The notes under the pieces were generated by a model, which saw only the letters and a program-made list of their open reading frames with translations, was not told the DNA's origin and did not search any database. Made by a program: the position numbers and the translations under genes. Positions 1 through 41,744 of a DNA stretch of 41,744 nt are shown piece after piece. Source of the DNA: Candidatus Aenigmatarchaeota archaeon (GTDB taxonomy: Archaea > Aenigmatarchaeota > Aenigmatarchaeia > QMZP01 > QMZT01); NCBI GenBank assembly GCA_016932215.1, contig JAFGDH010000036.1:1-41744 (forward strand). The letters run 5' to 3'. Position 1 is the first letter of the stretch. Each line of letters begins with the position of its first letter.

Positions 1-3000
1 CCCGCCGTTCGAATCGCAGCTCTCGTTGAAATAGCACCTAGCGCTGCTCGTCCCGCCATTCGTCACGGTGCCGGAATCATAGCACGTATCCGTCGAATGG
101 TCCCATCCGTCTGCGTCATCGGCGCAAAGGTCAGACGGGTTGTAATGGCAGCTTCCAGCGCTTCCGCCGTTGTCGTAATAGCAGTATCCTGCCCCGTTCA
201 CCCAGTTGGCGTAGCTGTCGCATGTCACCACAGAAGTAACCAGCTGCCCGTCTTTACAGCTAGTTGCAGCCCCGGTGGAAGTGCAGCTTTCGGTCCAGTA
301 ACACCTCGCGCTGCTCGTCCCGGGGTTGCTCACGCTTCCTCCGTCATAACAGTTATCCTTGTCGAAATTTGCTCCTCCGGAATCACCCCACCCATTAGTC
401 GTGTCGCATGAGTCGCCGGACTGGTAATAGCAGGCATTGCCCGTGTCGTAATAACAGAAGTCATCTGTTCCTGTCTGGCTCAGCTGGTTGCAATCAACCC
501 AGTTCACGCCGTCAGCGTTGAACGTCGTGTCCGAGGAGCATGCTGAGAGGCAACATGTGTTCCCGTTGACCGCACCCGAGTTTATCTCGTCGCATAAGGA
601 ATCCGCCCCGCACGCATATTCGCACGCACCGTCACCGTTAAGTTCCGTGTTCGGTGCGGTGACCTGTTCCTTGTTGTTTGAATCGCACGAAATGCACGTG
701 TTGTCCGTGTCATCGCACCTGAACTTGTTTGTTCCGGCGGAATCCCCGGCATCCCATGAGCTGTCATCCACATCGTCGCAATAATCCCCGTCGTATCCGT
801 TGCATACGTTGAATTCCGTGTTGCATACATCGGGTTGGTTGGTGTTTCCGGAAGCGAAATTCGTGCAGCATGATGAGTGGCTGGCTGCGCCGCATACGCC
901 GTTTGAAACGTATCCCCCCGCAAGAGCGTTGGAATCGCAGGTATCACCGTAGTCAGCCCCGCTGTCGGAACACTGGTACAGATACCATACCGTATTGTAA
1001 GCGGCGAACGTTTCGTCGCAGCTCCATCCCGTTCCTGTCTGCAGCGTGCATATGCCGTCGTTAGTGTAGGAATTGGAATCATCCGAACACCTCTGGCCGT
1101 TGTATGACGATGAGCAATCTTTGCACGAGCCCTCGATGCAGTCCTGCGTCCCGCAGTCCGTCCCGGATGTACAAGGTACTAGCCTGGTCCAGTACCTCAC
1201 CAAATAATTCGTAAGAGATGAACTGTTTGCCCAAACCGTCAAGTTGTGCGGACCGTCGCCCAGCCCGCTGAACGTTCCTTCCCACTGATAATCTGTAAGT
1301 GAACAGTTGGTGACGTTGCTCCCGGCATCGACCGAGTATACTGCACATAAAGTATTGGAAGAGAACTGTAACTCGAAATCGTCCGAACCTTCCGTTGCAT
1401 TGGCGGGTTTAACGATCGTTATTATGACCGGTTGGTCATATTCATCATCTATATCAACGAAGTTCGCCTGGTTGGCTACCATCTGGTACGTCTGGTTAAT
1501 CCAGTCGGCGCTCCTGGCGATCCCGTTGCTCACCCTTATCTCGTCCATGTAACCCGTTACATAATATGCGCTCATGAAGTTACCTATTGTGGGGTCATTG
1601 TCGTTGTCCGTGAGCGCCCCAAGTGCCGTGGTGAATGAAGCACCGTCGTATTCACCGTCTACGTACAGCCTTCCGGTGCTCCCGTCCCATGTACCTACGA
1701 CATGATGCCACGTATTGTCGTTGAGAGAAGTGGCCCCGGACCCGGTCTCGTCCCATGTTCCGGTGTTGTCATCCATCCTGAAGTTTCCCTTGCTGTCCGC
1801 CCCGTTGCAACCGAGCCAGAATCTGGAATTCCCTGTGCTTTTTGCCCTGCCTATATATACCCTCGTTCCGCTGCATGTGCCAACATTAATCCATGCCTCC
1901 AGTGTGAAGTCGCTGTAGAAATCGAACGATCCTGGAGGTTCCTCGATGACGTTTAAATAATCGTTTGGGACGAAATAATAACCCCCGTCAACCGCGCCAA
2001 GGCTGTTCGGTGTGGCTCCGTTGTTGGATGTCATGTGGCCGTAATCCGTGGAATCATAAGTACCGACCGTTTCCTCCAGATGATGCACGAGGACAAAATA
2101 ATCATCCCATGTGTCATACATGCTTTCTCCTGAACTCGCACCTGTTTTGTCGTAATACATCGATATGTTTATTCCCGCCGCTGGAAGGGACGGTATCCTT
2201 ACCCAGTTGTCCGCGCTGGATGAAGCGTACACCCTTTCCGTCTCGTAATCCAGGAGCTCCCCTCCGTTGTCGCATATTGTGTCAATGAATCTTATGTCGT
2301 CGAAATCCGTCTCCATCCCGCTTACATAGCTGACGTTTATGTATGCCGGGAAATTCTTCAGAGTCGTGCTCCCTGCGTTCTTTATCTCTATGTTCCTGCA
2401 CTTGGCGAAGCCCGTGTCCCACCATGAATCGGTAACTATTACCGTGAAATTGGAATCAGCAAAATAACAGTTGGTAGTGTTGCAGGCTTTGCAGTTCCAC
2501 ACGTAAGTGTCGTTTCCCAGGCTCTTGCTGAAATTCACTATCTCACCGCTGGTCACGGACTCGTCTATCGATTCCTGCTTGAAAGACCCGGAGAAATCCC
2601 CCCAGAAAGAAACGTTTTGGACATTGTTCACGACGGCCTTGCACGCGAAGTTGATTACACCTTCCACCACCTTCTCGTTGTTTTCCGGCGAAACCAGCGT
2701 CACACCGTCATCCTTAATCATCTCCGATCCTATGGTCACGAAATCATCATGGTTGGCGATAATCTGATAACTCTGGTTGATCCAGTCGTCGCTCCTGGCG
2801 ATGCCGTCGCTTATCCTCGCCTCGTCTATATATGCCTGCGCATCGTAAGTCAAAGGCTGATAGAAATAACCGCCAATGTGAATGGTCTGGTCATTGTCCG
2901 TCATGCCGGAATTCAGTCCCGATGCAGAAGTTTCGTCATACTTTCCGTCAACGTATACTTTGATAGTGTTTCCTGTTCTTAAACCGACGAGATGATGCCA

Positions 3001-5094
3001 TTCCCCGTCATTTATCATCGTTTCTCCGCTGCCTGTATATGCTATGTTATCATTGTTGTCGTCAACGCTTAACACGGTCTTTCCGATATCACCGTCAGTG
3101 CATCCGATCCAGAACCTGGAGTTTCCGGATCCCGGGTCCTCGTCCCTGCTCATGTAAACGTTATTGGTGCTGCAGCTCTCCGTTGTCTTTACCCATAATT
3201 CCAGAGTGAAGTCCCCTGACCAGTCGAACGCACTGCTGGATTCTGTTATGTATACGTAATCATTATTGCCGTCGAAATAATCTCCGCCGTCTATCTTTCC
3301 CGGGCTGTTCATGTTAGCTGTTGTTCCGGAAAACGTGCCGTCTAGATTGTTGCTGGTGGAATCCTGGTGGTTGTTGCTGGTTTCATTCAGGTGGTGGACG
3401 AATACGTAATATCCGTCGTCCCATGTCCCGGTCATGTCTTCCCCTGAGGACGCTCCGGAATAGTCATAGTAAACGGATATTGTCGTTCCTGATGAGGGGA
3501 GAGATGGGATCTGAACCCAGAAATCCGCATACTGGGAAGATACGTATTTTTCCTTCTCGAAATCTAGCACGCTTCCCCCGTTATCGCACCATGTATTTAC
3601 GAAGCGTATGTCATCAAAGTCGCTCTGCATGTCCGGGGAGTATGAAAGGTTTATGTAAGCCACGAAGTTTGTCAGCGTGGACGTGCCGGCGTTGGAAATA
3701 GTGATGTTCCTGCATCTACCGTAATTGTTGTCCCACCAGTTGGTGGCGAGCGTTTCGAATACCTGTTCGCCCTCGTCGAATTCGTCTTCTCCTTCCGGGA
3801 CCCCTGCCCCCAGATAATCGTAAGGTATCATCGTCCTTACGCCTTCCACAGCGTTGAGTGCATCTATCCTGGGCACGTCTATGGTAAGCGTGAAGTTGAC
3901 AAACAACGGAATTGGTTTCCCTGTCGATCTCAGCCTGTACCTTATCTGTTCCGGTGTAAGGGAATCGTGTTCGATGAGAAGCGCGGCCAGACCCGAAACG
4001 AATGGAACGCTGAGACTTGTCCCGCTTGCGCTTACCTGTTCCCCTTCCAGGCCTTCCACCACTATGTTTTCTCCTGGCGCAAGAACGTCGGTGAAGTAAT
4101 TCACATTAGAGAATCCTGATATAGCGTCGGACTTGTCAGAAGAAGCTACGCGGATGGCTTTGGATGCGCATGACGGAGACTTTATGGATGTTGACCCGTC
4201 GTTACCCGTCGCGGCAATGACAATTATCCCCTTCCCGACAAGCTCGTTGACGTATTCGGCCACAGGGTTGGAATCGCAGAACCCGGAATAGCTTCCCGCG
4301 CCGATTGAGATCGAGATTATATCCACCCCTTCCCGTTCGCAATATTCCAGCCCCTTCAGGACGTCAGATTCGTACCCGTTACCGTTTGAATCTATGACCT
4401 TCGCAACAACAAGCTCGCTGGAAGGGGCGACATCGTCGATTATGCTGGCCACCCTGGTCCCATGCCCGTGGTCGTCCCACGGATCGGAATCATTGTTAAC
4501 AAAATCATAACCCCCGGCGTAATTCCTGATCACGCCGTAATCCACTCCCGTATCGATTAAGCATATCCTGGTCCCTACTCCCTTGGGACCGATGTCCCAG
4601 GCTTCGGGGACATTTATTATCCCCACAGATTCCTTCGTAAGCAGGGAAACCGGCTGATCCAGAAACACCTCATCAACATTAGGATCATCCGATATCTGGG
4701 CAAGAGCGCCCCTGCTGATCACTCCGGACTTGGTCGTGCTGGTTCCGCTTCCCTCCATGAACTCGTTTTCCGGAACGTCTATGGTCTGGTCGTCTCCCTT
4801 GAAACGGATTATGACTCTCACTTCCTCCCTGCTGACTACCTCTTCCTTCACCTCTTCCCGGAGGCTTTCCATTTTCACGAGTTCTTCCGCCGGGATCGGA
4901 TCTACCATGGTCTTGTTTTCCAGGAAAATCTCCTGCCCCGGCTGGGAAAAGAACGGGATGTAAGGCCCACGGAAGGATTCCGGCCCAAAATAAGAATACT
5001 GCAGTGATACCAGCGATACAACAATCACCAAAGCGATGAATATCATCGCAACCTGGTTTTTATTGCTATAGCTACCCAAGACCTTTCTTCCCAT
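1..5094 (-). CDS. Giant secreted subtilisin-like (S8) protease with DUF2341/LamG repeats and Cys-rich tail (partial, 3' end off the left edge)
   Basis: The frame is open from an ATG at 5094 to the window edge (at least 1698 codons). Residues about 10-32 are one hydrophobic segment, a signal anchor. An I9-like propeptide follows (about 70-135), then a subtilase domain with Asp181 (LIDTGVDYG), His211 (HGHGTRVAS), oxyanion Asn298 (AATGNDGS) and Ser360 (SGTSLSVPF). From about 445 there are two copies of a unit: a DUF2341 domain starting with a WWD motif, then a LamG/concanavalin-like jelly roll, then an Ig-like stretch. From about 1310 to the edge the protein is Cys-rich, with a repeat of about 89 residues (267 bp) whose copies begin near 308 and 41. 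LamG and DUF2341 domains usually bind sugars or surfaces, so a cell-surface protease is inferred. All catalytic residues are present, so activity is likely. The missing C-terminus may hold an anchor. Confidence 0.9.
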   Translation of the reverse strand, partial: MGRKVLGSYSNKNQVAMIFIALVIVVSLVSLQYSYFGPESFRGPYIPFFSQPGQEIFLENKTMVDPIPAEELVKMESLREEVKEEVVSREEVRVIIRFKGDDQTIDVPENEFMEGSGTSTTKSGVISRGALAQISDDPNVDEVFLDQPVSLLTKESVGIINVPEAWDIGPKGVGTRICLIDTGVDYGVIRNYAGGYDFVNNDSDPWDDHGHGTRVASIIDDVAPSSELVVAKVIDSNGNGYESDVLKGLEYCEREGVDIISISIGAGSYSGFCDSNPVAEYVNELVGKGIIVIAATGNDGSTSIKSPSCASKAIRVASSDKSDAISGFSNVNYFTDVLAPGENIVVEGLEGEQVSASGTSLSVPFVSGLAALLIEHDSLTPEQIRYRLRSTGKPIPLFVNFTLTIDVPRIDALNAVEGVRTMIPYDYLGAGVPEGEDEFDEGEQVFETLATNWWDNNYGRCRNITISNAGTSTLTNFVAYINLSYSPDMQSDFDDIRFVNTWCDNGGSVLDFEKEKYVSSQYADFWVQIPSLPSSGTTISVYYDYSGASSGEDMTGTWDDGYYVFVHHLNETSNNHQDSTSNNLDGTFSGTTANMNSPGKIDGGDYFDGNNDYVYITESSSAFDWSGDFTLELWVKTTESCSTNNVYMSRDEDPGSGNSRFWIGCTDGDIGKTVLSVDDNNDNIAYTGSGETMINDGEWHHLVGLRTGNTIKVYVDGKYDETSASGLNSGMTDNDQTIHIGGYFYQPLTYDAQAYIDEARISDGIARSDDWINQSYQIIANHDDFVTIGSEMIKDDGVTLVSPENNEKVVEGVINFACKAVVNNVQNVSFWGDFSGSFKQESIDESVTSGEIVNFSKSLGNDTYVWNCKACNTTNCYFADSNFTVIVTDSWWDTGFAKCRNIEIKNAGSTTLKNFPAYINVSYVSGMETDFDDIRFIDTICDNGGELLDYETERVYASSSADNWVRIPSLPAAGINISMYYDKTGASSGESMYDTWDDYFVLVHHLEETVGTYDSTDYGHMTSNNGATPNSLGAVDGGYYFVPNDYLNVIEEPPGSFDFYSDFTLEAWINVGTCSGTRVYIGRAKSTGNSRFWLGCNGADSKGNFRMDDNTGTWDETGSGATSLNDNTWHHVVGTWDGSTGRLYVDGEYDGASFTTALGALTDNDNDPTIGNFMSAYYVTGYMDEIRVSNGIARSADWINQTYQMVANQANFVDIDDEYDQPVIITIVKPANATEGSDDFELQFSSNTLCAVYSVDAGSNVTNCSLTDYQWEGTFSGLGDGPHNLTVWANSSSLTNYLVRYWTRLVPCTSGTDCGTQDCIEGSCKDCSSSYNGQRCSDDSNSYTNDGICTLQTGTGWSCDETFAAYNTVWYLYQCSDSGADYGDTCDSNALAGGYVSNGVCGAASHSSCCTNFASGNTNQPDVCNTEFNVCNGYDGDYCDDVDDSSWDAGDSAGTNKFRCDDTDNTCISCDSNNKEQVTAPNTELNGDGACEYACGADSLCDEINSGAVNGNTCCLSACSSDTTFNADGVNWVDCNQLSQTGTDDFCYYDTGNACYYQSGDSCDTTNGWGDSGGANFDKDNCYDGGSVSNPGTSSARCYWTESCTSTGAATSCKDGQLVTSVVTCDSYANWVNGAGYCYYDNGGSAGSCHYNPSDLCADDADGWDHSTDTCYDSGTVTNGGTSSARCYFNESCDSNGG

Positions 5095-5147
5095 AAATAA
5101 TAATTATACAACCGTATAGTATAAGTTACATCCAACTGGATAGTTAA

Positions 5148-5756
5148 TCAAACCGTTCCTACAGAAATCGTATCCTTCCCCCCCATTTTACCCTTGTTTT
5201 CTATGATCATCTTGTAGTATCCGCTCTGCAATAGCTGGTTGCCTGACGTGATGTTCATTGTTTTCAGCGGAAGCATGACCTTTAGTTCATACTTGTCGCC
5301 CAGCCCGTATGAGAAGCTGGGCTTCGGCTTGGTCAGGAATTCTCCTTTTTCTATCATTTCTATCCGATTGTCAACGGCCTTCCACGTTCCCGCGGAAAAT
5401 ACCAGAAAAACTATCGAATTTGAAAAGTTCAGCGAGTTCCCGAATGTATACGTGCCGCCATCTTTGTCCGTCGAAATGGATATGGGATTCTGGTATGCGT
5501 AAACGAGAGATACCATCACGTTGTTCAGGTATGAAGACAGATAGAAATGCGGTGGCGAAGTGTATGTGTTTACAGGTAAAGAAACGATACTGAATTCTCC
5601 TGCCCCTGGGATGTATTGATTTGCTGCAGTGTCGTTTAGAATGATCTTTACCTGCATGGTCGTGTTCGCCGACTGCGAATGAACCGATGGAACGGCCAGA
5701 AAGATCATGAAAACGGTGAATAAAATGACCACCCCGCCCCATGCGTTATTCATCAT
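5148..5756 (-). CDS. Secreted protein of unknown function downstream of the pilus ATPase
   Basis: 202 residues. The N-terminus has a short start, a hydrophobic stretch (about residues 8-25) and a small-residue site near VHSQS, which is a plausible signal peptide. The rest is beta-rich, with several N-x-S/T sites and no second membrane span. I do not recognise a family. It follows the secretion ATPase by 33 nt on the same strand, so the two are probably co-transcribed, and it may be an exported component or substrate of that machinery. In many archaeal pilus loci this position holds a TadC/FlaJ-type membrane platform; this protein lacks the needed membrane helices. An ATG also occurs one codon downstream (MM start). 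Confidence 0.7.
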   Translation of the reverse strand: MMNNAWGGVVILFTVFMIFLAVPSVHSQSANTTMQVKIILNDTAANQYIPGAGEFSIVSLPVNTYTSPPHFYLSSYLNNVMVSLVYAYQNPISISTDKDGGTYTFGNSLNFSNSIVFLVFSAGTWKAVDNRIEMIEKGEFLTKPKPSFSYGLGDKYELKVMLPLKTMNITSGNQLLQSGYYKMIIENKGKMGGKDTISVGTV

Positions 5757-5789
5757 AATTAAATTATATGGTTAACCGAATAAATTATA

Positions 5790-8700
5790 TTACTTGGGTT
5801 TTACCATGTTTTCGAACCATTTCTGCCATTCCTTGAAAACATTGTCAGGTTCCGCCGCACCGACCTCTTCCCTGAGCTTTTCTGTCAGAAGATGATGGTG
5901 TATGTTGGAGCGGACCACGTAGTTGGCCTCCATAATGTCCGGGTTCCCGAGCTTGTCCGAAACCTTTACGATGTGTTCTTTCATCTTTGCCCTGAGCATT
6001 ATGTCATTCCATACGGATTCCCAGTTCCCGCTCCACTCCTTCACGTAAGACGATATCCTGTTTATGACCTCCGACTCGCCATTCTTGAAAGTATCGGAAG
6101 GCTTAAGGGTGTCCTCCTTCCCGGAGTATTCCATGAGATTTATGAACCCGCCCTCCTTGGCCGGGTTTTCCTCCCAGTGTTTCCTTATTTCCGTTATCTC
6201 CGTCAGCCTCCTGAACCGGTGGAGCCCGTCGGCCGAACGGAGCGATTTGCACACGGGTATGATGTCGGTGGCCTTGAACGAAGTCGACGGGACGCCGAGA
6301 TCATTGACGACCCTGTCGTAAACGCCATAAGCGCTCTCGCCGTGTATGGTCCCTGAAACGACGTTGGACAATGCACCTATCCTCATCGCCTCGTACAACG
6401 CTTTCGCTTCGGTGCTCCTTACCTCGCCGATGATGAGGGCGGAATCCCCCAGCCTCAGTGCCGTTCTTAATGCTTCGTCAGCCGGCATCTCCGATTCCAC
6501 CCGAGTGATGACGGATCTGGATTTCAAAGAAGCAATATTGTAATGGAGGTCCCTTAGCTGGGCTACCGGGAGCTCGAGGGTATTGTGAGCAAGAATATTT
6601 TCGCAAACGAAATTTTCCGTGTCAGGAACAGATATATCATAAACATATTTCGAGTCGTTCTTGACAACCTTCACTGATTTTACCTGATCCCATAAAATAT
6701 CTGACTTTGCCATGTTGCTCATGTTCTGAAAAAAATCAACATCTTCGTAATCCATGAGACCGCTTATTTTTCCTAATTGGACTCTTCCTATGTTGTTTTC
6801 TCTTGTTATATAATCGTGTCCATTGAAATGCTGGTAACCGAGTGCAATTTTGTTCTTCACCTGTTCTGGGACCGGTATGACGTCACTTGAATCATGCGTT
6901 GAAATTTTTGAACACAGAGCATCGAGCCTGTCTAGTTTTTTGGTTTGAATCAATGATATGTCCTTTTTGAAACATTTCAATGAACTCAATGCACTGATTC
7001 TGCAATGGTAGAACCCATCCCTTTCGTTGCATCTTCCTATTATACCGAATCTGAGAAGCAGGGTCTGTACGTCTTTGATCAGATTTTCCGAGCGCAAGGA
7101 TAACATTATCTCTTTGTAGGAAACACAACCATCCCCGCTGAATAACCCATTTAACAAATGGCCTATCTGTTTATTTGAAAGTCCGTGAACCCATCCTGGT
7201 ATTCTCTTATTGAATGCGTTCCCCTCCAATTCAAATACATTTTTCATAACCTGTTTCAGTGCCTTTGAATTCAACATCAATGAAAAATTATCGGAATGCG
7301 TTCTTGGCTTGATCCCGAACATTTTTCCCACTTTTCTCACAACGTTTCTTGCTTCCTCTTCACATACTGATAAGATAACGGAATTCCTGTCATAACATCC
7401 GTCCGCAATCCAGAGACCGACGAAAGTCAAAAACTCCTCGTTTAACGGGATTCCTGTCTTTAACGGAATGGAAGATGTCCTGTATTTTATTTTCAAATCG
7501 CCCTTTTTCAGGCGGCAACCCTCTTTGATCGCTTTTTCAAGAACATTGACTGGTATCACGGATTTTCTCTTCCATGTTTGTGTCACACCTTTGAGAGGGC
7601 CTTCTATGAAATATCCCATCCCCTTCGCTATTTCTGAAAGCAGTTTTTTGTTTTTATCGACAAATTCACTCACTGAAGGACCCGTGATAAACGCACCTTC
7701 CAATCTATCGATGTGGTCAATAAGATTTATTGATTTTTTACCCTTTGTTATTACTGGAAGTATTCTTGGGGTAACTATATGATCTCCTTTTTTGAGTTTC
7801 CTGCATTCCACGCTTTCAGTGTATCCATTTTCTCCCATGGTGAAAAGCGAGTGATCTCCGGTTACTCTTATTTTCCTTCCGGTTCTGGTTTCAACCTCGT
7901 ATATGTTTTTATTCACTCTGTGTCGAATGAATTTGCTCACTTCAGAAAGTATGGCTTTTCCTTCTTTGTTAATGGAAAATACCTTTATTTCTTCCGGGTT
8001 CTTTGCTATTTCCCTTCCGAGGCTTTTTTCACCGTAATTTTTTATCATCTCATCTACAACGTCACCAATCTTCCCCTTTTCTATTTTGCCGTCTTTTTCG
8101 TATAACAATTCACAATCACCAGTTACACTGTCTTCTATGGTAAGTATCCTCGTCTTCGGGAGGAGTTCCAGCATGAGTGAACCCAGAAGGCTCGTTTTTC
8201 CTGCTCCCCTTCCGCCGGCCACGAGTATGCTGACCGAACCGTCTATCAGGAAAGAAAGCAATCCCGCTGCCAGGGGGTTTAGTGTCTTGCTCTTTATCAG
8301 AAGAGGAAGTGTCCATGGCTTGTCCCTGTGCCTCCTTATGGCGAAACCGAAACCCTCCGGTGAAAGGTTCTTCGTTATCACCGCGAACCTGGCCTTCCCG
8401 CCCGGGACCGCGATGTCAGTGTCGAGAACCGGGTTCGCTTCGTCTAACGGCCTTCCGGACTGTATTCGCAGACGCGTCGCCCATGATTCAGCATCCTCTT
8501 TGGTGGGGATGAGATTGGTTATGCACTCCTCGTAGTCCCCGTGGAATATCAGAATCGGAGATGTTTCGATGGGCGAGTTTATGTATATGTCCTGTATTTT
8601 TTCATCCCCAAGAAGCACCTCTAGCACTCCGAGACCGGCGGTGTACCTTGTGAGTATCTCAGCTAGCTGGTTGAGGTCTTTCGTGGAAAGATAGACACCG

Positions 8701-9599
8701 GATTTGTCCGCGACCTCCCTTATCATGTCCTTTCCGATGTTGTAGAAAACCTCCCTCACCTTTTCCGAACGGACGAATTCCGCCGTCTTGGGCCGATGGG
8801 TAGCCATGTATCTTCTGGCGGTGTCAAGGACAGTGTACTTGTCCTCAGGAAGCTCGAATTCCGGGGGAGTGACGTGATAATAATACGATGACGTCGTCGG
8901 AAGCCGGTATATCTCCACCTGTATGTCATTCACCTTGTACCTGTCGACCGATTTTCCGGTTTCGGGCGGGGTGATCATGTACCTCGTGAGCATGAAGTTC
9001 GGCCGGACGGACGGGGTGAAAAGCTCCCTGTAAAGCGAGCGGTCCCCTACGTGGTATCCGGACAGGTGTTCCTTTACAGCGTTTATCATTTTCGTCCTTT
9101 CCATCTTCAGCTTGAGCGGTTCTATTATTTCCTCCTTGTAGTGCCTGTAGCAGGCGAATCCCCTGTCCTTCCTCTTCATCTTTATCATGAGGTTCCTGGA
9201 TTCCCTGACGAGCTCCACGTACGCTCCTATGGGATCTCTTCTCATCAGATTGATAAGGATATACTGCAGCCTCTGGCTGAAATCCGGGTAGAACCTTTCC
9301 CACTTGTCGGGCCTTATGTTCTTGTATGATATCATCCTCGTCCTTACTATCTCTTCGACGATGTCGGCTATCTCTACCAGCATCTGCACCTGTTCGCCGC
9401 TGTACTCGTATTCCCTCTCCTTGACTAGAACGATCGACAATACCCTCTTCACAGAAAGAATCTTGTCTATCACGTTGGCCATCACGCTCTCGAAGTCCTC
9501 GATGGAGGCGCCGGTTATTGAGCCGAGAAGATTGATAGTGAGCGTTCTGGAATCCTCGTCGTAAAGGTACCCCCCCTTTGTTTCCTCGGTTTCCGCCAT
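5790..9599 (-). CDS. Type II/IV secretion (archaeal pilus/TadA-FlaI-like) ATPase containing an intein
   Basis: 1269 residues from the ATG at 9599; removing the 516-residue intein leaves a 753-residue ATPase. Visible motifs are a Walker A (GGRGAGKT, about residues 462-469), the acidic box ILTIED interrupted right after the Asp by the intein, then TLELPVAQLRDLHYN, a Walker B region (LGDSALIIGEVRSTEA) and a His box (SGTIHGES). These define the PilT/VirB11/GspE family of hexameric ATPases that power pilus or archaellum assembly at the cytoplasmic membrane. The N-terminal part (about 450 residues) is longer than in typical FlaI. A TTG 13 codons upstream would extend the protein but would overlap a palindromic repeat block, so I prefer the ATG. 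No membrane platform gene is adjacent. A 603-residue protein at 34756 with a pilin-type signal could be a client. Confidence 0.9.
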   Translation of the reverse strand: MAETEETKGGYLYDEDSRTLTINLLGSITGASIEDFESVMANVIDKILSVKRVLSIVLVKEREYEYSGEQVQMLVEIADIVEEIVRTRMISYKNIRPDKWERFYPDFSQRLQYILINLMRRDPIGAYVELVRESRNLMIKMKRKDRGFACYRHYKEEIIEPLKLKMERTKMINAVKEHLSGYHVGDRSLYRELFTPSVRPNFMLTRYMITPPETGKSVDRYKVNDIQVEIYRLPTTSSYYYHVTPPEFELPEDKYTVLDTARRYMATHRPKTAEFVRSEKVREVFYNIGKDMIREVADKSGVYLSTKDLNQLAEILTRYTAGLGVLEVLLGDEKIQDIYINSPIETSPILIFHGDYEECITNLIPTKEDAESWATRLRIQSGRPLDEANPVLDTDIAVPGGKARFAVITKNLSPEGFGFAIRRHRDKPWTLPLLIKSKTLNPLAAGLLSFLIDGSVSILVAGGRGAGKTSLLGSLMLELLPKTRILTIEDSVTGDCELLYEKDGKIEKGKIGDVVDEMIKNYGEKSLGREIAKNPEEIKVFSINKEGKAILSEVSKFIRHRVNKNIYEVETRTGRKIRVTGDHSLFTMGENGYTESVECRKLKKGDHIVTPRILPVITKGKKSINLIDHIDRLEGAFITGPSVSEFVDKNKKLLSEIAKGMGYFIEGPLKGVTQTWKRKSVIPVNVLEKAIKEGCRLKKGDLKIKYRTSSIPLKTGIPLNEEFLTFVGLWIADGCYDRNSVILSVCEEEARNVVRKVGKMFGIKPRTHSDNFSLMLNSKALKQVMKNVFELEGNAFNKRIPGWVHGLSNKQIGHLLNGLFSGDGCVSYKEIMLSLRSENLIKDVQTLLLRFGIIGRCNERDGFYHCRISALSSLKCFKKDISLIQTKKLDRLDALCSKISTHDSSDVIPVPEQVKNKIALGYQHFNGHDYITRENNIGRVQLGKISGLMDYEDVDFFQNMSNMAKSDILWDQVKSVKVVKNDSKYVYDISVPDTENFVCENILAHNTLELPVAQLRDLHYNIASLKSRSVITRVESEMPADEALRTALRLGDSALIIGEVRSTEAKALYEAMRIGALSNVVSGTIHGESAYGVYDRVVNDLGVPSTSFKATDIIPVCKSLRSADGLHRFRRLTEITEIRKHWEENPAKEGGFINLMEYSGKEDTLKPSDTFKNGESEVINRISSYVKEWSGNWESVWNDIMLRAKMKEHIVKVSDKLGNPDIMEANYVVRSNIHHHLLTEKLREEVGAAEPDNVFKEWQKWFENMVKPK
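6582..8129 (-). mobile_element. Intein with LAGLIDADG homing endonuclease inside the secretion ATPase
   Basis: The insert spans 516 residues (about 491-1006 of the host protein). It begins with Ser (block A, SVTGDCELLY), has a block B TGDH with its His at about 583, two LAGLIDADG dodecapeptides (FVGLWIADG at about 726-734 and LLNGLFSGDG at about 815-824), a block F (YVYDISVPDTENFV) and ends ILAHN, with Thr as the +1 extein residue. All splicing residues (Ser1, block B His, penultimate His, terminal Asn, Thr+1) are intact, so self-splicing should give a continuous ILTIED-TLELPV. Both endonuclease acidic residues (Asp in each dodecapeptide) are kept, so homing may still work. The insertion point lies in the conserved acidic box of the ATPase active site, a typical hard-to-lose intein site. 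Confidence 0.93.
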
Positions 9600-9619
9600 A
9601 TCCAACACCCATTCCGAAT

Positions 9620-9737
9620 GACGACCTTTACAAGACAATGCAAATCGTCACTTTTAGAATGACGACTTATTCAGAACGATAAAAGTCGTCTTTCCTCAAA
9701 TACGATTGACGACTTAATCCGAACAATACAAGTCGTC
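9620..9737. repeat. Three 30-bp palindromic repeats between the divergent pilus ATPase and hydrogenase protease genes
   Basis: Copies lie at 9620-9649, 9661-9690 and 9708-9737. Each has 8-bp arms (GACGACTT ... AAGTCGTC in copies 2 and 3; GACGACCT ... AAATCGTC in copy 1) around a 14-nt centre that is itself partly conserved (GAACRAT-like). The spacers are only 11 and 17 nt. The block sits just upstream of the ATPase start at 9599 and about 45 bp before the + strand start at 9783. It could be a tandem operator or a set of RNA hairpins. The direct observation is the repeat; a regulatory role is inferred. Confidence 0.85.
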
Positions 9738-9750
9738 CTTCGCTATTAAT

Positions 9751-9782
9751 AATTATTTATCTTGATTAATAAAACTAATAAT
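9751..9782 (+). promoter_or_regulatory. TATA-type promoter for leaderless hydrogenase maturation protease
   Basis: An AATTATTTAT element at 9751-9760 lies about 25 nt before the ATG at 9783, the spacing expected if transcription starts at or next to the start codon. No Shine-Dalgarno sequence precedes the ATG, which fits leaderless translation. Confidence 0.55.
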
Positions 9783-10589
9783 ATGGCAGACGAAACAGCG
9801 GATAATTCCGGAAAATCATTTCTTGAAAGATTCAGGACAATCGGGAAAAAGCTGAACCCAGTGAAAGAAAAAGTAAAACCACTGACCGGAAAGTTCAAAA
9901 GTGCCGGGAAAAAAATCTCCAAAATCACTGAAAAGCTTCACATCAAAAGAAAGAGGAAGAGCGATATCGAGAAAAAGATAGAGCTTCCGAAAAACGCCAA
10001 ACCGGCGATGCCGGAGATACAGAAGCTTTTCGAGAAATACGAAAAGAGCACGATAAAGCCGGAATTCCGTTTCGCCGTGATGGGGATCGGTAACGATCTC
10101 AAGGGTGATGACGGGGTGGGGTGGTACGTTATCGATAAACTGAAAAAAATCCTCCCGAAGGAGAATGCCCTCCTCATGAAGACGTCCACCCCGGAAAACC
10201 ACGTCAAGGACATAAGGGACTTTTGCCCCGGGATACTCATAATAGTGGATTCCGCAAGCTTCGGCGGAAGGCCCGGTCAGATAAGGAAGATAGAGGAGCA
10301 CGAGATACAGCGGATATTCTATTCGACCCATACGACACCTTTAACGATATTCATGAAGCTCCTGAAACAGGACATACTGGCAACAAAGGTAATAGTTATC
10401 GGGATCCAGAAAAAACAGACGGAGTTCGGGATCCCCATGTCTTCCGGCGTGAAAAGGTCGGGTGACAGGATAATAAAGATGATATGCGATCTTAACGACA
10501 CCAAGACCATGGAAAAGGGTATGGACGGGGCGATAATGAAACTCTCTTCCTCCGGCTCGTCGCCGGTGAAAAATATATTCAAGAAATAG
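9783..10589 (+). CDS. [NiFe]-hydrogenase maturation protease (M52/HycI family) with basic N-terminal extension
   Basis: 268 residues. The protease core starts at about residue 95 with GIGNDLKGDDGVG and has the three likely nickel ligands of HycI/HybD enzymes: an acidic residue in GDD (108-110), Asp156 in IIVDSA and His183 in STHTTPL. These enzymes cut the C-terminal tail from the hydrogenase large subunit once nickel is inserted. The client is visible in the window: the large subunit at 11826-12998 has a 28-residue tail after DPCMSCTDR. Residues 1-90 are an unusual Lys-rich extension not found in the short (about 150 residue) family members. I chose the ATG at 9783 because the promoter spacing fits; an in-frame upstream codon at 9762 would lie inside the promoter. 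The gene is convergent with the hydrogenase genes (11 nt apart). Confidence 0.88.
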   Translation: MADETADNSGKSFLERFRTIGKKLNPVKEKVKPLTGKFKSAGKKISKITEKLHIKRKRKSDIEKKIELPKNAKPAMPEIQKLFEKYEKSTIKPEFRFAVMGIGNDLKGDDGVGWYVIDKLKKILPKENALLMKTSTPENHVKDIRDFCPGILIIVDSASFGGRPGQIRKIEEHEIQRIFYSTHTTPLTIFMKLLKQDILATKVIVIGIQKKQTEFGIPMSSGVKRSGDRIIKMICDLNDTKTMEKGMDGAIMKLSSSGSSPVKNIFKK

Positions 10590-10600
10590 CATCAATTATT

Positions 10601-10933
10601 TTATCCGTTTGTTTTCAGGTTCTCCCGGTCATAATCGGTGTTCTCGTATTTCTTCCCGAGCTTCACGCTCTTGGGGTTGGTGGGACATACGTCCTGGCAT
10701 TTGCCGCAGTAAATGCATTTTCCGATATCGACTTTCCATTCCTTCTTTTCCCTGTTGATCGCTATCGCCGCCGCGGGACAGTTCATCGCGCATAACATGC
10801 AGAATGTGCACGTCTCCTTGTTGTGCTCAACACGTCCCCGGAATCCTTCGGGCAGGATCGGCTTCTCCTTGGGGAACTTCCTGGTCACCGGCCTGCTGAT
10901 CGCCCGTTTCAGCGCTTCACCGAGAAGTTTCAT
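10601..10933 (-). CDS. Group 4 [NiFe] hydrogenase 2x[4Fe-4S] ferredoxin subunit (EchF/HycF/NuoI-like)
   Basis: 110 residues with two classic cluster motifs, CTFCMLCAMNCP and CIYCGKCQDVCP, so two [4Fe-4S] clusters. The short N-terminal KRAISRPVTRKFP segment followed by a fill-in before the first cluster matches NuoI-type subunits of membrane hydrogenases and complex I, which pass electrons between soluble ferredoxin and the small subunit. It is the last gene of a three-gene set with the NuoH-like and catalytic subunits, starting about 20 nt after the NuoH-like gene. Confidence 0.9.
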   Translation of the reverse strand: MKLLGEALKRAISRPVTRKFPKEKPILPEGFRGRVEHNKETCTFCMLCAMNCPAAAIAINREKKEWKVDIGKCIYCGKCQDVCPTNPKSVKLGKKYENTDYDRENLKTNG

Positions 10934-10954
10934 AATTAATGTTATTATTTAAAA

Positions 10955-11833
10955 TCAAATATAAATCCCCAGCAGAACCCTCGCCAGATCTATCAATGCG
11001 AGCGGTCCTACCACATACCATAGGAGTCGGAGCGACTGTTTTATCCGGAGCCTTCCGAAGATGGTTCTTACCACTATCAGCAGGAAAAGCAAAGCCAGCG
11101 AATTTACCGCAAACATGAGAAGGTTGGTCGCCCCGAGGAAAAGGACTGCCCCCATGGATATCATCGTCCATACCATAACCCCCTTCGCCAGCTCGTGCAT
11201 GGCCAGCCTCGGGCCGGAGTACTCAGTGAGCGGGCCGGCCACTATCTCCTGTTCAGCCTCCTGGATGTGGAAGGGCGGGAGAGAGAGTTTCCCCTGAACA
11301 CTTACGAGGAAGGAGAAAAGAGCGAAGGGGAACTGCCATGCAAAGAAGGGAGAGACGCTGAAATTCATCATGAGCCCCACCGTTATCATCGATATTACGA
11401 AAGGGAACTCAATCGCGAATATCTGGATTATCTCCCTGACCGATCCGACCGATGCGAAAGGATTGCCCGTCGCGAATCCCCCTATGGCGAAGAACAATCC
11501 CGCCATTATCAGCATATATATTACTATAAACAGATCACCCCCGAACGATAAAAAGGAGAAACCACCTACAGGAAGGAATAACAACACAGTAAGGGCGGAA
11601 GCGAATGAAATTATCGGTGCGAATGTCATAATCATACCAAACGAGTCTTTTGTCGTTATGTTCTCCTTCGACATGAGCTTGACGAAATCGAGGAATGGCT
11701 GCCATACCGGCGGGCCGATCCTGCTGTGCATGTGCGCGGTCACCTTTCTGAGTATCCCTTCATACAGAAAACCGAATATTATGGCTGAGACCAGGCCCGG
11801 AAAAACGAGGGCATGCAGCAGCTCGCTAATCAT
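10955..11833 (-). CDS. Group 4 [NiFe] hydrogenase membrane subunit (EchB/HycD/NuoH-like)
   Basis: 292 residues and about eight hydrophobic spans. Family signatures include HSRIGPPVWQPFLDFVKLMSKE (near residues 36-57; the RxGP...KL.KE loop) and the EAEQEIVAGPLTEYSGPRLAMHELAKG loop, whose acidic residues belong to the proton path in complex I NuoH. It anchors the hydrogenase to the membrane and couples electron flow to ion translocation. Its start overlaps the end of the large-subunit gene by 8 nt, so the two are translationally coupled. Confidence 0.9.
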   Translation of the reverse strand: MISELLHALVFPGLVSAIIFGFLYEGILRKVTAHMHSRIGPPVWQPFLDFVKLMSKENITTKDSFGMIMTFAPIISFASALTVLLFLPVGGFSFLSFGGDLFIVIYMLIMAGLFFAIGGFATGNPFASVGSVREIIQIFAIEFPFVISMITVGLMMNFSVSPFFAWQFPFALFSFLVSVQGKLSLPPFHIQEAEQEIVAGPLTEYSGPRLAMHELAKGVMVWTMISMGAVLFLGATNLLMFAVNSLALLFLLIVVRTIFGRLRIKQSLRLLWYVVGPLALIDLARVLLGIYI

Positions 11834-12998
11834 GGTGATGCCCCCCGTTCAGTTTATGGAAATCCTCCTTCCCGAGCACGGTCTCCTTTCCCTTGGTATT
11901 GACCAGGGTTACCCTGTCGGTGCATGACATGCACGGGTCCATGGATGCCACGATGACCGGTATGTCGGCGATCTGGTACCCCTTCAGTATGTGTCCGAGC
12001 ATGTGAAAATTCGCATATGTCGGCGTGCGGATTTTGACTCTGTACGGGCGATCTCCTGCCGATTTTACATAGTACGCCAGTTCCCCCCTCGGGGCTTCCA
12101 CCCTCGACATGGTTTCGAGACCTTCCCCGATCTTTATCATCATCGGAAGCTTCAGTGCGATATCCCCCTTCGGGATTGAAAACAATGAATCCCTTATCAG
12201 CTTTACCGACTGGATGCATTCTTTAAAACGAACGACGTTCCTCTCCATCACGTCTCCCCTTTCCCCGATTACAGGCTTGAATTTCAGATTTTTGTATGTG
12301 AGGTAGCCCTCGTTCCTTATGTCATAATTCACTTTCGACGCTCTCGCGCATGGCCCGACCGTATCCATCTCTGTTGCCATTTTCTCTGACAGTATTCCGA
12401 TGCCCTTCGTCCTTCTCTTCACGGACGAATCCTTTTCGAAAACCTTTACGTAATGGTACAACCGGTCTTCCAGCTTTTCGAGACCCTCTTCGACCTTCCT
12501 GATATTTTCCGTGTCCAGATCCCTCCTCACTCCGCCTATGGTGTTCATGCTGAAATGGACCCTGTTCCCTGAAAGCATTTCCAGAAGATCCATCGCTATT
12601 TCCCTGTCCCTGAAGATGTAGTGGAAAAGCGTGTCCAGTCCCATCTCATGCGCCACCAGCCCCAGACAAAGAAGGTGGGAGTGAATCCTTTCCAGTTCAG
12701 ATACTATGACACGGATGTGTTTGGCCCTGTCCGGAATTTCTATTCCCATCAGCCTTTCCACGCCCTGTGTGAAAGCGGAAGTGTGGAAGTTCCCGCATAT
12801 TCCGCAGACCCTTTCTGAAAGGAACACGGATTTAGTCCAGGACCTGTTTTCAAGGGCTTTCTCTATCCCTTTGTGGTTGTATCCGAGTTCAAGACCTTCC
12901 AGGGAAACAACGGTTTCCCCCTCCACCCTGAGTTTCATGTGAACCGGCTCTATCAAAGCAGGATGCTGTGGTCCCACCGGAAGGAAAAAATCGTGCAT
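11826..12998 (-). CDS. Group 4 [NiFe] hydrogenase large (catalytic) subunit (EchE/HycE/NuoD-like)
   Basis: 390 residues. The nickel-binding motifs are both present: L1 RVCGICGNFH (Cys65, Cys68) and L2 DPCMSCTDR (Cys356, Cys359). This separates it from NuoD of complex I, which lacks these cysteines. The 28 residues after Arg362 form a tail expected to be removed by the maturation protease encoded at 9783. The protein is NuoD-like without a fused NuoC domain. It is the first gene of its operon; the upstream gene is divergent, so a small [4Fe-4S] subunit (NuoB/EchC-like) is not encoded next to it. A TATA-like TTTATTAAAA lies about 25 nt upstream of the start. Confidence 0.93.
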   Translation of the reverse strand: MHDFFLPVGPQHPALIEPVHMKLRVEGETVVSLEGLELGYNHKGIEKALENRSWTKSVFLSERVCGICGNFHTSAFTQGVERLMGIEIPDRAKHIRVIVSELERIHSHLLCLGLVAHEMGLDTLFHYIFRDREIAMDLLEMLSGNRVHFSMNTIGGVRRDLDTENIRKVEEGLEKLEDRLYHYVKVFEKDSSVKRRTKGIGILSEKMATEMDTVGPCARASKVNYDIRNEGYLTYKNLKFKPVIGERGDVMERNVVRFKECIQSVKLIRDSLFSIPKGDIALKLPMMIKIGEGLETMSRVEAPRGELAYYVKSAGDRPYRVKIRTPTYANFHMLGHILKGYQIADIPVIVASMDPCMSCTDRVTLVNTKGKETVLGKEDFHKLNGGHHHD

Positions 12999-13030
12999 AA
13001 TTAATTATGGCGGACTTTTAATAAATTGAT

Positions 13031-13064
13031 TAATTATTTATACCAAGTATTGGTAATTATTATT
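13031..13064 (+). promoter_or_regulatory. Promoter with 15-bp palindrome upstream of surface protein gene
   Basis: A TATA-like ATTATTTATA (13033-13042) is followed at once by the perfect inverted repeat TACCAAGTATTGGTA (13041-13055; 6-bp arms, 3-nt centre) and then by the ATG at 13065. The palindrome sits between TATA and the expected start point, a classic place for a repressor operator. Confidence 0.55.
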
Positions 13065-15017
13065 ATGAGGGGTTTGCTGGTCCTGGGGCTTGTTTTAACA
13101 CTGCTGTTAATATCCGTGTCAGCGCTGGCTCTGGAACCTTCCATAACGGTCATGCCGATTGACAAGCTGGTTTCCGCGAATTCTTCCTTCATTTTGCGTG
13201 TCAATCCCAACACCATTCAGAAGCCGATAAGGGTCACCTGGAGCGTTATAGGGGGAGGGGAACGCGGACTCGGGTCGTTCCCTCTGGTTGACGGCATAGG
13301 CTTGTGTTATTTTTCGAACGTGGATGAAAACGCCACGTGCGGTCCGTCTCCATTCACGAAATCCGGCGAGCAGCAGCTTTACATAAACGTAATCACGCCG
13401 ACAGGGATAGTGAACGCGACCAAGACACTTAACATATCCAAGATCTTCGTACCGCTGAACCACATCACGGTTGTTGACAACGTTATATACATAAGGGTAG
13501 GCGGTGATATTGACAGCGGATATACCGTTACATATCACGTTTATACCGGCGAACTGGACTATGTCGCCCAGAGAAGCCTCTCGTATGATCCGATAGAAGA
13601 CAAGCACATGGGAAATTACACATTCCCCTCGGCCGGGGTCTACTACGTCTTCATCCAGGCGGTCAAGGGAGACAGTTCCGGAAGCAACGTTTACAGGGTT
13701 TACCTCCCTTCATCCGATTACGTCAACATGCAGTCCGGGAAGGACGTTTACTGGCTCGGAGAAACGGTCCAGATATCAGGTGATGCCAGCCAGACTGTCT
13801 CAGGCGAAATACTGTTCCCGAACAAATCGAAGGCGATGAACTTCGTCCCGGCGCTTGACGCCGGCGGCAGTTTCACTAAAACGTTCAGTTCCCTTTCCAG
13901 CTGGCCGGAGGGAAACTATTCCGTCCATGTAACCAGTCCCGTGGACAAGACCATATACTTTTTGCTGCAGGACCTCATAGAAATCACCCCTTCTTCCGTT
14001 TCTGATCTCGTGAATAAATCTTCCAGCTACAGGAAGACGCTCGCCGTCAGGAACCTCCGTGACGTTACGCTTAATCTTTCCCTTATCACAACGGGGGACA
14101 TAAAATCAAGCCATGTTTCCCTTTCCAAGACACATCTGGCATCCCAGGAGACCGGGAGCCTGATGATAAACGTTTCCAGCGTTGACAATAACATGGAAGG
14201 AACGGTGAGAGTCATTACGGGAGGAATAGAGCTTGCAATACCTGTAGAAATTCTCACCGAAGAAAAGAAGCCGGGGTGTCCTGAATGTCCTGAATGTCCT
14301 GAATTCACGGGAGGATCAAGCGTTCTTTCCGTTACGAATTCCCTCGGGAGCAAGATGATTTCCATAGAGATGGTGGAGAATTCTGAGTTCACCGAGACGA
14401 TAAAGATAAAGAACACAGGATCTTCTTCGCTGTCATCATTCTCATTCTCCGCGGGCGGGGACCTCAGCTACATAGAAAGCGACATGAGCATGGAGCTGAG
14501 CGGCGTCTCCGTTGCCGGCGGGAGTTCCGAAGAGGTCGATCTGGCAATAAACCCCTATTCCTCCGGAACATACAGCGGACCGCTTACCATAACGAGCGGC
14601 GGGAACTCGGATTCGGTCTACATCCACATTATAGTGTATCCTGAAATGTATTCAGACATACAGAACGCCCAGGACGACCTGCGACAGATGCAGTCATCCC
14701 TTTCGTCCACGCTCTACAGCACGATAGACTCATACCTGAGAGATGCGGACTCGGCATATTCGCTGGAAAATTACCAGGAGGCCCAGGCAAAGCTGGACAA
14801 GGCTAACGTTCTTCTCAGCACCGCGAGAACGGTAGGGCTTTCACCCGGTGGAGGCGGCGGCGGGTTCGACCCGACAATAATAATAATCATAGTCATCGTG
14901 ATCATCGCCGGCGTGGGAATCTTCTATTTCCTTAAGATGAGAAAGGCTGGCGGGGGATACTCAGGAGAAGATGGCTACGAAGAGGGCGGGGAAGAGGAAA
15001 CCTTTGAGAACTTCTGA
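13065..15017 (+). CDS. Membrane-anchored surface protein (S-layer-like, Ig-like repeats, C-terminal TM)
   Basis: 650 residues from the ATG at 13065, which opens with a signal peptide (MRGLLVLGLVLTLLLISVSALA). The body is beta-rich with many N-x-S/T sites, so it is probably N-glycosylated and outside the cell. Near residue 404 a CPECPECPEF stretch forms a short Cys-Pro repeat, followed by a second Ig-like domain (NEW1/COG1470-type conserved region in style). A helical segment (about 535-590) precedes a Gly-rich hinge, one strongly hydrophobic span (IIIIIVIVIIAGVGIFYF) and a short acidic cytoplasmic tail. An upstream in-frame start at 13026 would place codons inside the promoter and before the signal peptide, so I rejected it. 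No enzymatic motif is seen. Confidence 0.85.
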   Translation: MRGLLVLGLVLTLLLISVSALALEPSITVMPIDKLVSANSSFILRVNPNTIQKPIRVTWSVIGGGERGLGSFPLVDGIGLCYFSNVDENATCGPSPFTKSGEQQLYINVITPTGIVNATKTLNISKIFVPLNHITVVDNVIYIRVGGDIDSGYTVTYHVYTGELDYVAQRSLSYDPIEDKHMGNYTFPSAGVYYVFIQAVKGDSSGSNVYRVYLPSSDYVNMQSGKDVYWLGETVQISGDASQTVSGEILFPNKSKAMNFVPALDAGGSFTKTFSSLSSWPEGNYSVHVTSPVDKTIYFLLQDLIEITPSSVSDLVNKSSSYRKTLAVRNLRDVTLNLSLITTGDIKSSHVSLSKTHLASQETGSLMINVSSVDNNMEGTVRVITGGIELAIPVEILTEEKKPGCPECPECPEFTGGSSVLSVTNSLGSKMISIEMVENSEFTETIKIKNTGSSSLSSFSFSAGGDLSYIESDMSMELSGVSVAGGSSEEVDLAINPYSSGTYSGPLTITSGGNSDSVYIHIIVYPEMYSDIQNAQDDLRQMQSSLSSTLYSTIDSYLRDADSAYSLENYQEAQAKLDKANVLLSTARTVGLSPGGGGGGFDPTIIIIIVIVIIAGVGIFYFLKMRKAGGGYSGEDGYEEGGEEETFENF

Positions 15018-15031
15018 ATTAAGTGAGACAA

Positions 15032-15418
15032 TCAAAATCTCCATTCTTTCAATCCTATTTTCTCAAAATCAATTCCCCTATCCAAATAAAACAAATGGGA
15101 ATTACATCCGCAATCCGAACAGCCGAATCCCTTTACCTGTTCATTATCAGAAAATTTCTTCGCTATGTCGCATTCCTTCCTTCCGGAAGATTCGATATAA
15201 AACACCTTCTCTATCTCTGCATTCGCAAGAAGATAATCGATATGCCAGTGTTTTTTCTTCTCCTTTCTCAGATGCCTGGAAATCCTCCCTTCCAGTGAAT
15301 TCAGCGCCGACCCGACGTATGCATATCGTCCCTTTCTGAAATTTATCTTTCCAAGTTTCCCTATCTTAATTTTCTTGTTGGAATCCAATCCGATCAGAAT
15401 AATATAACTCCCTTTCAT
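15032..15418 (-). CDS. DUF123/archaeal Uri-type GIY-YIG domain protein
   Basis: 128 residues matching the DUF123 family of GIY-YIG-fold proteins: an opening GSYIILIGL strand, then GRYAYVGSALNSLEGRISRHLR carrying the YVG core and conserved Arg, then KKHWHIDYLL with a His pair, then Cys residues near the C-terminus (CSDCGC). The family is thought to be nuclease-like; its substrate in archaea is not settled. It is divergent from the HAD phosphatase gene, sharing a 47-bp promoter region. Confidence 0.85.
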   Translation of the reverse strand: MKGSYIILIGLDSNKKIKIGKLGKINFRKGRYAYVGSALNSLEGRISRHLRKEKKKHWHIDYLLANAEIEKVFYIESSGRKECDIAKKFSDNEQVKGFGCSDCGCNSHLFYLDRGIDFEKIGLKEWRF

Positions 15419-15465
15419 TGGTTATTATTGGTGAAAATTAATAAAACAATTCCTCAATTAATAAC

Positions 15466-16161
15466 ATGGGAAAAATCAAACTCGTCTTTTTTGACATGGA
15501 AGGCACGATCTTCAGGAAGACCGTTAAAACTACCAGGGGGAATTCCGCTCCAAGCGCTTGGTATCTGCTGACGAAAGAGCTCGGTAAAAAGGCATTCGAA
15601 GAAGCGGAGAAAAACAGGGACAGATGGACATCAGGCGAAATAAAGGGTTATGTCGAGTGGATAGACGTTACGATCGAGCTGTTTAAAAAACACGGGCTGA
15701 AAAGGGACTTCTTCGAGAAGGTCATGAATTCCATAGAATACCATCCCGGTGTCAGGGAAACATTTTCAGAACTTCGGAAGAGAGGTTACCTGACCGCGAT
15801 AATTTCCGGAGGTTTCAAGTCACAGGCAGATCGGGCGCAGAAAGACCTGAAAATTGACCATACTCTTTCCGCATGCGAGATTTTCTGGAACAACGACGGA
15901 ACGATAGATCACTGGAATTCCCTGCCGTCAGATTACGAGGGGAAGGTTAAAATAATGAAGCTTCTGATGGACGAGCATGGCCTGAAATCGGAACATTGCG
16001 CCTTCGTCGGGGACGGGAAGAACGACGTTTTCCTGGCGAAAAAGGTGGGAACGAGCATCGCATTAAATGCCCCGGAAGAACTGCAGAGGGTTTCCACCCA
16101 TTCGATAAACCAGCCGGAAGGAAAGGAAGACTTCAGGGATATCCTGAAATACCTGAAATGA
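15466..16161 (+). CDS. HAD-superfamily phosphatase (phosphoserine phosphatase-like)
   Basis: 231 residues. Motif I is FFDMEGTIF (nucleophile Asp10; the usual second Asp is Glu12), motif II is IISGGFKSQ, and motif III/IV is CAFVGDGKNDVFLAKKVGTSIALNA. The arrangement matches class IB HAD phosphatases such as SerB, which hydrolyse small phosphomonoesters. The DxE form of motif I occurs in some archaeal SerB-like proteins, so the substrate is uncertain. The start has a TATA-like element about 25 nt upstream and no Shine-Dalgarno. Confidence 0.85.
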   Translation: MGKIKLVFFDMEGTIFRKTVKTTRGNSAPSAWYLLTKELGKKAFEEAEKNRDRWTSGEIKGYVEWIDVTIELFKKHGLKRDFFEKVMNSIEYHPGVRETFSELRKRGYLTAIISGGFKSQADRAQKDLKIDHTLSACEIFWNNDGTIDHWNSLPSDYEGKVKIMKLLMDEHGLKSEHCAFVGDGKNDVFLAKKVGTSIALNAPEELQRVSTHSINQPEGKEDFRDILKYLK

Positions 16162-16165
16162 TCAT

Positions 16166-16609
16166 TTATTTCTTCGGTTCGATCTCCACGACCTTTATCT
16201 TGAATATGAGCATCTTTCCCGCCATCGGGTGGTTCAGATCCAATGTGACTTCTTTGTCGTCTACGTCTTTGACGGTCACCGGCGCATGCGCCCCGTTGGG
16301 GAGTTCGACCGCAAGCACCATTCCCTTTTTCACTTCCTGGCCTTCCGGTACCATGCTCCTGGGCATCTTCTGCACAAGATCCGGCCTGTATTCACCGTAA
16401 GCGTCTTCCGGCTTAATGGTAACTTCCTTCTCTTCACCTTTCTTCATTCCCATTACACCCTGGTCGAAACCCTTTATAACCTGGCCCGATCCTACCTCGA
16501 ATTCCAACGGATGGGAGTGATCACCATGCTTTGAGCTGTCGAAAACCTCTCCATCCTCGAACCTTCCCTCGTATTCCACTTTAACCCTGTCTCCCTTTTT
16601 GACCGGCAT
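16166..16609 (-). CDS. FKBP-type peptidyl-prolyl cis-trans isomerase (SlyD-like, with insert-in-flap domain)
   Basis: 147 residues. The FKBP core reads GDRVKVEYEGRFEDGEVFDSS, then FEVGSGQVIKGFDQGVMGMKKGEE, then PEDAYGEY. The inserted flap domain (about 70-130) contains NHPMAGKMLIFKIKVVE, as in SlyD-type chaperone isomerases. It lacks the His-rich metal-binding tail. The start is fixed by a strong Shine-Dalgarno, GAGGTGA (16614-16620, minus), 4 nt before the ATG; a longer reading would cross this site. This is one of few genes here with a Shine-Dalgarno. Confidence 0.93.
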   Translation of the reverse strand: MPVKKGDRVKVEYEGRFEDGEVFDSSKHGDHSHPLEFEVGSGQVIKGFDQGVMGMKKGEEKEVTIKPEDAYGEYRPDLVQKMPRSMVPEGQEVKKGMVLAVELPNGAHAPVTVKDVDDKEVTLDLNHPMAGKMLIFKIKVVEIEPKK

Positions 16610-16613
16610 AAAA

Positions 16614-16620
16614 TCACCTC
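16614..16620 (-). promoter_or_regulatory. Shine-Dalgarno of the FKBP gene
   Basis: GAGGTGA, complementary to the 3' end of 16S rRNA, lies 4 nt before the ATG at 16609. It decides the start and shows that this archaeon uses Shine-Dalgarno starts as well as leaderless ones. Confidence 0.8.
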
Positions 16621-16764
16621 TTTTGATACAAGAACGAAACAATTTATGAACAGAATCGCATAAAAGTGACGTTACTTGTTTTTTATTAATCGTTAGATTC
16701 ACTTTTATTTAAGTGTTTGGGTTTTTCGGTGAAACAATTTAAATCCCTGTTTTCTTATCTAAAA

Positions 16765-17730
16765 ATGGAGATAAAAGAACTTACCCTCGAAAACCTGGAC
16801 CCTGAGAATTTCATCCAGGAAAAATCAAGGGAGATTTCTTCCGCTGTCGGTGACGGCATCGCGATAAACGCTTTGTCCGGCGGTGTTGATTCCTCGGCAG
16901 TAACTGTGCTTTGCCACAGGGCTCTCGGAGACAAGCTGAAAACTTATTTCATAGACAACGGAATAATGAGGGATGGCGAGCCGGAAAGGGTGGTTTCGCT
17001 TTTCAGTAAAATGGGTATCCCGGTGGAGCTGGTGGATGCGAGAAGCGAATTCTTCGATGCCCTGAAGGGACTGACTGACCCCGAGGAGAAAAGGGAGGCA
17101 ATAACCCAGACCTTTTACAGGAAGGTCTTCTCAAGGATAGTTAAGGAGAGCGGGGCAAGGTACCTTCTGCACGGGACAATATACACGGACGTGGAGGAAA
17201 CCATTGCGGGAATCAAGAGGCAGCACAACATCCTGGAGCAGCTGGGCATAGACACTGAAAAGGAATTCGGCTACAGCGTGCTGGAGCCGCTGATACAGCT
17301 GAGGAAGCCCGCCGTAAGGGAAATAGCTAAGGCGCTCGGGCTGCCGGAAGAGATTTACAACAGGCCGCCGTTCCCGGGACCTGCGCTGGTCGCAAGGGTC
17401 ATCGGGGAGGTCACGCCCGAAAGGATAGAGACCGTGAGGAAGGCGACCGTGATCGTTGAGGAAGAGCTTTCAGGGAAGGGAGCGTTCCAGTGCATGGCCG
17501 TTCTCCACGGGAACAGGGTTACGGGAATGAGGGACGGAAAAAGAGACTACGGGTTACAGATAGAGGTAAGGTGCTGGGACAGCACGGACGCCACTACAGC
17601 GAAGCCTACCAGGCTCCCATTTGAGGTGCTTGAAAGGCTCGCCGAACGGATTACGAACGATGTTCCGGGTATAGTGAGCGTCACCTACAACATAACCAGC
17701 AAGCCTCCTTCCACTATGGAAGTAGTGTAA
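16765..17730 (+). CDS. guaAB: GMP synthase, ATP-pyrophosphatase (PPase) subunit
   Basis: 321 residues from the ATG at 16765. The PP-loop SGGVDS (38-43) binds ATP; FIDNGIMRDGEPE and the C-terminal dimerisation region ending VSVTYNITSKPPSTMEVV are typical of GuaA C-terminal halves. It adenylates XMP and accepts ammonia to form GMP. Archaea usually encode the glutaminase subunit separately; none is visible here. A start 16 codons upstream (16717) would run through the TATA-like CAATTTAAAT at 16735-16744, whose spacing suits a leaderless start at 16765. Confidence 0.92.
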   Translation: MEIKELTLENLDPENFIQEKSREISSAVGDGIAINALSGGVDSSAVTVLCHRALGDKLKTYFIDNGIMRDGEPERVVSLFSKMGIPVELVDARSEFFDALKGLTDPEEKREAITQTFYRKVFSRIVKESGARYLLHGTIYTDVEETIAGIKRQHNILEQLGIDTEKEFGYSVLEPLIQLRKPAVREIAKALGLPEEIYNRPPFPGPALVARVIGEVTPERIETVRKATVIVEEELSGKGAFQCMAVLHGNRVTGMRDGKRDYGLQIEVRCWDSTDATTAKPTRLPFEVLERLAERITNDVPGIVSVTYNITSKPPSTMEVV

Positions 17731-17791
17731 ATAACCAAAACCCATCAAACGATCTGATCATGTTTCAGATTTGGGTATGCAGATGGAAATT

Positions 17792-18226
17792 TTATTCGGG
17801 TATTTTTGTTATAATTACCTTATCCTTTTCCCCTTCCACCATATCTATAATTGTGTCACAAATATTTTTTTCAATGAGATGATACCTTATTCTTTGCAGA
17901 GACATATCTGTGCCGTGTCTGTAATTAAGCTCGAATATGGCACTTTCATCCCGAGGAAGATTTTTTATTATTTCTGCTATTTCCTTCATCCCTTTCACAG
18001 AGTATTCCGGGTCTGTCCCACCGACCATTTTCCTTGCGGCTCTTCTGCCGCCGCCGACTTCCCCGCTCGGCAGATATAACGTTTCAAGATTAACCAGGCC
18101 ATCTTTGCCTTTTACGGGTTCGTACACTATATCGAAACAAGAAATCTTCCTGTAACATCTTATTCCCCTGGTTTTTGTGTTCAGAAAACAGGAATCACCG
18201 TTTACTTGTATTTCTTTTATTGGCAT
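17792..18226 (-). CDS. Hypothetical protein
   Basis: 144 residues, soluble, no signal or membrane span. A glycine/arginine patch (GEVGGGRRAARKMVGG, about 75-90) is the most distinctive part; two Cys near residues 24-30. I recognise no family. It lies 41 nt downstream of the secY start region's opposite end, transcribed from its own TATA-like TTTAAAAGA about 30 nt before the ATG. It could be co-regulated with secY but is transcribed after it on the same strand. Confidence 0.6.
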   Translation of the reverse strand: MPIKEIQVNGDSCFLNTKTRGIRCYRKISCFDIVYEPVKGKDGLVNLETLYLPSGEVGGGRRAARKMVGGTDPEYSVKGMKEIAEIIKNLPRDESAIFELNYRHGTDMSLQRIRYHLIEKNICDTIIDMVEGEKDKVIITKIPE

Positions 18227-18267
18227 GTTTGAAGATTGAAAGAAAATCTTTTAAAGCGATATTTTAC

Positions 18268-19815
18268 CTACTGCTTCCCGAAGAATCTCCTGAATGCCGG
18301 ATGCATGTCTTCCATGTGCTGCATCGCGATCTGCTCGTACAGCTGGTATACGATCATCACGGCCAGTAGTATACCTGTTCCTGTTCCAAGCGCTCCGGTG
18401 AAGTCGGCGAAAGCCGCCAGAAAGCCTACCGCCGCTCCGCCCAGTATGGCTAGCGCCGGTATGTACCTGTTAAGGACTTTCTCGATTATGCGGATGTCCC
18501 TTCTGTAGCCCGGTATCTGCATGCCGGTGGATTCTATCTGTTCCGCCACGCTTTTCGCGTCCATTCCTGCCGTGCTGACCCAGAATATCGAGAAAACTAT
18601 CGCCCCTCCGATGAGGAACATCGAATACGTTATCAGCCTGAGAACGTCCATGGCACTTATGGTCGCGAGCGCGGTCAGACCGAGTGACGATACGGTGGCG
18701 AACCAGAGTGCACCCCCGAGTATTCCCATCCCGATAACTATTTTCCAGCTCCCTGTCTTGCTCTTCCTGAAATACATGAACAGCGCGCCGAGAAGAGCGA
18801 ACAATCCTATGAATATCATTAAACCTGCTATAGCCTGGTTATTCGGTGGGATGATAAACATTATCAGTCCCCCGCTAGGGCTGCCGGAAGAATCGAACAC
18901 CCCCAGCCATTCGTTCCCTCCAGTCTGCGATATCATTCTTGCGAAAACCTGCACATTTGCCAGGAGGGCCGCAATAAGAATAACGGGTATGTTTGACGTG
19001 TAAAGGAATTTCAGTGGCCACCTCCTCCCGAATCCTCTTATTGTGGAAAAGGCAAGCGGTATCTCTACCCTTATCGCCTGAACGTATACGACAAGCATGA
19101 AAACTATCACGGTGGCTATCACCGGCAGAAGCATCAGCAGTGCAGCCACGGGTTCCCCTGATCCGATGAGGATGCCCGCGCCAGGTATGAGACCGTTCGG
19201 AAGGTTGTTCGGACCCATCGGCACGCTTGGGTCGGAAAGCACCGGGTTGAAAGCCCTTATTATCATGCTCTTTGCTACCCCTGCCACGATGAACAATCCT
19301 ACGCCTGAACCGAATCCCCATTTCGAGACCAGTTCGTCCATGAATATTATGATCCATCCGCCTATCGCCATCTGGAGAATTACTATTCCCATCAGGCCGG
19401 GCTGAGCGTTGACCGCCCCGAATGAAACGTAAGCCCATCCCTCCACGAGGCACAATATTATCGCCAGAAGCTTCTGGGTTCCCTGGAATAACACCCTTCC
19501 CTTGTCGCTTCTTATGTCCCATGGTATGATCTTGGAACCTACCATGAGCTGAAGTATGATGGAAGCGGTGACTATCGGCCCGATACCCAGCGTTATAAGT
19601 GAACCGAACGTCGAACCGAGAAGGATCTGCAGATACTCGAGATATTCGTAAGTCCCGCTTTCGATCCCGTATATCGTGACCTGCGACATCACGAAGTATA
19701 TCAGAACAATTATACTAGTCCACTTCAGCTTGTCACGGAATGTCATCTTCTTGATCGGTTCCGCGACTCCCGGAAGCCTCTTCAGCAATGCTATGTAAGA
19801 TTCCTCTAATGGCAT
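18268..19815 (-). CDS. secY: Protein translocase subunit SecY
   Basis: 515 residues and about ten membrane spans, opening with KRLPGVAEPIKKMTFRDKLKWTSIIVLIYF, the archaeal SecY N-terminus. YGIESGTYEYLEYLQILLGSTFGSLITLGIGPIV contains the plug and TM2 region; FSIFWVSTAGMDAKSVAEQ and the C-terminal cytosolic tail match Sec61alpha-type SecY. It forms the membrane channel for secreted proteins, of which this window encodes many. The promoter region 19816-19974 is AT-rich, and secY is separated from uL15 by 159 nt, so it may have its own promoter. Confidence 0.97.
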   Translation of the reverse strand: MPLEESYIALLKRLPGVAEPIKKMTFRDKLKWTSIIVLIYFVMSQVTIYGIESGTYEYLEYLQILLGSTFGSLITLGIGPIVTASIILQLMVGSKIIPWDIRSDKGRVLFQGTQKLLAIILCLVEGWAYVSFGAVNAQPGLMGIVILQMAIGGWIIIFMDELVSKWGFGSGVGLFIVAGVAKSMIIRAFNPVLSDPSVPMGPNNLPNGLIPGAGILIGSGEPVAALLMLLPVIATVIVFMLVVYVQAIRVEIPLAFSTIRGFGRRWPLKFLYTSNIPVILIAALLANVQVFARMISQTGGNEWLGVFDSSGSPSGGLIMFIIPPNNQAIAGLMIFIGLFALLGALFMYFRKSKTGSWKIVIGMGILGGALWFATVSSLGLTALATISAMDVLRLITYSMFLIGGAIVFSIFWVSTAGMDAKSVAEQIESTGMQIPGYRRDIRIIEKVLNRYIPALAILGGAAVGFLAAFADFTGALGTGTGILLAVMIVYQLYEQIAMQHMEDMHPAFRRFFGKQ

Positions 19816-19974
19816 ATGGTTTCACTTTTGATTCCCGAATTATAATATTTCCCCGGTCCGCTTAAAATATGTTTGGAAATATTACCTATTATTTGATCTA
19901 TATAATTATATATTGAAAGAGCTTTGTAGAATAGATTTTTAAATCTTTCCTGAAAGTAGATCAGACAATTAACT

Positions 19975-20466
19975 TTAATTCTTCTCTTCCGTTTCCCCGG
20001 AATCCTCTTCTGTGTCTTCGGCGATCTCTCCGGTTTCCTTTGGTGTTTCCCCGGTTACTTCTTCCCCCGGAACGAATTCGGCCACTACCTTCCCCCCTGC
20101 GCTCTCTATCTTTTCCTGCGCCTTCCTGGAGAACGTATAAGCCTTGACGGTCAGGGCTTTCGATATTCTGCCCTTGCCGAGAACCTTGTCGTACCCGAGC
20201 TTCCCGAGATCGATCTCCTTCCCTTTCGCCAGCTTCTCTATCTCTCCGATGTTTATGACGGTGATCTCTTTCTTGTTCTTCGGGACGAATCCCCTGGGCT
20301 TTCCGATGTGCTCCGGGCAAAACCTGTTCACCCAGCTCTTGTTGTGCTTCTTGGTTCCCGAGAATCCCTTACCTCCTCGGTTACCCTTTCCCCTGTATTT
20401 CTTTATCGAACCCCTGTTACAGAACCTTCTCCCGCGGTTTTTTTCGATCTTTTTCCTGCTTCCCAT
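19975..20466 (-). CDS. rpl15: 50S ribosomal protein uL15 (L15) with acidic C-terminal tail
   Basis: 163 residues. The archaeal L15 N-terminus (RGRRFCNRGSIKKYRGKGNRGGKGFSGTKKH) and RKAQEKIESAGGKV near the C-terminal domain are clear. The final 25 or so residues are a Glu/Thr/Gly-rich tail (about EVTGETPKETGE onward) not seen in most L15 proteins. Its start overlaps the uL30 stop as TGATG, so they are co-translated. Confidence 0.95.
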   Translation of the reverse strand: MGSRKKIEKNRGRRFCNRGSIKKYRGKGNRGGKGFSGTKKHNKSWVNRFCPEHIGKPRGFVPKNKKEITVINIGEIEKLAKGKEIDLGKLGYDKVLGKGRISKALTVKAYTFSRKAQEKIESAGGKVVAEFVPGEEVTGETPKETGEIAEDTEEDSGETEEKN

Positions 20467-20882
20467 CAGATCATCCTCTCAATAAGCTCGTTAATCTTGT
20501 CGCCCCTGTATCCGAGCGCTCCTCTAGGATAGGGATGTTTTATCAGCCCGTGTCCCTTCACGGGCGGGCTAAGCCTGAACACCTGCTTTATTCCCGTTTC
20601 CTCGTTCTTTTTTATTTTACTGATAACAGAATCAACATCCTTCGAAGGTATCTCCTTGTCACCCGGCAGCCTTCCCCTCTTGGTAACCATTTTCCTGAGC
20701 GTATCGTCGTTTATCTCTCCCCAGGTCACCCAGTCCTTTACCTTTCTTACCATTCCCTCGAGCGAAGGGTCCTTCCTGATCAGAACGCAGTGGTTTACCC
20801 TGCTGAGCCTTAACATTTTGAACGTGTCCTTTATTTCGTATTTCAGGTTCACTTTTCCCCTTATTCGTATCACTGCAAACAT
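20466..20882 (-). CDS. rpl30: 50S ribosomal protein uL30 (L30/L7-type)
   Basis: 138 residues. FAVIRIRGKVNLKYEIKDTFKMLRLSRVNHCVLI is the L30 core; the C-terminal half (RLSPPVKGHGLIKHPYPRGALGYRGDKINELIERM) is the archaeal/eukaryal L7-type extension. It binds 23S rRNA. Start and stop codons overlap its neighbours (TGATG on both sides), making a tight uS5-uL30-uL15 unit. Confidence 0.96.
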   Translation of the reverse strand: MFAVIRIRGKVNLKYEIKDTFKMLRLSRVNHCVLIRKDPSLEGMVRKVKDWVTWGEINDDTLRKMVTKRGRLPGDKEIPSKDVDSVISKIKKNEETGIKQVFRLSPPVKGHGLIKHPYPRGALGYRGDKINELIERMI

Positions 20883-21745
20883 CAGAAATCACCTTTTGTG
20901 ACGCTCAGCCTTTTCAGGGCGTTGTAAACAGCAAATGCCAGGTTCATTCTCGTTGAGGTCTTTCCGTAGGTCTTTACCCACACGTCCTTCACGCCTGCCA
21001 GCCTGAGTATCTTCTTGGTCTCGTTGTCAGCCACTATGCCCACGCCCGTCGGGGTGGGGAAGAACTTAACTGTAACGGAAGAAACCTTTGCCTGCGTTTT
21101 TAAATGAATCGAATGGTTTCCGCCGCAGTTGCACTCCCACGACCCGCATCCTCTTTTAACGTTTATCACGTTCAGTTTTGCCTGCTGGGCGGCCTTGGAT
21201 ATAGCGACCATGTGTTCCTGCGAGGTAGCCTTTCCAAGCCCGAGTATACCGTTTTCGTTGCCGACCGCTATAAGCGCGGTGAGCTTGAACCTTCTCCCGG
21301 ACTTGTGCATCCTGGCGGTCATCCTTGTCGGGGTCCTTCTGGCGCCGCCACCCTTTCCTGGGGTCCCGCCGATGTAAATGATCTCCTGCTTGAGATCTGG
21401 TATAAGATAATCAATAATCTCCGGCTCCAGTATGATCTCGCCGGCGTTCAGTATCTCTTCCACCGAACCGTATTTGCCCGCAACGACTTCCTTCCCGAGT
21501 CTCGTCTTGGGAATCCATTCGATCGTCTCTCCCTGCCTTCTGGACATCCTGTTCGGGATCTGGACGCTGGTTGGCACCTTTTTTTCCTCTTTTGGCTGTT
21601 CTTTGGGCTCTGCCTTCGGATCTTCCTTCTTCGCCTTCTTGGGTGCCTCTGCCTTCGGATCTTCCTTTACATCTGGAGATTCCTTTGCTTCGGGCGTCTT
21701 CTTCTCTTCCTTCTCTTCCTCTTTCTTTTCCTTTTTATCAGTCAT
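20882..21745 (-). CDS. rps5: 30S ribosomal protein uS5 (S5) with Lys/Glu-rich N-terminal extension
   Basis: 287 residues from the ATG at 21745. About 65 residues of Lys/Glu/Pro low complexity precede the normal archaeal S5 core, which starts near EWIPKTRLGKEVVAGKYGS. The core has GGTPGKGGGARRTPTRMTARMHKSGRRFK and the dsRNA-binding and C-terminal domains (KAAQQAKLNVINVKRGCGSWEC). A TTG three codons upstream could extend it, but a TATA-like TATAATTAAT about 28 nt before the ATG favours a leaderless ATG start. It is the first gene of a truncated spc-type operon. Confidence 0.95.
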   Translation of the reverse strand: MTDKKEKKEEEKEEKKTPEAKESPDVKEDPKAEAPKKAKKEDPKAEPKEQPKEEKKVPTSVQIPNRMSRRQGETIEWIPKTRLGKEVVAGKYGSVEEILNAGEIILEPEIIDYLIPDLKQEIIYIGGTPGKGGGARRTPTRMTARMHKSGRRFKLTALIAVGNENGILGLGKATSQEHMVAISKAAQQAKLNVINVKRGCGSWECNCGGNHSIHLKTQAKVSSVTVKFFPTPTGVGIVADNETKKILRLAGVKDVWVKTYGKTSTRMNLAFAVYNALKRLSVTKGDF

Positions 21746-21869
21746 TGTTATCAACTTAATCCTATTAATTATATGGTTACTTATAAAAAGGTATTCCTTT
21801 TATTTAAATATTCGTGAACAGCGACGGACAGCTTTTTCTGTGATCCCATGCTGTCAAATGTCTTCTTCC

Positions 21870-22484
21870 CTATTTTTTGTATCTTCTCCTTTTTTCTATC
21901 TGCTCGAATCTCCTGATAACTTCTCCGGACCGGGGGTATTTCACGTATCCCTTCAGGACATTTTTCCAGAACTCTTCAAGGAAATCGAAATGCGTCGACT
22001 TTATCGCCTCCTGAAGAAGGAACAGATCGACTGCCTGGTCCTCTATCTTGCTTGAAAACTTCCCCAGTCCGAAATCTATCAGGAATAAAGTCCCTTTTTT
22101 GTCGATGATCATGTTCGAAGTCGTCAGGTCGCCGTGTATCATCCCGTTTTCATGGAGTTTCGCTATGATCTCCCCTATCTTTACGCATAATTTCTTCCTT
22201 TCCTTCCCTTCCATGCCGTTGAATACGTCCTTGACCCTTGACCCCTCGATATAATCCATGACTATGTTATAATTGTTCGGAGACCATGCCTTTGGCGTTT
22301 GGATGCCGGCCTGCCTGGCCTTGGAAAGGAGCTTAAGCTCATGTCTGGTCCTCAGCTTCCGTATCTTCTCGTCAATCTCTGGGATCCTGTACCCCTTGGA
22401 GACCCTCTCCTTGACTATTCTTTTTTCGTTCAGTTCCTCCCTGAGATAAAGGACAGCTTCCGCTCCTCTCTGGATGATTTTCAT
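21870..22484 (-). CDS. bud32: Bud32/PRPK-type KEOPS kinase
   Basis: 204 residues, a minimal protein-kinase fold. GAEAVLYL replaces the Gly-rich loop; KERVSKGYR contains the ATP-binding Lys; HGDLTTSNM is the catalytic loop (Asp119, Asn124); IDFGLGK is the DFG motif (Asp137). The family lacks the usual activation segment. Bud32 acts as an ATPase in the KEOPS complex with Kae1, which makes t6A37 in tRNAs. Kae1, Cgi121 and Pcc1 are not in the window. It lies upstream of uS5 on the same strand but 124 nt away, so it is probably separate. Confidence 0.94.
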   Translation of the reverse strand: MKIIQRGAEAVLYLREELNEKRIVKERVSKGYRIPEIDEKIRKLRTRHELKLLSKARQAGIQTPKAWSPNNYNIVMDYIEGSRVKDVFNGMEGKERKKLCVKIGEIIAKLHENGMIHGDLTTSNMIIDKKGTLFLIDFGLGKFSSKIEDQAVDLFLLQEAIKSTHFDFLEEFWKNVLKGYVKYPRSGEVIRRFEQIEKRRRYKK

Positions 22485-22516
22485 AAAAATAGAGATGGTC
22501 CCGTGGTTTATATGTT

Positions 22517-22915
22517 TTAGTATATTCCGTCGTCTTCCAGCACCTTTTCGAAATTAAGCGTCCTGTCCAGATTCATCAATGATTTCAGAAAATCAAGATA
22601 TTCCCCGTTCCCGTCCAGCTCTATCCTTACCGTTTCGGCTTCCGGCTTTATCTGATGCGGGTCTCCAATATCCTTTTTGTCCATGAGTTCGTAGAAAGTG
22701 ACATGATTTTCCCCTTCCTTTTTCTCGACGGCGTAATTGTGCTCCCCGTCAGATAGTTTCAGTATGGCTTCCCCGCTCCTGGGAAGACCGACGGAAATCG
22801 TTATATTCCCGTTCGCGAAAAAACGATAAGTCTTGAAATCACCAAGTTCCTCGAAAATCCGGTTTATTTCCCCTTCAATGTTTCCCCATACCCTTCTGCT
22901 CCAGCCGTATGCCAT
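22517..22915 (-). CDS. Hypothetical protein next to Bud32 and TtuA
   Basis: 132 residues from the ATG at 22915. Soluble, with FKTYRFFANGNITISVGLPRSGEAILKL in the middle and an acidic C-terminus. No recognised domain. A longer reading (to 23035) would overlap the TtuA C-terminus by about 100 nt, so I take the ATG 22 nt after that gene. Position between a tRNA thiolase and the t6A kinase hints at a tRNA-linked role, but this is only context. Confidence 0.65.
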   Translation of the reverse strand: MAYGWSRRVWGNIEGEINRIFEELGDFKTYRFFANGNITISVGLPRSGEAILKLSDGEHNYAVEKKEGENHVTFYELMDKKDIGDPHQIKPEAETVRIELDGNGEYLDFLKSLMNLDRTLNFEKVLEDDGIY

Positions 22916-22937
22916 AAGAAAGACTGGAAAGAAATAA

Positions 22938-23867
22938 TTATATTTGGTTAATGTTCCACAGCTCGCATGTCTTGCAGACCTTCTGGCTGCTGGTAGGTTC
23001 CCTGCATTTCGTGCATTTATCGACCATGTATCCACCGGTTTTCATACCCTTTCTCAGGGACGGGAGCAGCCTGTCGTAGGACTTGATGATCGAGAATTTC
23101 GTTCCCGGGCTTTCGCTCTCCAGCTCGTTCAGGAAGTCCCTCACCTTGAATCTCGGGCCCTCCAGCAGCGGGCATTCGTCCTCCTGGATTTCGAGACTGT
23201 TTAGGAAGGCGTACAATCCGACCTCCTTCTCCGGGATCTCGCGAAAGGGCTTGATCCGGGGAACAAAAAGACTGTCCTTCACCACGTGTCCTCCCATCCT
23301 GCTGAGCCTGATCAGATCGCCTCTCATGTAATTCATCAGTATACCTTGGATCTCGTCGTCCAGGTTCATCCCCAGCGCCAGCCTGGTAGCTCCGAGTTCC
23401 CTTGATTTCCGATTCAATAAATAGCGCCGACCGACGCCGCAATAGGTACACGGTCCGCCTTCCTTCTTCTTTCGGATGTTCTTCACTTTTTCATGGAGAG
23501 GTTTACCGAATTCCTCTTTAAAGGAAAATATGTGATGTTTTATTCCTAATTTTTTACATAATTTTTTCGCTATTTGCAGACTTTCATCCCTGTAACCGGG
23601 GATTCCCTCGTCGATGCTTATCGCGAACATTCGAATGTCCGTTCTCTTCCCGAATATTCTGTGGAGCAGGAGAAGCAGAGCGGTCGAATCCTTACCTCCC
23701 GATACACCAACGGCGATCGTCTCGTTCCTCCCGACACTGTAATACTTCGAAATTGTCTTCTTGGCCTTTTCCTCCACGCTCCTGATGAAATGGTATCTGC
23801 ATAGCCCCCTTCCCTCGTACTTGCGAAATATGACAATCCTTTTTCCACACCTGCATTTGCGCGTCAT
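22938..23867 (-). CDS. ttuA: tRNA uridine 2-thiolase (TtuA/Ncs6-type)
   Basis: 309 residues. It has an N-terminal Zn motif (CRCGK ... LCRYHF), a PP-loop SGGKDS (56-61), the central CTYCGVGRRYLLN cysteine pair that binds an Fe-S cluster in TtuA, NLDDEIQGILMNYMRGD, and a C-terminal Zn motif (CTKCREP ... CKTCEL). These enzymes adenylate and thiolate tRNA uridines, taking sulfur from a ubiquitin-like carrier. A candidate carrier with GG terminus is encoded at 38598-38795. The N-terminal pair is C-x-C rather than C-x-x-C. Confidence 0.93.
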   Translation of the reverse strand: MTRKCRCGKRIVIFRKYEGRGLCRYHFIRSVEEKAKKTISKYYSVGRNETIAVGVSGGKDSTALLLLLHRIFGKRTDIRMFAISIDEGIPGYRDESLQIAKKLCKKLGIKHHIFSFKEEFGKPLHEKVKNIRKKKEGGPCTYCGVGRRYLLNRKSRELGATRLALGMNLDDEIQGILMNYMRGDLIRLSRMGGHVVKDSLFVPRIKPFREIPEKEVGLYAFLNSLEIQEDECPLLEGPRFKVRDFLNELESESPGTKFSIIKSYDRLLPSLRKGMKTGGYMVDKCTKCREPTSSQKVCKTCELWNINQI

Positions 23868-23910
23868 AACCAGAATTAAGTTAAAGAATTAATATTGTTT
23901 TCCGGGGAGG

Positions 23911-24243
23911 TCAGCGTCCCATCATCCTCTTGTGCCTGTTTTTATAAATTTTTTGCTTGATCTCTTCCCGCATTCCGTCCCATGCCCTTCTAAGGCTATC
24001 ACTGTGGCTGTTTTCAATATCAAGTATGTCGCATACCCTGTCCCATTCCCTTTTCTTGTGCGGGTTTCCGTTGATATCAGGAGTTATGTGGTCATCCGGC
24101 ATTATCCAGCCGAACCCCTCGCCATTCGGATAGCCGAAACTTATCGGGGAAACAGGGATGATTTCACGCCCCATTTCCGTAAGAGGGCCTAGAATGTATC
24201 CGGCCTTTTTCAGATTAATCCTTATACAGCTCTGATATGCCAT
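23911..24243 (-). CDS. Hypothetical protein, possibly nucleic-acid linked by context
   Basis: 110 residues from the ATG at 24243. A hydrophilic protein with a Pro/Gly-rich centre (SFGYPNGEGFGWIMPDDHITPDINGNPHKK) and a basic, helical C-terminus. No family recognised. A TTG 16 codons upstream is possible but TTTATAAAATTTTATC lies directly upstream of the ATG at promoter distance, so I chose the ATG. Confidence 0.6.
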   Translation of the reverse strand: MAYQSCIRINLKKAGYILGPLTEMGREIIPVSPISFGYPNGEGFGWIMPDDHITPDINGNPHKKREWDRVCDILDIENSHSDSLRRAWDGMREEIKQKIYKNRHKRMMGR

Positions 24244-24325
24244 TTTAGGGATTTGTGATAAAATTTTATAAAACGTAAGCTTTCCAGACAAACAGATATA
24301 TAATTAATTATAATAAAAATACAAT

Positions 24326-25267
24326 ATGAGGGCTTTTCTGGTTGCATTGATCTGTTTTTCGCTGTTGATTGTACCTGGCGCTTTTGCAGAGGTTTCCACA
24401 CCCGCCGCTTCAGGCGGTACCTTCGTGACCGAAGATCACATTGACCTTTCATGCACGTTTACGAATGACCTCTACAACGAGACGACCAGCTTCATCATAG
24501 AATCCGCGCTGATCAGCCCGGGGATGAGCATACTGCCGTCTATAGGATCAGTTACGCTCGCCCCTTCGGAAAGCCATGAAATAACGGATTTCAGCTTCAC
24601 GGTCACCGACACCATTCCATCCGGGTCATATTCTCTCTTGGTTAATGTGGTAAAGGACAACGAACTCGTGGAGACGTCAAACTTCGAGTTCACCATTCAG
24701 GGAACGACCAGCGCATTTTCCAATCTTAATCTTCAGGTATGCGGTGATCTGGAATGCAACGACCCCAGGAAGATTCACAACATATCCGAGGGACTGGCAT
24801 TCATCCGCGTGTTTTCGACGGATTCGCCGGAGCTTTCCGGGACAGTACTTTACCCCGACGGAACTACCGCCGATATTACGTTCATCGAGGACTTCGGTGA
24901 GGTCTGGTTCAGCCAGCTCGGAACATACAGGCTTTACATACTCGCGGCTAAGGACGGATACGAAAGCGAAACGATGGAAACGGAATTCTACGTCGTCAAG
25001 GGAGACTCAATCAGCCTGGAGACATGCGCCGACGAGAGCGACAACGTATGCGACGAGAACTGCCCGTACGGGATAGACGTCGACTGCTATTACACCGATT
25101 ACCGGGGGGAGCTTGTCAGCCCTCTGGGGAGCAGCCTGATGAACGCGGTCGTCCTTTTGGCCGTGCTGATCATAATCGTTATCGTGCTTGTAATCATCGT
25201 TTTAAAGGTCGTGAGATCAAGGGGTGAACCTGTCGGGCAGAGAATCTACACTCGGGAGGGCTACTGA
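24326..25267 (+). CDS. Membrane-anchored partner protein of C25-like module A
   Basis: 313 residues: signal peptide (MRAFLVALICFSLLIVPGAFA), a beta-rich Ig-like region, then a conserved domain with LQVCGDLECNDPRK, followed by AGL-type text (ELSGTVLYPDG ... GTYRLYILAAKDGYESETMETEFYVV), a Cys-rich stretch (CADESDNVCDENCPYGIDVDC) and a single C-terminal membrane span (VVLLAVLIIIVIVLVIIVLKVV). It is paralogous to the protein at 37344: both share the C(G/S)DLEC motif, the SELAG.V.YP.G strand pair and the KDGY...F.V block. The stop codon TGA is followed immediately by the ATG of the giant protease-like gene (0 nt gap), so the two are surely co-translated. A membrane-tethered partner is inferred. 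Confidence 0.85.
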   Translation: MRAFLVALICFSLLIVPGAFAEVSTPAASGGTFVTEDHIDLSCTFTNDLYNETTSFIIESALISPGMSILPSIGSVTLAPSESHEITDFSFTVTDTIPSGSYSLLVNVVKDNELVETSNFEFTIQGTTSAFSNLNLQVCGDLECNDPRKIHNISEGLAFIRVFSTDSPELSGTVLYPDGTTADITFIEDFGEVWFSQLGTYRLYILAAKDGYESETMETEFYVVKGDSISLETCADESDNVCDENCPYGIDVDCYYTDYRGELVSPLGSSLMNAVVLLAVLIIIVIVLVIIVLKVVRSRGEPVGQRIYTREGY

Positions 25268-28200
25268 ATGGACAAAAGAATCCTTGCTATGGTAATGATC
25301 ATCGGGATATTCTCAGTCCTGTTCATGTCCCTTTCCGTGAGTCAGGAAACCTCTTCAGGTTTAACAGATGAACAAATACAAAAACTTATCTCTTTCGGGA
25401 ACTGGGTAAAAAGTAATAAACAAAGTACTTCCTCTAGTCTTTCAATTGAATATTTTGAATATAATATTGAAGACGATAATGGAATAAATTTCAGGGAAAA
25501 TAATTATAAAAAAATTAAATTGAAAGTTGGAAAATCATCTAATTTAGAACTGGACAATTTGGGTATTGATTTGTATATTAATACAGAAGACGAATCCAGT
25601 TCAATATCTTTTTTTGAGAAACGTTTTGACGGTTATAAAAAAACGGGTGAATGGGAAATGGTAATGGGAATTGAAGGAGTCCCTGACGGAGCAAATAGTG
25701 TTGTTTTCAGTGATGAACAAATTTATGCCGCAAACACAGCACTTATGGAAATTGTGGATATTGTGGGGAGAGAATTGGGGATTGAGTGGTTTGGAGTAAG
25801 TCAGCCCACATACGAAGGTCTCAGCATCACCCAGATACAGACGATCAGGGACTTTGCCCAAACGGTCGTTCAGAATGCCCAGCAGAACAGCGGGGTGACA
25901 GAAGATGATCAAAAAACCGAATATCTGATAGAGCCACTGGCAGGGCAGGACATGTACCTTGTCAGATTCATAGATTTCAAGGACAACAGCCCGGATATCC
26001 TGGAGATATGCGTTTATGTCGACCAGGAACATCATTTGTGCGATAACATAATATTCAGGGATTCCAACCTTGACGGCTTCAAAACATCCGCTGATATGGT
26101 AAGATACTCGACTTTTGTTACGGACATGCAAGGCGACCAGCTGGATGCGGACCAGAAACAGACCGCAGATAATGCATTATTGTCGACTATAAGCCTGATA
26201 GAAAACTCGATTTCCGGCGTAACAGAAACCCCTGATGCCGGAGATCCAGCAAGCACGGAGGAAATGAGGACATCACTCGAGGAATTCGCCGGCCTTGTGC
26301 AGAGAAAATATGACAGCCTTTCCTTCGGCGAAGACAGCGATAATTACGATATGAAATATTCGCTCACAAAAAACATAGACGGTGATGATTATCTTGTTGA
26401 ATATTTTGTAAACTGGGACGGTACTACTTGGCTGAAAATCAAATATTCAGTTAAATTGCTTTTCGAGGTTGGTCTTGACGGATTCAAAGATCCAATTGAA
26501 CAAATAATTGGACTTAATGGGGTTCCTGTTCCTCCTGTTAATGCTGATGAATATACAGATGCCCAGAAAAACATTGCCAACAACGAGCTTCTTGTCGTTG
26601 TCGGTAAATTAAAAACTGTTCTGAAAGCTTCTTCTAAAACGAAATATGTCATAAACGTTGGCATGCTATCAGATAACGTGGCCCTTCAGGTAGAGAATGA
26701 TATATCAGCTGCGATGTCATCAATCGAGGACAAGGGGTTAGATTTCAAAATACTATTGATATTGAGTTCAAGTTATGATGATGAAACGGAGTCAGAAGTC
26801 GAGAACAAACAACGCTTCAAGACAGCCTTTAGCGTACCTTCCGGACAAAACAACTACAACATACTTTCCACCTATTCCAAGGGAACAGACGGGAGGAACA
26901 GCCTGGTCCGTTTCTTCTATCACGAGGAAACGGCAAGCAAGCCCGGTTGCAAGGCGTTCAAGGACATAGTTGACTCTCTCACCAAGGACAGCAGCCAGGA
27001 AATAACATTCGACGAGTTCAAAACAGAGGTTCTGAACCTTATAAGCAAAATGGAGACATTCCTTACTTCTGATGATTACAATGCATGCGAGGCTGAGGAA
27101 GCCGGGGAAGAAGAACCAGAAGAAATAATGGGAGGATTAAAACTTGGAAATGCCACCTACATAGTCGACAGCTCCAAAATCGAGAACGTTATAAAATCCC
27201 TTCCCCTGGCCGTTTACCATTACATACCCGGCGGAACATCCAGCTTGTCTGGTGTTGCACCAGATCTCAGATCGGCATTGGAAAAGAAGATAAGAAGCTC
27301 TTACATAATGTACAACCCGTTCCTCCTTTACCACGACAACGACCCGGAATCCATGCTCCATTTCATCGACATACTGAAAAAGGAGAACTCCAAAGTATCT
27401 AATATTTTTGTAGTGTCGGATGACGATGCAACAGCAAAAGAGATTACCGCTCTGGTTAAGGGGAAAAACATCGAAACAAAGACGATTAAAACCGACATCA
27501 TTCCGGATTTATGGAAAACAATCGGTTATGACACTATCGTTGTTGTGGGGGATGACATAGACAACCGCGGTTCCCTGATGGGGGCGCAGCTCGCTTCATA
27601 TTATCATGCCCCTCTTGTCATGTACAGCGAAACCGGAGTGAAATACGATTTCGATGGGAAGAGGGTGATTATTGTAGGGGGTACTGTTCCTCCCAACCAG
27701 GAAATGGATGGGCTGCTGGACAAGGCCGGTACCAGAATAGATTTGGAAAGCATGGAAAAGGTGAACAAGCATCTTCAGGAACAGATGGAAACCGACTATA
27801 TGATACTCGTCAACCCGAAAGACGTCAACAAGGAATACTGCGAGGATTTCACTTTCCAGTCCGCCGGAACCGTCAGCAATCCTTACTGTCACGATTCTCT
27901 GGTCGCTCCGTTGCTGGCTTCGGTAAACAACGAACTGATGGTGTTCACAGATGTCTCCCCGGTCAGTTCCGGCCTTGACCATCTGGATATAACTGACATG
28001 GTAGTTGACAAAGACAAGAACATTTACATAATAAACGAGGACCGGGCAGAGGGCAAATACAAGCTTTACAAGTACGAGTTCGCCGGAAGCGGCTACAAGA
28101 CGGAAAAGCTTATTTCTTACGTGGACTTCGGGAACTTCATCCAGACACCTGACAGGAAGCACCTTTACGTTTACGGAATCTCGGTGGAATCTCTCGGTGC

Positions 28201-31200
28201 TTATTTGCATGCTTATGAAATCGACAATGACCAGCTGAAAGAAAAGACGGAAGCATTCCTCGGAGACATAATGAACGTCACGGAATTGCATGGTGTTCCT
28301 GTATTAAACGTCAATTCCGAAATCCTTAGCGTCAGAATGGACAATGACGAAAATCTGTACCTTTTGTATAACTCCAGTAAAATTGAAGTCTTGAAATATG
28401 ACAAGAAGGGAAAAACATTCGAAATGAAATACAAAAGCATAATAAATGACATCAGCAGATATATTGGAAGTTCGCATTATTTTAGCGTATTTCTAAGCAC
28501 TTACAAGAACAAGCCGAATCTGGTATTTTTCACAGTGGTTGAAAATTCAGTTTCCAGTCTCTTTAATCTGGAAATATTTTTCGGTGAATATGACGAGGGG
28601 AAGAAAACATTCAAGGACCCTGTAAAACTTGACGGCCGCACTGCGGCTTTCATGGCACAAGAAGTGATAAGACAGATGGATGATAACAAGAAATATGATT
28701 TCTATGCTGAAAAAATAATAGGAGAACGAAAAAATGTGACGGATATTTACCCGGACTACACCACAAAATCCTTCTTCTACGCCGAGCCTTATTACTACCT
28801 CTGGGACGGCGGAGACAGCATATTGGTCACGGACAGGAATATCGGGAGAACGCTCGGAACAATCAACGACAATTACGCGCTCCAGTCACAGGCACACTCG
28901 CTTTACAAAAAATTCAGCGATACCACGAAGAAACTGGAGCAGAACGCGAAGGTCGTCAGGGGCCAGGTAAAAACATTCCTTGGTCATGATGAGTTCAAGG
29001 GAATGCAGTACCTGACAGTAGTCGGAGGCCCGAAGGCAATACCTCTCAGCGTTTATGATTCTTCAGCGAGTGGCGGACTTCAGACATCCTATTTGAAGGT
29101 TAACCTGAACAAGCCCGCGGATTATTATTATTACGCCGACCCGGATGAGGATGGTATATCTCAACTGAAAGTTGGGAGGATTTTCGGGATAACCGAAACG
29201 GACACCTCGTCTTTCGTGAACCTCATAACCCTGTACAAGATCAGGGGAAAGATGATAAACGACATTTCTTTAATGGCCTCTTTAACATACACTGAAACGG
29301 AAAGGGAATTCATCAGTTTTTACGAAAGCATGAAGGGAAAGGCGAATGTACAGTGCTGGACCATGGAAGGTGAAGGTGAATGCAAGGCATTTTCCACCTC
29401 TGCTTTGAAAAGCAACCTGGCGAACAGCGATATAATTTTATATACTGACCATGGTGAAACCGATGCCATTGGTCCTAGCGGGGCTGATCTTTCATGGGCC
29501 GATATACCGAAAATGGATGGCTCGCTGATAGTCGCTCCGGTATGCCTGACGATGGATTATTATTCCTCGTTCAAGAACACGCTGTTCGGGGCAAATGCCA
29601 TCAGAAAGGGTGCAATCGGATACATGGGCGCGGTTAGCGTGAGCCATGCAAACGAGAGCTCTCTCGGGAACGACTTCGTCGGGAGCATAATTTCAGACCT
29701 GTTCGGGGACGCATTCCTCAAATCCGCGAACAGCGTTAAAAACAGGATCTCCGGAATTCCGATGAATTTCATGCTTTTCGGCGACCCGACCTTCACCTAC
29801 TCCGGAACAAAGAAATCTTCTCAGCCGGTCGACCTGACTGAAGCCGAGAAGGGGAAGTGGATAGCTTTCTCCTCGAAAACGCCGGTTGACATTTTCAAGA
29901 CATGTTACGAAGGGGAAACGACCGAAATGGATTTCAACAGTTACACGAGCATGGTTTTTTCGATGAACAAACAGTACGGATTTTCCGGCATCAGCGAAAC
30001 GGGCGGGAAGGTGGTTATCGCTCATAATCAGATAATAATCCTTCCGGACTTGGACGGTAACGGAAAAGTCCAGTGCGGAGAGAAAAACTTCGTGGAATCA
30101 AAGGCATACACGACAAATTATGATGACTGGCTTTCTAAATGCTACAGCAGCGAAGGCAGCCCGGTAAACCTGAACAACTACTTGAAGGCTGTCGTGCTTT
30201 TCATGAACAAAGGCAGCAGCGCATTCTACGGCAAATCCGACTGGAACGATTATTTATTGAAAAAAGTAGGGACTTATTACCCGAAGATTTACGACAAGAA
30301 GACATTGTACCTTCCTGACCTGAATGGTGACGGGATAGTGAAATGCTATAGCGGATCTGTCCCGAAAACAGGAACAGTCACACATCCCGGCGGAACGGGT
30401 GCTATAATCACTAATAAGACAAATTTAACAGCTGATGAAGAGGCGGTCTCTGAACTGGAAAAAATGTATGAAGAGTACAAGAAAGGTTTGGCCAAAGATG
30501 CAGATCCCAAAACTGCTTATTACCCGAAGGCAATTGAAACTGTAAGGAATAGTAATGTTACTGTTACGGGTTATCAGATAAGGCAGTTTGTGATAAAAAT
30601 GTCGGGAAATCAGTCAGTTCATATCGGACCTTTCGTCTCAGCTGTCTTGAATAAGATTACAGAATTTACTGACGGTAGTCCTGGTTCTGTGAATTCCATT
30701 ATTGACGTTACCGGTTGGGACCCAAAAAATCTAATATTGATTGGTCAATCTTTGGAAAGTTATGTGTCCCTTAGTATTGTGGGGGATGTGGGTGAATATT
30801 TGGGTTATGGATTGAACGGAGGGGAAATATATGCTGAAGGGAAGGTCGGGGATAAGATCGCCAGCTCCGCGAAAAGCGGAAGAATATATATAGATATTGG
30901 AAAATCCATGATCAATGAGGACGAAGTAAAGTATGTTTCCGGGAAAATTGACCAGAGCAGTGCTCCTTCGCAGTTCAGTGTTATAATAGAAACATTGAAA
31001 AGAGAAGGAAACTGGATTTTTGCAGATACAGAAGCGTGGGTTCAGGTTTGGCCGGAAAAATCCATGTTAAATCTACTGAAGGATTATTATAATAAGTTTA
31101 AAAATGACCCTGACTGCAAGGATCTGAATAAAAATTGTTATGACAAGCTTATTTCAGTATTTTCCAATAAGCAAATAACCGAAGAAAATATTAAAGAGTT

Positions 31201-31615
31201 TCTAACCAAGTTTGACGAGGCTTATGTTACTGGTATACTTTGGAGATGGTCCAATCTGGATTTTTTGATGGTTTTCATGTCAGCCATGTTTGACAGCTCC
31301 GTTGAACCAAATTTCTTTTTAAACTTCAAGAGTACCAATATCATAAAAATTAACCCCAGAAACAAGTTCGGCGCTTTCATGAGCAAAAGGAAAGACGTTT
31401 ATATTAGTGGCTTAAAGATTGGTGATGATCTTGCCTACCAGGCCAATAACGTGGATATAGATATAGAACCTTATGGGGGCCAGACATGCGAAGAAATCAA
31501 ATCAAAGATAGCCACCGGTGAAGGTTCTCCTTATCAGTTTGTTAATATAACGTGCAGCGGCAAATCGATTTTCTGGATAGAGGAACCTCCCTTTGCGGGG
31601 GACTTAGAATCTTGA
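25268..31615 (+). CDS. Giant secreted protein with gingipain/caspase-like (C25-type) domain, module A
   Basis: 2115 residues with a signal peptide (MIIGIFSVLFMSLSVS). Residues about 30-465 hold three related repeats of about 140 residues, each ending in a D-G-F/Y-K block and an A-N-x-(A/E)-L-L helix. A region near 790-830 resembles a cell-wall-binding repeat (SYYHAPLVMYS ... KRVIIVGGTVP). LVNPKDVNKEYCEDF ... YCHDSLVAPLLA is shared with the paralogue at 34792. The C25-like domain has LTVVGGPKAIPL and a putative His1395-Cys1426 dyad (YTDHGETD and APVCLT). Two dockerin-like EF-hand loops (PDLDGNGKVQC, PDLNGDGIVKC) lie near 1592 and 1682. No C-terminal anchor is seen. I infer a secreted clan CD peptidase or a close relative; substrate unknown. 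Confidence 0.85.
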   Translation: MDKRILAMVMIIGIFSVLFMSLSVSQETSSGLTDEQIQKLISFGNWVKSNKQSTSSSLSIEYFEYNIEDDNGINFRENNYKKIKLKVGKSSNLELDNLGIDLYINTEDESSSISFFEKRFDGYKKTGEWEMVMGIEGVPDGANSVVFSDEQIYAANTALMEIVDIVGRELGIEWFGVSQPTYEGLSITQIQTIRDFAQTVVQNAQQNSGVTEDDQKTEYLIEPLAGQDMYLVRFIDFKDNSPDILEICVYVDQEHHLCDNIIFRDSNLDGFKTSADMVRYSTFVTDMQGDQLDADQKQTADNALLSTISLIENSISGVTETPDAGDPASTEEMRTSLEEFAGLVQRKYDSLSFGEDSDNYDMKYSLTKNIDGDDYLVEYFVNWDGTTWLKIKYSVKLLFEVGLDGFKDPIEQIIGLNGVPVPPVNADEYTDAQKNIANNELLVVVGKLKTVLKASSKTKYVINVGMLSDNVALQVENDISAAMSSIEDKGLDFKILLILSSSYDDETESEVENKQRFKTAFSVPSGQNNYNILSTYSKGTDGRNSLVRFFYHEETASKPGCKAFKDIVDSLTKDSSQEITFDEFKTEVLNLISKMETFLTSDDYNACEAEEAGEEEPEEIMGGLKLGNATYIVDSSKIENVIKSLPLAVYHYIPGGTSSLSGVAPDLRSALEKKIRSSYIMYNPFLLYHDNDPESMLHFIDILKKENSKVSNIFVVSDDDATAKEITALVKGKNIETKTIKTDIIPDLWKTIGYDTIVVVGDDIDNRGSLMGAQLASYYHAPLVMYSETGVKYDFDGKRVIIVGGTVPPNQEMDGLLDKAGTRIDLESMEKVNKHLQEQMETDYMILVNPKDVNKEYCEDFTFQSAGTVSNPYCHDSLVAPLLASVNNELMVFTDVSPVSSGLDHLDITDMVVDKDKNIYIINEDRAEGKYKLYKYEFAGSGYKTEKLISYVDFGNFIQTPDRKHLYVYGISVESLGAYLHAYEIDNDQLKEKTEAFLGDIMNVTELHGVPVLNVNSEILSVRMDNDENLYLLYNSSKIEVLKYDKKGKTFEMKYKSIINDISRYIGSSHYFSVFLSTYKNKPNLVFFTVVENSVSSLFNLEIFFGEYDEGKKTFKDPVKLDGRTAAFMAQEVIRQMDDNKKYDFYAEKIIGERKNVTDIYPDYTTKSFFYAEPYYYLWDGGDSILVTDRNIGRTLGTINDNYALQSQAHSLYKKFSDTTKKLEQNAKVVRGQVKTFLGHDEFKGMQYLTVVGGPKAIPLSVYDSSASGGLQTSYLKVNLNKPADYYYYADPDEDGISQLKVGRIFGITETDTSSFVNLITLYKIRGKMINDISLMASLTYTETEREFISFYESMKGKANVQCWTMEGEGECKAFSTSALKSNLANSDIILYTDHGETDAIGPSGADLSWADIPKMDGSLIVAPVCLTMDYYSSFKNTLFGANAIRKGAIGYMGAVSVSHANESSLGNDFVGSIISDLFGDAFLKSANSVKNRISGIPMNFMLFGDPTFTYSGTKKSSQPVDLTEAEKGKWIAFSSKTPVDIFKTCYEGETTEMDFNSYTSMVFSMNKQYGFSGISETGGKVVIAHNQIIILPDLDGNGKVQCGEKNFVESKAYTTNYDDWLSKCYSSEGSPVNLNNYLKAVVLFMNKGSSAFYGKSDWNDYLLKKVGTYYPKIYDKKTLYLPDLNGDGIVKCYSGSVPKTGTVTHPGGTGAIITNKTNLTADEEAVSELEKMYEEYKKGLAKDADPKTAYYPKAIETVRNSNVTVTGYQIRQFVIKMSGNQSVHIGPFVSAVLNKITEFTDGSPGSVNSIIDVTGWDPKNLILIGQSLESYVSLSIVGDVGEYLGYGLNGGEIYAEGKVGDKIASSAKSGRIYIDIGKSMINEDEVKYVSGKIDQSSAPSQFSVIIETLKREGNWIFADTEAWVQVWPEKSMLNLLKDYYNKFKNDPDCKDLNKNCYDKLISVFSNKQITEENIKEFLTKFDEAYVTGILWRWSNLDFLMVFMSAMFDSSVEPNFFLNFKSTNIIKINPRNKFGAFMSKRKDVYISGLKIGDDLAYQANNVDIDIEPYGGQTCEEIKSKIATGEGSPYQFVNITCSGKSIFWIEEPPFAGDLES

Positions 31616-31626
31616 TTAATTTCTCT

Positions 31627-32952
31627 TCAAACTCCCACGCTCATCTGCCTGACTGTGCACATTTCTGATTGTTCATAATATTTGACCGGATACAAAATCT
31701 CCTGGCCTGATCCGGGCCGGATGAATATGAAATACGTCTCCCCGTTGACCGGGAGGTCGTTCTGGTTGCATATGAAATCCAGAGCGGCGAATGTTCTTGA
31801 TCCGGTTCCGCCGTATATGGAATGATCGGTGTCGCAGTCGCCCTGCTCTCCCGGACCCATTACATATACCTTTTCGATTCCGAGGGGCTCGATGTTGCTG
31901 TACTCTATCTTGATACTGGTGTCCCTGCAGACCACATATTCGTCCCTGAGCAACCGGTTGTCCAGATATATCATGAACCTAGGCTTCTGTATTGCTTGGA
32001 CGGCGTTGGAAGCGATTCCGGAGAAGTATTTTATCTTTTCTAGATATTTCGGATCCCCAGAATTCATGAATTTCTTCTCGTAAAGGTTAGAGAATATATA
32101 GCTAAAAATAAGAGAGAACCTGTTCTCAAGGTTTTCGCAGTTCTTCTGGACAAGGGTTCTGGTGGATTTCGGGAGGAAGACGGAATAAATGTCCAGATAG
32201 AACATGAAGCCGGTGTAAATGAGACTGGAAGTCTCGTAGGTCTGGTAATTGTAGAGGGAAAAGAAGTCCGGCGAGCCGAGGAAAGAAACCAGTGAATTAT
32301 AGCTTTCCGTGAGCGTTATGTTGTTTTTTACAGGGACGAATACCGGTGTTGAGCCCGTCAGTGTCGTATAGTTCTTGTTGAAGGAGGCGAGATTATTCCC
32401 GAAGAGGAAGCCGGCGTTCTCTTGGAAGCAGAATCCCGTGTCCAGACCCATCCCCTTTATCCCGTCCTTTACCGACTGAGTCAGAATCCCCAGGTCGGAC
32501 CGGAGACTGAAGTTTACGCTCTTCCTTATAGGGGTGATTTTTATCCCGCTCACAGGGACGGAAAGGACCTCCGTAGTGTTCTCGTCCTTCTTTATGGAAA
32601 GGGAAAAGGTTCCTGTGTATTCCTTCATCCCGGAAATTTCTATAACGGGCTGTATCTCCATAGAGCAGATTATCCCCTTCCTGTAATAGTAGTCGCATAC
32701 CTGCGGGTAAACGCGAAGGTCGCCGGAAAGCTGGAGATCAGGGGTGGTGTAGAATTCCGAATAATCCGTGAGAAGCTCGGCGCGTATCATTATAATGTTG
32801 TTTATCAGCCTGCATTCGTTCTCTCCGGTCATCTGGCATTCCATCTCCTTTCCCGGTATGTCCAGTATCTTCATTTCCTCTCCTCTTACAGCGGGCAGTG
32901 AGAAGGCTAACAGGATCACCATAATTCCTAACACAGCGAATTTATTATCCAT
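31627..32952 (-). CDS. Secreted protein of unknown function between the two modules
   Basis: 441 residues from the ATG at 32952 (a second ATG six codons upstream is possible). It has a signal peptide (FAVLGIMVILLAFSLPAVRG) and is otherwise beta-rich, with about ten cysteines and many N-x-S/T sites, suggesting an extracellular disulfide-bonded protein. No domain is recognised. It overlaps the end of the pilin-like gene by 8 nt (ATGGATAA), so they are one operon. Its opposite orientation to the two C25-like modules on either side makes this an inserted two-gene unit. Confidence 0.75.
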   Translation of the reverse strand: MDNKFAVLGIMVILLAFSLPAVRGEEMKILDIPGKEMECQMTGENECRLINNIIMIRAELLTDYSEFYTTPDLQLSGDLRVYPQVCDYYYRKGIICSMEIQPVIEISGMKEYTGTFSLSIKKDENTTEVLSVPVSGIKITPIRKSVNFSLRSDLGILTQSVKDGIKGMGLDTGFCFQENAGFLFGNNLASFNKNYTTLTGSTPVFVPVKNNITLTESYNSLVSFLGSPDFFSLYNYQTYETSSLIYTGFMFYLDIYSVFLPKSTRTLVQKNCENLENRFSLIFSYIFSNLYEKKFMNSGDPKYLEKIKYFSGIASNAVQAIQKPRFMIYLDNRLLRDEYVVCRDTSIKIEYSNIEPLGIEKVYVMGPGEQGDCDTDHSIYGGTGSRTFAALDFICNQNDLPVNGETYFIFIRPGSGQEILYPVKYYEQSEMCTVRQMSVGV

Positions 32953-34756
32953 TGTTATCACACGGAACATCGAATCTCTGCACGAGAGACGAGATGGACT
33001 CTATACCGCACTTTGCAAAGAGGGAAGAGAAGCTGTCGATGTCGTTTAGGTCTATGCTGCCGCGGAATTCCCCCTGTCCATCTTCTGTGACGACGGGGAG
33101 ATAAACGTAAAGATTTCCTGAATTCCTGTCAAGAGAAATTATCGTTTCCATGTACCCAACACTCCCCCCGGTCTGGTTGTTCCCGACCGTGAAGATGGCC
33201 TTGTAAATGTATTTTCCGGTGGGGAAGAATTCCATCGAATCCGAATACGTCCCTCCGTAAGTGTTGGTCAGTATGAACCCTGACCCTGAGGAAAGGTAGG
33301 GATGTATGTAAGCGGTTACCGATAACGGATCGCCCAGCCCGTTTATGCTCTGTGCGTCCCCCGTTACAGAGTAGCCCATCCCCTCCTTCTTAAGCGGAAC
33401 CCCCATCAGGTTAAGGATCACCCTGGTAGGTATTCCGCCGAGCGTCACGGACTTCCCGTTCAGATCGTCGGCCTTCTCCATGCTGCTGTACACGCCATGC
33501 CCCTCGCTCTTTACGTTAAGCTCTCCTATGAAACAAGGTATCGAGCTTTCCAGAGAACCGGACGAATCTGTCCTCCCCAGGTAACACCGGTCAAACAGGA
33601 CCTCAGCCCCTTCGACCGGGACGCCGAAATCATCCTTAACGTTTATCCTGAAGGGGCAGTCGTCCCTCCTGAAACAAAGATCATTATAATCCTCGTCATA
33701 CGTCATCGTGTAAGAATTCTTGCACCTTTTTGACGGGGAAGAATCGTCTATGTTTACCATCACCGCGAACTTGAAGAGGTCGTCAAAGAGAGGATCGTCC
33801 AGCACCACGACCGCAGGGTAGCGGAAGGAATATGATACATCGAAGGGCATCGTGCATGCATACGAGAACGGGACGATATCCCTTGGCTCTATCAGAATGG
33901 GGTTTGGAGTGAACTCAAGATTTGAATCTATATCCCATTCCTCCGGATAAACGAAACCGATGTTCATTCCGGAACTGGTTGTCTGGTAAAAGGGGTTGCC
34001 TGCAATTTCGAAAGTGTCGCCTGTCTGCATATGAGATAAGGTGTATCTTATCGCCGTTTCAAGGTTTTCCTTGGTCTTGCTCTCGTCAAGGAAATATATC
34101 CTGTCGCACCCTGTCATTATCCCTGAAAGGGGAAGCCACCCGTCGCCGGAAGAATGTTTGATGGATGCCATGGTGATGTTTTCAAGCATCCCCTCCCCGG
34201 CAGCCGTCATGAACCCGTCGGAAAATGAGACTATTTCGGAAAGCATTGATGGTATCGTCACCGTGTATATCCCGGGAGAGGAAATATTCTCGATCTGTGT
34301 TGGTATGGTAACCCTGAAATCTAAGTTATTCTTCTGTATGTTCACTTCAACGGTCATGTCGTTCAGTGATAAAAGAACGTCTTTCCCGTAGAAATCCATT
34401 CTTTCCTTAAGGATGGAATTGAGTCCCATCTTGATGATCTCTTCCAGATCTTTCCCTATGTCCGGTTTTTTGTTCCCGGTGCAGTCTCTCCACACGTTCA
34501 CATCGGACATCCCGTATTTTACCGTGGAGTTGGACGGAATGCCGCCGTAGAAATATACAGCTTTCATACCAGCCAGAGCGGTTCGCTGGACCAGGTCGTT
34601 TATCGAATCAACTATGACCTTCTTCTCTTCCCCCAGACCTGAAATATCGTTGCTTTCCGGGACGGCCACCATGTTTATGACAACGAAAACGGCAACTATG
34701 GCGAGAACGATCAGAGCGATTATCACGATGAACTCGACCTGCCCCTTCATACCCAT
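32945..34756 (-). CDS. Large pilin-like protein with class III signal peptide
   Basis: 603 residues. The N-terminus, MGMKGQVEFIVIIALIVLAIVAVFVVI, fits archaeal class III (type IV pilin) signals: a short charged leader, Gly at the likely prepilin peptidase site, a Q-x-E-F start, then one hydrophobic helix. The rest is far longer than a simple pilin, with a carboxypeptidase-like Ig fold (FGVPVEGAEVLFDRCYLGRTDSSGS, about 395-430) and many cysteines. It could be a minor pilin or adhesin carried on a pilus. The ATPase at 5790 is the only assembly gene seen. It starts 35 bp from the divergent C25-like gene. Confidence 0.82.
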   Translation of the reverse strand: MGMKGQVEFIVIIALIVLAIVAVFVVINMVAVPESNDISGLGEEKKVIVDSINDLVQRTALAGMKAVYFYGGIPSNSTVKYGMSDVNVWRDCTGNKKPDIGKDLEEIIKMGLNSILKERMDFYGKDVLLSLNDMTVEVNIQKNNLDFRVTIPTQIENISSPGIYTVTIPSMLSEIVSFSDGFMTAAGEGMLENITMASIKHSSGDGWLPLSGIMTGCDRIYFLDESKTKENLETAIRYTLSHMQTGDTFEIAGNPFYQTTSSGMNIGFVYPEEWDIDSNLEFTPNPILIEPRDIVPFSYACTMPFDVSYSFRYPAVVVLDDPLFDDLFKFAVMVNIDDSSPSKRCKNSYTMTYDEDYNDLCFRRDDCPFRINVKDDFGVPVEGAEVLFDRCYLGRTDSSGSLESSIPCFIGELNVKSEGHGVYSSMEKADDLNGKSVTLGGIPTRVILNLMGVPLKKEGMGYSVTGDAQSINGLGDPLSVTAYIHPYLSSGSGFILTNTYGGTYSDSMEFFPTGKYIYKAIFTVGNNQTGGSVGYMETIISLDRNSGNLYVYLPVVTEDGQGEFRGSIDLNDIDSFSSLFAKCGIESISSLVQRFDVPCDNNG

Positions 34757-34791
34757 AATAATTATTTATCATTACAGTTCTAAATAATCAA
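34757..34791. promoter_or_regulatory. Compact 35-bp bidirectional promoter
   Basis: The whole gap between the divergent starts at 34756 (-) and 34792 (+) is 35 bp. Read on +, AATTATTTATC (34760-34770) is about 25 nt before the ATG; read on -, TTATTTAGA is about 25 nt before its ATG. Both genes therefore appear leaderless and share overlapping TATA sites. Confidence 0.55.
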
Positions 34792-37347
34792 ATGGAAAAA
34801 GCCATTCTCGTTTTTATCTTTGCTTTTTTGTTAATTCTGTTAGCAAATACATCCTGCGCCGAAGAAATAATTTTTGTCAGAGATGCCGCGGGAAAACTTT
34901 CCCAGTCACAGGTGAGTGAACTGGAAAAAACACTTAAAAATTTTCATGAGGATTACGGCTACCATGTTCATCTCTACATTTCCGGGAGGACGTACGAGAG
35001 TGAACAAAAATTCAGGGAGTTCGGGGAGTTCGCATTCGAATACGACGGGCTGAAAAATAACATCCCGGCAGGCGGGAAAAATTATAACATCCTCGTTCTT
35101 TATTCGGAGAATGTCGGCGGGAGGCCGGTGATATATTATGTTTACGACAAGAGCACCGGGTGCGACATATTCTCTTCCTACATCGACAATTACATACAGG
35201 GTTCAGGCAGCCTCAGCGCAAACATACAGTCGAGCGATTTCAAGAACATAGTGAACAACGCAATAAAGACCATACAGACGATAATCAAGACCGCGGGTTA
35301 TGAATGCAGGGTAAATCTGTGTGATGATATAAATAACGGAATGGACCCGAGATACCCCAATTACGAGTGCGGTATTGTCGGCGGATCAAGCGTTTATCGA
35401 TGCTATTCCAATACCGGTGACATGATATATTGTTACCATGGCGAAACCTATTCTCCTCCTGTGAATAATGAAGTACCTCCTCCTGAAACTGGTACAAATA
35501 ATCCCGGGAACGATGATTTCACAACAAATGCGGGAAGCTATTACACTGCCGAAAACTCTAGAAACATGTACAAATACACCGACAAGACCGTTTTCATCGT
35601 TTCTGACGAGAAGTGGGAGGATGTTATCAGTCTTCTTCCTTTAACGATATGGAAAAGAGGAAACGAGAAATGCAACTCGGTTTATTACGGTTCTGAAAAA
35701 TGCGCATATCCGCTGCTGATTTACCACAAGGAGATCGCCGGGCAGGATGCGGATTCGATTCTCGATTTCCTGGACCAGTATGGCGCGGATTACGTCAGGG
35801 TAGTGGGATTCGTTCCGGATTACTTCAAGAGGGAGATACTAAAAAGAGTGAATAAGGGTAGCTACCTCGACACCAATAACTATCTTTCCTTCTGGTACAC
35901 CAGAAACAAGATAGTCTTGACCGAAAGGGATTATAAGACAGCAATGCTCGCGGCTGTTCTGGCTTCGAGGGAGAATGCCCCTCTGGTTTTCACGGACGAT
36001 CCTAATGTGTATAAAATCATAACGTATGCCGATGTTATAGTTGTCGGGAAGAACCACGGACTGGACAGGGAAAAATTCATCGAAAGCAAAGCCAAAGTGC
36101 TTGCTTACTACACATTTGAGCAGCTGCGTGACAAGATGATCTCGGAAACGGACAAGATAATCCTGCTTAATCCGAATGACATTAATAACGAATACTGCGA
36201 GAACCTGAGATTCGATCCGGAGCATTCACCCAAAATATCAAACATTTATTGCCATGATTCACTCGCTGCTCCTTACCTGGCTGTGGCCAAAGATGAGGCC
36301 ATAGCGTTCACTGAAGTGGAGGCTTTCAGCTATGGGATAGACGAAAGGAAAATTGATATTTTCAATTACAACAACCCCGATAAACTATGCAATACGAGGA
36401 ACAATGAACTGGATAAAAAACTAGATGAAAACGCATATCAGGTTAAGTATGATCTGAAAAAACAGGCAAATAATTTCAACTATCTTACGGTTATATCCTC
36501 CCCGAGGGGAATACCACTTAGCAAGAAATCCATGTGTCATCCGTCTCAGGGAGATATATATGATGTAAGGATTTCGTTCGACAAGCTGTTCGTTGATAAG
36601 AATAATGACTGGATTGAGGAAAACCCGGTGGGAAGGATATTCGGCGTAACAGTATCCGATACGTCTTCATATATCGCAAGGGACGTTTTTTATAAGAAAA
36701 TACAAGCATATGTCCCTGCCAACATGGTTTTTATAGCTCATTCTCTTTTTTCCGATCAGAAGAATGTCCCTGTAATTACATATAACGCGATTAAGGCCGG
36801 TTATAATGCCGAATGCTATATTTCTGACTATGGTTATAATGCCGATAATGTCTGCTTAATTGGTGTAAAACCGGATCCATACGTTTATGCAAGCAAAAAC
36901 TTCATAACCTTTGATGATCATGGCGATACTGATCAATGGTGTTTGACTCTGAATGTCAATGAACTCAGGAATATACCTAAACTTGATTTGCCCTTTGTTT
37001 TTGCGAACGCCTGCCAGACGCTTAATTATTACCAGTCTTACGGTGGAAACCTTATCGGGGTGAATTTCTTAAGGAAAGGAGCTCTTGCTTACATCGGCGG
37101 ATTGGGGGTTGTTTACAGCTCGATCTATCCCCCGTTAACCATTAAACATCTGAAAATTATGATGGAAGATGACTTTTCCATCGGGGAATCCTTTTACGTG
37201 AATAACAACGAGATTAACGATAATTACCTGTCAGTCTATTCCACGGACCCGTCCAAACAATATATAATTCTGGGTGACCCTACCATAATAATTGACAAAA
37301 TCCAGAGTTTTGATATAGTCAAGCCATATGGGAGGACATTAGCATGA
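34792..37347 (+). CDS. Secreted gingipain/caspase-like (C25-type) protein, module B
   Basis: 851 residues: signal peptide (MEKAILVFIFAFLLILLANTSC), then a TPM-like domain (about 28-170; DAAGKLSQSQVSELEKTLKNF ... YNILVLYSENVGG), a linker, and a long region matching module A: ENAPLVFTDDPN, LNPNDINNEYC ... YCHDSLAAPYLAVAKDEA, a C25-like core (LTVISSPRGIPLS, VGRIFGVTVSDTSSYI) and a putative His710-Cys741 dyad (FDDHGDTDQ, NACQTLNYY). The His-to-Cys spacing is 31 residues, the same as in module A. It is shorter than the module A protein, lacking the N-terminal repeats and dockerin-like loops. Its stop overlaps the start of the next gene (ATGA). Peptidase activity is inferred from the motif pair only. 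Confidence 0.85.
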   Translation: MEKAILVFIFAFLLILLANTSCAEEIIFVRDAAGKLSQSQVSELEKTLKNFHEDYGYHVHLYISGRTYESEQKFREFGEFAFEYDGLKNNIPAGGKNYNILVLYSENVGGRPVIYYVYDKSTGCDIFSSYIDNYIQGSGSLSANIQSSDFKNIVNNAIKTIQTIIKTAGYECRVNLCDDINNGMDPRYPNYECGIVGGSSVYRCYSNTGDMIYCYHGETYSPPVNNEVPPPETGTNNPGNDDFTTNAGSYYTAENSRNMYKYTDKTVFIVSDEKWEDVISLLPLTIWKRGNEKCNSVYYGSEKCAYPLLIYHKEIAGQDADSILDFLDQYGADYVRVVGFVPDYFKREILKRVNKGSYLDTNNYLSFWYTRNKIVLTERDYKTAMLAAVLASRENAPLVFTDDPNVYKIITYADVIVVGKNHGLDREKFIESKAKVLAYYTFEQLRDKMISETDKIILLNPNDINNEYCENLRFDPEHSPKISNIYCHDSLAAPYLAVAKDEAIAFTEVEAFSYGIDERKIDIFNYNNPDKLCNTRNNELDKKLDENAYQVKYDLKKQANNFNYLTVISSPRGIPLSKKSMCHPSQGDIYDVRISFDKLFVDKNNDWIEENPVGRIFGVTVSDTSSYIARDVFYKKIQAYVPANMVFIAHSLFSDQKNVPVITYNAIKAGYNAECYISDYGYNADNVCLIGVKPDPYVYASKNFITFDDHGDTDQWCLTLNVNELRNIPKLDLPFVFANACQTLNYYQSYGGNLIGVNFLRKGALAYIGGLGVVYSSIYPPLTIKHLKIMMEDDFSIGESFYVNNNEINDNYLSVYSTDPSKQYIILGDPTIIIDKIQSFDIVKPYGRTLA

Positions 37348-38201
37348 AAACCAAATTCGTAATCATATCTTTCTTGATGGTTTTTTTGTTTTCTTCCTTT
37401 ATTGCAAGCGCAGGAATGATAGATATCGATGAAATCAGCGGTACATACTATCCGGGAGATTCTGTAAACCTTTCCGTGAGCATAACCAACGAATACAACG
37501 AAACCAAGTCTTTCCTGGTCGAGACTTTTGTGATTTATCCTCGTACTCCCCCGAAACCTTCTTTGAAATCTTTTGAAATAGTAAGCGGAAAAACAATCTT
37601 TTTCAATGAAAATTTCATTGTCCATGAAACTATTGACTCGGGGGAATATTTTTATCAGGTCATGGTTTTCGACAACGAAACGGAAGCGGAAAGAAAGAAC
37701 GTGTCTTTCAGAGTTTCCGGGACCTTGGACACATTCGACGACATTTACGCAAGGACATGTTCCGACCTTGAATGTGATGGAGTGCAGACCGTATTCTTGG
37801 TGGGTGAAAAGGCATATCTGGAGGTCTTCAATTCAGAAGACGCGGAACTTGCGGGTGATGTCATTTATCCGACCGGACACAATAACGGTCTCTCTTTCAC
37901 CGGAGGATTCGCCATGATCGATATTGATCCACCTGGGGATTATATTGTCAACATAACGGCATCCAAGGATGGATACAAAACCAAATCATGGCTAAATATG
38001 TTTTCTGTTATGAACGAGGAACCAGAATTTATTAATGACAATGTCTGCGCTCCTGACGGGAAGTGCAGTGGCGAGGAGAATCATCAGAACTGCCCGCAGG
38101 ACTGCCTGCCTGCGGAAGGGAAAGAATACTATTACATTATCGGTATTATTGTTTTGATTATAGTCGCAGCATCTGCGTTTGTGATTAAAAAATTCAGGTA
38201 A
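37344..38201 (+). CDS. Membrane-anchored partner protein of C25-like module B
   Basis: 285 residues: signal peptide (FVIISFLMVFLFSSFIASAG), Ig-like region, CSDLECDGVQ motif, ELAGDVIYPTG ... GDYIVNITASKDGYKTKSW, a Cys cluster (CAPDGKCSGEENHQNCPQDC) and a C-terminal span (YIIGIIVLIIVAASAFVIKKF). It aligns along most of its length with the protein at 24326, though the gene order relative to the protease is reversed. It overlaps the upstream gene by 4 nt, so it is translationally coupled. Confidence 0.85.
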   Translation: MKTKFVIISFLMVFLFSSFIASAGMIDIDEISGTYYPGDSVNLSVSITNEYNETKSFLVETFVIYPRTPPKPSLKSFEIVSGKTIFFNENFIVHETIDSGEYFYQVMVFDNETEAERKNVSFRVSGTLDTFDDIYARTCSDLECDGVQTVFLVGEKAYLEVFNSEDAELAGDVIYPTGHNNGLSFTGGFAMIDIDPPGDYIVNITASKDGYKTKSWLNMFSVMNEEPEFINDNVCAPDGKCSGEENHQNCPQDCLPAEGKEYYYIIGIIVLIIVAASAFVIKKFR

Positions 38202-38597
38202 TTATTTTACATACCCTTCCCGTATCAATGCAGGCAGTATCCTGTTCCTGACTATCGGGGAGAGCTTGGAAGGATTTGTTTTGCTGTCAATCCAGAATAT
38301 CTTTTCAATCTCTCTGGAAGGTTTCGGGTTGCCTTTTATCCTTCCTAAATACATTTCTATCCTTACCGTCTCATTTCCGCTTTCCGCCGTTACATCTTCG
38401 AAAGTCCCGAACAATTCGATGGACTCCATTTCTATTTTAGTTCCGAGTTCCTCCATTATCTCCCTTTCAATGCATTCTATATTGTTTTCCCCCTTCTCAG
38501 GTTTCCCCCCGGGGGTTATCAGGAGATCGACTCCTTTTTTCTTTACCAGAAGAAGCTTTCCGTCCCTTATCACGGCAAGCCCGTGCTTGAATATCAT
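38202..38597 (-). CDS. Nudix hydrolase
   Basis: 131 residues with a full Nudix box (GGKPEKGENNIECIEREIMEELGT; GxxxxxE(x7)REUxEExG pattern), which binds metal and cleaves nucleoside diphosphate-linked substrates. It starts directly after the stop of the SAMP-like gene (TAG-ATG, no gap), so they are co-translated. The substrate cannot be told; a housecleaning role on modified nucleotides or a cofactor is possible. Confidence 0.92.
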   Translation of the reverse strand: MIFKHGLAVIRDGKLLLVKKKGVDLLITPGGKPEKGENNIECIEREIMEELGTKIEMESIELFGTFEDVTAESGNETVRIEMYLGRIKGNPKPSREIEKIFWIDSKTNPSKLSPIVRNRILPALIREGYVK

Positions 38598-38795
38598 CTA
38601 CCCACCGGATATGATCCTTATCAGCTCAATCTCGTCGTTTTCCCTTATTTTTTCATCCTCCGTTATAATTTCTTTTCCCCTTTTCACCAGGACCGTTTCG
38701 GGATTCACTTTCATCTCTTTCAGAAGATCATTTACGGTTTTCCCTTTCATTTTAAGATTTTCCCTTTTCCCAAGATATTTCACGGAAACAGTCAT
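38598..38795 (-). CDS. Ubiquitin-like small modifier / sulfur carrier (SAMP/MoaD/TtuB-like)
   Basis: 65 residues with a beta-grasp pattern and a C-terminal IISGG, the diglycine needed for adenylation by an E1-like enzyme (UbaA/MoeB). Members act as protein modifiers (SAMPs) or sulfur carriers for tRNA thiolation and molybdopterin. The tRNA thiolase at 22938 is a possible user. No E1-like enzyme is seen in the window. A TATA-like TTTATATTA lies shortly upstream of the ATG. Confidence 0.88.
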   Translation of the reverse strand: MTVSVKYLGKRENLKMKGKTVNDLLKEMKVNPETVLVKRGKEIITEDEKIRENDEIELIRIISGG

Positions 38796-38836
38796 ACTTA
38801 AATTTAATATAAAACACTAAATAAAGTAATTGCAGT

Positions 38837-38869
38837 ATGATGACATTAACCGAGTGAACCAGTCATCAT
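38837..38869 (+). repeat. Perfect 8-bp inverted repeat upstream of tRNA-Ser
   Basis: ATGATGAC (38837-38844) and GTCATCAT (38862-38869) can pair around a 17-nt loop. A TATA-like TTAATATAAAAC at 38804-38815 would start transcription near 38835, so the hairpin could form the 5' leader of the tRNA-Ser precursor. Confidence 0.55.
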
Positions 38870-38919
38870 TCGAAACATATGCCGGGATGGCCGAGCCAGG
38901 TCAAGGCGATGGACTCGAA

Positions 38920-38955
38920 TGGATGTGAAGAGGGTAACCAATGACTTCACGGGAC
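38920..38955 (+). other. Intron 1 of tRNA-Ser (anticodon loop, 37/38)
   Basis: 36 nt at the canonical place. Exon CTCG (32-35) can pair with intron CGGG (38950-38953). The inner stem TGAAG/CTTCA (or GTGAAG/CTTCAC) closes the intron. The 5' bulge is larger than 3 nt, so this is a relaxed motif. It shares ATGACTTCACG with the tRNA-Glu intron 2. Confidence 0.75.
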
Positions 38956-38970
38956 ATCCATTGGGCGTAA

Positions 38971-39011
38971 ACAACGAAAGAAACAGACCGTGTCTGTTTC
39001 GGTTGGCGCGT
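38971..39011 (+). other. Intron 2 of tRNA-Ser (variable-arm loop)
   Basis: 41 nt. Central helix GCGT (38965-38968) with GCGC (39006-39009), bulges AA|A and GT|G, then CAAC/GTTG, then a 9-bp hairpin GAAACAGAC/GTCTGTTTC (38980-38988 and 38992-39000). Removal leaves a GTAA tetraloop on a GGGC/GCCC variable stem. Confidence 0.82.
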
Positions 39012-39028
39012 GCCCGCGCAGGTTCGAA

Positions 39029-39066
39029 AAGCGTATGAAACAGATTTCATCTGTTTCCGTCGAAAT
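39029..39066 (+). other. Intron 3 of tRNA-Ser (T loop, 59/60)
   Basis: 38 nt. Central helix TTCG (54-57) with CGAA (39061-39064), bulges AA|A and AT|T, and an 8-bp hairpin GAAACAGA/TCTGTTTC (39037-39044 and 39050-39057). Removal gives the normal T loop TTCGAAT. Confidence 0.86.
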
Positions 39067-39080
39067 TCCTGCTCCCGGCG

Positions 39081-39092
39081 CTTCTTTTTTTC
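39081..39092 (+). terminator. Oligo-T terminator after tRNA-Ser
   Basis: Eight T residues in a row (39084-39091) directly after the tRNA 3' end, typical of archaeal transcription termination. Confidence 0.6.
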
Positions 39093-39104
39093 AGAATAAG
39101 AAAT

Positions 39105-39746
39105 CTAATAGTTGGTTTCCCCTGTTCCGCAGTTCACTTCGTGGTCACCTTCGTCCGCGCAGAAAATCTCGTTCCCCTCGACATCGAAACTTCTGGTTTT
39201 CTTTGAAAGAATGTCGGATACGCTGCAGCACACCCCTCTGACAGTGTTCCTTACAAGTGACCTGTAATTGTTCATTTTCGTTTCAATATCATCCGTCAGG
39301 TTCATGACTTCCCCAGAACAAGTGTTGAAATCGTTTTTTAGCCTGTCTTCCCTGTCCGTGCAGTCGATAAGATTGTTTTTGGTGTTGACCAGATCCGTTT
39401 CGAGGTTGCCGGATTTTTCCCTTTCATTTGCCAGTTCGGTATTTTTTACCTCTATTTCGCTGGTCAGAGAAGCAACTTTACTCTGTAAATCCTGAAGGCT
39501 TTTTCCCAGGTCGTTTACCCTCGTTTCAAGCCCTCCGGTGTAAATCATGTTTCCGGTCCAGCTGTTTGCCAGAGAAAAACCGACTACCGCTATGACAATA
39601 ACGGCGATGAAGGTGATAGCCCTTCTCCCCCCGAATCCGCCGGATGATTGCTGGTAGCTGTACGACGGTTTTTTCTTGCCCTGTGTAGCGGTCAGAATAA
39701 CCTTAATGAGCTTTCCAAGGTCTCCACCCTTGTCATCCTCACCCAT
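39105..39746 (-). CDS. Membrane-anchored coiled-coil protein with Cys-rich C-terminus
   Basis: 213 residues. Cytoplasmic Gly/Ser/Tyr-rich start (about 45 residues), one membrane span (AITFIAVIVIAVVGFSLA, about 46-63), then a heptad-like coiled coil (about 73-165) and a C-terminal part with VCCSV, IFCADEG and NCGTG cysteines. The topology suggests an extracellular coiled coil and disulfides. No family recognised. Its promoter carries an inverted repeat around the TATA region (39761-39781). Confidence 0.8.
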   Translation of the reverse strand: MGEDDKGGDLGKLIKVILTATQGKKKPSYSYQQSSGGFGGRRAITFIAVIVIAVVGFSLANSWTGNMIYTGGLETRVNDLGKSLQDLQSKVASLTSEIEVKNTELANEREKSGNLETDLVNTKNNLIDCTDREDRLKNDFNTCSGEVMNLTDDIETKMNNYRSLVRNTVRGVCCSVSDILSKKTRSFDVEGNEIFCADEGDHEVNCGTGETNY

Positions 39747-39760
39747 ATTGAATATTTGTG

Positions 39761-39781
39761 AACAAGTGTTAAATACTTGTT
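39761..39781 (-). promoter_or_regulatory. Inverted repeat over the TATA region of the coiled-coil gene
   Basis: AACAAGT (39761-39767) and ACTTGTT (39775-39781) are 7-bp arms around GTTAAAT. Read on the minus strand, TATTTAACA lies about 27-30 nt before the ATG at 39746, so the repeat covers the likely TATA box. It could be an operator. Confidence 0.45.
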
Positions 39782-39853
39782 TTCCGGCCGTGAAACCTTA
39801 AAAATACTTGCCGTAAATTATTAGCATAAACGTTTGAAGCGGACAATGCCTCA

Positions 39854-39926
39854 GGGCTCGTGGTCTAGTGGCTATGACGTCGCCCTCACACGGCGAAGAT
39901 CGAGAGTTCAATTCTCTCCGAGCCCA
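39854..39926 (+). tRNA. tRNA-Val(CAC)
   Basis: 73 nt. Acceptor GGGCTCG/CGAGCCC with discriminator A, anticodon stem TCGCC/GGCGA and loop CTCACAC with anticodon CAC (39887-39889), T arm GAGAG-TTCAATT-CTCTC. No intron. CCA is not encoded. A TATA-like GTAAATTATTA lies about 35 nt upstream. Confidence 0.95.
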
Positions 39927-39968
39927 TGAAACGCATTTAAAAGTGAAATAGAATATAACTAACTATCT

Positions 39969-40042
39969 GGGCCGGTAGTCTAGTTGGTTATGACGTCGCC
40001 TTGACGTGGCGGAGGTCGCCGGTTCGAATCCGGCTCGGCCCA
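39969..40042 (+). tRNA. tRNA-Val(GAC)
   Basis: 74 nt. Acceptor GGGCCGG/TCGGCCC (one G-U pair), anticodon loop TTGACGT with anticodon GAC (40003-40005), T arm GCCGG-TTCGAAT-CCGGC. No intron, CCA not encoded. A TATA-like CATTTAAAAG at 39934-39943 fits. Confidence 0.95.
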
Positions 40043-40105
40043 TCATTTCTCGAAACGGGCGACAGCTTTTACTGGTTTATTCAGGCTGTCATTCAAAATT
40101 TAATA

Positions 40106-40115
40106 TTTATAAAAC
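40106..40115 (+). promoter_or_regulatory. TATA box of tRNA-Glu
   Basis: TTTATAAAAC lies about 26-30 nt before the tRNA 5' end at 40141, the usual archaeal spacing. Confidence 0.6.
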
Positions 40116-40162
40116 AAATATCACCATTAAATCTAATATTGCCCCTGTAGTCTAGCGGCCAA

Positions 40163-40194
40163 TGTTTTCACCGCAATCGCGGTAAAACGGATAA
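40163..40194 (+). other. Intron 1 of tRNA-Glu (D loop)
   Basis: 32 nt with a hairpin GTTTT-C-ACCGC / GCGGT-AAAAC (40164-40174 and 40179-40188, loop AATC). Central helix GGCC with GGAT is imperfect (one G-A mismatch), so this is a relaxed motif and the exact boundary may shift by 2 nt because both ends carry AA. Confidence 0.7.
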
Positions 40195-40210
40195 GGATTC
40201 CGGCCTTTCG

Positions 40211-40259
40211 AGTAACTCTCGAAAGAGAGGAGGCTTAAAGCCTATGACTTCACGAAGAA
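40211..40259 (+). other. Intron 2 of tRNA-Glu (anticodon loop, 37/38)
   Basis: 49 nt at the canonical place. Central helix CTTT (32-35) with GAAG (40254-40257), bulges CG|A and AA|A. Inside are a CTCTC-GAAA-GAGAG hairpin with a GNRA loop and a second AGGCTT/AAGCCT stem. It shares ATGACTTCACG (40244-40254) with tRNA-Ser intron 1. Confidence 0.8.
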
Positions 40260-40280
40260 AGCCGGTGACCCGGGTTCAAA

Positions 40281-40318
40281 AGCGTATGAAGCAGATTTCA
40301 TCTGCTTCTGGCTGAAAT
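40281..40318 (+). other. Intron 3 of tRNA-Glu (T loop, 59/60)
   Basis: 38 nt. Central helix TTCA (54-57) with TGAA (40313-40316), bulges AA|A and AT|T, and an 8-bp hairpin GAAGCAGA/TCTGCTTC. It gives T loop TTCAAAT on removal. Confidence 0.86.
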
Positions 40319-40434
40319 TCCCGGCGGGGGCACTCATTTCTTTTTCATGTGTTAATTTTTAAACACGACGTTCCATATATTAAGTTATAAAAACGATGGA
40401 CAAAAAACGAGACATGCTGCCATCGAATCAAAAT

Positions 40435-40442
40435 AGGAGTGA
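40435..40442 (+). promoter_or_regulatory. Shine-Dalgarno of the acidic zinc-ribbon gene
   Basis: AGGAGTGA lies 4 nt before the ATG at 40447. It favours that ATG over the one 17 codons upstream (40396). Confidence 0.65.
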
Positions 40443-40446
40443 TTTA

Positions 40447-40896
40447 ATGAAAGAAGAAAAAATTATTGAGGAAGAACAGAAAGACGAAATGGAGACTCAG
40501 GAGGAACAGGATTCTGAAGAAGAGGTTTCAGAGGAACCAGCAGAGGACGTTGATGAAGAAAAAACCGAAGATGGTTCCGAAGAGACAGCTGAAGAAGAGC
40601 CTGCGGATGAGCCAGAAGAAGACACCGAGGACAATGAAGAAGATGGGCCTGCAGACAAATCAGCTGAAGAGGATTCGGAAGAACCTGAAGATGAGGCAAC
40701 CGAGGAAGAACCTGAAGAGGACGCCGAGGAAACTCAGGAAACCGAGGGTGAAACGAAGGATAAATTCGGAAGAACACTCTACAACACAAAATGCACTGAA
40801 TGCGGCAAAATGACTCAGGTTCCTTTCAAACCAAGTGATGGAAGACCCGTTTACTGCAGGGATTGCTTCATGAAGCACAGACCGAGGCGCTTTTAA
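40447..40896 (+). CDS. Acidic protein with C-terminal CxxC...CxxC zinc ribbon
   Basis: 149 residues from the ATG at 40447 (166 if the ATG at 40396 is used). The first about 105 residues are almost pure Glu/Asp/Ala/Pro/Thr. The C-terminal 40 residues form a small zinc ribbon: TKCTECGKMTQVPFKPSDGR then VYCRDCFMKHRPRRF. This ribbon type (C-x2-C ... F.P..GRPVYC.DC) recurs in small archaeal and bacterial nucleic-acid-linked proteins; its exact function is not known to me. The acidic tail may mimic nucleic acid or act as an interaction arm. It is convergent with the DEAD-box helicase gene. Confidence 0.85.
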   Translation: MKEEKIIEEEQKDEMETQEEQDSEEEVSEEPAEDVDEEKTEDGSEETAEEEPADEPEEDTEDNEEDGPADKSAEEDSEEPEDEATEEEPEEDAEETQETEGETKDKFGRTLYNTKCTECGKMTQVPFKPSDGRPVYCRDCFMKHRPRRF

Positions 40897-40928
40897 AACG
40901 AGCGTTAAGAACCGTAAAGGCGTCTTTC

Positions 40929-40946
40929 CCTTTGTTTTTTATTTTT
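40929..40946 (+). terminator. T-rich terminator after the zinc-ribbon gene
   Basis: Runs of T (TTTGTTTTTTATTTTT) directly after the stop fit an archaeal oligo-T terminator. The run lies in the short gap before the convergent helicase gene. Confidence 0.5.
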
Positions 40947-40951
40947 CAAAA

Positions 40952-41744
40952 TCAGTATCTTCTTGGCCTTCGGTAATTTTTGTTTCTGCCACCGCCGCCG
41001 TATGATCTTCTTTCACCGCTTTCCCTGGAACTGTGGCTTCTGTGTTTTATCGGGATTTTTTGTATGTACGGGAGTTCTTCCTTTTCCACGTCCACCAGTT
41101 CGTTGTCCCTTAAAACACGTCTGAAGTTGTCGTAGTCCCTGTTGGCGAGTATGTTTATAGCCTTCCCTTCATTGCCTGCCCTTGCGGTCCTTCCTATCCT
41201 GTGGATGTACTGCTTGCTTTCGGAAGGTATGTCGTAATTGTATACGTGCGAAACGCCCTGAATATCGAGACCCCTCGCAGCGACGTCCGTGCATACCAGG
41301 ACATAAACGTTTTTGGAATGGAACTTCTCCATTACCCTGCTTCTCTTGTCCTGCGTCAGTCCGCCATGGATGGCCATTGCTTCTATGCCTGCCGCATTCA
41401 GGTTGTCCGCAACGAAATCCACGTAATCCCTCGTGTTGCAGAAAACCATCACAAGGCCGGAATGTTCATGTTTAAGCAGATGGACAAGAAGTGAAAACTT
41501 CATGTTGTCAGGCACGTCGTAGTAAACCTGTTTCAGCTTTCTGGGGTCGACGTAAGTGACAGCATCCACCTTTATCGGACCACGCATGTATCTTTCTGCG
41601 ATGTGAGCCAGTTCCGGCGGTATGGTAGCGGAAAACAAAAGCGTCTGCCTCTCCCTTGGGCATTCCCTGATTATCTTTTCAACATCATCTATGAAACCCA
41701 TGTCCAGCATCCTGTCCGCCTCGTCAAGGACAAGTATCTTAACC
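40952..41744 (-). CDS. DEAD-box RNA helicase (partial; N-terminal part off the right edge)
   Basis: The frame is open to the window edge. Reading from the edge: VKILVLDEADRMLDMGF (motif II DEAD), LLFSAT (motif III SAT), VMVFCNTRDYVDFV (motif IV), VCTDVAARGLDIQGVSHVYNYD (motif V) and YIHRIGRTARAG (motif VI). The C-terminus ends in a Gly/Arg/Tyr-rich tail (SYGGGGRNKNYRRPRRY) typical of RNA-binding RhlE/CsdA-like helicases. It unwinds short RNA duplexes, likely in ribosome assembly or RNA decay. The missing N-terminus holds the Q motif and Walker A. Confidence 0.95.
   Translation of the reverse strand, partial: VKILVLDEADRMLDMGFIDDVEKIIRECPRERQTLLFSATIPPELAHIAERYMRGPIKVDAVTYVDPRKLKQVYYDVPDNMKFSLLVHLLKHEHSGLVMVFCNTRDYVDFVADNLNAAGIEAMAIHGGLTQDKRSRVMEKFHSKNVYVLVCTDVAARGLDIQGVSHVYNYDIPSESKQYIHRIGRTARAGNEGKAINILANRDYDNFRRVLRDNELVDVEKEELPYIQKIPIKHRSHSSRESGERRSYGGGGRNKNYRRPRRY

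What the first reader, a model, noticed from the sequence alone, without database searches (positions are those of the whole stretch)
38881..40332. Two tRNA genes each with three introns, several outside the anticodon loop
tRNA-Ser(CGA) carries inserts at 37/38, in the variable-arm loop and at 59/60 in the T loop. tRNA-Glu(TTC) carries inserts in the D loop, at 37/38 and at 59/60. Removing them restores normal 85-nt and 73-nt tRNAs, including GGGC-GTAA-GCCC in the Ser variable arm and TTCGAAT/TTCAAAT T loops. Multi-intron tRNAs are established mainly in Thermoproteales crenarchaea; the other genes here do not look crenarchaeal. An insert in the variable-arm loop is unusual in my knowledge. The splicing endonuclease must accept non-canonical sites.
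Basis: partly seen in the sequence, partly recalled or inferred. Interest (0 to 1): 0.87.

Follow-up and report, generated by a model that had tools for sequence, protein, structure and literature searches.

The report
tRNA genes riddled with related introns
Two tRNA genes in this tiny archaeon (an Aenigmatarchaeote) are each cut by three removable introns, and the rest of the genome goes further: about 1.5 introns per tRNA gene examined, one tRNA with four, and close relatives of these introns sitting in ribosomal RNA and just upstream of ordinary genes.

Summary
tRNA-Ser(CGA) (38881-39080) and tRNA-Glu(TTC) (40141-40332) each contain three inserts. Removing them gives intact 85- and 74-nt tRNAs that ARAGORN names correctly; the uncut genes are invisible to it. 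Five of the six inserts form a 4-bp/3-nt bulge-helix-bulge; the Glu D-loop insert is relaxed. No intron-less copies were found in the 89%-complete genome. The host's splicing endonuclease best matches the ARMAN-2 epsilon2 enzyme; its closest relatives are Aenigmatarchaeota. RtcB ligase is present.

Beyond the finding, I parsed 28 tRNA genes holding 43 introns (1.54 per gene; published Thermoproteales mean 0.84). Leu(CAG) appears to have four; the published maximum I found is three. Thirteen tRNAs carry a 59/60 T-loop intron; those of Lys and Leu(CAG) are identical. A review states that class II tRNAs have no translocatable introns; Ser(CGA) and Leu(CAG) contradict that.

The T-loop introns belong to a hairpin family also found in rRNA, in tRNA leaders (tail 4-6 nt before the tRNA) and in UTRs, nearly always sense-oriented, and confined to this order. 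UTR copies lack a bulge-helix-bulge. How they spread or act is unknown. New variant of a known kind; splicing is inferred, no RNA data.

The parts
38829..38875 (+). Free-standing copy of the hairpin element in the 5' leader of tRNA-Ser(CGA); its tail (CGAA) ends 6 nt before the tRNA
   Evidence: R1 E=1.7e-8, R2 E=3.7e-5; spacing
38881..38919 (+). tRNA-Ser(CGA) exon 1 (to position 37)
38920..38955 (+). Ser intron 1, position 37/38, 36 nt; H=CTCG/CGGG, bulges AA|T and AC|A
38956..38970 (+). tRNA-Ser exon 2 (38 to variable-arm loop)
38971..39011 (+). Ser intron 2 in the variable-arm loop, 41 nt; H=GCGT/GCGC, bulges AA|A and GT|G
39012..39028 (+). tRNA-Ser exon 3 (to position 59)
39029..39066 (+). 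Ser intron 3, position 59/60, 38 nt; H=TTCG/CGAA, bulges AA|A and AT|T; member of the dispersed hairpin family
39067..39080 (+). tRNA-Ser exon 4
39854..39926 (+). plain tRNA-Val(CAC), no intron (internal comparison)
39969..40042 (+). plain tRNA-Val(GAC), no intron (internal comparison)
40051..40098 (+). Free-standing hairpin element between tRNA-Val(GAC) and tRNA-Glu(TTC)
   Evidence: R2 E=3.1e-8
40141..40162 (+). tRNA-Glu(TTC) exon 1
40163..40193 (+). Glu intron 1 in the D loop, 31 nt; relaxed motif, boundaries uncertain by 1-2 nt
40194..40210 (+). tRNA-Glu exon 2 (to position 37)
40211..40259 (+). Glu intron 2, position 37/38, 49 nt; H=CTTT/GAAG, bulges CG|A and AA|A
40260..40280 (+). tRNA-Glu exon 3 (to position 59)
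40281..40318 (+). Glu intron 3, position 59/60, 38 nt; H=TTCA/TGAA, bulges AA|A and AT|T; same family as Ser intron 3, with a paired change in the stem
40319..40332 (+). tRNA-Glu exon 4
9612..9747 (-). Tandem array of three hairpin elements, sense, in the 5'UTR of ORF 5790-9638 (T2SSE ATPase with intein)

Best explanation
These are functional tRNA-Ser(CGA) and tRNA-Glu(TTC) genes of an Aenigmatarchaeote. In the precursor RNA each insert folds so that exon and intron form a central helix of about 4 bp flanked by 3-nt bulges. A homodimeric epsilon2-type splicing endonuclease cuts both bulges and RtcB joins the exons. The 59/60 T-loop introns are members of a dispersed, roughly 35-48-nt hairpin family (consensus AAAGCGTATGA-stem-loop-stem-TCYTTCGAAA) that occupies many tRNA T loops, rRNA loops, tRNA leaders and mRNA UTRs of this archaeal order; the stem of the Ser variable-arm intron resembles it. 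In the T loop the tail YGAA pairs with exon T54-T55-C56-R57 and so makes its own splice site, which would let one element splice out of many tRNAs. Shown: exon integrity, the motifs, family membership, presence of both enzyme genes. Inferred: that splicing happens and that epsilon2 plus RtcB do it. Not known: how copies spread, and what the UTR and leader copies do.
For: Spliced exons pass ARAGORN for 28 tRNA genes (one, Lys, is recognised but not named because an 8-nt anticodon loop is read). 23/43 introns have 4/4 central pairs versus 1.4 expected. All ten T-loop introns tested show the same motif. The intron tail tracks the host exon: G57 with CGAA in 3 of 4, A57 with TGAA-type in 8 of 8, Fisher p=0.018. 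Epsilon2 gene, RtcB. Lys and Leu(CAG) T-loop introns are identical over 37 nt. A model trained only on mRNA-UTR copies (R2) finds T-loop introns in other genera at E=3e-12 to 2e-8 and rRNA inserts at 6e-8 to 7e-4. Stem covariation 0.706 vs 0.174 shuffled and 0.403 vs 0.151. A relative, G020, has a tRNA-Glu whose sequence reads as having introns in the same three places.
Against: No RNA data of any kind. 20 of 43 introns, mostly D-loop ones, lack a strict motif at the first hand-set boundary. Parsing was by hand; some boundaries (Ser, Glu from the start, others) were chosen with the motif in mind, which the random-boundary control does not allow for. UTR/leader copies show no excess of bulge-helix-bulge (24/85 versus 21.3 for swapped flanks), so one splicing story does not cover the whole family. 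The genome is a draft bin, 89% complete.
Confidence: 0.87

Rival explanations
1. The two genes are decaying pseudogenes broken by insertions; working tRNAs come from elsewhere.
For: Inserts are many, and standard finders do not see the genes. About 10% of the genome is missing.
Against: Exons are intact with good stems; splice motifs are maintained, with tail-exon matching; no intron-less copies; 24 of 28 parsed tRNAs in the genome carry at least one insert, so the organism could hardly translate if all were dead.
Confidence: 0.04
2. The hairpin family is a DNA-level mobile repeat (REP/MITE-like, moved by a Y1-type or other transposase); T-loop copies survive because they happen to be spliceable.
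For: Dispersed, many copies, tandem arrays at 47-48-nt spacing, hairpin with conserved flanks, patchy between genera.
Against: No Y1 transposase found. In tandem intergenic regions 19 copies are sense and 2 antisense, which DNA insertion alone does not predict. The tail sits 4-6 nt before the tRNA in all twelve leaders measured.
Confidence: 0.25
3. The UTR and leader hairpins are a functional RNA signal (processing, stability or translation) kept by selection; some copies became T-loop and rRNA introns secondarily.
For: Near-fixed spacing to tRNA 5' ends (4-6 nt), position just upstream of Shine-Dalgarno-like sites, downstream of A+T-rich TATA-like stretches, sense orientation, conserved loop and tail, stem covariation.
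Against: Only some genes have it, and the recognisable ones are unrelated (L1, RNA polymerase N, PCNA, PurE, ScpB); not detected in several members of the same family (G001-G003).
Confidence: 0.35
4. Assembly or binning artefact.
For: Draft genome of 43 contigs.
Against: Same family and same T-loop placement in independently assembled genomes of other genera; no hits outside the order among 114 genomes, so not an adaptor or common contaminant.
Confidence: 0.02

Closest known systems
Multi-intron tRNAs of Thermoproteales and their 'translocatable' introns (Sugahara 2008, Fujishima 2010, as cited in PMC4033280 and PMC4390854)
   Same: Several bulge-helix-bulge introns per tRNA at non-canonical places; near-identical introns in unrelated tRNAs; tRNA-Glu(UUC) with three introns already known in Pyrobaculum calidifontis (PMC4390854).
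   Different: Different lineage and enzyme type; higher density in the genes parsed (1.54 vs 0.84 per gene, PMC8450103); a four-intron Leu; introns in class II tRNAs, including a variable-arm loop, where PMC4390854 says there was no example of a translocatable intron; related hairpins outside tRNA genes.
ARMAN-2 epsilon2 splicing endonuclease (PDB 4fz2/9w2k)
   Same: Full-length homology, 348 bits; Y236, H251, K282, R275 and loop Y160-K161 aligned and conserved (residue roles from PMC12397907).
   Different: Host is an Aenigmatarchaeote, not a Micrarchaeote; activity on these introns untested.
Short 16S rRNA introns of Thermoproteales (PMC4496867)
   Same: Small hairpin introns in rRNA with a bulge-helix-bulge.
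   Different: Here the rRNA inserts belong to the same sequence family as tRNA T-loop introns and mRNA-UTR hairpins; only some of them form a strict motif.
REP / IS200-605-associated palindromic repeats (from general knowledge)
   Same: Dispersed short hairpins with conserved flanks, in tandem arrays.
   Different: Strong sense bias, occurrence as introns, no Y1 transposase found.

Membership tests
Archaeal bulge-helix-bulge (BHB) tRNA introns | Removing the insert restores a standard tRNA | tested here: met
   28 genes; Leu-CAG
Archaeal bulge-helix-bulge (BHB) tRNA introns | 4-bp helix with 3-nt bulges at both exon-intron joints | tested here: met
   5 of 6 window introns strict, Glu D-loop relaxed; 23/43 genome-wide versus 1.4 by chance
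Archaeal bulge-helix-bulge (BHB) tRNA introns | Excision by splicing endonuclease and ligation by RtcB | not testable with these tools
   Genes present; no RNA or biochemistry
epsilon2-type splicing endonuclease | Single three-unit protein of about 390-396 aa, sole endonuclease gene | tested here: met
   One PF01974 hit in the genome, 396-aa ORF, 348 bits to 4fz2 over residues 10-396
epsilon2-type splicing endonuclease | Catalytic Tyr/His/Lys and specificity-loop lysine | tested here: met
   Read from the alignment
Translocatable tRNA introns (Thermoproteales type) | Near-identical introns in different tRNAs at the same or other positions | tested here: met
   Lys = Leu(CAG) 37/37 nt, Pro(TGG) close; 13 T-loop introns
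Translocatable tRNA introns (Thermoproteales type) | Common descent with the Thermoproteales introns | not tested
   No Thermoproteales introns were compared
IS200/IS605 or REP-type DNA repeat | Y1 transposase in the genome | tested here: not met
   No PF01797 hit; genome 89% complete
Reverse-transcribed mobile intron | Reverse transcriptase in the genome | tested here: not met
   No PF00078 hit; an outside source is not excluded
BHB intron, for the mRNA-UTR and leader copies | Flanks form a BHB more often than chance | tested here: not met
   24/85 versus 21.3 +/- 3.7 with swapped flanks; some rRNA copies do form one

The most novel reading that the evidence does not exclude
A single small RNA hairpin has several lives in this archaeal order: transcript-leader cassette before tRNAs and mRNAs, intron in tRNA loops (including class II and four-intron tRNAs), and intron in rRNA. 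It spreads at the RNA level, for example by reverse splicing or ligation followed by copying into DNA, and brings half of its own splice site with it. That would be a self-propagating, non-coding mobile RNA element driven by the host's tRNA-splicing enzymes.
Probability: 0.25. Interest if true: 0.93.

Novelty: new variant of a known kind. Interest (0 to 1): 0.74.

Why it matters
It extends extreme tRNA disruption from Thermoproteales to an uncultured DPANN lineage with an epsilon2 enzyme, supporting the idea that a broad-specificity endonuclease lets introns multiply. It contradicts a published statement that class II tRNAs escape translocatable introns, which had been used as an argument about tRNA age, and it offers a candidate four-intron tRNA. 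The link between tRNA introns, rRNA introns and mRNA-leader hairpins gives a concrete handle on where tRNA introns come from and how they move. In practice, the finders used here miss most of the parsed tRNAs of this genome, so tRNA counts for such genomes are likely to be too low.

Tried and rejected
RNase P substitute: the leader hairpins suggested a replacement for RNase P, but an RNase P RNA is present. Extra pairing of hairpin flanks: no convincing covariation beyond the stem. BHB introns in UTRs: not above chance. Y1 transposase and reverse transcriptase: neither found. Two tRNA-like loci (L130 and L194) were not parsed because the anticodon loop was ambiguous. Literature: no paper found on introns or such hairpins in Aenigmatarchaeota; only open-licence papers are held, so earlier reports in subscription journals may exist, and whether a variable-arm intron has been reported before is not settled.

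Full report
What was checked. The two genes are as described. I rebuilt the exons by hand, confirmed that each precursor is an exact substring of the sequence, and ran ARAGORN on spliced and unspliced forms: Ser(CGA) 85 nt and Glu(TTC) 74 nt are called only when spliced. ARAGORN and Rfam on the raw window report only the two tRNA-Val genes. A search with both spliced sequences found their own exons plus partial or diverged matches to other places, and no intron-less copy; RF00005 likewise. The genome holding the window is 1.14 Mb in 43 contigs, 89% complete.

Splice sites. With the canonical layout (4-nt H, cut after the second of three bulged nt on each strand), Ser has three strict sites and Glu two; the Glu D-loop site is relaxed. 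Over all 43 introns parsed, 23 have 4/4 H pairs at the hand-set boundaries, against a mean of 1.4 and a maximum of 6 for random boundaries. The Ser and Glu boundaries were set with the motif in view, most others from tRNA anatomy; a few, such as Leu(CAG), were adjusted to the motif afterwards, so those cannot count as independent evidence.

Who it is. The only PF01974 gene encodes 396 aa, matching the ARMAN-2 epsilon2 endonuclease 4fz2 over its whole length; the catalytic and specificity-loop residues named in PMC12397907 align. Its nearest relatives in named genomes are Candidatus Aenigmatarchaeota, 70% identical. RtcB is present.

The genome-wide picture. Of 28 tRNA genes parsed, 24 have introns: 43 in all, 1.54 per gene. 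PMC8450103 gives 0.84 for Thermoproteales and 0.21 for archaea overall. My list is not an unbiased sample: intron-hidden genes are hard to find, and a few loci came in through intron similarity. Ser, Glu and Met have three. Leu(CAG) has four: D loop 13 nt, 30/31 46 nt, 37/38 16 nt, 59/60 37 nt, leaving an 84-nt tRNA with intact stems. PMC4033280 and PMC4390854 give three as the maximum. Thirteen tRNAs have a 59/60 intron; those of Lys and Leu(CAG) are identical and Pro(TGG) nearly so, with the tail changed to fit TTCA instead of TTCG. Ser and Leu T-loop introns recur in relatives (G004, G034, G036, G114), so class II tRNAs are repeatedly affected, contrary to the statement in PMC4390854.

The hairpin family. 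The T-loop introns resemble hairpins lying outside tRNAs. A covariance model R1 from 24 copies gave 129 matches at E<=10 in this genome (palindromy makes some places score on both strands). The stem covaries strongly. Copies lie within 16S and 23S rRNA; the Rfam alignment shows two 16S copies as insertions of about 45-48 nt in hairpin loops, one of them in the loop reading GGGGUAAA-UCCU, which I take from memory to be the 690 loop. Others lie in tRNA leaders, in 5'UTRs just before the ribosome-binding site, and after stop codons. In tandem intergenic regions 19 are sense and 2 antisense; one of those two is in fact followed by a short sense gene (RNA polymerase N) missed by the 100-aa cut. Twelve tRNA leaders have the tail 4-6 nt before the tRNA. 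To test kinship without circularity, R2 was built only from mRNA-UTR copies; it finds T-loop introns in G019, G034 and G036 at E=3e-12 to 2e-8. Across 155 genomes of the phylum, 14 have matches at E<=1e-4, all in this order.

Mechanism. In the T loop, exon T54-T55-C56-R57 pairs with the intron tail YGAA, and the bulges AA|N and AT|T complete the motif. The match between R57 and the tail (p=0.018) is what selection for splicing would give. UTR copies keep the tail but have no pairing partner above chance; they are either kept for another role or are recent arrivals. I found no reverse transcriptase or Y1 transposase. I lean slightly to the leader-signal reading for UTR copies because of the fixed spacing, but the evidence does not settle it.

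Limits. No transcript evidence; hand parsing; a draft genome; ORF calls in the orientation count were mechanical; the literature library is open-licence only.

Noticed in passing
L026, minus strand (G000:C4 near 6700): tRNA-Leu(CAG) reads as a four-intron gene (D loop, 30/31, 37/38, 59/60), one more than the published maximum of three.
   Followed up: yes
L180 (G000:C26:32000-39500), matches at 2655, 3091, 5755, 5912, 6151: 16S and 23S rRNA genes carry several copies of the same hairpin family as short insertions.
   Followed up: partly
Leaders of 12 tRNA genes, e.g. window 38829-38875, L010, L020: The hairpin tail ends 4-6 nt before the mature tRNA in all twelve measured; reason unknown.
   Followed up: partly
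L178 (G000:C28:3105-3246): Three tandem copies of the hairpin with identical stem-loop and tail, 47-nt period, upstream of one gene.
   Followed up: no
L017 (G000:C32, about 15720-15790): A tRNA 3' half (GGCCGGGAGTTCAAATCTCCCCCTCGGGA) without a visible 5' half: long-intron or split tRNA candidate.
   Followed up: no
L008 and L007: tRNA-Gly(GCC) has a 19-nt intron at 29/30 inside the anticodon stem; tRNA-Ser(GGA) has an 11-nt intron at 37/38.
   Followed up: partly
L004: tRNA-Ile reads as anticodon TAT, unusual for archaea as far as I know.
   Followed up: no
window 5790-9638 (-): T2SSE-type ATPase ORF of 1282 aa with an intein and LAGLIDADG domain.
   Followed up: no
window 25268-31615 (+): 2115-aa ORF, not searched against families.
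   Followed up: no
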